Shown: one piece after another, positions 1-44,122 of the stretch
Layout: every line of letters begins with the position of its first letter
How positions within the stretch are numbered: the first letter of the stretch is position 1
Origin: a virus
DNA: 44,122 nt
Virus record (IMG/VR): IMGVR_UViG_3300050821_003815
Coordinates: 1 to 44,122 of that record
Strand: one strand, 5' to 3'
Translations under genes and position numbers: made by a program
The notes under the pieces: model-generated
Seen by the model: the letters and a program-made list of their open reading frames with translations, nothing else
What the model was told of the DNA's origin: nothing
The model's database searches: none

Positions 1-6
1 AGTTCC

Positions 7-96
7 GGAGAGGTGCGTGAGCGGTTGAAACGATCCGCCTCGAAAGCGGACATACCTTAACGGGTATCGGGGGTTCGAATCCCCCCCTCTCCGCCA
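7..96 (+). tRNA. tRNA-Ser (anticodon CGA)
   Basis: A 90-nt serine tRNA with a long variable arm. The 7-bp acceptor stem pairs GGAGAGG (7-13) with CCTCTCC (86-92). The anticodon stem TCCGC/GCGGA (34-38/46-50) encloses a loop with anticodon CGA at 41-43, reading UCG codons. The variable arm hairpin lies around 51-69, the T arm carries TTCGAAT, and the discriminator G93 is followed by an encoded CCA. The prophage has integrated at its 3' end, and the element supplies an identical 3' end so the gene stays intact. Confidence 0.97.
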
Positions 97-98
97 GA
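76..98 (+). repeat. attL core (23-bp direct repeat in the tRNA-Ser 3' end)
   Basis: The 23 bases from the T loop through the CCA end plus GA are identical to 43435-43457. Immediately outside this block the two copies diverge (TT versus AC on the left side, T versus C on the right side). Integration into tRNA 3' ends is standard for tyrosine recombinases, and the integrase gene follows 121 bp downstream. Confidence 0.92.
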
Positions 99-154
99 TC
101 TATCTAACACATTGCACACATTTTAGTTCCATTAGTGTCTTCGGTGTGGCACTT

Positions 155-163
155 TTGTGCCGT
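155..163 (+). promoter_or_regulatory. Candidate integrase arm-type site (left copy)
   Basis: The 9-mer TTGTGCCGT occurs here, 57 bp inside attL, and twice inside attR (43332-43340 and 43343-43351). It lies in a nested inverted-repeat stretch: CGGTGTG at 142-148 pairs with CACACCG at 173-179, and GGCAC at 148-152 pairs with GTGCC at 157-161. Arm-type binding sites for the integrase N-terminal domain are the natural reading, but this is inferred only from recurrence at both att sites. Confidence 0.5.
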
Positions 164-219
164 TGCGACGGGCACACCGTCTGTGTACTCTATCTTTGGG
201 TAGGCGGAAGGGTAGAGCC

Positions 220-1341
220 ATGGAAATCACGGTATACAAGCGACACAGCGCGGACTGCGAACATAAAGACGACCGGAGCTACAAAAAATGCACCTGCCGG
301 ATGATGATGGAATACTCCGTCAACGGGGAGCGGACCCGAGTTTCGGCAAGAACTCGCTCGTGGTCGGAAGCCGAGCAGAAGGCTCGGGCTATGGAGCGGG
401 ACGCCCACGCCAGAACTCTTGGCGAACCACCGAAGGTCGGTGAGCCGATCTCGCTGGATACTGCGGTTGACATGTTCACCGCGAAGAAGTCTGGCAAGCA
501 CAAAGAGACCCGCCGCAAGTATCAATACACCCTCAATAACCTGAAAGCTTGGGCGTCCAAGCATGGCCGTTTGTACCTGGCAGACATTACTGAGAGCGAC
601 CTTGAGAAGTACCAGTCCACTTGGACTCTCAACAGCAACTTTGCCAAGCGCAACGAGCAGGAACGATTGCGGTCTTTTTTCCGCTATTGCTGCGCCAGCG
701 CCGAGATTCGGCTGGCGTTCAATCCCACGTCGCAGCTTGAACACTTCAACGTGACCAGTGATGAGCCGGAAGACCCGTACACTGAGAAAGAGTGCAGGGC
801 GATTGTGGCGGCGGTCGACAAGTGCAAGTTTGAGTCGGAGGTTGCGGACAGAGTCAAGGCACTCATTGCCGTCATGCGATACGCTGGCTTAGCGATCCAA
901 GACGCTGCGATCTTGGAGCGGGACGCCGTGACTCCTGCCCAAGTGGGCGGGAAAGCCTGCCATCGTGTAATGATCCGTCGCGGCAAGACTCACACCGGCA
1001 TTGACAACGTGATACCCAAGGCCGTAGGGGACGCCCTTCTCAAAGTTGCCAATGGCAACCCCAAGTACATTTTCTGGTCTGGCAACGGTGAACCCGTCAG
1101 CACCACGAAGCACTGGCACGCCCGCCTGAAGAAAGTGTTTGACGCCTCGGGAGTCAAGAACGCCCACGCCCACCGTTTTAGGAAGACTTTTGGGGTTGAG
1201 CTTCTTACCAAAGGAGCGCCGTTGGAGATGGTGAGCAAGGCGCTCGGCCATCGGAACACCGTGATTACAGAACGCCATTACCTGAAGTGGGTGCCCAAAC
1301 TTCGTGAACAACTAGCGGCGCACATCGCCCGAAGCTGGTAG
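220..1341 (+). CDS. int: Tyrosine recombinase / phage integrase
   Basis: This 373-aa site-specific recombinase should catalyse integration and excision at the adjacent tRNA-Ser. The C-terminal catalytic domain shows the family residues: Arg220 in MRYAGLAIQDAA, the HRFR box (His318, Arg321), His344 in LGHR and the nucleophile Tyr354 in ERHYLKW. The N-terminal half (about residues 80-185) fits the SAM-like core-binding domain. The extreme N-terminus has a Cys-rich piece (HSADCEHKDDRSYKKCTC) that may be a small zinc-binding arm domain. An upstream in-frame start at 157 exists, but ATG 220 follows a GGAAGGG ribosome site and gives the usual N-terminus. It lies directly inside attL, typical for an integrase gene. 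Confidence 0.95.
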   Translation: MEITVYKRHSADCEHKDDRSYKKCTCRMMMEYSVNGERTRVSARTRSWSEAEQKARAMERDAHARTLGEPPKVGEPISLDTAVDMFTAKKSGKHKETRRKYQYTLNNLKAWASKHGRLYLADITESDLEKYQSTWTLNSNFAKRNEQERLRSFFRYCCASAEIRLAFNPTSQLEHFNVTSDEPEDPYTEKECRAIVAAVDKCKFESEVADRVKALIAVMRYAGLAIQDAAILERDAVTPAQVGGKACHRVMIRRGKTHTGIDNVIPKAVGDALLKVANGNPKYIFWSGNGEPVSTTKHWHARLKKVFDASGVKNAHAHRFRKTFGVELLTKGAPLEMVSKALGHRNTVITERHYLKWVPKLREQLAAHIARSW

Positions 1342-1354
1342 AGGTCGAAAGTCG

Positions 1355-2014
1355 ATGAGCAATATCGACGACAAGTACAACGCAAGGACAGCAGTCTCGG
1401 TGAGAATCGAGCTTGTCAGCCCCGTGAATCCCCGCTATGTAAGCGCGTTCTCCAATGCCATTAAAGAGGCGATAGCCCCGATAAATGCCCAAGGTCATCT
1501 TTTGCGCGCCCCTAGCAAGCAGTTCTTGGCCAAGACAAAGCCCAGGCCATCGATGTTCGTCTACTACCACTCCAAACTTGCGCATATGTATGAAAAGCGA
1601 AATCTAATCAACGAAGCCGTTAAGGAATACCGTCTCGCTTATACGCCGACAGACGAATATTACATAGCCTACTGTTGGAAACTGGATTTTGGCTCCGACG
1701 ACCTTAGTCTCTCAGAGCAGCGTGTGCGCGACGTTCTGTCCGCTGTGAAGGTGTGCCGAGTGGACTCGGTGAAGTTAAAACCTGTCTGGATTCCTCCTGA
1801 GCTTCGTCCTTACAAACACGAGCAACACCTGTCAGCCTGCCAGTGTACAGAATTCCCTTGCGAACATATACCGGGCATCCCTTGGGAGGAGCAAGTGAGA
1901 TTGTGGCAGCAAGAGGACCACAGGTCCGCTGTACGCCGCGCTTATTACAAGGCAAAGGTAGAGCAACCCACCCCAAACCGGGCATTCTCCCTCCCCCGTT
2001 CCCGCCGCAAGTAA
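1355..2014 (+). CDS. Hypothetical protein, possible helical-repeat protein
   Basis: This 219-aa protein starts 13 bp after the integrase stop, behind a GAGG ribosome site, so it is probably cotranscribed with int. I do not recognise the family. A helical segment around residues 68-95 (AHMYEKRNLINEAVKEYRLAY) has the spacing of a single tetratricopeptide-like repeat. A Cys/His cluster follows (ACQCTEFPCEHIPG, about residues 160-173) and could bind a metal. The C-terminus is basic (SLPRSRRK). The position next to int would suit an excision or regulatory role, but nothing in the sequence proves this. Confidence 0.75.
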   Translation: MSNIDDKYNARTAVSVRIELVSPVNPRYVSAFSNAIKEAIAPINAQGHLLRAPSKQFLAKTKPRPSMFVYYHSKLAHMYEKRNLINEAVKEYRLAYTPTDEYYIAYCWKLDFGSDDLSLSEQRVRDVLSAVKVCRVDSVKLKPVWIPPELRPYKHEQHLSACQCTEFPCEHIPGIPWEEQVRLWQQEDHRSAVRRAYYKAKVEQPTPNRAFSLPRSRRK

Positions 2015-2151
2015 CTTTTACATACATCCATTTTCCGAAAGGTCAGGCTCTTATTGGCGCGGCTTCTCGTAAGCTCCTGGGTGGAGGCGTTAGAGGGGTC
2101 GGAAGCACAATCCAGCTTCGCCGGACGGCTAACAATCCGGCCCCGCGAAAA

Positions 2152-2168
2152 GTGTCGAATCTCGACAC
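2152..2168. promoter_or_regulatory. Perfect palindrome, candidate operator
   Basis: GTGTCGA-ATC-TCGACAC has 7-bp perfect arms with a 3-bp centre. It lies 31 bp upstream of the ATG at 2199. A second inverted repeat, GCCGGA (2120-2125) with TCCGGC (2136-2141), lies just before it. The size and symmetry suit a dimeric repressor site controlling the gene at 2199. There is no T-run, so a terminator is unlikely. Confidence 0.5.
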
Positions 2169-2198
2169 CTTGTGTTAACGCACCCGAGAGAGGCACCA

Positions 2199-3035
2199 AT
2201 GGCTAAAACAAAACCGCCCACTAAAGAGGCTCCGATAACCGCCGAGAAACCCGCGCTTACCGGACTCGAACAAATCAACTCAACTATCAATGCCATTCGC
2301 GGTCTGTGGGGCAAGGGAAAAGAGGCTCGGCTTGAACTGGGCAAACTCTTTTCCCAGCTTCGCGCTCAAACCTTGCCTTATGAACGTGGCAGCACGGACG
2401 GGAAAAGCTACACGCAGGCGGTAGCTGAGACCGGAGTGCCGAGAGGCACGGCAGAAGGCTACCGAAACATGTACGAAGTGTTGCAGGCAGCGAAGATTCC
2501 AGCGGACACCTACTTGATTCTTGCGGACCACGGATGCGACCTTGCGGCGGAGCGTGTTGCAACGCTTGCCGGTATCGTGCATGACGTGCCAGAGCTTTTG
2601 ACCATTGATGTGACCGACGAAGAGGCGGTCAAGAGAATGGCGAAGAAAATCAAGGACGGGTATCCCGTTGAGAGAAAACAAAAGTCCGCCCCAACCCCTC
2701 TTGAGACCTTGGCGGAAGTCCTCGCTTCCATTGAGGAGATGCCAGAGAGCGCCCAGACCGACAAGATGCGAGAGGACACTCAGAAGGCAATCGTCAAGAT
2801 GAAAGTTGAAACGCTTTTGTCATTGGCGACCGCTGTTGCTCCGTTTGTAGGACGGGACGCAGCGTGGGCGGAGACGTGGGTAAACGAGGTTGAGGACAAC
2901 TCAGCCCTGCTAGACCAACGCTATAACGATGCAGTGACGTTTGCTAAATCGGCTTCATTTCTGACGGAGCCGGATATGCCGTATAACACGGTGCCCGATG
3001 CAGAGCCGGACACCAAAACGGGAGGTCACTCTTGA
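2199..3035 (+). CDS. Hypothetical protein with possible DNA-binding (DUF3102-like) region
   Basis: This 278-aa protein is preceded by AGAGAGG five bases before ATG 2199; the in-frame GTG at 2172 lacks such a site. Residues about 20-85 combine a helical stretch (KEARLELGKLFSQLRAQ) with a short-helix motif (SYTQAVAETGVPRGTAEGY). That pattern resembles DUF3102-type phage and plasmid proteins, where a helix-turn-helix-like segment follows an 'elgrlL' helix. The match is by eye and weak. The middle is acidic and charged, and the C-terminus is disordered (PYNTVPDAEPDTKTG). It follows two inverted repeats that could be its operators and overlaps the next small gene by 4 bp. Confidence 0.75.
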   Translation: MAKTKPPTKEAPITAEKPALTGLEQINSTINAIRGLWGKGKEARLELGKLFSQLRAQTLPYERGSTDGKSYTQAVAETGVPRGTAEGYRNMYEVLQAAKIPADTYLILADHGCDLAAERVATLAGIVHDVPELLTIDVTDEEAVKRMAKKIKDGYPVERKQKSAPTPLETLAEVLASIEEMPESAQTDKMREDTQKAIVKMKVETLLSLATAVAPFVGRDAAWAETWVNEVEDNSALLDQRYNDAVTFAKSASFLTEPDMPYNTVPDAEPDTKTGGHS

Positions 3036-3196
3036 GTCGCTTCATTAGATATACGGAGCAAAACTATCCCAACTCTGGGATTCGCTACCCTCATTCCGGT
3101 CTAGTCCCGGAGCCGGTTACGTTTGTGTGCGGAGTGAGAGCGGTAGCGGACCGCAGTATCGTTTATGAACGGACGGGACACCGGCACTTGGTATGA
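3032..3196 (+). CDS. Small protein, 54 aa, TTG start overlapping the upstream stop
   Basis: This short reading frame starts at TTG 3032, overlapping the TGA of the upstream gene (3033-3035). It is preceded by a strong GGGAGGT ribosome site (3020-3026), which is what decides the start. The product begins MSRFIRYTEQNYPNSG and has no domain I know. The coupled start suggests translational coupling to the 278-aa gene. Its last 32 bases overlap another small frame (3165-3269) that looks equally protein-like, so one of the two may be a frameshifted continuation of the other. Confidence 0.5.
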   Translation: MSRFIRYTEQNYPNSGIRYPHSGLVPEPVTFVCGVRAVADRSIVYERTGHRHLV

Positions 3197-3269
3197 CTTG
3201 TCGAAACCCGGCGAGCCGGTCCGCATTGCTAACCCGGCTTTGATTGCGGAGCTAGAGAACGCAACGTAA
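3165..3269 (+). CDS. Small protein, 34 aa, last gene before the terminator
   Basis: ATG 3165 opens a 34-aa frame (GTWYDLSKPGEPVRIAN is part of it) that ends 18 bp before a strong terminator. Its composition looks like real protein rather than noise, but there is no clear ribosome site. It overlaps the end of the preceding small gene in another frame. It may therefore be a genuine overlapping gene or the C-terminal half of a gene broken by a frameshift. Confidence 0.35.
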   Translation: MNGRDTGTWYDLSKPGEPVRIANPALIAELENAT

Positions 3270-3287
3270 AGCTGCTTTGCTAACATT

Positions 3288-3318
3288 CGCCCCGGTCACA
3301 GAACGCCGGGGCGTTTTT
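3288..3318 (+). terminator. Rho-independent terminator of the int-proximal cluster
   Basis: CGCCCCGG (3288-3295) pairs perfectly with CCGGGGCG (3306-3313) over a 10-nt loop and is followed by five T (3314-3318). It closes the rightward gene run that starts at the integrase. Confidence 0.92.
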
Positions 3319-3409
3319 ACCTCTGAGGCGACAGATGATTGCACAATACTATCTAGAAACGATTGCTGTTACCTCTCTTCTCGCCGTTCCCTCGGAAACC
3401 AGTGGGACG

Positions 3410-3422
3410 TGTGGTAACCACA
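3410..3422. promoter_or_regulatory. Palindromic operator candidate TGTGGT-A-ACCACA
   Basis: Two perfect 6-bp arms flank one base, 9 bp before ATG 3431 and just upstream of its ribosome site (AGGTAG, 3422-3427). The core GGTAACC recurs in the inverted repeat at 36806-36830, and a related GTAAC core occurs at 34731-34764, so one phage regulator could bind all three. Confidence 0.45.
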
Positions 3423-3430
3423 GGTAGCAC

Positions 3431-3652
3431 ATGTTAGATACAGGACCGTCAATGCTCACGACAAACCAGTTAGCCGCTGAGCTAGGCATCGGACGCGAAG
3501 CGGCACGTAAGCTCATGCTCACGACTCGCGGCGTTATAACACTACCCGCGCTGAATGGCACCGGCAAGAACGAAACCCGGCGTATGCCTCGCAAAGTGTT
3601 TGAGGCGCTGCTCATTCAACGGAGCAAACCGCTACAGAAAGGACGGCTCTAA
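3431..3652 (+). CDS. Small helix-turn-helix protein, excisionase/MerR-like
   Basis: This 73-aa basic protein has a clear helix-turn-helix near its N-terminus: LTTNQLAAELGIGREAARKL, typical of excisionase, AlpA or MerR-like DNA-binding domains. It could be the recombination directionality factor or an early regulator. ATG 3452 is an alternative start (66 aa) with its own AGGA site. A small palindrome lies directly upstream, consistent with autoregulation. The stop codon abuts the next start (TAA ATG at 3650-3655). A degenerate copy of its last codons is present at 4036-4120. Confidence 0.8.
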   Translation: MLDTGPSMLTTNQLAAELGIGREAARKLMLTTRGVITLPALNGTGKNETRRMPRKVFEALLIQRSKPLQKGRL

Positions 3653-3985
3653 ATGTCCTCGGACGCAGAATTGTGGTGGACCTCACCCGAGGCTAAAGAA
3701 GCTCGCAGGCTCACCTATCAGGTAGAGGTTGCGGTTGACACGCTTAGAGGATACTCAGACCCTCTCTACCCGGACGACACTTACGCGGTGCATATTGACG
3801 GCAAAGGGACAATCCTCATAGACAACGAGCGAGTACAGTTTGTGGTTAGTCACGGACAGTTACGCGCTAGTACGGGATATGACGGACAGACTAGAGTAGC
3901 GGTCAAGGATTGGCGCAAACGGAAGGACGCCATGGCGATAGGGAGAGCTATCAACGAAGCTATATGGGCAAAGTGGAACGAGTAA
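3653..3985 (+). CDS. Hypothetical protein, copy 1 of a duplicated phage family
   Basis: This 110-aa protein starts on the codon after the upstream stop. Its family is not known to me. It is clearly related to the protein at 4771-5223: both share KGTI(L/I)ID-ERV in the middle and QTRV-V-DW-KR-DA-AI in the C-terminal part (here QTRVAVKDWRKRKDAMAIGR). The shared segment looks like a small alpha/beta domain with two strands before the conserved KGTI and an amphipathic helix after the conserved DW. A tandem duplication of this part of the early region is the simplest explanation. Confidence 0.75.
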   Translation: MSSDAELWWTSPEAKEARRLTYQVEVAVDTLRGYSDPLYPDDTYAVHIDGKGTILIDNERVQFVVSHGQLRASTGYDGQTRVAVKDWRKRKDAMAIGRAINEAIWAKWNE

Positions 3986-4035
3986 CGCCAAAGGGGATAA
4001 CTAAGCATGACCATTGACGAGTTGTATTGTCGGAG

Positions 4036-4161
4036 GTGTTCGAGGCTGGTGTGAGCCTTCGCCAATGGTCAGATTTTCTGTTGAGCAAGGAGCCGCTACA
4101 GAAAAGACGGCTCTCTAATCGTTATGCCGTAACACGCCCCAACCGATTAAGGAGGACGTAA
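4036..4161 (+). pseudogene. Degenerate duplicate of the 3' end of the helix-turn-helix gene
   Basis: In one frame this stretch reads VFEAG, then a short insertion, then LLSKEPLQKRRL. This mirrors the end of the protein encoded at 3431-3652 (KVFEALLIQRSKPLQKGRL). At DNA level, CCGCTACAGAAA and GACGGCTCT are shared in the same order (3631-3650 against 4093-4115). No proper start or N-terminal part exists. A 15-codon frame with ATG at 4007 (MTIDELYCRRCSRLV) lies just before it and may be an unrelated leader. Confidence 0.5.
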
Positions 4162-4162
4162 G

Positions 4163-4774
4163 ATGACCTTTGATACAACCAAGCTGGACGGATTCAACAA
4201 GCAACAAGCCGAGGCGAGGAAATACAGTGACCGATGGAGCGGCGTGGAGCGCAAAGCGCAGCAATCCACTACACCAACACCACAACCCGAGACCAAGCCC
4301 GAAGGCTCTTCCCGACCTGGAACCATCAGACCGACCAGCGAGGAACTAAAGAAGCAAATCGCTGACAAGTCCCGCCGCTTGGAGGTTGACAAGAACTACC
4401 AGCGGCTTGCCACAGGTGAGGGCAAGCTCAGGCGTAAGGAAATCACTAACCTCAAGGCGGACCTCAAGAAAGCCGAGAGCCGCGAGAGGGGCGAGGCAAG
4501 ACGGAAAGCACAAGCCGAGCGTCTGGCAAACAAGGTCGGCAAGAAAGAGGTCCAGCGTCTCGGAACAGGCAAGGCGCGGATACTCGCGGCTCTCAAAGCG
4601 GCGGGTCGGAAGGGTTGCACCAACACTGAGCTATCGGCAATACAACTGCGATACGGCGGCTCAACCCACGAGCTGGAGAAAGATGGTTATGACATAACGG
4701 TTACTCGAATTGAGGGCGGTCTCTTTCGCTACGTGTTGGACATGAGCAAGAGCACCGCTGAGGAATTGCTATGA
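4163..4774 (+). CDS. Coiled-coil protein with C-terminal winged-helix domain
   Basis: This 203-aa protein has a textbook ribosome site (TAAGGAGG, 4148-4155). Residues 1-55 are polar and disordered (TTPTPQPETKPEG). Residues about 55-130 form a highly charged coiled coil. Residues about 135-195 form a winged-helix domain: KARILAALKAAGRKGCTNTE, then a helix with LRYGGSTHELEKDGY, then the wing GGLFRYVL. This pattern matches the phage-associated HTH_39 type of winged helix. It may be a transcription or replication regulator. It overlaps the next gene by 4 bp (ATGA). Confidence 0.8.
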   Translation: MTFDTTKLDGFNKQQAEARKYSDRWSGVERKAQQSTTPTPQPETKPEGSSRPGTIRPTSEELKKQIADKSRRLEVDKNYQRLATGEGKLRRKEITNLKADLKKAESRERGEARRKAQAERLANKVGKKEVQRLGTGKARILAALKAAGRKGCTNTELSAIQLRYGGSTHELEKDGYDITVTRIEGGLFRYVLDMSKSTAEELL

Positions 4775-5223
4775 GTGACAACCGATCAGAGATTGACAGC
4801 AACGCCGCCAGACTTGCCAGAAAGTGCAACTATCAGGTACAGATTGACGGACCAATTACGGGGGATTTTGAATCGAACGATAACGACCCACAAGATGTAT
4901 ACGGTAAGGGGACGATTATAATAGACGGAGAGCGCGTTACATGGTCGAGGTCCCGAGGTAACACACGTCAATTTAATGCGTATAGCGCCCAAACGAGAGT
5001 TTCCGTAACAGACTGGACTAAGCGTCAAGACGCCGAGGCTATCCGCTCAGCAATTGTTGAGGCGCTATACGACAGCCCCGAGCGTCCAATTAGGTCCCAC
5101 GGCGTTATATACACCATACACGAGATTGACCGTATGATCGAAACAGAGCGAACAACGAAACCTAAAAAGCAATCGGATGACGAGGACGATGATTTGAAAC
5201 TAATAATAGGGGGCTCCTCGTGA
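4771..5223 (+). CDS. Hypothetical protein, copy 2 of a duplicated phage family
   Basis: This 150-aa paralogue of the protein at 3653-3985 shares YGKGTIIIDGERV, QTRVSVTDW and KRQDAEAIRSAI with the matching parts of copy 1. It has a longer C-terminal tail ending in a very acidic stretch (SDDEDDDLKLIIGG). Its start overlaps the stop of the winged-helix gene. The reading frame stops at TGA 5221-5223, but the same frame stays open for another 75 codons of protein-like sequence, ending at 5451. A stop-codon readthrough product or a recent split of a longer gene is possible. Confidence 0.75.
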   Translation: MSDNRSEIDSNAARLARKCNYQVQIDGPITGDFESNDNDPQDVYGKGTIIIDGERVTWSRSRGNTRQFNAYSAQTRVSVTDWTKRQDAEAIRSAIVEALYDSPERPIRSHGVIYTIHEIDRMIETERTTKPKKQSDDEDDDLKLIIGGSS

Positions 5224-5307
5224 GACGCAGCAAAGTATCTCGGTAAGAACTTCAGCGGACAAAGGTCGGTTAGACGCTATTTGGAACGTGATACTAGTAA
5301 GAGTAAA

Positions 5308-5451
5308 ATGGAGTTATTCGCAGGTGGCAACTGCGTGCAGGTTATGAACAAAGCCTACAATGTCGGACAGCGGGCGCGTCAGGTGAACTCTGCACACCTG
5401 TTCACGCTCTTTACCCCAGTGAGTAGCCATCCTCACTGGGTTTCTCATTAA
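5308..5451 (+). CDS. Small protein, 47 aa, in frame with the preceding gene
   Basis: This frame (MELFAGGNCVQVMNKAYN...) is the end of a 75-codon stretch that is open and in frame from the TGA of the preceding gene. The part before ATG 5308 also looks like protein (YLGKNFSGQRSVRRYLERD). TTG 5281 is an alternative start. The ribosome site is weak for both. The last 12 codons run through a terminator-like hairpin (5415-5440), which argues that the C-terminus is not under strong selection. It is listed because composition and position suggest coding. Confidence 0.35.
   Translation: MELFAGGNCVQVMNKAYNVGQRARQVNSAHLFTLFTPVSSHPHWVSH
5415..5446 (+). terminator. Probable terminator after the early gene cluster
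   Basis: CCCAGTGAG (5415-5423) pairs perfectly with CTCACTGGG (5432-5440) over an 8-nt loop and is followed by TTTCTC. The T-run is short, so efficiency is uncertain. It ends the 3431-5451 gene run. Confidence 0.7.
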
Positions 5452-5999
5452 CGGGTCTGCGTCCTAGCAGCCCGATGTCATGGTAAGCGGATACGTCCTG
5501 GTAAGGCAGAGCCTGAGCACCACGTAGCTAGTCGATAAGGACTTCGTTAGACAGTTCCTCAGCTCACTGAAGTAAAGACGCCAAGCCAGCAGGACCCACC
5601 TGAAGCCGTTCCTCGGTGACAATAAGACCGGACCCACAGCGATGTGACGCCGGGCGAGGGAATAGACGTTGCTGACTCGTCCCATTCAGACTGCTTTATA
5701 CTGGACGAAATCAGTAGTAGCTAGGGTAAGCTACTGCTATGCCTGAACCCTTCTCCTACATTACCTGGATGAGAAAGCCGCACATGTTCAAGCACGCGAT
5801 ATATAGTCAACCTCCTCGGTAAAGACAGTAGCGAATCCCAATACTAGGTAGTAGTGAGCTTCCCTGCATTGCAAGATGAGTGCATTGTGACTCCTCCCTG
5901 CTGAGACGGAATCCCGTCATGGCGGCAACGGCGGGCGTCCAACCGTCCGCCGTTGACTAACGACTCCGCACAAGAGGCAGGACTGAGATGAGGTTGAGC
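5452..5999 (+). ncRNA. Gene-free, hairpin-rich segment; possible noncoding RNA
   Basis: About 550 bases with frequent stops in the forward frames and no convincing gene on either strand. Visible structure includes AGTAGCT/AGCTACT (5716-5722/5729-5735), GACGG/CCGTC with a 4-nt loop (5905-5918) and a very stable hairpin at 5926-5955. In the last, CAACGGCGG pairs with CCGCCGTTG and the stem extends by a G-T and two further pairs. A -10-like TATACT lies at 5697-5702 with a poor -35. It may be a structured phage RNA, a long leader for the gene at 6001, or decayed coding DNA; the sequence alone does not decide. Confidence 0.22.
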
Positions 6000-6000
6000 T

Positions 6001-6246
6001 ATGTCTCACAGCGTGATTGTCAAAGGAAAAGCGTTTATCTTCCCTGGCGAGACCTCGGCTGAAGGCTTGCGCTGTAAAGCTCGTATTACGCTAACGCGGC
6101 TGAATAACAAAACCAATACACGTGAGGAGTACGAGACCTCATGCAACCGCTTGCTTGCGAAGCCTAATAGGGACGGCGAGATTAGCGGGGAGCTTAAGTG
6201 TCAATGCGGACAGATAGTAGAGGTTACGGCCAATACCGAGTCTTGA
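6001..6246 (+). CDS. Hypothetical protein, 81 aa
   Basis: A small, mostly beta-type protein with a basic N-terminal half (SHSVIVKGKAFIFPGE) and four cysteines, two of them in KCQCGQ near the C-terminus. A single zinc site is possible if the two upstream cysteines (RCKAR, TSCNR) join them. ATG 6001 is preceded by TGAGG nine bases upstream. It follows the gene-free segment and is the last rightward gene before the leftward membrane-protein gene. I do not recognise the family. Confidence 0.65.
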   Translation: MSHSVIVKGKAFIFPGETSAEGLRCKARITLTRLNNKTNTREEYETSCNRLLAKPNRDGEISGELKCQCGQIVEVTANTES

Positions 6247-6297
6247 AAGTGCAAACTAGTCTTTGGTCAACTCGACTCTAAATATTACGAGGGAACT

Positions 6298-6969
6298 TTA
6301 TCTAAGCAGATGATGCGCCAACCACTGGCTGAGCAAAGTACCGCCAACGCCGATTATCGTGCCAATCGCTAACAACAAAATGTGGTCGCCGTTCCTTTTC
6401 CAAAACGACGACGCGGTTAGTTGTGAATCAAGGGTTACAGAGCGGAAGCCGCCATGGATAACCGGAGCGCCGATGAAAACAATAGGCATTATGCCGAACA
6501 ACATAACCAACACGAGGATGCCATTGTCCTGTCGTTGGTAATGCCAGTTCAGAAATAAAGCAAGTGTTACGACTGCTAAACAGCCAACAACAATACCTTG
6601 GATGGTGAAAACGCGAGCAAGCAGCCTCTTTCGCTTCAAGAGAAATTCTCTGGTTCGACTGAAGAGGAGGTCGGCTCTGTCGGTCTCTTCCGACGTTAAC
6701 ACCATGCCTTCTGAGAGATGCCGAAGCGTTGACGCTTGACTGGTAAGAGCAAGGGTGATGTTTGGTTTAGTCCCTGCAAGTTCTATGGTGCGGACCCGCG
6801 AACCGACGTGATGTTTCAATTCATCGAGTGATTCGTACTCTGAGTCAGCATCCGATATTGTGACGGTGTCGCAATAGGACTGAAACAGGGAAAGTAGTGC
6901 GTCCAGGTCCTCCCGGTAAAGTTTCACAGCCGGAATGTATTCCAGTTTTCCGTGGGTTTTCGGCTTCAT
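6298..6969 (-). CDS. Membrane protein with three predicted helices
   Basis: This 223-aa protein starts at ATG 6969 behind AGGAG (spacing 6), preferred over the in-frame start at 7002. Residues 1-118 are soluble and charged. Three transmembrane helices follow at about 120-140 (IVVGCLAVVTLALF), 150-170 (VLVMLFGIMPIVFI) and 197-215 (ILLLAIGTIIGVGG). The last two are joined by a polar loop of about 25 residues. It is transcribed against all neighbours, with a -10-like TATACT upstream on its own strand. A leftward, single-gene, membrane-anchored product inside a prophage fits a gene expressed in the lysogen, for instance for superinfection exclusion, but the family is unknown to me. Confidence 0.75.
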   Translation of the reverse strand: MKPKTHGKLEYIPAVKLYREDLDALLSLFQSYCDTVTISDADSEYESLDELKHHVGSRVRTIELAGTKPNITLALTSQASTLRHLSEGMVLTSEETDRADLLFSRTREFLLKRKRLLARVFTIQGIVVGCLAVVTLALFLNWHYQRQDNGILVLVMLFGIMPIVFIGAPVIHGGFRSVTLDSQLTASSFWKRNGDHILLLAIGTIIGVGGTLLSQWLAHHLLR

Positions 6970-7022
6970 GGAACGCTCCTGCCAGTATACAGCACGCTCC
7001 ACCTGTAAGGATTACAAGCACT

Positions 7023-8348
7023 ATGACCGACACACCGAGAGCCGTAGCGATATGTCCCACAGCGGACCGCCCCACATATCTGCCCCTCGCTCTTGCGTGC
7101 TTCGCTCATCAAACCTACGCTAACAAGAAACTCGTTGTCATGGACAACGGCGTCAATCCGGTTGAGGCTCTCCTCTCCGGCATGGTTGGTGACATTCAAT
7201 ACGTCAGAGTCCCGCCTTACATTAACAAGCTCAATCACGGTCAGGCAGTGAATGCGTGCTGTGAGTTGGCTAGTGCGAATGACGTTATCTTGTCGTGGGA
7301 CGATGACGATTGGAGCGCACCTAACAGAATGCAGGAGCAGATAGACCGCCTCGTTGAAAGCGGCAAGTCTGTAACCGGCTATCACAATCTCCTGTTTTAC
7401 AACACGCAAGACGGCAAGACCTACAAGTACCTGTACAACGGACCGGGAATGTATGCCTCGGGTACAACGCAATGTTTCACTCGGGACTTTTGGAAGCGCA
7501 ATCCGTTTCCTGATAAGCCGAAAGGTGCGGACGGTGACTTTAGCAAGGTGGCGCAACGTCAAGGGCAGCTAATATCTGTCCCCGGCGTAGGAATCATGGT
7601 TGCTCGCTCTCATTCGGATTCCACTTGTCCGCCCAAGCTCGGGGCTAGACAATTCCCCTCTTTTCCTCGTGAGCAATTCCCGCCGCAGTTCTTTGAGGAC
7701 CTAGAACGTCTTTATAACGGACAACCAGCCGTGCTAACGACGCCTCGTGTCCTCATAGCAATTCTGTCTTGCCACAAGTACGCCGAGCGCCGTCAATTGC
7801 AACGCTCTACGTGGATTCAGCACCTACCAGAACACTTTGACTATCGCTTTTTCGTTGGCGAGCCGTTTACAGGCGGCGCTCAAGACGAGGTTTGCTTGCC
7901 AGTCCCGGACGATTACGACAACCTACCGCTCAAGACTCGCGCTATTTGCAATTGGGCGTATCAGCGTGGTTATAACTCAGTCTTCAAGATTGACGACGAC
8001 ACATTTGTGATGCCGGACCGTCTGGTTAAGCCGGACGCCGATTACACAGGTCACCTTCGCATAGACGCGCCTCACAATAGCGGCGTCAACTACGCTCGCG
8101 GCGGTTGCGGCTATTGGCTCTCGCGGCGCTCACTGCAATGCTTGATTGATGCGCCGGAGTTGCTCAAGCCTGGAATCGAGGACGGTCTAGTAGGAAAAGC
8201 TCTGTTGCGTTGCGGTATAGCGCCACAGCATGACGCTCGTTACGAAGCCGCGCCTCACAACGTTCCTAACCAAGACAACGACATTATTACTGCTCATTGT
8301 CCGAATCCCGCGTTAATGACAGACCTGAACAGGATACTACATAGGTAA
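7023..8348 (+). CDS. Two-domain glycosyltransferase (GT2-like plus GT31-like)
   Basis: This 441-aa protein carries two nucleotide-sugar transferase domains. Residues about 5-210 form a GT-A fold of the GT2 type, opening with VAICPTADRPTYLPLAL and carrying the metal-binding run SWDDDDWSAPNRM. Residues about 245-430 resemble GT31 beta-1,3-galactosyltransferases: RRQLQRSTWIQH near the start, the DxD motif KIDDDTFVMPDRL, GGCGYWLSRRSL and the IEDGLVGKAL box that matches the conserved ED(V) element. ATG 7023 has an AAGGA site; the longer frame from 6897 overlaps the opposite gene. No signal peptide is seen, so it acts in the cytoplasm. Likely substrates are host surface glycans or a phage component. 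It sits directly before the packaging genes. Confidence 0.85.
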   Translation: MTDTPRAVAICPTADRPTYLPLALACFAHQTYANKKLVVMDNGVNPVEALLSGMVGDIQYVRVPPYINKLNHGQAVNACCELASANDVILSWDDDDWSAPNRMQEQIDRLVESGKSVTGYHNLLFYNTQDGKTYKYLYNGPGMYASGTTQCFTRDFWKRNPFPDKPKGADGDFSKVAQRQGQLISVPGVGIMVARSHSDSTCPPKLGARQFPSFPREQFPPQFFEDLERLYNGQPAVLTTPRVLIAILSCHKYAERRQLQRSTWIQHLPEHFDYRFFVGEPFTGGAQDEVCLPVPDDYDNLPLKTRAICNWAYQRGYNSVFKIDDDTFVMPDRLVKPDADYTGHLRIDAPHNSGVNYARGGCGYWLSRRSLQCLIDAPELLKPGIEDGLVGKALLRCGIAPQHDARYEAAPHNVPNQDNDIITAHCPNPALMTDLNRILHR

Positions 8349-8350
8349 GT

Positions 8351-8719
8351 ATGTCTCAGCGTGGATTGAGAGAATGTGCTAAGTCCGATTGCTCGGCGCT
8401 CACAAACCAACGATTCTGTGACGCTCATAAAGACCATGACCGGCGCTCGTATGACAAGTTCCGGCGCAACCACGAGCTAAAGCGTCTATACGATACCGCA
8501 CAATGGCAATCTGTGCGTCAGGTAATCCTACAGCGTGACATTCTGTGCTCAATGTGTTTCCGAGCATTGAGCATGGTAGTGCACCACAAGATAGCCGCCG
8601 TGAAGTGGATTGCACAAGGCGGTGACTTTTATGACGTGAGCAACCTAGCCGGTTGCTGTAAGCCGTGCCATGACAGGCACACCGCAACTGTTGACTCAAC
8701 CTTTGCCGGTGCTCACTAA
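8351..8719 (+). CDS. HNH endonuclease
   Basis: This 122-aa protein begins two bases after the glycosyltransferase stop. The C-terminal half is a typical phage HNH domain: CSMC (Cys66, Cys69), the HH pair (His78-79), SNLAG with Asn98, and CKPCHDRH (Cys103, Cys106, His107), so both structural zinc cysteine pairs and the catalytic residues are present. An additional N-terminal Cys/His cluster (CAKSDCSALTNQRFCDAH) precedes it. HNH proteins encoded beside terminase commonly take part in cos cleavage with the terminase complex in HK97-like phages. Location directly upstream of TerS supports that role here. Confidence 0.92.
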   Translation: MSQRGLRECAKSDCSALTNQRFCDAHKDHDRRSYDKFRRNHELKRLYDTAQWQSVRQVILQRDILCSMCFRALSMVVHHKIAAVKWIAQGGDFYDVSNLAGCCKPCHDRHTATVDSTFAGAH

Positions 8720-8874
8720 CACTGCTGCTACTCCTACGCTTGTGACTGCGCTTACAGGGCTAGGGGTATGGGGTATCGAATCCCTAATTGTTTGACCTAG
8801 CCGTCCGCCGCGCCGCCTTTTTCGCGTATCCGCAAAACTGACAACCGGGTATCGCACTGACCACATTGGAAACC
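8720..8874 (+). other. Intergenic segment between HNH and TerS, possible cos region
   Basis: No gene is seen. The segment contains GGCTAGG paired with CCTAGCC across about 30 bases, enclosing GGGGTATGGGGTATC. Phages with HNH, TerS and TerL in this order often have cos sites nearby, so this is the best guess for a packaging site, made only from position and symmetry. Confidence 0.25.
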
Positions 8875-9261
8875 ATGAGCAGACCTCGCACTCCTACAGC
8901 AGTCCTAGACGCACGCGGCTCGTTTTTGCATGACTCTCAACGCCGACGTGAGGACCCGGCTACGTCGGGACCTCTCCCTCTTACTCCACCTGAGAACTTA
9001 AACGCTACCGAGCAAGCCGCCTGGGTTGAGCTTGTCTCTAACGCTCCCGCTCGCGTGCTCGCTAACGCGGATTACGCCGTTGTGGAGCTAACCGCAAAGC
9101 TCATAGTCAGAATGCGAGCGGACACGCTCAACGGAACGCAGACCGGACATTTGATTGCTTGCCTCGGACGGCTCGGTATGACGCCGAGCGACCGGAGCAA
9201 AGTCACGGCAGGCAAGGAGACCGCTAACAGCGAGTGGGACGAGCTAGGGGACGTTAACTAA
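8875..9261 (+). CDS. terS: Terminase small subunit (P27-like)
   Basis: This 128-aa protein has the usual layout of P27-family small terminases: a polar N-terminus rich in Pro and Arg (RRREDPATSGPLPL), a helix pair with NATEQAAWVELVSNAPA, then a long helical oligomerisation region (VVELTAKLIVRMRADTLNG) and LGRLGMTPSDRSKV near the C-terminus, which is typical of the family. It should recognise the packaging site and load TerL. ATG 8875 is used; an in-frame TTG lies nine bases upstream. Its stop overlaps the TerL start (TAATG, 9259-9263), indicating translational coupling. Confidence 0.9.
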   Translation: MSRPRTPTAVLDARGSFLHDSQRRREDPATSGPLPLTPPENLNATEQAAWVELVSNAPARVLANADYAVVELTAKLIVRMRADTLNGTQTGHLIACLGRLGMTPSDRSKVTAGKETANSEWDELGDVN

Positions 9262-11033
9262 TGCCTCTCGCTCCGGTGCATGTTGATAAGGCTAACGCCT
9301 ACGTTGCGGACATTCTGTCCGGCAAGATTGCCGCGTGTGTCTACGTCCAGGCGGCGTGTCAGCGGCAAGTCAACGACCTCAAAGCGAGCGAGGGCGAAAC
9401 GTACCCGTACCGCTTTGACATTCAAGCCGCCGAGCGTGTCTGCCGGGTAATAGAAAAGCTGCCGCACATTAAGGGTCCTCTCGCTGGACGACGACTCGTG
9501 TTAGAGCCGTGGCAGTGTTTCATTCTGACCACGGTTTTCGGTTGGCTCTCCAAGCTCACTGGTAAGCGCCGCTTTCGCCGTGCCTATACGGAGGTCCCCA
9601 AGGGTAACGGAAAGTCCGCGCTCTCGTCCGGCGTTGCAATCTACATGCTCACGCATGACGGCGAGGCGGGAGCCGAAATCTATAGCGCTGCCACAACGCG
9701 AGACCAAGCAAAGATCGTTTTCGGCGTTGCTCAAGCAATGTTGCGGAAAGTCCCCGAGCTTGTGACGAGAGCCGGGTTGGACGTGCGAGAGCACAGCATC
9801 AATAAGGCTGACATGTCGTGGTTTCGTCCGCTGTCGTCGGATGCGGACTCGCTTGAGGGCGTCAACCCTCACTTTGTCTGCATTGACGAGCTACACGCTC
9901 ATAAGACCCGCGAGCTTTACGACAACATAATCACCGCCGCCGTAAAGCGAGACCAGCCGCTTATATGGAGCATTACCACGGCGGGAAGCAACCGCGCCGG
10001 TGTCTGCTATGAGGTCCGCTCCTACACGCTCAAGATTCTCATGGGACCGGCGAAAGACGAGCAGACTTTCGGCATTGTCTACACCACGGATGAGGGAGAC
10101 GATTGGGCGGACTCTAAAACGTGGGTCAAGGCTAACCCGAATTGGGGCGTGTCCGTTTACGCGGACGCCATAGCACTGGAAGCACACGAGGCAATACAAC
10201 TAGCGAGCAAGCAAGCGGCTTTCAAGACCAAGCACCTTAACGTGTGGGTCAATGCTGACTCGGCTTGGCTGGACATGCGGAAGTTTGAGGCGTGCGCTGA
10301 TGAGACCCTTACGCTCGATAAGTGCGCTGGTCAACATTGCAACGCAGGTCTTGACCTCGCGTCCAAGCTAGACCTTGCTTGTGCAATGAAGCTTTTTACA
10401 GAAGTGGTTGACGGCAAGCGTCATTACTCAGCTTTCGGGACCTACTGGTTACCCGAGGTCACGATTGAGCAAGCCGCTAACTCCCAGTACCAGGGATGGG
10501 AAGCCGAGGGACGGCTCAACAAGTGTGACGGCGAGACTAACGACTTTGACGTGATAGAGGCGGCTCTCCGTAGGGACGCCGCCGCGTATCAATGCGAGCT
10601 TGACTTTGACGAATGGCGAGCAACGGACATAACCAACCACTTAATTAAGGAGGGCGTGACCTGCGTTGAGATTCGCAAGAACGCACACACGTTTGACCCG
10701 GCAATGCGTGAGCTTGAGGCGGCGATTGTTGAAAAGCGCTTTCACTACGACGGGGACCCGGTGCTTACATGGGCGCTCTCTAACGTGGTCTGTCACCGGG
10801 ACGCGAATGACAACCTTTTCCCTCGCAAGGAAAGACCCGAAAACAAGATAGACCCAGCTGTTGCTTTGCTCATGGCGATGTCCCGTGCCATGACTGCCGA
10901 GCTTGACAGCGGAGACGGCATTAACGCCTTTGGTGTTTGCCAGTATTCAGGATGCCCCAGCCTCGCGATAGGGGAGTTGCATAGCGGAGTGTTTGTGTTC
11001 CGATGCGAGGCTCACAGGATACAAGACGCCTGA
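9261..11033 (+). CDS. terL: Terminase large subunit
   Basis: This 590-aa packaging motor has an N-terminal ATPase with Walker A PKGNGKSA (residues 113-120) and Walker B VCIDE (Asp209, Glu210), followed by the coupling segment SITTAGS. The C-terminal RNase H-like nuclease starts with GLDLASKLD (Asp365). The last 45 residues hold a Cys/His set (CQYSGCPSLAIGELHSG, then CEAH) that would form a small zinc finger, an addition not present in most HK97-type TerL proteins. It cuts concatemers and pumps DNA through the portal. It overlaps terS by one base. Downstream there is a 284-base gene-free gap and then a gene on the opposite strand. Confidence 0.96.
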   Translation: MPLAPVHVDKANAYVADILSGKIAACVYVQAACQRQVNDLKASEGETYPYRFDIQAAERVCRVIEKLPHIKGPLAGRRLVLEPWQCFILTTVFGWLSKLTGKRRFRRAYTEVPKGNGKSALSSGVAIYMLTHDGEAGAEIYSAATTRDQAKIVFGVAQAMLRKVPELVTRAGLDVREHSINKADMSWFRPLSSDADSLEGVNPHFVCIDELHAHKTRELYDNIITAAVKRDQPLIWSITTAGSNRAGVCYEVRSYTLKILMGPAKDEQTFGIVYTTDEGDDWADSKTWVKANPNWGVSVYADAIALEAHEAIQLASKQAAFKTKHLNVWVNADSAWLDMRKFEACADETLTLDKCAGQHCNAGLDLASKLDLACAMKLFTEVVDGKRHYSAFGTYWLPEVTIEQAANSQYQGWEAEGRLNKCDGETNDFDVIEAALRRDAAAYQCELDFDEWRATDITNHLIKEGVTCVEIRKNAHTFDPAMRELEAAIVEKRFHYDGDPVLTWALSNVVCHRDANDNLFPRKERPENKIDPAVALLMAMSRAMTAELDSGDGINAFGVCQYSGCPSLAIGELHSGVFVFRCEAHRIQDA

Positions 11034-11317
11034 AGTGTGATAGCGTGGACTCGACCTCTAGGACAGCGTTGGCGAGTTTCTACGTATCGGACACAGATTG
11101 GTATTCGATTGGGGGATTTTGAGTGCAATCGGGATTTTTCGCCAACAATCCCACGTAGGCGTGCTTGATCGAAACTCTTCGGCGCACCCGTCGGCCACCC
11201 GACGAACCCACCCGCGTATAACGAACTTGACTCGACCCAGACCAAGTTCAACCGAACTAAAGTCAGCAAACCGTCGCTCAGATGCGATCCTCGCCCGCAG
11301 TGGCGAATGGGATACGT
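11034..11317. other. Gene-free convergent interval
   Basis: No gene is seen between TerL and the leftward secreted-protein gene. A weak inverted repeat GGGATT/AATCCC (11131-11136/11147-11152) is present, without a T-run on either side, so no clear terminator separates the two convergent genes. Confidence 0.4.
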
Positions 11318-11824
11318 TTAGTCGGTTTTCATTCCTATTTGCCAGTAGACGCTCAGCGGTCCTGAGACAACGACGCCACCACCGTAGCCAACGAACTGGA
11401 TAGTCAGAATGTCGCCTATGCCGAAGGTTTCTTCGGAGGGATTGTAGAAGCACTGAGAGGGTGTGCTCTCAGTCTGACCGATATTGAAGTTGCAGGACGA
11501 TACGACATTGACTATTCCACTCGTGTGGGTCACCATTAGGTTCATTGCCACGCTAACGATTGGCGGCTTCGACAGTTGCGCTGCCATGGTTTTCACGGTG
11601 TAAGCGGCTTGGGGAGCCCAGGAGCACTCAGGTTCCGTGTAGTTGACTAATCCAGTACTAGAACAAGGTTGTAGCGGACCCACTGGTGAGAATATCCACC
11701 AGGCTACATCCGCTACTGTGCGGACCACTACCGCGCCTTCTCCGACTGGAACTGGCTGGACTTTGCCAAAGGTGAATGTTGAAAGACTGAGTAGCGCTAT
11801 TGCGACTATCATTACTTTCTTCAT
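11318..11824 (-). CDS. Secreted hypothetical protein (moron)
   Basis: This 168-aa protein begins MKKVMIVAIALLSLSTFTFG, a clear Sec signal peptide, probably cut near residue 20. The mature part is beta-rich with four cysteines (QPCSS, PECSW, SSCNF, SQCFY), consistent with two disulfides, and ends in a run of alternating hydrophobics (GGGVVVSGPLSVYW). ATG 11824 has a perfect AAGGAG site, and TACAAT lies upstream on the same strand, so it has its own expression signals. It is inserted, in reverse, between TerL and the portal cluster. The family is unknown to me; it is likely exported by the lysogen. Confidence 0.8.
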   Translation of the reverse strand: MKKVMIVAIALLSLSTFTFGKVQPVPVGEGAVVVRTVADVAWWIFSPVGPLQPCSSTGLVNYTEPECSWAPQAAYTVKTMAAQLSKPPIVSVAMNLMVTHTSGIVNVVSSCNFNIGQTESTPSQCFYNPSEETFGIGDILTIQFVGYGGGVVVSGPLSVYWQIGMKTD

Positions 11825-12011
11825 GTGTTTCTCCTTCTGAATTGTACTGCACCGTACTGTCAGGCGCACAAGCCCCGGAACATTACAGGGATAACTGTCG
11901 AAAACAGGCCATAGCACAAGGGTGCGCCGTTTGTCGCCCTCTCAGCACCTTGCGGGGTCCAAATCCTCGCTATCACGCCTAAAAAGCCAATACTAACCAG
12001 CAAAGGGACAT

Positions 12012-12164
12012 ATGCCAAATCGTTTTGTCTTACTGAGCCTGCTCATGGGAGGGGCTCTCATTGTAATCGGCTCCGCCCTAATCTTTCACCCTCTCGGATT
12101 CATTGTCAGCGGGGGATTCCTGCTCGCGGTTGCTCGGGTAGCAAACAAAGGACGTAATCAGTAA
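12012..12164 (+). CDS. Small membrane protein, 50 aa
   Basis: ATG 12012 follows AAAGGGA and opens a 50-aa frame with two hydrophobic helices (LLSLLMGGALIVIGSALI and FIVSGGFLLAVARVA) separated by HPLG. The C-terminus is basic (NKGRNQ). Its stop overlaps the portal ATG (TAATG, 12162-12166), so it is translationally coupled to the portal gene. Two-helix size and topology would fit a holin-like or small regulatory membrane protein, but position in front of the portal is not where a holin is expected. Confidence 0.65.
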   Translation: MPNRFVLLSLLMGGALIVIGSALIFHPLGFIVSGGFLLAVARVANKGRNQ

Positions 12165-13849
12165 TGTCAACCCTCAGACAAGAGTTTAGAGATTTCGTTG
12201 CCGCCGTTGTGTCATTCCCGCAAGACTTTCTAGGGGCGTTCGGACTTCCGCCTTCCGAGTCCGGCGCGATAGTCAACGAGTTCTCCTCAATCCAAGTCGG
12301 CTCATACCTCGCGTGTATTCGCGTGATTAGTGACGCTGTAAGCTCGTTGCCTCTCAAAGTGTACGAACGCAAGGCAGACGGCTCCGAGGTTGTTGCTTTT
12401 GACCATCCCCTATTTTCGGTCCTGCATACCCAGCCTAACCCGGAAGTGACCGCCGCCGATTATCGGCAGACAGCACAAGTCCACATTCTCACTACCGGCA
12501 ACACCTACGGAGAGATTGTCCGCAACAATGGCGGTCAACCTGTAGCGGTCTATCTTCGCTCGCCGTTTACGACCGTGCCCTATCGCAACCAGCAAGGCGA
12601 GCTAATTTACAAGACGCACGATGACCCTAGCGGCGGAGAGCGCGTAATCTCTGCTATCAACTGTCTCCACGTTAAGGGTATGGGTATTGACTCGCTAGTG
12701 GGTCTCTCGCCGGTCAAGTATTACGCTCGTGAGATTCTCGGTATCGAAATCGCGGCTCAGTCCTACAGCGCAAAGTTCTTCGCCAACCAAGCAACACCCT
12801 CGGGCTATCTGCAATCACCCGGCAACCTCAAGCCGGACCAGAAAGTAAAAGCATTGCAGTCCTGGATGCAAGCGCACGGCAAGGGTAATAGCCACATGCC
12901 TGCGTTGTTAGAGCAGGGTTGGAAGTGGGAGACCACGGGTATCAATCCCGAGGAAGCTCAACTCCTACAACTCCGCGAGTTTAACCGTGAGCAGATATGC
13001 TCTGCTTTCGGCGTCCCAGAACACATGATAGGCGGTAAGGAAGATACCAAGGCTAACGCAGAACAGAAGGCACGGGAGTTCTTGCTTTTCTGCGTCAAGC
13101 CGTGGCTCCGCAAATGGGAGCAAGCCATCAACAGCAAGCTCTTTCCCACCAACGGACGTAACGCTAACAAATACTTTCCCAAGTTCGACACCACGGAACT
13201 TGAGCAAGCCGACTACAAGACCATGATTCAAGGTCTACAGATGGCTCGTTACGCCGGTCTTATCACCGCACAAGAGGGACGCAAGCAACTCGGTTACAAC
13301 CCGTACGAGAAGAAACAGCTAACCTCGAAAGACCCCGCCGACAAGTTGCTTTTGCCCGTCAACATGGTCTTTGTCACAGAGGAAACCCTGGAAAATGACC
13401 CGGACGTACCCATGCCGGGAAAGGACACCGAGTCCGAAGGTGAGAACACGCCTGTAGCTCCCAAGGACACGCCCTCAGATACCGAGAAAAACTCACACGA
13501 CCGAGAGGTCAAGCACTATTTCAAGCTCTTTGCTCCCGCTTTCGCGGATGCTTTAGGGCGCATTAACGCCCGTAAGAAGCCCGTTGACGGGGACTTTCAG
13601 CGTACATTCTCGCCTATTCTGACCAGCATTGCAGCGGCTTTCGCTTTCAGTCCCGAGGCTGACGAGCCGGGAGACATGCCTCTCTCGGAAGAGTTGCGCG
13701 GCTTTGTCCAGGATTACATCTCCGCTATGGCGTTCCGCTCGGCAGAATGGAGCAAAGGCAAGGTTGCCGAGATTGCCGCTATCGAGCTTCGCAGAGCTGT
13801 CACCGCCCTTCGAGATAAGGCGCAATCGCAAATGACAACAGAGGAGTAA
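12164..13849 (+). CDS. Portal protein (HK97 type)
   Basis: This 561-aa protein forms the dodecameric ring at the DNA-entry vertex. Family features are the N-terminal VGSYLACIRVISDAVSSLPL, FDHPLFSVLHTQPNPE, the TTGNTYGEI segment, the KGMGIDSLVGLSPV motif and FGVPEHMIGG near residue 285. These match HK97-family portals (Phage_portal). The core ends near residue 390. The remaining 170 residues are a polar linker (PMPGKDTESEGENTP) and a helical C-terminal domain, which makes it longer than the usual 400-430 aa. It is followed five bases later by the prohead protease, as in HK97. Confidence 0.96.
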   Translation: MSTLRQEFRDFVAAVVSFPQDFLGAFGLPPSESGAIVNEFSSIQVGSYLACIRVISDAVSSLPLKVYERKADGSEVVAFDHPLFSVLHTQPNPEVTAADYRQTAQVHILTTGNTYGEIVRNNGGQPVAVYLRSPFTTVPYRNQQGELIYKTHDDPSGGERVISAINCLHVKGMGIDSLVGLSPVKYYAREILGIEIAAQSYSAKFFANQATPSGYLQSPGNLKPDQKVKALQSWMQAHGKGNSHMPALLEQGWKWETTGINPEEAQLLQLREFNREQICSAFGVPEHMIGGKEDTKANAEQKAREFLLFCVKPWLRKWEQAINSKLFPTNGRNANKYFPKFDTTELEQADYKTMIQGLQMARYAGLITAQEGRKQLGYNPYEKKQLTSKDPADKLLLPVNMVFVTEETLENDPDVPMPGKDTESEGENTPVAPKDTPSDTEKNSHDREVKHYFKLFAPAFADALGRINARKKPVDGDFQRTFSPILTSIAAAFAFSPEADEPGDMPLSEELRGFVQDYISAMAFRSAEWSKGKVAEIAAIELRRAVTALRDKAQSQMTTEE

Positions 13850-13854
13850 CAAGA

Positions 13855-14460
13855 ATGAGCACACCACGTAAAGAGTACAGGATTTTCAAGACTACCGTCC
13901 GTGCAAAGGCGGACAGTCCGCAGATTGAGGGATACGCTGCCGTTTTCAACGTCTCGGCAGACTTAGGCTTTCTCACAGAGCGGATTGCTCCGGGTGCTTT
14001 TACCCGTGCCATTGCCGACAAGCAAGACGTGCGGTGTCTCTTTAACCATGACCCTAACAACGTCCTCGGACGCACCAAGAGCGGGACGCTCACCCTCAGC
14101 GAGGATAATACCGGCTTGAGTTATGTGTGCGATATGCCAGATACACAGATTGGTAGAGACGTACACACGATGATTACTCGCGGTGACGTTGACCAGTGTT
14201 CGTTCGGATTCATTGTCACGAAGGAGCAAGTCTCATACAAGGACGACGGGACTTGTTTACGTCAGATACAGGATTGCGACTTGTTTGACGTATCTCCCGT
14301 GACCTACCCGGCGTATGAGTCAACGAGCGTTGAGGCACGGAGCAACGAGGCGGCGTTAAAGACCTACCAGCTCGACGTGATATCCGCCGACAAACAGTCC
14401 TTAGACCATGAGATTGCCAAGCGGCTAACCTATCTCGCGGCGTTAAGCCTATCCAGGTAA
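13855..14460 (+). CDS. Prohead maturation protease (S78 family)
   Basis: This 201-aa serine protease of the HK97 gp4 type has the catalytic His65 in CLFNHDPNNVLGR and Ser116 in QCSFGF. The N-terminal IEGYAAVFN and PGAFTRAI and the later FDVSPVTYPAYEST are all hallmark segments. It should cut the capsid delta domain during head maturation. GAGGAG lies eight bases before the ATG. In most relatives the capsid gene follows within a few dozen bases; here 914 bases with a promoter, a hairpin-rich segment and an antisense gene intervene. Confidence 0.95.
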   Translation: MSTPRKEYRIFKTTVRAKADSPQIEGYAAVFNVSADLGFLTERIAPGAFTRAIADKQDVRCLFNHDPNNVLGRTKSGTLTLSEDNTGLSYVCDMPDTQIGRDVHTMITRGDVDQCSFGFIVTKEQVSYKDDGTCLRQIQDCDLFDVSPVTYPAYESTSVEARSNEAALKTYQLDVISADKQSLDHEIAKRLTYLAALSLSR

Positions 14461-14463
14461 CGC

Positions 14464-14491
14464 TTGGGATAGACGACTTATAGTGTATAAT
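14464..14491 (+). promoter_or_regulatory. Sigma-70-type promoter after the protease gene
   Basis: TTGGGA (14464-14469) and a perfect TATAAT (14486-14491) are separated by 16 bp, beginning three bases after the protease stop codon. It would start a transcript near 14498 that runs through the hairpin-rich segment towards the capsid gene. Confidence 0.55.
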
Positions 14492-14833
14492 AAGAGGATA
14501 ATTGAAGCATAGGTCAGACTGTTAGAGCGGACCTTCGTAGCACGCCTCGTTGGGGTCACAATAAGCGAGGCTTTAGAGTAACCGCCGACCGACAAACAAC
14601 GGGCTACCCCATAGATACAAGGTCAACTCCAGACGAAATCCGGGTAATGCTGCCGTAGTCGAACGGCTCACACACGCTGTATCCCGGTCCTACGTGGTGC
14701 CTCGAAAGAGGTTCAATAAGCCTGGAAACGGCTCGCCTACCATTCACTGCTTCCGTAGGTTTCCTTGGTCTTATCTCCTGCTCTCCTGCATGGAATTAGA
14801 TAACACCACGAGGGAAGGCGTGTGTCTAATTCC
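14492..14833 (+). ncRNA. Hairpin-rich gene-free segment; candidate structured RNA
   Basis: Downstream of a consensus -10 there is no supportable gene, but there is a run of consecutive stem-loops: GCCTCG/CGAGGC (14544-14549/14566-14571); CCGGG/CCCGG (14640-14644/14683-14687) enclosing GCCG/CGGC; CCTC-GAAA-GAGG with a GNRA tetraloop (14700-14711); AGCC/GGCT (14719-14733); CCTAC/GTAGG (about 14735-14759); and GGAATTAGA/TCTAATTCC (14792-14800/14825-14833) with an inner ACAC/GTGT. Such a train of hairpins suggests a folded RNA, either a free noncoding RNA or a long 5' leader for the capsid gene. No known RNA family was recognised. Confidence 0.35.
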
Positions 14834-14852
14834 AGCCTTCCAATGCCTATCA

Positions 14853-15134
14853 TCAAATGGCGGCTGTATAACAGTCTATATGACTTCCATAGCAGTTCGT
14901 TTTGTGCCCCCAACAGCATTCATATGCATATTCTCCGTTTGGAGCAAATCGGATTAGCTTCTCGCCCTCGTGGCTTCCCTTTATGGCAACGGTTGCGCGT
15001 GCAGTGAAAGACGTTTGATCTCCAGTTGTCTGATACGTTGCGTTTGGGTTGGCACGCACATGGGTGTAGGCTCCCGCGAAGGTCAGCCGATTCCGTACTG
15101 CTCCAGCGTGTCGTCCGATATTTGCTTTTGTCAT
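14853..15134 (-). CDS. Hypothetical protein, 93 aa, antisense between protease and capsid
   Basis: ATG 15134 is preceded on its strand by AAGGGGG (spacing about 4-5), a strong ribosome site, and a TTGCCT-17-TATAGG promoter-like pair lies about 70 bases upstream. The product has a basic N-terminal half (MTKANIGRHAGAVRNRL), a Thr/Ala-rich middle and a cysteine cluster near the end (ECCWGHKTNCYGSHIDC), and no signal peptide. I do not recognise the family. It looks like another moron, opposed to the capsid operon. The hairpin at 14792-14833 lies just past its stop. Confidence 0.55.
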   Translation of the reverse strand: MTKANIGRHAGAVRNRLTFAGAYTHVRANPNATYQTTGDQTSFTARATVAIKGSHEGEKLIRFAPNGEYAYECCWGHKTNCYGSHIDCYTAAI

Positions 15135-15374
15135 TCAACCCCCTTTTTTCCTTTCCGCGCGGTCCCACGCCGCTTCCATTTCTTCTAGCAGAACTCCCTA
15201 TACTAACCAGTTTGTAGAAAGGCAAGAAGCCTTCCGATAGTTCGTAGCTATTCGCGACGTTGCCCGGATGCGGGCTGGCTCAGGAAGCAAGACGCCTCGT
15301 GAATAGAACGTGAGTGACTCCGCGAGGTGCGGTTGTCAGCCCCGTAACAAATCCCTTTTAGCAACGGAGCACTT
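15135..15374 (+). other. Capsid leader region
   Basis: No gene is seen. Short hairpins are present: AAGGC/GCCTT (15220-15234 area), GCCCG-GATG-CGGGC (about 15263-15276) and CCTCG/CGAGG further down. They continue the folded character of the upstream segment and would form the immediate 5' leader of the capsid mRNA. Confidence 0.3.
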
Positions 15375-16664
15375 ATGTCTCAGAAGTCCATTGAACTACG
15401 CCAACAGCGTAACACCCTCGTGCAAGAGATGCACGACTTAACCGAAAAGTCCTCGTTTCCAGCGGAGGCTAAAGCTCGCTGGGAAGAGTTGGACAAGCAA
15501 CAGAAGGACCTGGAAGTCCGTGTTACTGCAATCGAAGCAAGCGAGAAGCTCGTTGCCGACATGAGCAAGACGGACCATGTTGAGCGCACCCAGCCTAACG
15601 CGGACCCGGCGGCTCCCGCCTCACGCGAGGACCGTGCTGCAACCTTGACCGAAAAGCGCGGCTCCAAGGAATACAACGCCGCATTCGAGCAGCACCTACG
15701 CACCGGCAGAGCGAACACGTTCACCGAAGAGTTGCGTACGTACTCCGGTCTTTCCGAGTACACCTCGGGTGTTGATGGCGAGTATCTAGTCCCTATCGGC
15801 TTTCAGAAGGAGCTAGAAATCAAGCTCAAGGCTTACGGCGGGATGCGTAATGTTTGCCGCACTATCACAACCTCGACTGGTAACACCTTGAACTGGCCGA
15901 CTGCCGATGACACTACCAACAGCGGCGAGTGGTTGGCTGAGGCTGGCACTATCGCGCAGACAAATCCTGCATTCGGTCAAGTGCAATTCACTAGCAACGT
16001 ATGCGACTCCAAGCAAGTCTTGGTTTCCGTCCAGTTGCTACAAGACTCCGCCTTTGACGTGCAGTCCATGCTCGTTGACATGTTCGGTATCCGAATTGGT
16101 CGCACAATTAACAGTGGTTACACCCTCGGCAATGGCTCGGGCAAGCCAGTAGGCATTGTTCCAAGCGTTGAGGCTTACAACTCCGGGTCTCAGGTCGTGA
16201 CGGCGGTTGGCGCTAACGCCACTTACAACCCCGGCTCCACGGACCTCAACTCCGTCAACCTGATTACAGACCTTGACGGTCTTATCACGGCAGTTGACCC
16301 AGCGTACCGTCCAGGCGCTAAGTTCATGGCGCACCAAGCAACGTTTGACGCATTCCGTAAGCAGAAGGACGGCTTTGGGCGTCCGCTGTGGAACGTAAGC
16401 GTAAGCGTAGGCGAGCCTGACACGATTTACGGCTACGGCTATCAGTGGAATCAGGACATGGAACTAATGGGAGCGAGCAACTACTCGGTCCTGTTCGGTA
16501 ACTTTGAGCACTACGTTATCCGTGACGTTGGTCCCGCTACGTTCTTCGTGTTCCAAGAGACGTACATGGCGAGTTTGCAGCGTGGGTACATTAGCTTCCT
16601 TCGTACTGACGGACAGCTATTGCAGCCCGCCGCGTTCTCCGTACTACAACACCCTGCGTCCTAA
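15375..16664 (+). CDS. Major capsid protein (HK97 fold)
   Basis: This 429-aa shell protein starts with a helical delta (scaffold) domain of about 105 residues (ELRQQRNTLVQEMHDLTEKS and further heptads), which the protease removes. Mature sequence probably begins after the charged linker before FEQHLRTG. HK97-fold landmarks follow: GGYLVP-like GEYLVPIGF, the E-loop region, the spine helix, MAHQATFDAFRKQKDG, GRPLW, and the C-terminal VIRDVGPATFFVFQETY. Ribosome site CGGAG precedes ATG 15375. It is the most abundant virion protein and its long, structured leader may regulate it. Confidence 0.96.
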   Translation: MSQKSIELRQQRNTLVQEMHDLTEKSSFPAEAKARWEELDKQQKDLEVRVTAIEASEKLVADMSKTDHVERTQPNADPAAPASREDRAATLTEKRGSKEYNAAFEQHLRTGRANTFTEELRTYSGLSEYTSGVDGEYLVPIGFQKELEIKLKAYGGMRNVCRTITTSTGNTLNWPTADDTTNSGEWLAEAGTIAQTNPAFGQVQFTSNVCDSKQVLVSVQLLQDSAFDVQSMLVDMFGIRIGRTINSGYTLGNGSGKPVGIVPSVEAYNSGSQVVTAVGANATYNPGSTDLNSVNLITDLDGLITAVDPAYRPGAKFMAHQATFDAFRKQKDGFGRPLWNVSVSVGEPDTIYGYGYQWNQDMELMGASNYSVLFGNFEHYVIRDVGPATFFVFQETYMASLQRGYISFLRTDGQLLQPAAFSVLQHPAS

Positions 16665-16690
16665 TCAATAGGCGCACACTAACTCACTTG

Positions 16691-16716
16691 GGCGGCGGAC
16701 CGTAAGAGCCGCCGCC
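16691..16716 (+). terminator. Hairpin after the capsid gene, attenuator-like
   Basis: GGCGGCGG (16691-16698) pairs perfectly with CCGCCGCC (16709-16716) over a 10-nt loop, 27 bases after the capsid stop. Only two T follow, so it may be an RNA-stabilising or partial-termination hairpin that raises capsid expression above downstream genes. Confidence 0.5.
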
Positions 16717-16736
16717 TTACGTGTGTGAGGACATTT

Positions 16737-16862
16737 ATGACCAAGCAGGAACTCCTAGAGAAGCTCAAACAGGCACACGCCAATCGTGAGAACGCAGCAT
16801 TACAGCCGTCTCAACGCACCGCTGTTCTGGCGCGTCCAGCTTTTAAGAAAACGGTGAGCTAA
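16737..16862 (+). CDS. Small basic protein, 41 aa
   Basis: ATG 16737 follows TGAGGA at good spacing. The product (TKQELLEKLKQAHANRENA and a basic tail) begins with an amphipathic helix. The stop is followed directly by the next ATG (TAAATG). Position just downstream of the capsid gene is shared by small head-associated proteins in many siphoviruses, but the sequence shows no known domain. Confidence 0.6.
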   Translation: MTKQELLEKLKQAHANRENAALQPSQRTAVLARPAFKKTVS

Positions 16863-17018
16863 ATGGAGTGCCCATGCACTTGCCATAAGACTCCCAGCTT
16901 CGTTGGACTATGCGTCTGTTGCTCCACCGCCGCTCAGGATTTCTTTGCTCGGCCCTCAACAGAGACCAGGAGCACGAGCGAAATGCTCTTAGCCGACTTT
17001 CTGAAAGGTAAGAAGTAA
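16863..17018 (+). CDS. Small cysteine-rich protein, 51 aa
   Basis: ATG 16863 immediately follows the previous stop, with GGTGA upstream. The N-terminal third holds CPCTCH and CVCC, enough ligands for a compact zinc site; the rest is polar and helical (TSEMLLADFLKGKK). Its stop overlaps the next start (TAATG, 17016-17020), so the chain 16737-16863-17018 is translationally coupled. Function unknown. Confidence 0.65.
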   Translation: MECPCTCHKTPSFVGLCVCCSTAAQDFFARPSTETRSTSEMLLADFLKGKK

Positions 17019-17869
17019 TGGCTGGACTCGTACAAACCTCCCTCCCGACCTCAGAGCCGGTAGGTCTAAACGAAATGCGAGACTTTCTCCGTCTCCCGCC
17101 TAACACAAGCTCACCGCTCGTGTTGACGCCGGATGACATGAGTATCACGTCTCTCATTACCGCCGCTCGCGTGTACGTTGAGGACTGTACGGGATTGATG
17201 CTTGCGCCGAGGGACTATGTACAGTCTCTCGATTGCTTTCCGTTCTATCCGTATTCACGAGAGCCTTACGGCACGCTATACGGAATCGGAGCGTTGTCTC
17301 TGTACTTCGGGTACGGACCCATTCTGCCGACGCCCATACCGCCTTACGGCATGAATCAGAACGGACACTTGCCGTTTGAGATTGTGCTGCTAGGCAATCC
17401 CGTTACGGCGGTTGACCACATTACTTTTATAGGAGCTGACGGAGAGCCTCGCACACTTTTGCCAGGGCAAGATTTCGTTGCTGACTTGGCAGGATTCCCC
17501 GCTCGTGTTACGCCGCTACCGGGTAGCGTGTGGGCTCAATGCACGCTCGGCGCTAACTGCGTACAGATTTTCTTCACATGCGGATTCAATCAAAGTTCGT
17601 CCGCGTTCGAAACATGGGACGCAACAGCGGATACAACCGAGTCCCCTGACGTTGTGCCGAACCCTCCCGAGCAGCAAACCAGCTTCACGGCGATTGTCGG
17701 CATACCTCAGACGCTCTATGTGGCAATCCTGCTCATGGTTAGTCACTGGTATTTCAACCGTGAGCCGATCGCGGCGGGTACTGTGGCAGGCGTTCCGCAC
17801 AGCATAGACCAGTTGATTGAGACCAACAAGATTCACGATTTCAGCCTTGGGATTAGCGCAACGCTGTAA
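17018..17869 (+). CDS. Head-tail connector (gp6-like adaptor)
   Basis: This 283-aa protein belongs to the HK97 gp6/SPP1 gp15-type adaptors that dock under the portal. The family core is at the N-terminus: EPVGLNEMRDFLRLP, then ITSLITAARVYVEDCTGLML, then RDYVQSLDCFP. The C-terminal helix LYVAILLMVSHWYFNRE is also typical. Length is greater than the usual 100-200 aa because of a Pro/Tyr/Gly-rich insertion (FGYGPILPTPIPPYGMN) and a second beta region. It lies in the expected position between capsid and head-closure genes. Confidence 0.9.
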   Translation: MAGLVQTSLPTSEPVGLNEMRDFLRLPPNTSSPLVLTPDDMSITSLITAARVYVEDCTGLMLAPRDYVQSLDCFPFYPYSREPYGTLYGIGALSLYFGYGPILPTPIPPYGMNQNGHLPFEIVLLGNPVTAVDHITFIGADGEPRTLLPGQDFVADLAGFPARVTPLPGSVWAQCTLGANCVQIFFTCGFNQSSSAFETWDATADTTESPDVVPNPPEQQTSFTAIVGIPQTLYVAILLMVSHWYFNREPIAAGTVAGVPHSIDQLIETNKIHDFSLGISATL

Positions 17870-17879
17870 CTAGGACCTC

Positions 17880-18251
17880 ATGTCACTTCGCCGTTTAAGT
17901 ACAGGTATCGCGTACACGCCGAGAGGCGCTATGTGCGACACGATAACGCTAACGGTTGAGAGCGCTCCCGATGCGGGAGGTAACGCTCAGGACCCGATAG
18001 CGTGTGCAACCTCGTACGCGAGCGTCCGTGCTCTGACCGGGCGTGAGCTTGACAAGGCTCAACAGATTGCACAGCAAGTCTCGCACATGGTCACTATTCC
18101 GTACACGGCGGGCGTCACAGAGTCAATGCTCGTGAGCTTTAACTCGCGGCTCTTTCGTATCCAGGCGATTGAGGACCCGGACGAGCGCAAGGTCGAGCTA
18201 AGGCTACTTTGTTTGGAGACCGGACAGAACGCCGGAGAGACAGGGAGCTAA
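17880..18251 (+). CDS. Head closure protein
   Basis: This 123-aa protein matches the phage head-tail joining family (SPP1 gp16 / HK97 gp7 type). It is beta-rich, with the recurrent pattern ASVRALTGRELDKAQQIAQQ, then a surface strand TIPYTAGV, then LFRIQAIEDPDERKVELRLLC near the C-terminus. It seals the portal after packaging and provides the tail docking surface. AGGA lies five bases before ATG 17880. The next gene starts right after its stop (TAA ATG). Confidence 0.92.
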   Translation: MSLRRLSTGIAYTPRGAMCDTITLTVESAPDAGGNAQDPIACATSYASVRALTGRELDKAQQIAQQVSHMVTIPYTAGVTESMLVSFNSRLFRIQAIEDPDERKVELRLLCLETGQNAGETGS

Positions 18252-18641
18252 ATGGCAAACCTAGTCTCGTGCCGTGTTGACGGACTCGCGGAGTTAGAGG
18301 ACGCGCTCCTAAACCAGACGGTCAAGAAAGCTCGCTCCTCGATGCGCTCGGCTCTTGAGTGTGCCGGGGAGTTTATGCGGCTCATGGTTGTCCTCAAGGC
18401 TCCAAGCCGTACCGGATACCTCGCTCTCCACATCGTCAAGAAAGTTACGTTGAGCGGGAGGCAGGACACCGGAACGGTGAGCATAGGTCCTAGCCGGGAA
18501 GCGTTCTACGCACAGTTTGACGAGTTCGGCTCCATACACAACAAGCCGCCTCAACCGTTTATCCGTCCAGCTTTCGAGGAAAACAAAGAGACCTGGCTTG
18601 ACGTGTTCGGTCGAAAGCTCTCAGAGGCGCTAGGACTGTAA
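18252..18641 (+). CDS. HK97 gp10-like tail-completion protein
   Basis: This 129-aa protein is of the HK97-gp10_like family: a helix with KARSSMRSALECAG, the RTGYLALHIV strand region, SIGPSREAFYAQFDEFGS and PQPFIRPAFEENKE, which is the family signature at the C-terminus. It works at the head-tail interface. GGGAG precedes the start. Its stop overlaps the next ATG (TAATG, 18639-18643). Confidence 0.93.
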   Translation: MANLVSCRVDGLAELEDALLNQTVKKARSSMRSALECAGEFMRLMVVLKAPSRTGYLALHIVKKVTLSGRQDTGTVSIGPSREAFYAQFDEFGSIHNKPPQPFIRPAFEENKETWLDVFGRKLSEALGL

Positions 18642-19072
18642 TGATTGATAATGCCCTATACAACATTCTCCGCAATGACAGCGGCGTCTCCGCCGTCGTC
18701 ACGGACCCTCGGGCGATAGCGTTTAGCCTGCTCCCTACTGGCGTAGTGTTACCCGGCATTGTGATACACCGAATCTCCGGCGTCCCCACAACATTGCTTG
18801 ATGACACAACGTCACAAGTAGAGACGCGCTATCAGCTTGATAGTTACGCGAGCGCTCCGCTCGTTGCTCGGCAACTCTCGGCGGTCGTAAGGCTCGCGCT
18901 CACGGACCTCGCGGGCGACTACAGCAACGGAGACAGCCCTGAAACGCTCACTACGATACAGACGAGTATCGTCAACGGCGAGTTTGATTCACCCTTTGAG
19001 CAAGGCGGAGCCGGAAAAGGTTTCGTTTACCGCGCAATCTTAGATGTGACGTTCTGGTACGTGGAAGGCTAA
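18641..19072 (+). CDS. Tail terminator (DUF3168)
   Basis: This 143-aa protein resembles DUF3168/gp U-type tail terminators: an N-terminal helix (ALYNILRNDSGVSAVV), the strand PGIVIHRISG, the ETRYQLDSYASAPLVARQL helix and a final GFVYRAILDVTFWY strand. It should cap the end of the tail tube to fix its length and join it to the head. It overlaps the upstream stop by one base. Confidence 0.92.
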   Translation: MIDNALYNILRNDSGVSAVVTDPRAIAFSLLPTGVVLPGIVIHRISGVPTTLLDDTTSQVETRYQLDSYASAPLVARQLSAVVRLALTDLAGDYSNGDSPETLTTIQTSIVNGEFDSPFEQGGAGKGFVYRAILDVTFWYVEG

Positions 19073-19208
19073 CCAAGCATTCCGTCCTGTAGTCCTCAGA
19101 GACTCCTCACACAACCTCAGCAGGTAGAGCCGTGCAACAAGCGGACATAGCAACCCAGCAACACAGCGCCGCAAGGCGTAACGCCACAAAGGAAAAAGGT
19201 ACACAACT

Positions 19209-19643
19209 ATGTCTAGCGTAGGGTATCAAGGACGCGGCTCGTTCCTAGAGTTTGAAACTCTTGACGGCTCTCCGGCAACGTTTCTCCGCGTTGCACAACT
19301 ACAGAAGTTTGCTTTCGGCGGCATGAAGGTAGCGACCGATAAGATTACTAACCTTGACTCCCCGGACGCATTCGAGGAAATCATTGCAACCACGATTGAC
19401 CCAGGAGACGTTAGCTTTGATGGAATTCTCAACCCCGAGGCGGCTGCGATGACGGCGGTTACGACTCTCTTACAGGACCGTACTCTCACCGGATGGCAGA
19501 TTGTTCTAACGGACGGGTCCAGCTACTCGTTTCTCGGCTATCTGACAGAGCTAGTCCCGGCAAGCGTGGACTACAGCAAGGCTATCACGTTCTCCGGCAA
19601 GGTAACGATTACCGGAGCCGTAACAGGACCGACACTTTCCTAA
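19209..19643 (+). CDS. Major tail tube protein
   Basis: This 144-aa beta-barrel protein forms the tail tube. It begins SSVGYQGRGSFLEFETLD and contains TDKITNLDSPDAFEEII, the DPGDVSFDGILNP segment and LTDGSSYSFLGYLTEL, the usual blocks of siphovirus tube proteins in the phage_tail_2/TTP group. The final strand contains ITFSGKVTITG. AAAGGAAAAAGG precedes the start. The 136-base gap before it contains no gene. Confidence 0.93.
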   Translation: MSSVGYQGRGSFLEFETLDGSPATFLRVAQLQKFAFGGMKVATDKITNLDSPDAFEEIIATTIDPGDVSFDGILNPEAAAMTAVTTLLQDRTLTGWQIVLTDGSSYSFLGYLTELVPASVDYSKAITFSGKVTITGAVTGPTLS

Positions 19644-19723
19644 CCGCGTGCGGCGTGGGTCCCTGGACTCGCGCCGCTCACGCCTCTACACCGGCAACAA
19701 GAATCCTGTAAGAAAGGGTCTCT

Positions 19724-20089
19724 ATGACAGATATCCTCACGCACACAATCACTCCCTCGGTTGAGTTAACCCTCAACGGTAAGACGTACTCCCTCGCTTT
19801 CCCTCTCTCCGCTGTCCTCAAGTACAAAGCCAAGACCGGCGATAACCTTTTCAACATAAAGCACTGGTCCCACATTGACGAGGACCCCGAGCGACTCATT
19901 GCCGCGCTATGGGCGGGCGTGTCTACAAATCAGCCGGACGTTACATACCACGAGGTTGAGAAACTCGTTGACATAGGGACCGCGATTCCTATTACGCAAG
20001 CTCTAGGGAAGTGTCTAGCGAGCTTTTTCCCCGCGCCTAAGACGGAGAACGCGGACCCAAACGCACAGGCGGAGAGCCAAGAGAAGTAA
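19724..20089 (+). CDS. Tail assembly chaperone, upstream part (gpG-like)
   Basis: This 121-aa protein occupies the usual place between tail tube and tape measure. It opens with a beta sheet (VELTLNGKTYSLAFPLSA), then FNIKHWSHIDEDPERLIAAL and helices ending with LGKCLASFF. The last 15 residues are polar. A C CCA AAC heptamer at 20056-20062 sits 24 bases before its stop, and the overlapping -1 frame continues into a typical gpT-like domain, so two products are expected as in lambda gpG/gpGT. They coat the tape measure during tail assembly. Confidence 0.9.
   Translation: MTDILTHTITPSVELTLNGKTYSLAFPLSAVLKYKAKTGDNLFNIKHWSHIDEDPERLIAALWAGVSTNQPDVTYHEVEKLVDIGTAIPITQALGKCLASFFPAPKTENADPNAQAESQEK
20056..20062 (+). 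promoter_or_regulatory. Programmed -1 ribosomal frameshift site (C CCA AAC)
   Basis: The heptamer has the X XXY YYZ form, is phased correctly with the chaperone frame (CCA at 20057, AAC at 20060), and re-pairs as CCC AAA after slipping back. The -1 frame is open from 20041, so the shift is productive. The predicted fusion is about 264 aa. Confidence 0.82.
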
Positions 20090-20517
20090 CGGTCCTTGAG
20101 CTTTGGACCGCCGCTCGCGTTGACCTCGGCTCATCTCGTGAGGAGTTTCTCTCAATGTCTCCCCGCGAGCTTGACGCTCTCTTGATTCGCAAGAATGAGG
20201 GCGAGGCGGCACGACTCGCGGCTCTCCGGTCCGATATCTGGAACGCAATAACGATCATCTCCGGTATTGAGAAACGCTTTGAGCCGAGAGACTTCTTAGG
20301 GCGTAACACGGCGAAAGACGATATGCGGTCGTTTGTAGAGGAGTGGGAGCGGGGGCAGGTACGGCAACCGGACGTGGACACGCTAGCAGCGTTCAAGAAA
20401 GCGGTAGGAGCCAAGGCTCCCACGCTGGACAGAATTGACGCACTCAAGGCGCAACACCAGCATCACCGCAACGGTTGGCGGCGCGACGGCAGCGAAATTC
20501 ACCATCGGAGCCCATAG
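20062..20517 (+). CDS. Tail assembly chaperone, frameshift extension (gpT-like)
   Basis: Read only after the -1 slip at 20056-20062. It begins with the linker RTGGEPREVTV and then has LELWTAARVDLGSSREEF and LSMSPRELDALL, the classic pattern of gpT-like domains. A helical tail follows (NEGEAARLAALRSDIWNAI). There is no need for its own start codon; ATG 20155 lies inside the domain. The last 25 residues (after DALKAQ) are His/Arg-rich and coincide, in another frame, with the tail-fibre-tip fragment, so the natural C-terminus may have been lost at a recombination junction. Confidence 0.85.
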   Translation, partial: RTGGEPREVTVLELWTAARVDLGSSREEFLSMSPRELDALLIRKNEGEAARLAALRSDIWNAITIISGIEKRFEPRDFLGRNTAKDDMRSFVEEWERGQVRQPDVDTLAAFKKAVGAKAPTLDRIDALKAQHQHHRNGWRRDGSEIHHRSP

Positions 20518-20719
20518 CTGCATGGTCACGATTACCATCAACGGAGCAGCCGGATTCACCGCGAACAACGGTTATAGCTGCCACGCCAACGACGAAACGA
20601 CAGCAGCAGGCAACACCGGGCTATACTTCTCAGCGAATACCACGACGACCGCAACCCTGACCGTCCCTGCTACTTCCGCAGCGAGTGATGTGATTGATTT
20701 TGCTTGCATTCCCTTTTAA
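20435..20719 (+). pseudogene. Tail-fibre C-terminal tip fragment
   Basis: In a different frame from the chaperone there is a beta-rich, Thr/Ala-rich sequence of about 85 residues: TSITATVGGATAAKFTIG, then HSCMVTITINGAAGFTANNG, GLYFSANTTTTATLTVP and the end SDVIDFACIPF. This kind of sequence is found at the extreme C-terminus of phage fibre or collagen-like proteins, where it forms a trimeric tip. It has no N-terminal shaft and no ribosome site (first possible start TTG 20435), so it appears to be a stranded fragment. It overlaps the chaperone end by 83 bases. Confidence 0.5.
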
Positions 20720-20764
20720 TTAAACCCGGCGCTACCCAAGGCGCTCCCAATTCCGCGATGTTTG

Positions 20765-21739
20765 CTAGGGCTGGTAGAGAAAGCCGCGTGGGTTGAGTGC
20801 CTTGCCGACGGAGTAATCACCCAGCACCGTGCCTTGCGAGTTGATGCCAACAGCTTGCGCAGATCTGGCGCCCGGAACTGTGATAACCGTAAGAGTTCCC
20901 TCGGAGTACAAGAACGCTCCTTGTGCTGTTTGTTTTTTGGTGGCGAAGTAGCCGACGACGGTGCCGGAATTGTTGATCGCCAGGGGGATCGTGTGCGTGG
21001 TTTTCGGCGCGTCAAACGAAGTGAAGCCAAGTTTCTGAGTCCAGATAAAGCCATGCACGAAGCCTGTGGAGTCGGTCCAGGTGCCCGCAACTTCGCCAGC
21101 ATCGTTAATGGCGGTCGGGCAGGTTGCGACGGCGTTGGGGTAGACGAAAGCGCCGTTCACGGTGCCGTTGCTGTAGACGAAGCCTTGAATCCCTTGTCCA
21201 GTTTGCCAGCAGCCGACCACCTGATTCGAGTTGTTCATCGCGGAGACGTTCTCCACGGAGCCGGTGGAGGGCGCGAAGATCGTGCTGATTTGCCCTTGCG
21301 GGTTCATTAGGAAAGCCACATAGCTGGAGTTTTGATTGGGCGAATAGAGCCCGGCGATGTAGCCCGCAGTGTTGATGGCGCTTGCGTCGGGGAACTTGCC
21401 GCGAAAGAATTGTGTCAGAGTGCCGCCAAACGGCCAATAGAACGCGGAGATGCGATAGGTACCCACGATTTCGTCCGAATCGTTCACCGCCAGGGGAGTA
21501 ATGCCATTGCCCAGGTGTTTATTGGCTCCTGTCGATCCGCTCCGTAGAAAGCCGCAGTAGGTTGGTCCACCGAAATGTACAGGCGGGCATCCAAAGATGC
21601 CGACCACATCCCCGTTGTCATTGATGCCAGTGGGGTATGCTCCTCCTTTCGGGTTGACCGCGAACGTGGTGAGAGTTTGCGCTGCTGCGCCAATCGAGAG
21701 CGTTGCGAAAACCAACAAGAGTATCGGAATGGACCGCAT
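20765..21739 (-). CDS. Secreted HAF-repeat protein (moron)
   Basis: This 324-aa protein begins MRSIPILLLVFATLSIGAAAQ, a signal peptide probably cut after AAAQ or AA. The mature part is a string of about seven repeats of the type A(I/V)N(D/N)xGxVVG followed by a GF(L/V)Y strand, for instance GINDNGDVVG, AINDAGEVAGTW and GINSQGTVLG. These are HAF-type repeats of extracellular beta-propeller-like proteins, common in Acidobacteriota and some proteobacteria. ATG 21739 follows AAGGAG. It lies in reverse between the tail chaperone and the tape measure and was probably gained from a bacterial host. Expected location: periplasm or cell exterior. Confidence 0.88.
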   Translation of the reverse strand: MRSIPILLLVFATLSIGAAAQTLTTFAVNPKGGAYPTGINDNGDVVGIFGCPPVHFGGPTYCGFLRSGSTGANKHLGNGITPLAVNDSDEIVGTYRISAFYWPFGGTLTQFFRGKFPDASAINTAGYIAGLYSPNQNSSYVAFLMNPQGQISTIFAPSTGSVENVSAMNNSNQVVGCWQTGQGIQGFVYSNGTVNGAFVYPNAVATCPTAINDAGEVAGTWTDSTGFVHGFIWTQKLGFTSFDAPKTTHTIPLAINNSGTVVGYFATKKQTAQGAFLYSEGTLTVITVPGARSAQAVGINSQGTVLGDYSVGKALNPRGFLYQP

Positions 21740-21840
21740 AGACTGTTTCTCCTTCTTGGGGGAAGGGTCGATGCACGCCCGAAGTCTAACACAAAGCTAT
21801 GAACGATTTCCAAAGACAACAAAGGAATCAAGGTTAAGTA

Positions 21841-24840
21841 ATGCCAAACATACTCGGACAACTAATAGTCAACCTCATTGCCAGCACGGCGGGCTTTGAA
21901 TCCGGCATGAACGCCGCGAGCAAGCTCGCCCAAAAGTCCAGCAAAGAGATACAAGGAGCGTTTAATGACCTTGGTGACGCATTAGGTAGCTTGCTCGGTC
22001 CGCTCGGCTCGTTTGGGTCTGGCATCTCCTCGGCATTCTCGGGCGTCGGCAAGACGGCGGGCGGAGTCCTGGAGGTCCTCGGTCCTCTCGGCGGAGCGGC
22101 AGGTACGGCGGGTCTCGCCCTTGCGGGTATGGCGGCGGTTGGTGTTGCCGTGGGGGCTGCGGGTATCGGCATTGCGATACACGCGGCGGACGCGGCGGCT
22201 CACCTTGGGGAATTGTCTCAGTCAACCGGCGTCTCGGTTGAGTCCCTGTCTCTGCTCGGAGACGTAGCAGAGGCTAAGGGTATCTCCGTTGACCAGATGG
22301 GCAAGGCTCTTGAGAAACTGAGCAAGAGCGCGGTCGCGGCGGCTCAAGCCGGACCGAAAGCAAGCAACGCATATAAAGACCTCGGCATTGCTGTAACTAA
22401 CACGGACGGTACTATGAGGTCCGCTGAGGACATATTTAACTCTGTCTCGGCTAAGTTTGCTACTATGCCGGACGGTCCTCTCAAGACCGCCGAGGCTATG
22501 AAACTATTCGGCAAGTCCGGTGCTGAGCTAATCCCACTACTCAACGAGGGCGGCGAAAAGCTAGCGGAGCTTGAGGGACATTACAAGTCGCTGGGGGATG
22601 TTATTACGGGTCCTATGGCGCAATCCTCGGAGCAGTTGAAAGAGAATGAATCTCTAGTAGGCGCGGCGTTTACCGGCGTTGCTAATGACTTGCTAGCAGA
22701 CCTCGTACCAGCTATTAACGTAGTGGCTCAAGAGTTCGTCTCATTCTTTGAGGACAACCGGACTCAGATTAGCGCTTTCGCGGAGGGCGTAGGTAACTCC
22801 TCTAAGGTTGTGCTCAACCTCGCTCAAGTAGTCGGTGAGGTCCTGTCTCTCATTTCTCGCGTGGTCACTACCTCGGTTGAGGTAACACAAACCGCTATTC
22901 AGACGGCTAGCAACGTAACCGCCGCTCTCGGCAAGGGAGACATTAGCGGAGCTTGGGACGCCGTGAAAGCAGGGGGTAAGACGGCGGCGGACTCGGTTAA
23001 ATACAACTTTGACCAAGCCGTTAGCGGCGTCAAGGACAGTATCAAGAGCATTGCGGGAGTTTGGACGGCTGCTCTGCCGAGCGCGACGGCTCCCAAGCCT
23101 CAGTCGCAGCAAGTGTCGTCCACGCCAATTGACCTGGACTTTATCACCAAGACGGTTGACGCCCTACAGCGCCAAGCCGAGAAAGAGGAGACGCTCGCCG
23201 GAGCCATCGGCAAGGCAACTCAATCACAGATTGACGCCAACGCCGCCGCTATCGCTAACGAGGCAATCGAAAAGCTCGTTGACGAGGCTACACAAAAGAA
23301 GATACAGAACACAACCGCGTTTAAGAATGCACTAGCCGCCGCTATCCCTCAGATAGAAGCTGCCGCTCAGTGGCAGGCAACCTTTAAGGCTGCTATCGCA
23401 GACCAGGGAGAGTTTGACTCTTTCACCAAGAAGATTAAAGACCAGATAGCGGCAATGGAAGGGGAAGCGGACGCCGGCAATGCAGTAGAAAAGCAACAGG
23501 CAAAGAATACCGCAAGCCTCAAGCCGCTAGCGGAGACAGTAGCGGAGCTAACCAGCGAGTACAAGGCGTTGAGCGCGGAGTACGGGGACCAGAACTCTCG
23601 GGTCAAGGACCTCGCTCAAAAGATTGCGTCTCTAAACCAGCAATATGCCCAAGAGAGACTATCCGTTGACACTCTGAATACGGCGACGGCGGCTAACGCA
23701 GGCAGAGAGGAGCTAGCACAACAGGACGCAAAGATAGCAGCCATTAAGCAGACTACCGCCGCGTTGCTTGCGGGCGGTGAGGCTTACGCTAAGGTCGCAA
23801 CACAAGTTGCGGAGTATGCAGCCAAGACCGGAGCCAGTGACGATAAAGTCAAGCAATTCGCGGCGGACTTGAAAGCGGAGAATATAGCCGTACAACAGCA
23901 AGCCGCTACTGCTCTCGCCTCTCCCGGTCAATCTCAGCAAGCTCAGAACCTACAGATACAGATTGCCACCCTGCAACAACTATCCGACCAGTGGCAAGCG
24001 CAAGGCAAAGACATTACCGGCGTACAGCAAGCAATGCTCAAGCTCAACGCCGAATATCAGAACATGCAAGTAGAGGCGGGCGGAGCTATGGCGGGAATGA
24101 CCGCCGCTTTCGCAGACTTTGCAGCGAAGGTCCCGACTATGGGACAGACAATGCAACAGCTAACCGCTACCGCTCTCAACGGAATTGGAGACAACCTCGC
24201 TACCATGATAGCGACAGGTAAGGCTAAATGGTCTGACCTCGTTAACTCTATGGAGACGGCGTTGCTCAAGTCCAGCATCAACACTCTGCTCAAGCAGATC
24301 TTTTCCTCGCTCGGCGGAGCTCTCTCCGGTCAAGGCGGTGCGCTCGGCTCTCTCGGCTCCATGATTAGCGGCGGAGCGGGCGGCGGAGGTCAAGCGGCGG
24401 CTACTACCGCATTGACCACGGCGGGGACGGGTCTCACCGGTTCTGCTACAGCCTTGACCGCCTCGGCTACTGCCATAACGACGGCGGCGGGCGCACTCTC
24501 AGCAAGCGCCTCGGCAAGCGGCATAGGTGGTGCGGCGGGCGGTGACAGTGGCGGCGGTCTGTTTAGCGATATATCGTCCCTGGACGGAATGGCAGGCGGC
24601 GGGGACGTGACGCCGGGTAAGAGCTACATCGTAGGTGAGAAACGGGCGGAGATATTCACTCCGAGGACAGCCGGAAGCATTAACCCTAACTCCGCACCTA
24701 ACGGTGGCAGCGGTCAAAGCATTACGCAGAACTACAACATTAGCACGCCCAACGCGGACTCGTTCCAACGCTCACAGAAACAAATCAGCAGTCAGATGTA
24801 CCGTGATGCGGCATACGCTCACGGACAGATGAGACGGTAA
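21841..24840 (+). CDS. Tail tape measure protein
   Basis: This 999-aa protein sets tail length and is ejected with the DNA. The N-terminus is a helical region (ASTAGFESGMNAASKLAQKS), followed by a hydrophobic stretch rich in Gly/Ala (GLALAGMAAVGVAVGAAG) that could cross a membrane. A long coiled coil with many Gln/Ala heptads occupies about residues 420-760. The C-terminal domain is of the lambda/HK97 type (ATALNGIGDNLATMIATGKA, KSSINTLLKQIFS) and ends with GGDVTPGKSYIVGEKRAEIF, the standard 'GGxV..GKxYxVGE' end of tape measures. AAAGGAATCAAGG precedes the start. Confidence 0.96.
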   Translation: MPNILGQLIVNLIASTAGFESGMNAASKLAQKSSKEIQGAFNDLGDALGSLLGPLGSFGSGISSAFSGVGKTAGGVLEVLGPLGGAAGTAGLALAGMAAVGVAVGAAGIGIAIHAADAAAHLGELSQSTGVSVESLSLLGDVAEAKGISVDQMGKALEKLSKSAVAAAQAGPKASNAYKDLGIAVTNTDGTMRSAEDIFNSVSAKFATMPDGPLKTAEAMKLFGKSGAELIPLLNEGGEKLAELEGHYKSLGDVITGPMAQSSEQLKENESLVGAAFTGVANDLLADLVPAINVVAQEFVSFFEDNRTQISAFAEGVGNSSKVVLNLAQVVGEVLSLISRVVTTSVEVTQTAIQTASNVTAALGKGDISGAWDAVKAGGKTAADSVKYNFDQAVSGVKDSIKSIAGVWTAALPSATAPKPQSQQVSSTPIDLDFITKTVDALQRQAEKEETLAGAIGKATQSQIDANAAAIANEAIEKLVDEATQKKIQNTTAFKNALAAAIPQIEAAAQWQATFKAAIADQGEFDSFTKKIKDQIAAMEGEADAGNAVEKQQAKNTASLKPLAETVAELTSEYKALSAEYGDQNSRVKDLAQKIASLNQQYAQERLSVDTLNTATAANAGREELAQQDAKIAAIKQTTAALLAGGEAYAKVATQVAEYAAKTGASDDKVKQFAADLKAENIAVQQQAATALASPGQSQQAQNLQIQIATLQQLSDQWQAQGKDITGVQQAMLKLNAEYQNMQVEAGGAMAGMTAAFADFAAKVPTMGQTMQQLTATALNGIGDNLATMIATGKAKWSDLVNSMETALLKSSINTLLKQIFSSLGGALSGQGGALGSLGSMISGGAGGGGQAAATTALTTAGTGLTGSATALTASATAITTAAGALSASASASGIGGAAGGDSGGGLFSDISSLDGMAGGGDVTPGKSYIVGEKRAEIFTPRTAGSINPNSAPNGGSGQSITQNYNISTPNADSFQRSQKQISSQMYRDAAYAHGQMRR

Positions 24841-25018
24841 CAAAAGGAGCCAGAAAGAGGTGCCGCAAAAGGGGCAGCAAATGGCTCAATCTCCGCTGGC
24901 TGATAGGGAATCGGATACCGATTCGCCGCTTTCCAGATAAAAACCTTTCACAGTGCTGCGAATAGGCGAAATGGGTGTACAATTCGTGCCGTTCCTGAAG
25001 TCAAAAGGAGATTCTCGG

Positions 25019-25765
25019 ATGAGGAGGGTGGCGATGTCACGTTTGCTTCTCGTAGTTTGCTTTTGCTTTTGCGCAGCCGCAGCGATGCACGGACAAGCGA
25101 GCTTCGTCGAGCAGGTTATGGGCGAATCTAGTACTGGCGGTGGTGTCAACTGCAAAAATTATAGCACTACAAAACTGGCGATTTCCTGCACTGGTAGCTG
25201 GGAAGCAGCCTCTGCGGAAGGTTACGAGATAGCTAAAGCCAAAAATGGATTTGGCACTATGAGGGGTTACGGCTTTTCCTCAGTCACAATTGCTGAACAA
25301 GGTGGGGATGGCGAGGACGTAGCTTACGTGGATGAAATTGTTGAAGACGATTTATCTATCCTCGGATTGAAGGGCGAACCCACAGCCTTCTTGAAGCTCG
25401 ACTTTGAATGTGTCGTATGTGCCATTGTCATTTACCCGGCTGCGTACTATGACGCATACGCCGGAGTCTACGGTCCTTGCCAAATTTATGGTCCTTCGGG
25501 CAACCCATTTTGTACTTTGAAGGTGCCAATTGCCTACAACGGGAATGGACAACCCCATCCAGTTTCTCTTCAAAGACAATTACAAGTCACTGCTATAACC
25601 AACGTAGTGAACGGGCCAGCAGGTGCAACCGTCACGACAACGGTCTGCGTTGGCTACAACGACTGTAGCAGCGGAGCCACAGTGAAGGCATCTGTTGTAA
25701 ATGCGAAAGGCAAAGTCTTCAAGGGAGTGACGGTCGTGGGCGCTTCAGGCCACATTTACAACTAG
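25019..25765 (+). CDS. Secreted hypothetical protein (moron)
   Basis: This 248-aa protein has a signal peptide (MRRVAMSRLLLVVCFCFCA, cut probably after HGQ at about residue 26). The mature part is beta-rich with five cysteines (VNCKN, ISCTG, ECVVC, GPCQI) and ends with an Ig-like or bacterial immunoglobulin-type strand pattern (ATVTTTVCVGYNDC, VNAKGKVFKGVTVVG). ATG 25019 follows AAAAGGAG (spacing 8), so the longer frame from 24953 is not used. GTACAATTC, a -10-like element shared with the gene at 11824, lies upstream. It interrupts the tail module between tape measure and DUF2460. Confidence 0.8.
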   Translation: MRRVAMSRLLLVVCFCFCAAAAMHGQASFVEQVMGESSTGGGVNCKNYSTTKLAISCTGSWEAASAEGYEIAKAKNGFGTMRGYGFSSVTIAEQGGDGEDVAYVDEIVEDDLSILGLKGEPTAFLKLDFECVVCAIVIYPAAYYDAYAGVYGPCQIYGPSGNPFCTLKVPIAYNGNGQPHPVSLQRQLQVTAITNVVNGPAGATVTTTVCVGYNDCSSGATVKASVVNAKGKVFKGVTVVGASGHIYN

Positions 25766-25895
25766 TCCAGCTTTCTACCTGCTTCGATAGTGTGTCGCTG
25801 TCGATTTACTCAGCCCGAGAAATGAATTTTCTAGCTTAAGAATTCTTCGAACAAATCCCTCCGTAGTCCACCGAGGCTCCTCACGGAATACAGCC

Positions 25896-26597
25896 ATGTC
25901 GTTTTTGGAAATCGAATTCCCAAGGAAGCTTGCACTCGGAGCCGTGGGAGGTCCCGGCTATAGCACGATTGTCAACGCTGCATTTTCCGGTTACGAGCAA
26001 CGTAACCAGAACTGGAGTCAGTCTCGCGCTCAATGGACGGTGAGCTATGAGAGCAAACCTCTAGCCGACTATCAGCAACTCTTAGCCTACTTCCACGCCG
26101 TAAGGGGAATGGCGAATGGTTTCAGGCTCTTTGATCTTACGGACTACAGCGGGACAGGTCAATTCATTGCGACCGGGGACGGCTCTACGGTCACGTTCCA
26201 ATTGCAAAAGACCTACACTTTCCCGCTCGCGGATTATCAAGTAATCCGCCCCGTACAGAAGCCGCTTACCTCGTTCGTTACGGACTACTACGGCAACGCT
26301 CTAACGGATACGGTCAACGTCTATCTCAACGCCGCCCTCAAGACTCATAGCGCCGGGTATCACACCGCCGCCGGACATGACTACACGCTAGACGAGACAA
26401 CCGGACTCCTTACATTCGCCACGGCTCCGGCGCTCGGAGTCATAGTCACGGCGGATTATCAATATCACTTTCCTGTGCGCTTCGACCTGGACGACCTGCA
26501 AACAACGTACAAGACCGGCATTAACGCCGGGACGATTGTTACGGTCACTGGTCTCAAGCTAATTGAGGTTCGCATAGAGCCGGGACAGGCAAGCTAA
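25896..26597 (+). CDS. Distal tail protein, DUF2460 family
   Basis: This 233-aa protein matches DUF2460 (TIGR02217): FLEIEFPRKLALGAVGGPG at the start, the WSQSRAQWTVSYE strand, LAYFHAVRGMANGFRLFD and the C-terminal PVRFDLDDLQTTY. It is the distal-tail-type hub protein in gene transfer agents and many siphoviruses. It is normally followed directly by DUF2163 and NlpC/P60 genes; here a leftward moron separates it from DUF2163. Confidence 0.93.
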   Translation: MSFLEIEFPRKLALGAVGGPGYSTIVNAAFSGYEQRNQNWSQSRAQWTVSYESKPLADYQQLLAYFHAVRGMANGFRLFDLTDYSGTGQFIATGDGSTVTFQLQKTYTFPLADYQVIRPVQKPLTSFVTDYYGNALTDTVNVYLNAALKTHSAGYHTAAGHDYTLDETTGLLTFATAPALGVIVTADYQYHFPVRFDLDDLQTTYKTGINAGTIVTVTGLKLIEVRIEPGQAS

Positions 26598-26624
26598 TGA
26601 GAGGACTTCACCGATTGTTTGTCA

Positions 26625-27278
26625 TCAGGTAGTTAGGGCGTCGAGTGCTTTCCTCAGCTTGGCTGCTTCGCGTGCGACAATCGCGGCACATTTCTCGCTG
26701 TTTCTACCCAATGTGAAAGGGTACATAGGGTGGAACAGCGGGACGTAGGGAGTCCGACAGCCGCTCAGCAGGTACTGCTTCTCGGCAGGGATTCCCAGCG
26801 TGGCTACCAGACGGGGTTTGATCCGTGCGATCTGCAGGTGCAGGAAGGCTCGGCACTGCTCGAAGTATTCCGTGTCGGCTATCACCTTGCCGGGGGACTT
26901 AACAGGTTGCAAGCCCACGAACACGTTGGTAAAGAAGCAATCCAGCTTATCGACTTTAGCTGTTTCGAGGTAGCGCCGGAGGATGAGCCAAGTAGCCCCG
27001 CCCATCACTTCAACTCCGCGCACGCACGAGGCTTCAAGCCCGGCAACCTTGTCAAAGTTATGTCCCAGGACCATGATTGGGCGTCGCGGGAAATTGGGAG
27101 GCGCATCGCCATGCGGCTCTAATCCTCGCCATAGCCCAATACCTCCAGGGAAGAAAGCAGTGCCGTCCACACGCCGATGTACCTTGACAGCTCCAAGGCC
27201 ATAGGCGGTGACCGTAGATTCCATTTTCTTAAACAGGTCGGCTACAACGACAGGGGTCTCTTCTAACTGCTCTTCCAT
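26625..27278 (-). CDS. Uracil-DNA-glycosylase-like protein (moron)
   Basis: This 217-aa protein has the order of motifs of the UDG superfamily: RPIMVLGHNFDK (first motif, normally with the water-activating residue), CFFTNVFVGLQP, the strand PRLVATLGIPA and the final PLFHPMYPF in place of the HPS motif. It lacks the iron-sulfur cysteines of families 4 and 5 in the usual positions. The likely role is excision of a modified base or simple nucleic-acid binding, but activity cannot be told from sequence. It is transcribed leftward from a TATAAT at 27320-27325, with a palindrome downstream of it, so it is independently controlled. Start ATG 27278 follows AGGAACGG. Confidence 0.78.
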   Translation of the reverse strand: MEEQLEETPVVVADLFKKMESTVTAYGLGAVKVHRRVDGTAFFPGGIGLWRGLEPHGDAPPNFPRRPIMVLGHNFDKVAGLEASCVRGVEVMGGATWLILRRYLETAKVDKLDCFFTNVFVGLQPVKSPGKVIADTEYFEQCRAFLHLQIARIKPRLVATLGIPAEKQYLLSGCRTPYVPLFHPMYPFTLGRNSEKCAAIVAREAAKLRKALDALTT

Positions 27279-27302
27279 AATTCACCGTTCCTGAGGAAGC
27301 GC

Positions 27303-27325
27303 CTCGGACCTCCGAGTCAATTATA
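27303..27325 (-). promoter_or_regulatory. Promoter -10 and operator palindrome of the UDG-like gene
   Basis: On the minus strand TATAAT occupies 27325-27320, followed by the palindrome CTCGGA-GG-TCCGAG (27316-27303) overlapping the expected transcription start. The -35 is poor. A perfect -10 with an immediately downstream palindrome suggests repressor control. Confidence 0.5.
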
Positions 27326-27334
27326 TAGTTCCCA

Positions 27335-28543
27335 ATGAAAAGCGTAAGCACAGCACTCAAGACGCACCTACAAGCCGATTGCACTACCCTCGCTCGTCTT
27401 TACAAGATTACGAGAAAGGACGGGACTGTCTATACCTTTACGGACCACGATAGAAACATAGATACCACGGACTATCAGGCGTACTTGACGGACGGCTCCC
27501 TATCTCCGCTCGTGGGTTACGTCTACTTAGCCGTGGCGGGCTTCTCGCCTACGGCGGTTGAGAACAAGTCCGACTATTCCGTTGACAACCAAGAGGCAAC
27601 TGTCTTCATTGACGACGTGTCCATCAAGGAGACGGACCTCCGTTACGGGCTGTGGGACAGCGCGACTGTTGAGATACGCCTCGTCAATTGGGCAGACCTC
27701 ACGCAAGGCGAGGTAAAGCTCCGCTACGGGATGCTCGGCAATATCTCCATGAAAAACGGGGTCCTCACGGCAGAGGTCCTCGGACTCACGAACAAGCTAC
27801 AGATTCTCCTAGGGCGTACTTTCGGCACTCCCTGTGACGCAGAGCTAGGAGACTCACGGTGCCAAGCAATCGTTCCGGTCGAGACTGGCTATGTAGGCTC
27901 GTCCTCGGACGCTCACCATATAACGGTTGAGGCGGGCGGGTCCCCGCTAGTCAGCCTGACCGGAGCGGCGGGTTATTACTCGAACCTCGGCGCGGGTACG
28001 TTCGTGGTCAACAACAGTAGCGGCGTCACCATTGCAGAGAGTGGGTCCGGCGTAATCGCGGCAACAGGAACAGACCTCAATATCACCGCCGCCGAGCTAA
28101 TCGGGAGTCAGACAACCTATACGTTTTCGGTTACGGGAGGTCCGCCGCCCCAAGCTGGAGAGAGCATTGTGATTTCAGGAATGGCGGACCCTGGGAATAA
28201 CGGGACATTTACCCTCGGCGTTATTACACCGCTGTCAGCATCCGAAGGCGGTGCGGTCTCGTGGGTCACAGGGTATTACGACAATGGCATTCTGACATTT
28301 GTTTCAGGTCTCAACGCGGGTCTCTCGTACCAGATAGCGCAATGGGACGGCTCAACGCTCACTCTCAATAACGTCCTCTTTGCGGCTCCGGCTCCCGGTG
28401 ACTCGTTCTTGATCTCGCCGGGTTGCGGACATAACGTGTTCGATTGCCTCAACAAGTTTAACAATCTAGCGAACCATAGAGGTTTTCCCATGATTCCAGG
28501 AATGGACTCGCTACTTAACTATCCGAATGCGGTCTCAAGCTAA
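27335..28543 (+). CDS. Tail-tip protein, DUF2163 with insertion domain
   Basis: This 402-aa protein matches DUF2163/TIGR02218. The N-terminal part has LARLYKITRKDGTVYTFTDH, AENKSDYSVDNQEA-like VENKSDYSVDN, and DLRYGLWDSATVEIRLVNW; the end has the conserved CGHNVFDCLNKFNN and GFPMIPGMDSL of the BR0599-type C-terminal domain. Between residues about 185 and 310 is an extra Gly/Thr/Ser-rich beta segment (YYSNLGAGTFVVNNSSG) that ordinary members lack. It joins the distal tail to the hub. No ribosome site is evident before ATG 27335, because the preceding bases are occupied by the opposed promoter. Confidence 0.92.
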   Translation: MKSVSTALKTHLQADCTTLARLYKITRKDGTVYTFTDHDRNIDTTDYQAYLTDGSLSPLVGYVYLAVAGFSPTAVENKSDYSVDNQEATVFIDDVSIKETDLRYGLWDSATVEIRLVNWADLTQGEVKLRYGMLGNISMKNGVLTAEVLGLTNKLQILLGRTFGTPCDAELGDSRCQAIVPVETGYVGSSSDAHHITVEAGGSPLVSLTGAAGYYSNLGAGTFVVNNSSGVTIAESGSGVIAATGTDLNITAAELIGSQTTYTFSVTGGPPPQAGESIVISGMADPGNNGTFTLGVITPLSASEGGAVSWVTGYYDNGILTFVSGLNAGLSYQIAQWDGSTLTLNNVLFAAPAPGDSFLISPGCGHNVFDCLNKFNNLANHRGFPMIPGMDSLLNYPNAVSS

Positions 28544-28770
28544 TGCAAAAGAGAACACTCAAAACGTGGGCAGCGGCTGACCGGTGCGATACATGCAAGG
28601 GGCAAGGAGTCTTTACTCCCGCAACGCACAGCGCAACGGACGCACAACAGACGGCGGACGGCTGGGAAGAGACCTTGCCTCGCTTCGGTTGCCGACAGCA
28701 CACGATTACGCCTAACGTCATTTTGTTTGACGGTACGGTTATGCCATTGGAGGTCTGCCGTGCCAATTAA
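28543..28770 (+). CDS. Small hypothetical tail-region protein, 75 aa
   Basis: ATG 28543 overlaps the stop of the DUF2163 gene (TAATG, 28541-28545). The product has CDTCKGQGV near residue 15, plus a later single cysteine in FGCRQH and one near the end (EVCRAN), suggesting a small zinc site. Its last codons overlap the start of the NlpC/P60 gene. Being coupled on both sides makes it a genuine member of the tail operon; the family is not known to me. Confidence 0.75.
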   Translation: MQKRTLKTWAAADRCDTCKGQGVFTPATHSATDAQQTADGWEETLPRFGCRQHTITPNVILFDGTVMPLEVCRAN

Positions 28771-29215
28771 GAGAGCGGATGTTGTAAGCAAGGCTCGGGA
28801 ATATCTCGGGACAAAGTTTGGGCACCAGGGGCGGGTTAAGGGTCTCGCTTTGGATTGCGTAGGACTTCCCCTGTGCGTTGCCGGTGAGCTTGGACTCAAG
28901 GGCAAGAACGGCGAGACGTTGGACGGTAATCATTACAACGTGTACACCCGTCAACCGCTAGGCGATTACGTCCTAGACATGTGCAAGAAGCTCCTCACGC
29001 AAAAGCCGATACGACTCATGCAACCCGGTGACGTGCTGTCATTGCGGGTTGAAACGGCGGCTTGTCACGTTGGCATCGTGAGCGAGGTCAACGGTGTCCT
29101 CAGCATAATCCACGCTTACGACGGCGGCGTTAAGAAATGTGTTGAGCACGAGCTAGGCGCACGATGGAAAGAAAGAATAGCGGGTTGCTTTCGCTTCCCC
29201 GAGGTTACTGACTAA
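28760..29215 (+). CDS. NlpC/P60 cell-wall peptidase of the tail tip
   Basis: This 151-aa cysteine peptidase has Cys33 in LDCVGLPLC, His103 in CHVGIVSE and His118 in IIHAYDGG, the Cys-His-His order of the NlpC/P60 fold. In GTA-like tails the equivalent protein (TIGR02219) opens peptidoglycan during entry. GTG 28760 is chosen because GGAGGT lies five bases before it and it gives the family N-terminus (PIKRADVVSKAREYLG); the frame from 28727 is too long. It overlaps the previous gene, and its stop overlaps the next ATG. Confidence 0.93.
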   Translation: MPIKRADVVSKAREYLGTKFGHQGRVKGLALDCVGLPLCVAGELGLKGKNGETLDGNHYNVYTRQPLGDYVLDMCKKLLTQKPIRLMQPGDVLSLRVETAACHVGIVSEVNGVLSIIHAYDGGVKKCVEHELGARWKERIAGCFRFPEVTD

Positions 29216-32200
29216 TGGCACGTATCGCTTTATCAATCGCGGGCGGTATCATCGGGAGCCTTATTCCCGGTCTAGGCACCGCTGTAGGGTTCGCGCTCGG
29301 CTCCGCTATCGGCGGAATCATAGGGTCTTTTGCTTTCCCTGGACAGGGACAACACGTCTACGGACCTCGTGTAACTGATATGCAAATCTCCGGCGCAACG
29401 CCGGGAACGGTCATCCCGTTGCTATTCGGGACCATGAGACTCGGCGGACAGATTATATGGTCTAACGGCATTGTCGAAACGACTACGAACACAAACCAGA
29501 GCGCCAAAGGCGGACCGTCCGTCACGCAAACGGCTTACACCTACGCTTGCTCTTTCGCAGCGGCGTTCTGTCAAGGTGAGGCTGTTATCTCCCGAGTGTG
29601 GGGAGATTCCAAGCTCATCGTTGACTACAGCGGGACCTCTAATCCTGTCCGTGGTACGTGGGATTCAGCGACCACGTACAACGTCGATGACCTTATCACC
29701 TGGACGGACAGCAACACTTACATCTGTATGGTTGCCAACGTCAACGAGCTTCCAAACAATAGCAACTTTTGGGCGCAAGATTTAGCCGCCACCAACCCGG
29801 ACATTAGCACGTACACACTCCCTACGCTCTACACCGGGAGCGAGACGCAAAATGCGGACCCGCTGATTGTGTCCATTGAGGGAGCGACTGTCACGCCCGC
29901 TTACCGTGGCGTTTGCTATGCCGTATGGGAGAACTTCCCCCTCGCGGACTTCGGTAACCGTGTTCCAAACATACGTGCGGAAGTGTCCACCAACAGCACA
30001 GAAGCGGCTCCGTTGGTCCGAGTGCCTTGGACGTTCAACTCCGATGAGCCTGTTTACAGCGTAACGGACCCGCAAGAGACAACCGCGTTTCTCTTTGGCG
30101 CTGGCACTCACGTCGCACGCATTGACCTTGTATCCAACACCGTGACTGCGAGCGGTGTGCTAGACATTTCGCATCTTCCCTTTTATACGAGCGGAGACGT
30201 TCCTACCAGCAATATGACTGCCTTTGCCGTTGACAATCAAGGTTACATCTGGACCTATGGCACCATAGGCGGACAGCAATCCTTTATCAAGTTTGACGGT
30301 TGGACGTTTCAGGCTGTTGCCTCGCTAAACATAAGCACGCTGGTCTCCTCGTATGCGGCTCCAGTGTTCATCAACGTGCTGGTCAACTCGGACGGGACCT
30401 CTCTCCTTGTGGCGTCCGGCTTGGAGGCAGGCGGCTCTAACAACGTCATGTACGGTGTCCGATGCTCCGACAATACTTTAGTCGGCGTGTTCTCACAGTT
30501 CTATGTCCCCGAGGTTACAGGGGACACCTTCGCCGTGCCTGTCTTTGGTCAACACTACCCGGTTATAGATAACTCGGCTAACGTTTACTTTCTCGCGTCC
30601 GGCTATCACTCAAGCACAACGCCCTTCGAGGCGGGGGACTGGTATATCTGGAAAATCAGTCTAACAGGCGGGACCTCACACTTTGTTTCACCCGGTCCGC
30701 AGTACACGGATTACACACGCTTTGATTACACCGGGGACTCCAGCATTGGTCTCGGGGACGCGATGCTTTATGACCCGACGGACAACACGCTTATCGTCTA
30801 TACCGTAACCGGTGCATTCCTAAAGATTGACGCCAATGACGGCACGATACTTGACACCGTGGGAAGCGCGAGCGACCAGAAATTCTATATCACCCTTGCG
30901 GGACAGTGGCAAAACAACATTATCGGCGGTCCGAATTGGCTCTCGGCAAACTATCTGAGAGAGGGAAACGGAAACGGTAACAGTCTCGTTGCTTCACATA
31001 AGGGACGAGTACAGAACGGCGTGCTGTGGGCACCGGACGTAAGCAATGTTGACAAAGCGGTTGTGTACTCGGCAAGTGACTTTGGCGAAACCACAACGTA
31101 CGACCTGACGACTTATACAGACTGCCCCATTCTAGGCGGTGGCAATCCTGACATATACAACTACGGGAACGTCTACAACACACGAGCAAACGCTTTAGTC
31201 TCTTTTAACGCCACAAGCGGCTCAACTGTGGGCTACCCGTCAATATTCCCCACGCCTTACGCCCTGCATGTGTTCTACCTGGACAGGGTAGCGGTCGGAG
31301 GATTCGGTGCGGACCAGATTGTCTCTAGCCTTTGCCAGCTTGCCGGTATCGCTCCCGAGAATTCGGACGTGTCGCAACTCGCAAACATTGCCGTAACCGG
31401 ATACCCGATTACACAACTCGGAACGGGTAAGGACATTCTGACAACTCTCGGACAGGCGTACTTCTTTGAGGGGCGTGAGACGGACTTTAAGCTACAGTTT
31501 GTCCCTCGTGGTCAACCGTCTCTCCTCACCATCCCAGAGCCAGACCTCGGGTTATCGGCGGACAAAGCGAAGCTCGTTGAGTCCATCGGACAGGAGCAAG
31601 ACCTCCCGAAGGACGTTGAGGTTCTTTACATAGACCCTAATCAAGACTACCAGCAAGGGCAGATGAGGCGGGTAAGGCACAGCAAAACCACCAAGAGCCT
31701 CAACCAAACGAGCATTAGCTTGCCGTTGGTAATGACCCAAGTCCAAGCCGCACAGCTAGCGGACAAGATTATGTGGACCGCAGAGAACGAGCGGCGCACA
31801 TACAAGAGCAGTTTGTATAAAGCCGTGTACATGCTCCTAGACCCTTGCGACGTTATAGAGTGTGTCTACGACGGCGTAAGGCTAACCGGACGTGTGACCC
31901 AGGCAACGGCGGGACAGAACTACGCAACCGAGCTACTGATTACGAGCGAGGACAGCAATAACTATCTGTCCACGGCTACTGGGGTTGGCAATAGCGGATT
32001 CATCGGACAGACAATCCAAGGTCTCGCTCCGTCTCAACTGTGGCTCCTGGACATTCCGTACTTGCAAGACACGGACGCCGATGCCAGCGGCAACCTCGGC
32101 TACTACTTCGCAATGGCACCGCAAGGCAGCGGTAAGTGGAAAGCCGGAGTCCTCTACAACTCAAGTGACGCAGCGGTATGGAATCAGATTGACGCTATTG

Positions 32201-33018
32201 TCGGTCCGATTGCTTACGGTATCGCCAAGAACGTTCTAGCGGCTCCGCATTCCGCTTTTACATGGGACGGCACAAACAGTCTCACGCTCACAATGGTCAT
32301 AGGCAGCGGTCCGGCAAGTGACACCACGCTCAACGTCCTCAACGGGCGCAACGCTGCAATCCTGTACCCGAGCCTAGAGGTAATACAGTTTGAAACCGTG
32401 GTCCACAACGGAGACGGCACTTACACGCTCTCGAATCTGTTACGCGGACGGCGTGGTACGGAGTGGGCGTGCGGCTCCCATACGACGGGAGAGATTGTCC
32501 TATTCCCGCTTGAGCAGGGCGGCATCAAGCACGAGCAGGGGTCTTCATCTTTGCTCAACTCGCTCCGCTATTACAAGGGCGTGACCGTGGGAGCGGACCT
32601 CAACACCGGCACTGTGCAAGAGGTTTCTCTCAAGGGACGTGACCTTATGCCCTATGCTCCGGCGCAATTCACCGGCTCTAAGGGCGGCAGTGACTTTGTG
32701 TTGACGTGGGTCCGCCGCACTCGCTTGGGCGGTCAATGGCAAGACGGTATCGGCAACGTACCCTTAAACGAAGATACGGAGTCCTATGACGTGGACATAT
32801 ACAACGGGTCAACGGTCGTAAGGACATTCTCCAATATCACGCCGCCTGGAGGTATCCCGGATAGCTGGATGAGTCCGGCACAGCCTCACGTCACGTATAC
32901 CGCCGCCGAGCAGACAACAGACTTCGGGTCTACACAGAATACAATCAAGGCGATTGTGTATCAAAACTCCGCCCAAGTGGGACGCGGATTCCCAAGTGAG
33001 AACGATTCAATAACATAG
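29215..33018 (+). CDS. Central tail-tip (GTA-type 'megatron'/gpJ-like) protein with beta-propeller-like insertion
   Basis: This 1267-aa hub protein starts with a Gly-rich hydrophobic segment (LIPGLGTAVGFALGSAIGG), then YGPRVTDMQISGATPGTVIP, the standard opening of this tail-tip family. The later part has FGADQIVSSLCQLAGI and VLYIDPNQDYQQGQMR followed by fibronectin-like and hub strands (DVIECVYDGVRLTGRV), as in the phage-tail_3/GTA TIM-barrel-like group. Between about residues 265 and 685 a long segment with recurring blade-like strands (AFAVDNQGYIWTYGTIGG; NSDGTSLLVASG; YDPTDNTLIVYTV) resembles a beta-propeller insertion, absent from most homologues. It contacts the host surface together with the fibre. 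Confidence 0.92.
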   Translation: MARIALSIAGGIIGSLIPGLGTAVGFALGSAIGGIIGSFAFPGQGQHVYGPRVTDMQISGATPGTVIPLLFGTMRLGGQIIWSNGIVETTTNTNQSAKGGPSVTQTAYTYACSFAAAFCQGEAVISRVWGDSKLIVDYSGTSNPVRGTWDSATTYNVDDLITWTDSNTYICMVANVNELPNNSNFWAQDLAATNPDISTYTLPTLYTGSETQNADPLIVSIEGATVTPAYRGVCYAVWENFPLADFGNRVPNIRAEVSTNSTEAAPLVRVPWTFNSDEPVYSVTDPQETTAFLFGAGTHVARIDLVSNTVTASGVLDISHLPFYTSGDVPTSNMTAFAVDNQGYIWTYGTIGGQQSFIKFDGWTFQAVASLNISTLVSSYAAPVFINVLVNSDGTSLLVASGLEAGGSNNVMYGVRCSDNTLVGVFSQFYVPEVTGDTFAVPVFGQHYPVIDNSANVYFLASGYHSSTTPFEAGDWYIWKISLTGGTSHFVSPGPQYTDYTRFDYTGDSSIGLGDAMLYDPTDNTLIVYTVTGAFLKIDANDGTILDTVGSASDQKFYITLAGQWQNNIIGGPNWLSANYLREGNGNGNSLVASHKGRVQNGVLWAPDVSNVDKAVVYSASDFGETTTYDLTTYTDCPILGGGNPDIYNYGNVYNTRANALVSFNATSGSTVGYPSIFPTPYALHVFYLDRVAVGGFGADQIVSSLCQLAGIAPENSDVSQLANIAVTGYPITQLGTGKDILTTLGQAYFFEGRETDFKLQFVPRGQPSLLTIPEPDLGLSADKAKLVESIGQEQDLPKDVEVLYIDPNQDYQQGQMRRVRHSKTTKSLNQTSISLPLVMTQVQAAQLADKIMWTAENERRTYKSSLYKAVYMLLDPCDVIECVYDGVRLTGRVTQATAGQNYATELLITSEDSNNYLSTATGVGNSGFIGQTIQGLAPSQLWLLDIPYLQDTDADASGNLGYYFAMAPQGSGKWKAGVLYNSSDAAVWNQIDAIVGPIAYGIAKNVLAAPHSAFTWDGTNSLTLTMVIGSGPASDTTLNVLNGRNAAILYPSLEVIQFETVVHNGDGTYTLSNLLRGRRGTEWACGSHTTGEIVLFPLEQGGIKHEQGSSSLLNSLRYYKGVTVGADLNTGTVQEVSLKGRDLMPYAPAQFTGSKGGSDFVLTWVRRTRLGGQWQDGIGNVPLNEDTESYDVDIYNGSTVVRTFSNITPPGGIPDSWMSPAQPHVTYTAAEQTTDFGSTQNTIKAIVYQNSAQVGRGFPSENDSIT

Positions 33019-33025
33019 GAGCTTT

Positions 33026-34240
33026 ATGTCTACAACCGCAAACCTTGACGTAAGTTATATTGCCTCTAACCAGAACGCCAAAGAGGTCACGGCTAACGCT
33101 GCCTTTGACGCATTTGACGGCGCTCTCGGGTCTCTGCTCGCGCACACAATGACGGACGCAGATTACATACTCAACCTCTCCGCCTCGCCTAACGAGGCGC
33201 TAGGCTATCTCGGTTACGTCTTTACAGGGACGTTGACGGCGGACCGTAATGTCATTGTCCCGAGTAACAAGAAACTATATGCGGTGTGGAACAATGCGAC
33301 TACGGACAAGAACCTAGTTGTAAAGACCGCCAGTGGTACTGGAATACCCATTGCATATAGCGCAACGGCGGCGTACGCGCTCCTCTATTGTGACGGCACT
33401 AATGTTGACGCGGTAGGAGCTTCGGGCGGCGGCTCAATCACCTTATCGGGTGACACGGACGTTAGTATCTCGGCTCCTAGCAACGGTGAAGTCTTGACCT
33501 ACAATAGCGGCTCTAGCAAGTGGGAGAATGCAGCGCCGGGCGGCGGCTCGTCCGCCTATGTCGCGCAACACACCTGGGTAGCGGCTTCCAGTCCGGTCGG
33601 CTATCCAAGCACTGCATATCTATTCGGTTTGGGTTTCAACCCGGTAGAAACCGGCAGCATGGGAACGCCGAGCTATTACACCGCGCTTCGGACTCCGGCT
33701 GCTGATACCGAGCCTTTGTCTTGGAAGTTTGCTACCTCCGCTACGGGTTCGAGTTGGCACCACCTTGAGGAGAACACTGCAGGCGGCGGTTACGGCGGAG
33801 TAATGGGAGGCAACCTTGGAGCTTTCCAAACGGTCGCCGCTCTTGAGCAGACAACCAACTGCCGCTTATGGATTGGGTTGTCTCAGCAACCCGGACTTGC
33901 TTGGGCAGACAACGGAGCCTCATACATCTATACCGCTTTCCGTTATTCCACTAATGCCGGAGACACCAACTTTCAATGTGTCACACAAAGCGGAGTCGGA
34001 ACTAACCAGACGGTAGCGGATAGCGGAATCGCAGCGGATACAGCATTTCACACTTTTGCTATCAGGTATGCCGTTAGCAGTTGGACGTTTTATATTGACG
34101 GCACGCTCGTGGGCAGTATCAATACAAACTGTCCCGCCAGCAACACCCGCATGGGTTGCATAGCCCACATTGACAACTTGGCGCTTACAAACAACGTTGC
34201 GATGGACTTAGCGTACATGATGTGGACGGGAGCTATCTAA
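33026..34240 (+). CDS. Tail fibre / receptor-binding protein
   Basis: This 404-aa protein follows the hub gene by seven bases with a TAGGAG site. The N-terminal part (SYIASNQNAKEVTANAAFDA, LNLSASPNEALGYLGYVF, LVVKTASGTGIPI) is the usual tail-attachment and shaft region of DUF2793-like fibre proteins. A Gly/Ser linker (PSNGEVLTYNSGSSKWEN) leads to a C-terminal jelly-roll domain with concanavalin-like strands (TAFHTFAIRYAVSSWTFYID and TLVGSIN). It should bind the host receptor. It is the last late gene and ends 16 bases before a strong bidirectional terminator. Confidence 0.9.
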   Translation: MSTTANLDVSYIASNQNAKEVTANAAFDAFDGALGSLLAHTMTDADYILNLSASPNEALGYLGYVFTGTLTADRNVIVPSNKKLYAVWNNATTDKNLVVKTASGTGIPIAYSATAAYALLYCDGTNVDAVGASGGGSITLSGDTDVSISAPSNGEVLTYNSGSSKWENAAPGGGSSAYVAQHTWVAASSPVGYPSTAYLFGLGFNPVETGSMGTPSYYTALRTPAADTEPLSWKFATSATGSSWHHLEENTAGGGYGGVMGGNLGAFQTVAALEQTTNCRLWIGLSQQPGLAWADNGASYIYTAFRYSTNAGDTNFQCVTQSGVGTNQTVADSGIAADTAFHTFAIRYAVSSWTFYIDGTLVGSINTNCPASNTRMGCIAHIDNLALTNNVAMDLAYMMWTGAI

Positions 34241-34256
34241 GAGGACGGAGAAAACA

Positions 34257-34281
34257 AAAAGCCGAGAGAGCCTCGGCTTTT
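34257..34281. terminator. Bidirectional terminator between the tail fibre and the leftward gene
   Basis: AAAAGCCGAG (34257-34266) pairs perfectly with CTCGGCTTTT (34272-34281) over a 5-nt loop. The A-run and the T-run make it functional in both directions, ending the late operon and the opposing gene at 34305. Confidence 0.93.
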
Positions 34282-34304
34282 CTGTTGGTAGCGGTGCAGC
34301 GTTG

Positions 34305-34709
34305 TTACGCCGCCGCTTGCACCGGAGCCGCCGCTTTCGGCTTGCTCGCTTTCTTGCTCACTGCTTTCGCTTTCGGCTTGGACTTGCGGGACATGAGCGC
34401 CTCTCGTATCTCCTTGAGCTTGGCTTTCCCGATAGCTCCGGCTTTGTTGAGCTTGGTCTCAAACTCTCTCGCCCTCGCCGTATCCCTCGCCTTGATTGCC
34501 TCTTTGTAGCGCCGTCCAAACTGAGAGACCGCTTGCGGTGAGTGACCTCCCTTGCTCCGCTTAACCTTGGTCCGGGTAACCTGGACAGGACCCTTGTCGG
34601 AGAAAGCCGCCTTGAGGCTGCTAATCTCTGCGTCTATCTTCTGCCGTGCGCTCTGCAAATTCGCTAACCGCTCCCGAAACATCTTGACCAGCTTGTCCGT
34701 TGTTACCAT
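34305..34709 (-). CDS. Coiled-coil protein with Lys/Ala-rich histone-like tail
   Basis: This 134-aa protein has an N-terminal helix (TTDKLVKMFRERLANLQ), a long charged coiled coil (residues about 10-100) and a C-terminal tail of Lys-Pro-Ala type (RKSKPKAKAVSKKASKPK) like that of histone H1-like proteins. The middle KVKRSKGGHSPQAVSQF is also strongly basic. It may bind DNA or RNA. ATG 34709 follows GGAGGG. A 9-bp inverted repeat lies upstream (34731-34764), so it is probably regulated. The gene is convergent with the tail fibre and shares its terminator. Confidence 0.8.
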   Translation of the reverse strand: MVTTDKLVKMFRERLANLQSARQKIDAEISSLKAAFSDKGPVQVTRTKVKRSKGGHSPQAVSQFGRRYKEAIKARDTARAREFETKLNKAGAIGKAKLKEIREALMSRKSKPKAKAVSKKASKPKAAAPVQAAA

Positions 34710-34730
34710 GCCTGTATTCCCTCCGGTTGA

Positions 34731-34764
34731 GATTGTAACTCTAAAACTCGCTGCCGTTACAATC
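34731..34764. promoter_or_regulatory. Operator candidate: 9-bp inverted repeat GATTGTAAC/GTTACAATC
   Basis: GATTGTAAC (34731-34739) and GTTACAATC (34756-34764) are perfect complements with a 16-bp spacer, 22 bp upstream of the start of the gene at 34709. The TTGTAAC half could also serve as part of a promoter reading leftward. The GTAAC core resembles the palindromes at 3410-3422 and 36806-36830. Confidence 0.5.
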
Positions 34765-34852
34765 CTGCTACCCGATAGCCTTTACGCTTTGCCTCATGCT
34801 CCTTTTCGTTCTTTCAAGAAGGTTAGTTCACGGCGTGAATCTTCTGCTGCTT

Positions 34853-35473
34853 TCATGGCGGCTTCGGAGCAGCCTGAACAGGTGGGGGATTGGGCTGAAT
34901 CTGTCGGGCGGCATCCTTCTGCGGCAGGGCAAAAACGCAGTCGCCAGCGTCACTTCGATAATAGTTGCGTGAGCAAGGGTCGGGTTGCTTTTGCTCTGGC
35001 TGCTTTTGCTTTGACAGCACCGAGAGAAATGCCAACGCCGAGCCCACGACGGCGAAGAAAAGAGTCGCCCACTTGCGGAACTCGTCATAGCTGGCACGGC
35101 TTTCGATCTTGATGTCACGTCGCAATTGTTGTTCAGTTTTCTTGGTGAGCAGCCAATCTCCACTTGCGTTACTGAGAGTCCAGTCATCGCTCTGTTGGTC
35201 ATAGTTAGTGGGTCTTGGCGGCACGGTGATGCCATATTTGCGAGCCTTCGCAGTCAGTCTTTCTGCTTTTCGGGCATACACAGGGTCAAGAACAGTGTCG
35301 CTCTCAAAGTGCCATTCACCGAGGAGTTCATTTCGTCTGTTCCAGTCTTTCGCTTTTTCGGCTTCGGCTACTTTCGGCGCATAATGCTGACGCAGTTTTC
35401 TATCTTGTTGCCTAGCGGTGCGGTCATCCAGCCAATCGGCGATGCGTTGAATTCTTCGGAATGGGTTTTTCAC
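34853..35473 (-). CDS. Hypothetical protein with one membrane helix
   Basis: This 206-aa protein starts at GTG 35473 behind AGGGAT; the longer frame to 35686 overlaps the next gene and is not used. Residues 1-130 are very polar and charged (NPFRRIQRIADWLDDRTARQ). A single membrane helix lies near residue 150 (LFFAVVGSALAFLSVL). The short C-terminal part contains two cysteines (DPCSRNYYRSDAGDCVF) and a Pro-rich tail (QPNPPPVQAAPKPP), which places the tail outside if the N-terminus is inside. It is the second of four leftward genes in this cluster. No family recognised. Confidence 0.7.
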   Translation of the reverse strand: MKNPFRRIQRIADWLDDRTARQQDRKLRQHYAPKVAEAEKAKDWNRRNELLGEWHFESDTVLDPVYARKAERLTAKARKYGITVPPRPTNYDQQSDDWTLSNASGDWLLTKKTEQQLRRDIKIESRASYDEFRKWATLFFAVVGSALAFLSVLSKQKQPEQKQPDPCSRNYYRSDAGDCVFALPQKDAARQIQPNPPPVQAAPKPP

Positions 35474-35583
35474 GATTGCTATCCCTGAATTTGCGTGGTC
35501 CGATTGCGCAACCTTCGGTCTCCTAAGAGCATTATAGCGAGCTGCGGAATGCTCATTTACGAGAACGGTTGATTTTGACTTGC

Positions 35584-36006
35584 TCAGTACCCCAATGCGT
35601 GGTAGCGGGTTGCCTGTTTGCTGCGTTCCAATACCATGTCCGTGAATTCTGTGATGACTTCCGAGAATTCGTGATACCTCGGGCAAGCCACGATCTGTCG
35701 CCCTGTGTCGCCGATGTTCGGGTCAAGGGTTTTGAAGATAGGGAGGTAATTGTGGAGTGCGGTGGAGAATGCAATCTCTTCTCTGTCGATCTTGGCTCGC
35801 ATGGCTGCAGCCTCTGGGTTGCTTGGATTTATTGCTTCCCATTGCATGGCGCTTTTGTAGTTCACCGTCAATACCGTTCCAGTGGCTATCATCTGGTTCT
35901 GCATGACAATAGCTTTAGACATAAGGTCGCAAGTATTCTTCGTCTGACCTACTGCAAGCGTAGAAGCAAACATCAGTGCCAATATTGCAATCACCATGTT
36001 CTTCAT
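35584..36006 (-). CDS. Secreted hypothetical protein
   Basis: This 140-aa protein begins MKNMVIAILALMFASTLAVG, a signal peptide cut near residue 20-21. The mature part is helical with two cysteines (NTCDLMSKA, VACPRYHEF) and no known domain. A ribosome site (GGAT, with GGAG a little farther upstream) precedes ATG 36006. It lies between two other leftward genes of the accessory region and ends 110 bases before the membrane-protein start at 35473. It is probably periplasmic. Confidence 0.75.
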   Translation of the reverse strand: MKNMVIAILALMFASTLAVGQTKNTCDLMSKAIVMQNQMIATGTVLTVNYKSAMQWEAINPSNPEAAAMRAKIDREEIAFSTALHNYLPIFKTLDPNIGDTGRQIVACPRYHEFSEVITEFTDMVLERSKQATRYHALGY

Positions 36007-36027
36007 ATCCTGTAATCTCCTGTTTCT

Positions 36028-36741
36028 TCACTTGCAGGTTATAGACGGGTTGCTCTCCGCTAGTCTCAGACAAGCGGTACGCTGTTTAGCTAGCCGTGAT
36101 GCTTCTCCTAGTGATACTCCGTCTCCGGTAGCTTGGAAGCCGCTTTGTGGTGCTGCCGTCTGTAAGAGTACAGGAGCGGTTGGAACAACCAATCGCACCG
36201 GAGCCGCCTCTTGGACAGGAGCCGCTTGCATCGGGGCGGGAGACGGAGCCGATTGAGCCGCCGCTTGCTGGGGAGCTTGCGGAGCAACCGGAGCGTCTAT
36301 TCTGCCGTGCTGTGCCCAATCGCTCACAATCATCGAGCAGGCGTCTTTAGACGCATTGTTGACCGTTCTTGTTGCCTTAGAGCCGAGCACGTCACCTATC
36401 CGGTTGGACACCTGGACTTGACTGTTAGTGCGGAGCAGTCCCCGATTCTGTTTTGACTCACGGTCCAGTTGTACCGTGTAATCGGCGGCGGCTTGGTTGA
36501 GCGTGACGGTTACACCAGAGCAGGACTGTTGCAAGTCCTTCGTTATTTCCATGCTTTCATCGTGGGCACCGACCGTAGAGTTAGCCCGTCCGCTGGCAAA
36601 CCAGTGATTCCCGCCGCCACTGGCGTTAGTCGCTACGTTGGTTGTGCCCTTGCCGCTAATGAATACTCGTGGTTTATCTTGAGCACTCGCCCCAAGGACG
36701 AGTGCGAGGACGAGAGCTGCGCAAGTCTGGTGTTTCATCAT
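36028..36741 (-). CDS. Secreted protein with Ala/Pro/Gln-rich linker
   Basis: This 237-aa protein starts at one of two adjacent ATGs (36741 or 36738) giving the signal peptide MKHQTCAALVLALVLGASA. The mature N-terminal domain (KPRVFISGKGTTNVATNASG, DLQQSCSGVTVTLNQAAADY) is of mixed strand-helix type and ends near residue 130 with KDACSMIVSDW. A long linker of Ala, Pro and Gln follows, then a short C-terminal segment (EASRLAKQRTACLRLAES). The layout resembles envelope-associated proteins of acidobacteria, but there is no named family. It is divergent from the accessory operon starting at 36856, with a palindrome between. Confidence 0.72.
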   Translation of the reverse strand: MMKHQTCAALVLALVLGASAQDKPRVFISGKGTTNVATNASGGGNHWFASGRANSTVGAHDESMEITKDLQQSCSGVTVTLNQAAADYTVQLDRESKQNRGLLRTNSQVQVSNRIGDVLGSKATRTVNNASKDACSMIVSDWAQHGRIDAPVAPQAPQQAAAQSAPSPAPMQAAPVQEAAPVRLVVPTAPVLLQTAAPQSGFQATGDGVSLGEASRLAKQRTACLRLAESNPSITCK

Positions 36742-36805
36742 TGCTAATAGGCTACGGCGGGCGGTGTGACGCCACAAGGACAATCCACTACACTCCTCTA
36801 GTCCT

Positions 36806-36830
36806 CGGTAACCGAATAGCTAGGTTACCG
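36806..36830. promoter_or_regulatory. Operator candidate between divergent genes: CGGTAACC/GGTTACCG
   Basis: CGGTAACC (36806-36813) and GGTTACCG (36823-36830) are perfect 8-bp inverted arms with a 9-bp spacer. They lie 26 bp before the regulator start at 36856 and 65 bp from the leftward start at 36741. GGTAACC is shared with the palindrome before the helix-turn-helix gene at 3431. Confidence 0.55.
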
Positions 36831-36855
36831 GGCGGTGTTAAAATGGCGGGACCCC

Positions 36856-37332
36856 ATGAAAACAAACGTAAGCCGCCGTCTCAACAAGCTCAAGGACACG
36901 AGCCTCAATCTCTGCAAGCGGTACATGCTCCCCGAGGCGGCGCTCAAGATTATTGAGAAAGCTGGAAAGATTCACGGGCAGCAATCGCGAGCGATACAGG
37001 TAGCGGTTGAGCTTATTTGGCATAGTCCCGGTAAACTCGTCCCCACGCCGGAATCAATCCTCAATTCCCCGAAGCTAAGCAAGACCTACAAGCTCACTCC
37101 CCGGACGGTGAGCCTCATTAACGCTCTTGCCCTCGAATACGGCACACGAGGCAACGTCCTTGCCGCATGTGCTTTGGTGTTGTCCAAGCCGGACCCTCGT
37201 AAAGGATTGGCTCCCGCTTCAGGTCCGTTGCCATCTACGATTATCTATGCCCCCGGCGAGACAGCGGAGAGCCTACTCGCAAAGGACGAGAAAGAGCTAA
37301 AGGCACGGAAGGCGAAACGTCGCAAGCGGTGA
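36856..37332 (+). CDS. Putative regulator with two ribbon-helix-helix-like repeats
   Basis: This 158-aa basic protein has two related segments: residues 24-55 (LPEAALKIIEKAGKIHGQQS and AIQVAVELIW) and 80-110 (TPRTVSLINALALEYGTRGN and VLAACALVLS). Each resembles the two-helix part of a ribbon-helix-helix domain, suggesting a fused pair that could bind DNA as a monomer. The C-terminus is a highly basic helix (KELKARKAKRRKR). ATG 36856 is used; GCGGGA lies upstream. It is the first gene of the accessory operon and follows a palindrome, so it may be its autorepressor. The domain assignment rests on pattern only. Confidence 0.65.
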   Translation: MKTNVSRRLNKLKDTSLNLCKRYMLPEAALKIIEKAGKIHGQQSRAIQVAVELIWHSPGKLVPTPESILNSPKLSKTYKLTPRTVSLINALALEYGTRGNVLAACALVLSKPDPRKGLAPASGPLPSTIIYAPGETAESLLAKDEKELKARKAKRRKR

Positions 37333-37354
37333 ACAGCGGGGAGAAGGAGACAGC

Positions 37355-38542
37355 ATGTCTTTTTCGGACGAGGTTGAGTTACATCGCATCTACGCGGGTG
37401 CGCGAGAAAACCGCAATGCCTACTTTGAGAAGCTCGCCTTGTTGGACGGCGGCACGGTTGCACTCGTAATAACCGCCGTGCTCGGACCGCTACACGGACA
37501 GATAACGCACAAGTATCTCCTCGGCGTAGGTCTCTCCGTTCTGGTACTTGCTCTGCTCCTGCTCTTACGGCGCAATTTTCTCGCTGCTCAATTCGAGTTT
37601 CACGCCGCCGCGAATACCGCAAAAGACCCGGTTTTCCTCGGTAGCTCCGAGGCAAAGAAGCGGACGAAATGGCTCACAAAAGATATTCATTACACAGAGG
37701 GTGTCGGCGTGGTGCTCTCTGCACTCGGTATCTTGCTCCTGCTCGTTGAGGTTTGGTTTCTCATCGTTGCTACACCCAGCGCCCCTCTCCCCGGAGTTGA
37801 CCCTCGCGACCTCTCGCACACGTCCCCATCTTCGCTGAGTATCGGGACTAACGTAGTAAATCAGGCGGCACCCTACGCACAGAATGACAGGACCACAAAC
37901 GAATCGAAAAGCTATTTCTCGCGCCTGTTTTCTCCCGAGAACCTCCCTAACATCGCATTGGTAGTCGTTGGCATCGGAGGCATCATAACGGCTATCTGTA
38001 CCCTCAGACTCATCAAGACGCAGACGATTGATACTGGCATAGCTGCGAATGCTGCTTTGCTTAATGCTCAAGCCGTCATAAACACTGAAAGACCCTGGCT
38101 TGTGGTGAGCGTCCACAGCGACCCGTATCTGGCGAACGGGTTCTTCTTTAGGATAACCAACAAGGGAAGGACTCCGGCGAATGTTGTCTCTGCTTACCGC
38201 GAACAGAAAATCGTTGACCTTCCAGACAGGCTACGCATACCACCAGAGTATTCCTCTCCGATGTACAGCCCGGAAGACAATCTGATAGTAGCGGACGGAA
38301 AATGGGAGGACCGTCCTTCCTTTAACCCCGAAGCCGTAATTAGTAATCCAGCCGGAGCGCGGGAAGCGTTTGAGAATGCCGCACAATTTCTCTGCTTTTA
38401 CGGGCAAGTCACCTACCGGGATAGTTTTGGACAAAGGAGCGGAGATTCCGGCGAACATTACACTCGTTGGTGTTATGTGTATGATGTTTCCCAAAAGCGG
38501 ATGGTGGTGAGCGGACCGCAGGAATATCGCGGCAAGACGTAG
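37355..38542 (+). CDS. Membrane protein with four helices and a soluble C-terminal domain
   Basis: This 395-aa protein has predicted helices at about 28-46 (GGTVALVITAVLGPL), 54-71 (LLGVGLSVLVLALLLLL), 117-140 and 194-215 (IALVVVGIGGIITAIC). The first 27 residues and the loop between helices 2 and 3 are cytoplasmic-type and charged. A C-terminal soluble domain of about 165 residues begins with AQAVINTERPWLVVSV and contains FFRITNKGRTPANVV, a beta-sandwich pattern seen in many uncharacterised bacterial membrane proteins. GGAG-AAGGAG gives a strong ribosome site. It is the second gene of the operon and could be a membrane effector or sensor. Confidence 0.8.
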   Translation: MSFSDEVELHRIYAGARENRNAYFEKLALLDGGTVALVITAVLGPLHGQITHKYLLGVGLSVLVLALLLLLRRNFLAAQFEFHAAANTAKDPVFLGSSEAKKRTKWLTKDIHYTEGVGVVLSALGILLLLVEVWFLIVATPSAPLPGVDPRDLSHTSPSSLSIGTNVVNQAAPYAQNDRTTNESKSYFSRLFSPENLPNIALVVVGIGGIITAICTLRLIKTQTIDTGIAANAALLNAQAVINTERPWLVVSVHSDPYLANGFFFRITNKGRTPANVVSAYREQKIVDLPDRLRIPPEYSSPMYSPEDNLIVADGKWEDRPSFNPEAVISNPAGAREAFENAAQFLCFYGQVTYRDSFGQRSGDSGEHYTRWCYVYDVSQKRMVVSGPQEYRGKT

Positions 38543-38610
38543 GAGGCTGCATTTGCATTGGCTGCTCGGCTCCAGTTGAAGGACGGAGAAATAAACCTTT
38601 AGGTAGCATT

Positions 38611-39297
38611 ATGGCTAAGAGAACTCTTGACAAGAAAAATCTCGGACAGCATGAAGATTGGTACGGTAACAACGCAGCCATGCGTTGTCCGGTGTGCGGC
38701 AAGCTATTCATAGTCTCTCGTTTCATTGCAAAGGGGCAACGGCGATGCCCAAAGTGTCTGAGGTCCACAGCACAGATAACAAGTGAGCAGGTAACGATTG
38801 AGTGGTCGGATGCAGAAAACAAACCAAGCGTTAGCACACGGAAAGAACTGGAGAACGATAAGAGGTTGGACGAGTTTATCAACGTGGTCAATGAAGGCGG
38901 CGCTATTCGTCATCGTAGCATTGCTGCCAAATTGCCGAGAACGGACAAAGTTGCATTCATCGAACGTGGGGGAAATATGGTAGCGGTCGCAGCCATAAAG
39001 ACTGCTAGTCCGAAATATGCAAAGAAACTCACGAAGCGAAGCGGTTACCAACTATCCGGGGACATTCCAGAACTGGGGTATATCGCTGTTCTCTGTGATT
39101 GGCGAGGCTTACATTTGTCAACCGAGGTAGCAGAGAAAATCCTCTCTGACTTCGGTAGGGGGAAGTTGTTTGCCACTACGAGCAGTCCGCAGATAAAGCG
39201 CATTCTTGCTAACAGCGATTTTACAATGGTCGGACGGGAGTGGAAGGACAAGAATCTTAGTCATAAGTTGTCTCTCTGGATTAGAAAAACGAAGTGA
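38611..39297 (+). CDS. Zinc-ribbon and GNAT acetyltransferase-like fusion
   Basis: This 228-aa protein opens with a zinc ribbon (Cys26, Cys29 in RCPVCGKLF; Cys46, Cys49 in RCPKCLR). After a charged helix, residues about 95-228 follow a GNAT pattern: GGNMVAVAAIKTASPKY as the central strand, ELGYIAVLCDWRGLHLS in place of the acetyl-CoA loop, KLFATTSSPQIKRILANSDF and the closing VGREWKDKNLSHKLSLWI. The pyrophosphate-binding RGxGL motif is degenerate (WRGLHLS), so coenzyme binding is uncertain. Possible roles are acetylation of a protein or RNA, or a non-catalytic binding domain. Third gene of the operon. Confidence 0.68.
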   Translation: MAKRTLDKKNLGQHEDWYGNNAAMRCPVCGKLFIVSRFIAKGQRRCPKCLRSTAQITSEQVTIEWSDAENKPSVSTRKELENDKRLDEFINVVNEGGAIRHRSIAAKLPRTDKVAFIERGGNMVAVAAIKTASPKYAKKLTKRSGYQLSGDIPELGYIAVLCDWRGLHLSTEVAEKILSDFGRGKLFATTSSPQIKRILANSDFTMVGREWKDKNLSHKLSLWIRKTK

Positions 39298-39339
39298 TGA
39301 TATACGCCTGTAAAACGTTGAGTTAGGAATATACGGTTT

Positions 39340-40272
39340 ATGACCATTTGTGCCGCTGCCTTGGCTGCGAAGTCAAAGGCAATCGTATGCGTGGCGGACA
39401 AGGCTATGAGTTTCGGGGATGTCATATCGTGGGATTCAGATGTAACAAAGATTGTTCCTCTGAGTCATCCGGGATGCGTTGCGATGATGTCCGGTCCAGA
39501 GGAAGGAACTTCTAGGGTACTTTCTGCTTTGCTTGCTATCGCCGACTTGGGTAGCACGGTCGAGGAAATCAAGAAAACGTGTGAGCGGGAGTACGGCGAA
39601 TGTGTCCAAGAGTTGATTGAGCAGAAGTTTCTAAAGCCTCGGTTGCTGACGAAAGAACTATACAAGACCGCCACGACCGGCGCGGAAGTAAACTCTGCTA
39701 TTGAGGCTCTGAGTAGCGAGATTAAGGGCTACAGCATAGGGTGTGATTTTATTGTCTGCGGATTCGATTCTAAGAAATCACCGTTCATCTTAGATTTGAG
39801 CCTCCCTGACGGTACGGCGACTGACATGACCTCCGTTGGATTCGCCGCTATCGGTAGCGGGCATGAATACACCTTGGCGCGATTACTCTTTCTAACACAC
39901 CGCAGAGATGATGATTTAGATAAGTCCCTTTATGACGTTTTCGATGCAAAAGCAAGCGCCGAAATGTCTCCTACGGTTGGCACCGACTGGGACTCTGTTG
40001 TCGTTTATTGTGGTGGTGACGGCACGGCTAAAGTTGAATTTGTTGACGATGATATTAACGACTTGATTGAGCGCGTTTGGTTTCACAAGGCTGCCCTTTC
40101 GCCTTACGAGAAGAGGGAGGCGGGACAGCCAACGAAGCCTCCTCGCGCATGGAAGTCCAAGTTAAAGAAATACGCGGACAAACTCCTCAGCCCCGAGAAG
40201 CCTTCAGATTCTTCTCAAGGGAAAGCGCTGTCTAAGGGGAAGATTGTTGCACCGCGAGAGGAGCAGACATGA
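39340..40272 (+). CDS. Proteasome-like Ntn hydrolase
   Basis: This 310-aa protein looks like a proteasome beta/HslV-type Ntn hydrolase. After removal of Met the first residue is Thr (MTICAAALAAKS), the position of the catalytic nucleophile. Asp19 (VCVADKAMSFGD) and Lys36 (SDVTKIVPLS) match the Asp17 and Lys33 of the family, and GFAAIGSGHEYTLARLL is the usual glycine-serine-glycine segment. The core ends near residue 240; a lysine-rich tail of about 65 residues follows (SKLKKYADKLLSPEK). It has no signal peptide. No ATPase partner such as HslU is encoded nearby. TAGGAAT precedes ATG 39340, and its stop overlaps the lipoprotein start. Confidence 0.75.
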   Translation: MTICAAALAAKSKAIVCVADKAMSFGDVISWDSDVTKIVPLSHPGCVAMMSGPEEGTSRVLSALLAIADLGSTVEEIKKTCEREYGECVQELIEQKFLKPRLLTKELYKTATTGAEVNSAIEALSSEIKGYSIGCDFIVCGFDSKKSPFILDLSLPDGTATDMTSVGFAAIGSGHEYTLARLLFLTHRRDDDLDKSLYDVFDAKASAEMSPTVGTDWDSVVVYCGGDGTAKVEFVDDDINDLIERVWFHKAALSPYEKREAGQPTKPPRAWKSKLKKYADKLLSPEKPSDSSQGKALSKGKIVAPREEQT

Positions 40273-40685
40273 GGAAATGTTGGACAAACGCGCTCGCCGG
40301 TTTCCTTGCTCTGACGTTAACCGCCGGTTGTGACACTGTGCGCTCTGTGAAATCGGACTTACAGTCCTCAAAGGCTTTCGACAGAAAAGTTCGATGCGAG
40401 ACATACGCGAGCAAGACCGAGCAGTCGTTCAAGGATGCGGATAGAGAACTGACGGGAGGGAAAAGTGGCATCCTCTATTCGGTCGAACGGTCTTTCTACA
40501 GCTCAAAGCGAAACTCCTGTATCTGCGTTGTGAGAGGGTCGTCAGTGGTAAAGGGAAAATCATTTGAGACTATTCAAACGCTCGATGTGTTGACACAAGA
40601 GGATTTAGGATTCAAAAGCTATTCTGGCGATGAACTTCGCAACCTGAATACGGATATAGATGAGAAGGTCAAGAGTCTTGAATAA
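40269..40685 (+). CDS. Lipoprotein
   Basis: This 138-aa protein begins MRKCWTNALAGFLALTLTAGC, a signal peptide ending in the lipobox LTAGC, so the mature protein would start with a lipid-modified Cys21. The rest is polar and helical at first (DLQSSKAFDRKVRCETYA) with two further cysteines (NSCICVV). GAGGAG is spaced five bases from ATG 40269, which overlaps the TGA of the Ntn hydrolase gene. The tight overlap suggests the two products are made together, although one is cytoplasmic and the other envelope-bound. Confidence 0.82.
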   Translation: MRKCWTNALAGFLALTLTAGCDTVRSVKSDLQSSKAFDRKVRCETYASKTEQSFKDADRELTGGKSGILYSVERSFYSSKRNSCICVVRGSSVVKGKSFETIQTLDVLTQEDLGFKSYSGDELRNLNTDIDEKVKSLE

Positions 40686-41154
40686 TACGAATGGCGAGAA
40701 CGACGCACGAGTGCGCGAGATTCTTGCGACCGTCAAGCCGCTCGGGGCGGAATACTACCGGCTTACCGGAAAGCCTCTTGGTGTAACCGGCGAGGTTGCG
40801 GAGTATGTAGCCGCCGAGGTCCTTGGATTGACACTCGTCCCCGCTCGCACTATCGGCTACGACGCACTACGTGGCAAAGAGCGGATACAGATAAAGGGAC
40901 GCGCCTACGGTGCGAAAGCCAAGCCGGGACAACGAATGTCTCGCATCAAACTGGATGCGCCGTGCGATACGGTATTGCTCGTGCTCTTGGACAACGCGAC
41001 ACTAGAGGCTCGCGAGATGTGGGAAGCTAAATACGAGTCCGTTTGTGAGTGCCTCAGACGCCCCGGCTCCAAAGCAAGGGAGCGAGGCGCATTGAGTGTT
41101 TCGGCCTTCAAAGATCTGCCGACTGCTCGGCGCGTATTCCCGGTTGAGGTCTAA
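40660..41154 (+). CDS. PD-(D/E)XK-like protein (DUF6998-type)
   Basis: This 164-aa protein has the layout of a restriction-endonuclease-like fold: GEVAEYVAAEVLGLTLV as the first helix with a conserved Glu, GYDAL with the metal-binding Asp, and RIQIKGRAYG as the (E/Q)xK strand. SRIKLDAPCDTVLLVLLD and the closing ALSVSAFKDLPTARRVF fit the uncharacterised DUF6998-type proteins of phages and defence loci. Catalytic Asp and Lys are present, so nuclease activity is possible. The start is either ATG 40660, overlapping the previous gene by 26 bases, or TTG 40678 with an AAGGT site. Confidence 0.72.
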   Translation: MRRSRVLNNTNGENDARVREILATVKPLGAEYYRLTGKPLGVTGEVAEYVAAEVLGLTLVPARTIGYDALRGKERIQIKGRAYGAKAKPGQRMSRIKLDAPCDTVLLVLLDNATLEAREMWEAKYESVCECLRRPGSKARERGALSVSAFKDLPTARRVFPVEV

Positions 41155-41212
41155 AAGATGAGCCGCCCGAAGGTAAGGAGAAATGCCCGGCTCGTGATTG
41201 AGAGGTAGGAAT

Positions 41213-42100
41213 ATGGCGGTGAAGATACACTTTCGGCGCATGGAAAATGAGGACTTCTGGAGACTGCTATTGCCATTCATATTTTCTTTTGTAATTGGCG
41301 TTCTCCTCAAACTGTGGAATCCATGCTACTCGTGGCTTTATGGCATCGCCTCACCATTGGCAGACGCTTTCATGGTGGCTGGAATTATTGGTGTAGGGCT
41401 GGAACTCGTCGCAACGAAATTCTTGATTGAAAGTGCGGCGGATGATTTAGCTGGAAAGCTGGTCGGGCGGGGGTTGCCACGGGAATTGCAGAGACACATT
41501 ATTGATATCGTAAACACGAAGATAGTTCGAGACCATTACGTAAAATCCTACCGTTTTAGTGAGCCTAACGACGAACACAGGGTAAAGGTCGAGTTGGAAA
41601 TCAGATTTGATGTTCGCAATTGGTCTGAGTTGCCCGTTTCCTATACTCCGACTATGGACGAAGAGGATGTTTTTAAGCCTGAGTTCCTCTATTTGGAATA
41701 CCAGATTAAAGGAAAGCCTCCAAAAAGTTTTAGCGCACAGCAACTCGAAGCGAGAATAAAGAATAAGTATGAGCCGAGCACTACGACCAAGGAAGTCAGT
41801 GGTGACGAAATCCAACTAGAACCATTTCGCGACAACCCTGAGTCTATATGCAACGTGACATGGCGACTAAGGGTTACGTTGCCAGATGAATTTAGCGATG
41901 TTAGCGAATTTCACGATGCCACAATTGGCGCGACTTTACGCCTTGCGGAAAGACCGGATTGGTTACAGTTTGAATCCTCTGGAGATATGCAGCCACGCAA
42001 TGAAGAGAGCCTATCGTGGGTATTCAACGGACCTTTCATAGCCGGACAGCAGATACGCGCTCGGTGGTTTCGTAAACCGGGTACAAGGAGAAATCATTAA
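41213..42100 (+). CDS. Two-helix membrane protein with large soluble domain
   Basis: This 295-aa protein starts at ATG 41213 (AGGTAGGA upstream). Two membrane helices lie at about 17-36 (LLLPFIFSFVIGVLLKL) and 48-68 (DAFMVAGIIGVGLELVA), so the N- and C-termini are on the same side. The remaining 225 residues are charged; a helix (PRELQRHIIDIVNTKIV) precedes a beta-rich region (HRVKVELEIRFDVRNW, ICNVTWRLRVTLPDE). The plan of two helices plus a beta-rich cytoplasmic domain is common among membrane effectors of phage-defence systems. It ends the operon. A 16-codon frame at 41158-41208 (MSRPKVRRNARLVIER) lies just before it. Confidence 0.75.
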   Translation: MAVKIHFRRMENEDFWRLLLPFIFSFVIGVLLKLWNPCYSWLYGIASPLADAFMVAGIIGVGLELVATKFLIESAADDLAGKLVGRGLPRELQRHIIDIVNTKIVRDHYVKSYRFSEPNDEHRVKVELEIRFDVRNWSELPVSYTPTMDEEDVFKPEFLYLEYQIKGKPPKSFSAQQLEARIKNKYEPSTTTKEVSGDEIQLEPFRDNPESICNVTWRLRVTLPDEFSDVSEFHDATIGATLRLAERPDWLQFESSGDMQPRNEESLSWVFNGPFIAGQQIRARWFRKPGTRRNH

Positions 42101-42118
42101 AGAAGCAAGAGTTGGTGT

Positions 42119-42490
42119 TCATCTTTTTCTAGCAGCATCCTCATCCAAGAATGTTTCCTTCAGGCTGTGGCGCTTGACAAAACCAAGCAATCTATTCCGC
42201 ATCTCCATGCCATAAATCCATTCCATCAAAAGACCCTCGTCGTTGCAGTTCTTTTTCAAACTCGGATTGGCGTCTTGGCAATCATGTATGTAGCCGACCC
42301 TAGTAAATAACTCGTTAAAGGACAGGCTAGACACTTCATTCGCCCCACCGTGTGATGCTCGATTAATATCCGCCATCCACAGATTGAAATCTGCTTGGCA
42401 AGCATCCAGCGTAGGGGCGTGCTTAATCTCTTGTGCCACAGTTGGCAGAGATATTACCAACAACATCGCAGCAATCAATAAGTTTTTCAT
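42119..42490 (-). CDS. Secreted protein, paralogue A
   Basis: This 123-aa protein has the signal peptide MKNLLIAAMLLVISLPTVAQ. The mature part is helical with three cysteines and ends with RHSLKETFLDEDAARKR. It is related to its upstream neighbour (42490-42837), whose end is RHDLWHTFLVEDAAGER; both also share the cysteine near the mature start (LDACQAD against PEQCKTD) and one in the middle. The pair arose by tandem duplication. Its start overlaps the stop of the neighbour (TAATG on the minus strand), so they form an operon. Function unknown. Confidence 0.8.
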   Translation of the reverse strand: MKNLLIAAMLLVISLPTVAQEIKHAPTLDACQADFNLWMADINRASHGGANEVSSLSFNELFTRVGYIHDCQDANPSLKKNCNDEGLLMEWIYGMEMRNRLLGFVKRHSLKETFLDEDAARKR

Positions 42491-42837
42491 TATCTTTCAC
42501 CTGCCGCATCCTCAACAAGAAATGTATGCCAGAGGTCATGGCGACCAATAAAATGGCTCTCCCTGCGCCGATATTCCAGTGCATACGTGGCAATTATTTC
42601 CATGTACAAACTTTGCTCTTTCTCGGATTCGGTTAAGGAAACACATTGCGCCATCGCGTCGATTCGGCGACCAACTTCCTCAATTGAAAGCTTGTCCATT
42701 GGTTGATTGTCTCTCGCGTAGTCATACCACGCACCCGCATCGGTCTTGCATTGTTCTGGCGTTGGCTTGACTGTGGCTTCTTGGGCAACGACCCCAACAG
42801 CCATGACAATTAAAGCAATTGCCGCGATTCTGCTCAT
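42490..42837 (-). CDS. Secreted protein, paralogue B
   Basis: This 115-aa protein starts at ATG 42837, giving MSRIAAIALIVMAVGVVAQ as signal peptide; the longer frame to 42861 places polar residues before it. Like paralogue A it has cysteines at PEQCKTD and MAQCVSL and the C-terminal block HDLWHTFLVEDAA. The helices around KLSIEEVGRRIDAM correspond to SLSFNELFTRVGYI in paralogue A. It is the first gene of the leftward pair and is divergent from the secreted protein at 42992. Small exported helical proteins with a conserved C-terminal motif could be envelope stress or immunity-type factors; this is a guess. Confidence 0.78.
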   Translation of the reverse strand: MSRIAAIALIVMAVGVVAQEATVKPTPEQCKTDAGAWYDYARDNQPMDKLSIEEVGRRIDAMAQCVSLTESEKEQSLYMEIIATYALEYRRRESHFIGRHDLWHTFLVEDAAGER

Positions 42838-42991
42838 GGGACCTCCATAGGACACGCCCATAATACGCTTGTTGGCTACACTTGAGATTCCGCTCTGCTC
42901 GCTCGCGGTAGCCGGGTTGTCAGACCTTGCACTTTAGTGCCATTGCATCTTGTTCACCCTAAGCCGAGGATGGCTGCATTCGGAGGATGCT

Positions 42992-43282
42992 ATGAAAAGA
43001 ATGTTGGTGGTAACGCTGCTGTTTCTATTGACTACCCTGCCAGTGTTCGGGCGGGGCGGGAGCCATTCTCACAGTTCCAAGACATCCAAGACAAGCACCG
43101 CCGCTTGCTGCTCTAAGAGCGCAAGTGACGTGCACGTCCACGGCTACACCAAGAAGGACGGAACGGTTGTTCAGCCCTACACCCGCACACATGAGAACAG
43201 TACGCAACGGGACAACTTTTCAACAAAGGGCAATGTCAACCCGTACACCGGAAAAGTTGGCACGAAGGAACCGACACATTGA
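42992..43282 (+). CDS. Small secreted protein with NPYTG motif
   Basis: This 96-aa protein has the signal peptide MKRMLVVTLLFLLTTLPVFG and a Ser/His/Thr-rich start of the mature part (GGSHSHSSKTSKTS). The C-terminal half VHVHGYTKKDGTVVQPYTRT ... FSTKGNVNPYTGKVGT matches a common family of short exported bacterial proteins that share 'GYxRxxGTxVxPHxRT' and 'NVNPYTGxxG'. Function of that family is not known. GGAGG lies five bases before ATG 42992. It is the last gene before attR and thus a classic lysogenic cargo position. Confidence 0.82.
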   Translation: MKRMLVVTLLFLLTTLPVFGRGGSHSHSSKTSKTSTAACCSKSASDVHVHGYTKKDGTVVQPYTRTHENSTQRDNFSTKGNVNPYTGKVGTKEPTH

Positions 43283-43299
43283 CGCGGTTGCCTTTTAGG

Positions 43300-43326
43300 G
43301 GTCCGGTCAGGTGCCGGACCTGCTTT
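43300..43326 (+). terminator. Terminator-like hairpin near the right end
   Basis: GGTCCGG (43300-43306) pairs with CCGGACC (43314-43320) over a 7-nt loop and is followed by TGCTTT. It ends the last cargo gene 18 bases downstream of its stop. The T-run is short. Confidence 0.6.
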
Positions 43327-43331
43327 CACAA

Positions 43332-43351
43332 TTGTGCCGTTTTTGTGCCGT
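43332..43351 (+). promoter_or_regulatory. Candidate integrase arm-type sites (right pair)
   Basis: TTGTGCCGT occurs at 43332-43340 and again at 43343-43351, one helical turn (11 bp) apart, 84-103 bp inside attR. The third copy is at 155-163 inside attL. Paired, helically phased copies on one arm are typical of tyrosine-integrase arm sites. Confidence 0.5.
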
Positions 43352-43434
43352 CATATCAGGGAAGGGCGGTAAGCGTGGTATCTATGGTAGTGTGAAGTCA
43401 GCAAGTTACCTGTTATCAATATGGACAGTGGGAC

Positions 43435-43457
43435 CGAATCCCCCCCTCTCCGCCAGA
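43435..43457 (+). repeat. attR core (23-bp direct repeat)
   Basis: An exact copy of the tRNA-Ser 3' end (76-98) with no tRNA body attached, as expected of the distal attachment site. It separates prophage DNA from the host transporter gene. Confidence 0.92.
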
Positions 43458-43525
43458 CCTTTGATAGCTGCTGCAATCTGCCGTACTTGGCTGCCGTGGT
43501 GTCCACCTTTTCCCATCGACGAGCG

Positions 43526-44122
43526 GTGGGCGGATCGCAGCCGGCGACGCGCGAGCCTTCTTGGATACTCCAGCTTACCCCGCCAGAACGCAACACTCTG
43601 TTGGCCACATTCGGCGGCTGGGCGCTCGATGGCTTGGACGTCATGGTGTACAGCTTCGTGATCCCCAGTCTGATCGCCGCATGGCACATCAGCAAAGGTG
43701 AAGCAGGCCTGCTGGCCGCTGTTGTGCTGGTTATCTCTGCGATCGGCGGTTGGCTGGCCGGTCTACTCGCGGATCGATTCGGACGCACCCGCATCCTGCA
43801 AATCACCATTGTGTGGTTTGCGTTCTTCACCTTTCTCAGCGGATTTACTCATTCGCTCTGGCAACTGCTGTTGACCCGCGGCTTGCAAGGTCTGGGTTTT
43901 GGCGGCGAGTGGGCCGTGGGATCAGTTCTCATGGGCGAAACCATCCGCGCGCAGCATCGCGGCAAAGCGGTTGGAACCGTGCAAGCCGGATGGGCGATCG
44001 GTTGGGGCCTGGCTGCGATTTTCTACACTGCGCTCTTCTCGCTGCTGTCGGCGGCAATCGCCTGGCGAGCTATGTTCTGGATCGGTATCCTGCCGGCGCT
44101 GCTGGTGTTTTACATCCGGCGC
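43526..44122 (+). CDS. Host MFS transporter (N-terminal part, runs off the window)
   Basis: Just outside attR a major-facilitator protein begins and is cut by the window end. Helix 1 carries FGGWALDGLDVMVYSFV, followed by the family loop LADRFGRTRIL between helices 2 and 3, LLTRGLQGLGFGGEWAVG in helix 4 and AVGTVQAGWAIGWGL in helix 5. This is the pattern of aromatic-acid/metabolite:proton symporters. The start is uncertain: the frame is open back into the att core, and GTG 43526, 43499 or 43496 are possible; 43526 gives the most usual N-terminus (PATREPSWILQLTPPER). No ATG exists before helix 1. It is a chromosomal gene next to tRNA-Ser. Confidence 0.85.
   Translation, partial: MGGSQPATREPSWILQLTPPERNTLLATFGGWALDGLDVMVYSFVIPSLIAAWHISKGEAGLLAAVVLVISAIGGWLAGLLADRFGRTRILQITIVWFAFFTFLSGFTHSLWQLLLTRGLQGLGFGGEWAVGSVLMGETIRAQHRGKAVGTVQAGWAIGWGLAAIFYTALFSLLSAAIAWRAMFWIGILPALLVFYIRR

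Follow-up and report, generated by a model that had tools for sequence, protein, structure and literature searches.

In tailed phages no structural protein is more abundant than the capsid protein, and its ratio to the other head proteins is usually attributed to gene order and ribosome-binding strength. RNA phages of the MS2 type offer another logic: their operator, a single short hairpin on the replicase gene, lets the coat protein control translation. Two other phage RNAs are relevant here: the Mu-gpT-DE motif, a conserved RNA adjoining the major head gene, downstream of gpT in Mu-like phages, and the pRNA of phi29, which is located at the genome end, contains a three-way junction and has loops that pair between molecules. 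Ribosomal-protein leader RNAs are, as a matter of general knowledge, structured 5' leaders placed before genes of abundant assembly proteins, with a strand able to occlude the Shine-Dalgarno sequence. Autoregulation by ribosomal proteins is stated in PMC6097659. PMC9004378 describes phage Melnitz as carrying a glutamine riboswitch, a known riboswitch type, on its tmRNA gene. No description of a structured RNA leader of a tailed-phage capsid gene was found in the literature searched, which lies largely outside subscription journals.

The locus considered here has such a leader. The window (that is, the whole stretch of DNA analyzed, a 44122-base IMG/VR virus record) includes a head module of terminase, portal, protease and HK97-type capsid genes. 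The prohead protease (Peptidase_S78; 13855-14460, + strand; Pfam PF04586, E 1.5e-52; PHROG head maturation protease) forms the upstream border of the region of interest, and the major capsid protein (HK97-type; 15375-16664, + strand; Pfam PF05065, E 1.9e-48) lies beyond it. (At the left end of the window, a tRNA-Ser (cga) at 7-96 adjoins an integrase gene and is a likely attachment site.) The leader was first noticed as the last ~130 nt before the capsid ATG, which are common to relatives in which the space between protease and capsid is empty or differently filled.

Its core, delimited by a covariance model and by covariation, occupies 15247-15345 on the + strand, ends 29 nt before the capsid ATG, and consists of a three-way junction (P1-P3) and a long hairpin, P4. 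The closing helix P1 is made of arms at 15248-15261 and 15291-15306, with a two-base bulge at 15295-15296; P2 (15262-15275) is a hairpin with the loop GATG; P3 (15278-15288) is a hairpin with GGA in its loop; P4 (15308-15345) is an irregular hairpin whose strands are able to pair with the Shine-Dalgarno sequence. Double changes are seen in all 14 pairs of P1, all 5 of P2 and all 13 of P4. Preceding the core is a 5' block (15187-15246, + strand, read from the sequence) with a pyrimidine/ACTA-like stretch and a small hairpin, P0 (15219-15233). The capsid Shine-Dalgarno sequence, GGAG, follows at 15366-15369 (+ strand); in the isolated leader it is predicted to pair with CTCC at 15318-15321, and its mean unpaired probability is 0.05. 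Every reading frame of the window core is interrupted by stops; because it has no stop-free frame, protein-level conservation does not explain the leader.

How does this RNA compare with the described ones? In the stretches scanned, Rfam 15 has no match to it above gathering score or at E up to 1-5: the scan of the whole window yields only the tRNA at 7-93, a scan of 14300-15420 yields nothing at E up to 5, and scans at the leaders of ten relatives yield no match (there were two sub-threshold matches, both away from the leader). With the ribosomal-protein leaders it shares position and layout; it differs in serving a phage capsid gene, with the capsid protein as a putative ligand, and in having no Rfam match in the scanned stretches. 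With the Melnitz riboswitch (PMC9004378) it shares being a structured RNA in phage DNA with proposed control of a phage gene; that riboswitch is of a known type and sits on a tmRNA gene, while the present leader, without an Rfam 15 match in the scans made, sits on a capsid gene. The Mu-gpT-DE motif lies on the other side of its head gene; here the RNA is upstream of an HK97-type capsid gene and has no Rfam match in the scanned stretches. The MS2-type operator possibly shares its logic, a coat protein controlling translation through an RNA hairpin, but here the RNA is 99 nt long and precedes the capsid gene of a DNA phage. The three-way junction is shared with the pRNA of phi29; identity with pRNA was rejected, the P2 loop GATG and the P3 loop AGGA not being complementary and the Rfam scans containing no pRNA match.

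That the leader is a well-supported conserved structured RNA is shown by computation, from structure, covariation and position together. In A6, a structure-free MAFFT alignment of the five closest leaders, 10 of 36 pairs have double changes, a number reached by none of 500 shuffles, and 92% of cells are paired, as against 32-46% in slid versions of the alignment. In A10, the model-fitted alignment of 22 leaders (the window and relatives, including one of L005 and L007, whose leaders are identical), mean pairwise identity is 47%, and double changes occur in every one of the 36 pairs. Cells of this kind number 239, where shuffles average 78, and none of 500 shuffles reaches the alignment on any of five measures; these figures are to be read with the reservation that model-fitted alignments lean towards the structure of the model and that the rows are related. 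(A technical note: A3 and A4 were used for choosing the structure; A1 and A5 were kept out of the counts, since distant leaders align poorly when no model is fitted.) Because of this leaning, each leader was also folded alone: P1 reaches a mean pair probability of 0.7 or more in 18 of the 22, and the mean folding z is -1.78 for leaders vs. -0.48 for 44 neighboring controls (p 1e-4). The window leader's own stability is unexceptional (z -1.37).

Covariance models find the leader in sequences on which they were not trained. R1, trained on the five closest leaders, matches L026 (E 3.6e-6) and L013 (E 1.9e-4) with default filters; with filters off, it also matches L009 (7.6e-8), L010 (6.5e-4), L017 (0.01), L011 (0.022), L014 (0.23) and L042 (0.65). 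The last four are individually weak, yet all lie at the expected place and on the expected strand. R2, built from 13 sequences, was applied to capsid relatives fetched later, all of them unseen: L080, L092, L062 and L093 match at 7.7e-8 to 6.3e-6, and L082, L084, L083, L079 and L081 more weakly, at E 0.019 or better. Run together, the 22 representatives give exactly one match each. In the window, with filters off, the leader model matches 15247-15345 at E 2.5e-17; a second copy was considered and rejected, the next best match (at 4010) having an E of 0.41.

Capsid relatives are encoded by 46 contigs (counted by hand), of which 44 were searched with the models. The two left out are those of L006, which upstream of the capsid is identical by eye to L005, and of L037, whose leader is identical by eye to that of L028; L033, whose capsid is cut at the contig end, is among those searched. 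The leader is matched in 22 of the 44, in addition to the window, all from uncultured phages; L005 and L007, which share one leader, are both counted. It is present in every searched relative with a capsid identity of 66% or more (L002, L004, L005, L007, L008, L011 and L017). In all 22 representatives the core is on the sense strand, 14-47 nt before the capsid ATG with one exception: in L084 the distance is 139 nt, and an extra segment of more than 100 nt with a very long hairpin (2348-2485) lies between core and ATG; L085 is similar. In L013 (4787-4882) the core appears, unlike that of the window, to overlap the 3' end of the upstream open frame. The other 22 contigs, among them L025, L027-L030, L032, L070/L071 and L078, have no match; L012 (a partial match only, E 0.09) and L085 (E 0.19) are counted with these.

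Of 20 records chosen for searching in full, 14 contain a single match each, located upstream of the capsid gene and on the + strand; the earlier match in L093 was not recovered in this way. Another 14 whole records, from capsid relatives without a match or from named phages, yield no leader, an empty result that alone shows little. Six named phages with capsids ~30% identical (chosen from 487 and 275 matching records) have no leader match, and there would be no room for one, since their protease-capsid gaps measure only 12-95 nt. Two contig scans using the capsid found no capsid relatives in prokaryote genomes. Does the core motif precede other genes? This was rejected: a pattern scan returned 19 stretches, six of them known capsid contigs, and of the 13 searched with R2 only L046 scored (E 0.48; its whole record has no leader match at E up to 0.001); all four stretches returned by a second pattern scan are on contigs already known for their capsid relatives. 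Computation shows the leader to be restricted, among what was searched, to one capsid lineage. L027, L028, L031 and L037 have a capsid leader of another type, nearly identical among the four; it contains hairpins as well as a strand that could pair with the ribosome-binding region. The leader models do not match leaders of the L027/L028 type where these were searched, and such leaders may form a second class. Upstream of the capsid gene in L029, L030 and L027, a GCGCAAC(C/G)TGCGC-like hairpin recurs; R2 matches none of these leaders.

What might the leader do? The best-supported role is control, in cis, of capsid translation: the capsid mRNA would begin with a 5' leader encoded by 15247-15345, in which a three-way junction is followed by hairpin P4, and this leader would act as a translational control element. 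The control, its ligand and the separate transcription of the capsid gene are what we infer. In 4 of 22 sequences an intrinsic terminator precedes P1 by 43-73 nt, compared with 1.4% of background stretches, which suggests a separate capsid transcript. Within the 95 nt upstream, 8 of the 22 have a TTTYC..ACT block (background 2.6%); the window is not one of these 8. A leader that stands at the predicted start of a separate transcript, past a terminator in those four relatives, would also suit a put-like antitermination RNA, modifying RNA polymerase as the capsid transcript begins. We consider this very improbable: the known put RNAs, those of HK022, are two-hairpin elements of early operons, the stretches scanned contain no Rfam match, and complementarity to the Shine-Dalgarno sequence would be left unexplained.

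Paired positions of the leader vary, and its loops are kept: one column of the P3 loop is G in 22 of 22 sequences and one column of the P4 loop is G in 21 of 22. In the proposed scheme of cis control, the P1-P3 domain with its sequence-conserved loops would be the recognition part, and the most likely ligand would be a protein: the capsid protein of the phage itself, giving feedback, or an RNA-binding protein of the host. The capsid protein is the simplest guess and a CsrA-like protein the alternative. In its explicit form, the latter has a host CsrA/RsmA-type protein binding the GGA of the P3 loop and that of the Shine-Dalgarno sequence, and repressing capsid translation until late in infection. 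GGA is indeed present in 17 of 22 P3 loops, and the CsrA/RsmA consensus is ANGGA in a hairpin loop together with GGA at the Shine-Dalgarno sequence; however, the P3 loops mostly read CAGGA or CCGGA rather than ANGGA, five of the 22 are without GGA, and Shine-Dalgarno sequences contain GGA in any case. We think a CsrA/RsmA-type repressor quite improbable.

The output of cis control would lie in P4 and the sequence following it, which would decide whether the capsid Shine-Dalgarno sequence is free; P4 and Shine-Dalgarno pairing would be mutually exclusive, which is the layout of a translational switch. The Shine-Dalgarno sequence is predicted to be mostly paired in the 18 leaders examined, and the 3' strand of P4 holds a complement of at least 4 nt to the Shine-Dalgarno region in 11 of 22 sequences, where 4.1 are expected; these 11 derive from a few clades, and the complement is missing in the other 11, the window included. 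(In the window, the predicted partner, CTCC at 15318-15321, is in the 5' strand of P4 rather than the 3' strand.) Because half the family is without the 3'-strand complement, a Shine-Dalgarno switch is held at somewhat less than an even chance. That the complement is not universal fits a different function, that of a ligand-free 5' stabilizer or ribosome standby platform, which would make the capsid mRNA long-lived and highly translated, its Shine-Dalgarno-like GGA loop in P3 recruiting the 30S subunit. The abundance of capsid protein (general knowledge), the GGA in 17 of 22 P3 loops and the AAG-like purines carried by the P4 loop speak in the same sense; against it, a three-way junction with conserved loops is not obviously needed if there is no ligand, and the Shine-Dalgarno sequence is predicted to be mostly paired in the 18 examined leaders. 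We regard the stabilizer or standby function as unlikely. Cis control with a ligand can be taken further: the capsid protein would sense its own unassembled pool, binding the P1-P3 junction, flipping P4 and closing the Shine-Dalgarno sequence, with the leader constituting a new family confined to a single uncultured lineage of HK97-type phages. So specific a proposal is speculative and unlikely; in its bolder form, the leader RNA would in addition enter the prohead and serve there as an assembly or packaging cofactor.

The leader is separated from the protease gene by DNA of a different character. L002 is the closest relative found, with 73% identity in the protease and 79% in the capsid. Its protease-capsid gap measures 157 nt and that of the window 914 nt, and the ~750 extra bases are assigned to a lineage-specific insert at 14461-15186 (right border approximate) that is missing from L002. 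The original prediction had remarked that protease and capsid genes are normally adjacent and that something is inserted between them, and both points hold: gaps are as short in L002 and the six named phages as already given. The insert (~14461-15186) has no similarity below E 0.1 among 97 fetched loci, and none in phage records. It encodes, on the minus strand, a 93-aa ORF (14853-15134) of no known family, whose ATG is preceded by a strong, G-rich, Shine-Dalgarno-like run; Pfam, PHROGs, PADLOC, tblastn against phages and viral contigs yield neither family nor relative. The region upstream of this ORF extends into the 5' end of the capsid leader, so that both transcripts would diverge from nearly one place. 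A group I or II intron or a HEARO-type insert was rejected, there being no Rfam match at E up to 5 in 14300-15420.

The corresponding slot holds other things in relatives: an Endonuclease_7-type HNH gene in L017 (1018-1434, adjoining the leader), which is a possible mobile driver of the variable slot; a DNA methylase fragment in L029; a 106-aa minus-strand ORF in L028 that is absent in L027 (the gaps are 638 and 152 nt, respectively, and the two leaders, of the other type, are near-identical); and, between protease and leader in L079, L081, L082, L084 and L092, related + strand ORFs of 163-190 aa, which by position could be head decoration proteins (the two tested, of L082 and L092, match no Pfam family). 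Relatives hold differing cargo, and the slot is therefore a variable cargo slot, of which 14464-14833 is part of one cargo. Taken jointly, a ~750 bp lineage-specific, moron-like cargo with its minus-strand 93-aa gene, to which 14464-14833 belongs, and a conserved leader acting in cis on capsid translation make up the account of this locus that we think probable.

It was the segment 14464-14833, between protease (13855-14460) and capsid (15375-16664), that had been singled out as a structured, gene-free RNA: a capsid leader, a free ncRNA or an antisense partner of the 93-aa gene, with its start at ~14498. A capsid leader RNA does exist in the protease-capsid gap; the prediction placed it ~400 nt too far upstream, on evidence that fails, and the leader covariance model matches 15247-15345 instead. 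The segment is, as described, devoid of a supportable gene (the listed ORFs are short, and the one tested, 14694-14957, has no Pfam family match). The proposed promoter is also there in the letters: TTGGGA-16-TATAAT (14464-14491, + strand), a sigma-70-like match of 10/12 beginning 3 bases past the protease stop at 14460, and the only + strand site in the 44 kb window with at least 10/12. It is a predicted element whose occurrence is close to chance expectation: when the window is shuffled 100 times with dinucleotides preserved, sites with a perfect TATAAT, a -35 box of at least 4/6 and a spacing of 16-18 occur 0.75 times per window on average, and at least once in 53 of the 100, for which reason the match alone has little weight.

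The "at least six consecutive stems" fare no better: z is 0.06 for 14464-14850 (57 of 100 shuffles are equally stable) and -0.23 for 14464-14833, and the stems of 14464-14833 are what random sequence of equal composition yields. The GNRA hairpin is present (5-bp stem, loop at 14704), and ~0.28 such hairpins are expected per 370 nt. Only the long stem at 14792-14833 (GGAATTAGA / TCTAATTCC), likewise present as predicted, stands out: it has an unusual stability on either strand (z -3.38 for 14784-14840), corresponds to a 10-bp inverted repeat (TGGAATTAGA / TCTAATTCCA, with a 24-base spacer, 14791-14834), and lies ~20 nt past the end of the minus-strand 93-aa gene. It is not an intrinsic terminator by the evidence of either strand, neither of which has a T-run, or of the terminator scan, whose output does not contain it; it may serve the 93-aa gene as a hairpin for processing or stability, or be a DNA palindrome. 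Neither blastn nor tblastx against the 97 fetched loci finds a homologue of 14464-14833 below E 0.1, phage records have no match to it, and 14300-15420 contains no repeat of at least 12 nt by the criteria of the tool. A conserved RNA at 14464-14833 was therefore rejected: there is no excess structure overall, no homologue was found, and there is no covariation evidence. Could the segment be a functional RNA all the same? The perfect TATAAT and the stable stem favor it; a z near 0 for the segment as a whole, comparable promoters in 53 of 100 shuffled windows, and the missing homologues in phage records and fetched loci leave it little chance of being right.

One can draw a general caution from this locus: single-sequence folding can miss a real structured RNA, since the window leader's z is ordinary and relatives reveal the leader at once. 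A covarying RNA fixed before the capsid gene in 22 of 44 relatives' contigs makes direct control at the RNA level testable, and a leader that senses capsid protein would, if true, mean that a tailed DNA phage couples its capsid synthesis to assembly by feedback. The shape that the leader keeps, while its letters change, in some twenty other uncultured phages suggests that these phages may have a built-in control of the production of their coat protein.

Follow-up and report, generated by a model that had tools for sequence, protein, structure and literature searches.

The window, that is, the whole stretch of 44 122 nt analysed here, is an IMG/VR virus record and resembles a complete, intact-looking prophage at a tRNA-Ser gene. 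The attachment gene, tRNA-Ser(cga), was located with ARAGORN at 7..96 (+ strand), and by repeat comparison we found the left att copy (71..101, +) within the 3′ end of this tRNA and the right copy at 43430..43460 (+), the two sharing a 23-nt identical core. A tyrosine integrase gene (157..1341, +; PF00589, E=4.3e-15; phrog_1) follows the left repeat, and genes for terminase, portal, head protease, major head, tape measure and tail proteins occupy 9–34 kb. Host DNA lies beyond the right repeat and matches chromosomes of Acidobacteriales with identity up to 79%; hence, the host is most likely a soil bacterium of this order. No empty attachment site at tRNA-Ser was observed among the Acidobacteriales host loci examined. 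The att repeats, the integrase together with the structural genes, and the host flank bear out the prophage setting that had been proposed from the sequence. The prophage also carries, in this order, a glycosyltransferase/galactosyltransferase-like gene (6897-8348) and a gene of the uracil-DNA-glycosylase superfamily (26625-27278).

The gene under study (39340..40272, +) belongs to the accessory region on the right-hand side of the prophage, which extends from the tail genes towards the right att repeat. It is an ORF of 310 aa with an ATG start, and Pfam (PF00227), AlphaFold (AF2) and Foldseek analyses as well as residue conservation characterize its product as a proteasome-like N-terminal threonine hydrolase (hereafter the Ntn protein). 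Upstream of it lies a gene for a Zn-ribbon-like protein of 228 aa (38611..39297, +), which has Cys pairs and only sub-threshold matches to Zn-ribbon Pfam models, and the reading of its sequence suggests a GNAT-like C-terminal half. Downstream, a small lipoprotein ORF of 138 aa (40269-40685, +), with the lipobox LTAGC assigned by reading, overlaps the stop codon of the Ntn gene in an ATGA, an overlap consistent with the translational coupling to a lipoprotein gene that had been noted earlier. We observed no relative of this lipoprotein in 298 Acidobacteriales genomes. At two loci carrying relatives of the Ntn gene, L002 and L075, the gene is followed by a small ORF whose product has a signal-like N terminus but is unrelated in sequence to the prophage lipoprotein. 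We therefore rejected the idea of a conserved lipoprotein partner, as only the habit of having a small exported ORF 3′ of the Ntn gene recurs.

Further to the right, a DUF6998 protein resembling methyl-directed type II restriction enzymes is encoded at 40660..41154 (+; PF22522, E=5.7e-7; PADLOC mREase_II, E=6.7e-32). Two adjacent genes at 42119-42490 and 42490-42861 (−) encode similar-looking small exported proteins of 123 aa each, and these are probably a tandem duplication.

Active site and predicted fold of the Ntn protein

The match of the ORF to PF00227 (proteasome subunit) had an E-value of 1.7e-5 and a score of 25.0 bits, the cut-off being 22.4. As this match exceeds the cut-off, the proteasome-type order of the motifs is not due to chance. 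The predicted nucleophile is Thr2, which would become Thr1 once Met is removed, and the other predicted active-site residues are Asp20, Lys37, Gly52 and the GSG at 172-174; in the mature numbering, Asp20 and Lys37 are Asp19 and Lys36. The start and nucleophile codons, ATG ACC, lie at 39340..39345 (+). Hence, the original prediction of a Thr directly after the initiator Met, with Asp19, Lys36 and GSG in proteasome order, was correct. The catalytic set of the superfamily consists of the Thr1 nucleophile, Asp17/Lys33 and Gly47 (PMC8665760), and in a profile alignment against PDB sequences the N-terminal region of the family was in register with the archaeal proteasome beta subunit. Single-sequence phmmer searches of PDB with the Ntn protein returned catenin as sole matches; we discarded these as chance hits, and the family profile was needed instead. 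In the NCBIfam scan, no model named the Ntn protein and neither HslV nor the Anbu family matched, while PHROGs gave only a sub-threshold hint towards a phage HslV-like family.

Among 32 aligned sequences, we observed that Asp20, Lys37, Gly172 and Gly174 are invariant (32/32), residue 2 is Thr in 30 and Ser in 2, and Gly52, the equivalent of the oxyanion-hole Gly47, is kept in 28. The position between the two glycines, 173, is variable (Ser in 19, Thr in 6 and others in 7). As this column, the Ser129 equivalent, is not strictly conserved in the relatives, the peptidase chemistry is not assured.

We considered a propeptide in the relatives, since their reading frames frequently stay open further upstream. 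However, ATG, GTG or TTG immediately precedes the Thr/Ser codon in every intact relative, all three being used, as the ATG precedes Thr in the window copy, and a propeptide was judged unlikely given these start codons. A Shine-Dalgarno-like sequence is present upstream in 21 of 31 relatives, against a background of 15%. The start codon in front of Thr/Ser and the enrichment in Shine-Dalgarno-like sequences, which together make the strongest sequence evidence, therefore argue that translation begins directly before the nucleophile, which makes a propeptide unnecessary.

The AF2 model of the Ntn protein, built with 32 sequences, had a mean pLDDT of 90.3 and a pTM of 0.86, and its strands and helices follow the proteasome order. 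A Foldseek search of PDB gave 854 matches at E≤1e-3; among the matches listed, all were proteasome subunits or Anbu, with 12-18% identity and TM-scores, normalised to the target length, that reached about 0.7. The confidence of the model and its matches to proteasome beta and alpha subunits and to Anbu support a four-layer Ntn fold, so that structure prediction upheld the proteasome-type assignment. We conclude that the ORF encodes an Ntn hydrolase of the proteasome superfamily, its fold being a confident prediction and its active site being conserved.

The model has both H1 and H2, the latter being long (residues 74-101), and a helical insertion is predicted at residues 105-129 (39652..39726, +), where it separates H2 from the following strand and takes the position of the pore loop of the proteasome; its two helices span 105-113 and 119-129. 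H3 and H4 correspond to helices 175-184 and 193-209, with eight residues (185-192) between them. The C-terminal extension (residues 257-310; 40108..40269, +) had been described as lysine-rich, and it is indeed basic: AF2 predicts a helix at 271-283 followed by a basic tail of low confidence, the pLDDT by block reaching up to 96 at the helix and 54-58 at the end. The region of the C-terminal helix also aligns in the relatives L002, L004 and L015.

None of the window ORFs scanned showed an AAA+ domain, and strict Walker-A-like strings occurred in the window only in the tape-measure protein. These scans agree with the earlier statement that no unfoldase is encoded near the gene. Genomes having relatives of the Ntn gene carry their own HslV elsewhere in 13 of 14 cases (exactly one copy each), and HslU scored above the cut-off in 13 of 14. 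As the host genomes carry HslV/HslU elsewhere, the Ntn family is not the HslV of its hosts.

The original prediction had also suggested that the bacterial forms are chromosomal HslV and Anbu. This was not supported, since Fuchs, Alva and Lupas (2021) added 22 homologs of the proteasome from prokaryotes that have no AAA+ partners and of which several occur in phages (PMC8665760). A search of a viral fold library matched phage proteins of proteasome-like fold, one of which is annotated as HslV. Thus, phage-borne proteasome homologs without AAA+ partners are already known.

We compared the Ntn protein with the known types. HslV has the same fold and triad, and HslV-like proteins are also known in phages; however, the Ntn protein has no NCBIfam match to HslV and no adjoining HslU, and differs in its 310 aa with the insertion and the tail. 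Anbu gave one of the best structural matches (5nyw, with a TM of 0.70 by target length), but the Ntn protein differs from it in the missing NCBIfam match, the helical insertion after H2 and the prophage/transposon context. The neighbours of the Ntn gene also differ from the usual genes of the Anbu operon. PPH is likewise a phage-borne proteasome homolog without an AAA+ partner, but it has about 140 residues and lacks H2, whereas the Ntn protein has 310 residues and a long H2. There is also a likeness in described features to PHI and PMI-3/PMI-4, which share Thr1/Asp/Lys, a helical insertion after H1/H2 and the lack of an AAA+ partner, PMI-4 being also found in phages; these three subfamilies carry their insertion at the same site (PMC8665760). 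An insertion between H3 and H4 is a feature of PMI-2 to PMI-6, and by comparison with their descriptions only, the Ntn protein lacks it, having just the eight residues there.

Relatives and their residence in transposons

The best GTDB relative of the Ntn protein was the one at L002, from an Acidobacteriaceae MAG, with 44% identity. Our search for relatives was mostly within one order, Acidobacteriales, where matches were present in 12 of 298 genomes with the protein as query and in 35 of 397 with a profile, some of the latter being weak and partial. As it is present in few of these genomes, the Ntn gene is an accessory gene. INPHARED phages and PLSDB plasmids contained no relatives. In scans of viral contigs, the window protein (P0001) and the A2 profile gave 0 matches and the A3 profile six. 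We assembled 33 Acidobacteriales loci with their flanks and six IMG/VR loci, three of the six being near-identical; the IMG/VR contigs are viral by database listing. The two tail-protein relatives from IMG/VR had no Ntn gene within the stretches examined.

Two of the loci have unusual arrangements of the hydrolase. On the IMG/VR contig L030, two Ntn-hydrolase genes stand in tandem (5815-6810 and 6934-7938), with a fragment of an IS1-type transposase after them. At L039 (6704-9289, −), a GHKL-ATPase/nuclease-like ORF of 861 aa reads through, with no intervening stop codon, into an Ntn-hydrolase domain, which has its own Shine-Dalgarno sequence and ATG ACG start; this ORF, near a tRNA-like sequence, may be a fusion or a truncated chimera.

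Most relatives of the Ntn gene adjoin IS1595- or IS1-type transposases, many of them inside demonstrable transposons, a point absent from the original prediction. A transposase gene faces the Ntn gene convergently in 20 of the 33 Acidobacteriales loci, 18 being of IS1595 type (identified by PF12762 and PF12760) and 2 of IS1 type (identified by PF03400 among the IS1-type relatives tested). In roughly one third of the loci, no transposase lies in the vicinity. On the IMG/VR contigs L027, L031 and L032, the Ntn gene is also convergent with an IS1-type transposase, and the transposase of L030 is the fragment mentioned above. L031 has in addition a second IS1-type transposase gene (544-1808) with a different small convergent ORF.

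Eleven elements (L033, L040, L044, L047, L075, L077, L079, L080, L086, L088 and L090) have the Ntn–transposase pair enclosed by terminal inverted repeats (CAxGATTATTCACTTGAC), with a perfect 8-bp duplication of the target starting precisely where the repeats end, and the L002 element has a 9-bp target duplication. We estimated how often such pairing would arise by chance from 14 genomes, which together gave 97 matches to IS1595 transposases: a convergent IS1595 transposase within 700 bp was observed for 12 of 20 Ntn genes, against 0.012 expected. The IS1595-type elements at L002, L033, L077 and L079 are inserted in the middle of the palindrome GGCACGACT..AGTCGTGCC, which suggests that these elements prefer a palindromic target in Acidobacteriales.

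The convergent slot is not reserved for the Ntn gene. In the related IS1595 elements L102, L103 and L106 it is filled by genes for membrane proteins whose C-terminal part is soluble (1760-2800, 3758-4969 and 3619-4881, respectively), and these resemble in layout the window ORFs 37355-38542 and 41198-42100. As closely related elements carry other passengers in this slot, transposition does not require the hydrolase. At L092 (1869-2792) and L094 (3528-4373), more divergent ORFs with a Thr right after a start-type residue occupy the same IS1595 slot; we read these as proteasome-like from one weak profile match in one case and from reading only in the other.

IS1595-family elements with passenger genes were reportedly described by Siguier, Gagnevin and Chandler in 2009. 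The relatives of the Ntn gene are alike in being passengers and in having 8-bp target duplications; the window copy differs in lying outside any recognisable element. Passenger genes are known in some insertion-sequence families (PMC7986276). We found no report of proteasome relatives as transposon passengers in the open-access library searched, and Fuchs et al. (2021) made no mention of transposons and observed that no genomic context hinted at function (PMC8665760). Therefore, what is new here is that the family resides in transposons flanked by target duplications, that its genes are paired with transposases of two families and that a copy is present in an Acidobacteriales prophage. An orphan family thus gains a clear context as an IS1595-/IS1-type passenger and as prophage cargo, and this raises the questions of what a small mobile element gains from a proteasome-like enzyme and of how such an enzyme works without an unfoldase.

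In the tree, the window protein clusters with those of L002, L033 and L075, all of them IS1595-borne, with a support of 100/98. Searches with the repeat pattern, the repeat consensus and the transposase HMM revealed neither terminal repeats nor a transposase, intact or as a remnant, at the window copy. Hence, we rejected a transposon still recognisable around it, there being no terminal repeat, target duplication or transposase. The prophage copy was most likely captured from a transposon element. As the window copy is without repeats or transposase, this capture is read from the tree only and could be reversed; we infer its direction from a single clade.

Proposed mode of action and alternatives

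We consider it likely that the gene encodes a mobile, unfoldase-independent, N-terminal-threonine hydrolase of the proteasome superfamily, which was taken up as prophage cargo from a transposon lineage. Methionine aminopeptidase takes off Met when it precedes Thr. With translation starting directly before the nucleophile, the host enzyme would expose Thr1 and no propeptide step would intervene. Thr1, together with Asp19 and Lys36, would then attack peptide bonds in substrates that are small or unfolded, and no dedicated unfoldase would be used. The lineage would be carried mainly as a convergent passenger of IS1595-type (and IS1-type) transposons of Acidobacteriales, from one of which the prophage would have taken its copy, keeping it as an accessory gene in the right-hand region. 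The removal of Met, peptidase activity, oligomerisation and a benefit to the phage or the lysogen are what we infer from this scheme. As no dedicated unfoldase is seen beside the gene, the enzyme most probably acts independently of ATP on substrates that are small or unfolded, and such a mode has been argued for other proteasome homologs (PMC8665760).

The presence of the Ntn gene in the accessory region of a prophage, with the PADLOC mREase_II-like gene nearby, led us to weigh whether the product is a defence or anti-defence protease of the phage or element, one that destroys an intruder or is triggered by it. Cargo genes of mobile elements are often defence genes. However, no PADLOC model matches the hydrolase and the neighbours of the Ntn gene vary from locus to locus, and we regard this function as unlikely.

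Less probable still is that the hydrolase is an accessory factor of the elements themselves, the transposon copies processing or degrading the transposase or a host regulator and so tuning transposition, and the prophage copy being reused. The tight convergent pairing of the Ntn gene with two transposase families and the more distant proteasome-like ORFs in the same slot at L092 and L094 would agree with such a role, but the close IS1595 elements L102, L103 and L106 hold quite different passengers and the prophage copy stands alone. It is conceivable, if doubtful, that a whole family of proteasome-like threonine proteases, all independent of unfoldases, is common to bacterial insertion sequences and phages and acts in the service of the mobile element itself, either by transposase control or by disabling host defence; if true, these would be the first proteasome relatives functioning in mobile-element biology.

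Finally, a transpeptidase or a specific processing enzyme in place of a degrading protease, although suggested by connectase, a proteasome homolog that acts as a monomeric protein ligase (PMC8665760), and by an insertion near the cavity that could narrow specificity, appears improbable, as the insertion of connectase lies between S3 and S4 and its first helix pair is missing, whereas in the Ntn model the insertion follows H2 and both H1 and H2 are present.
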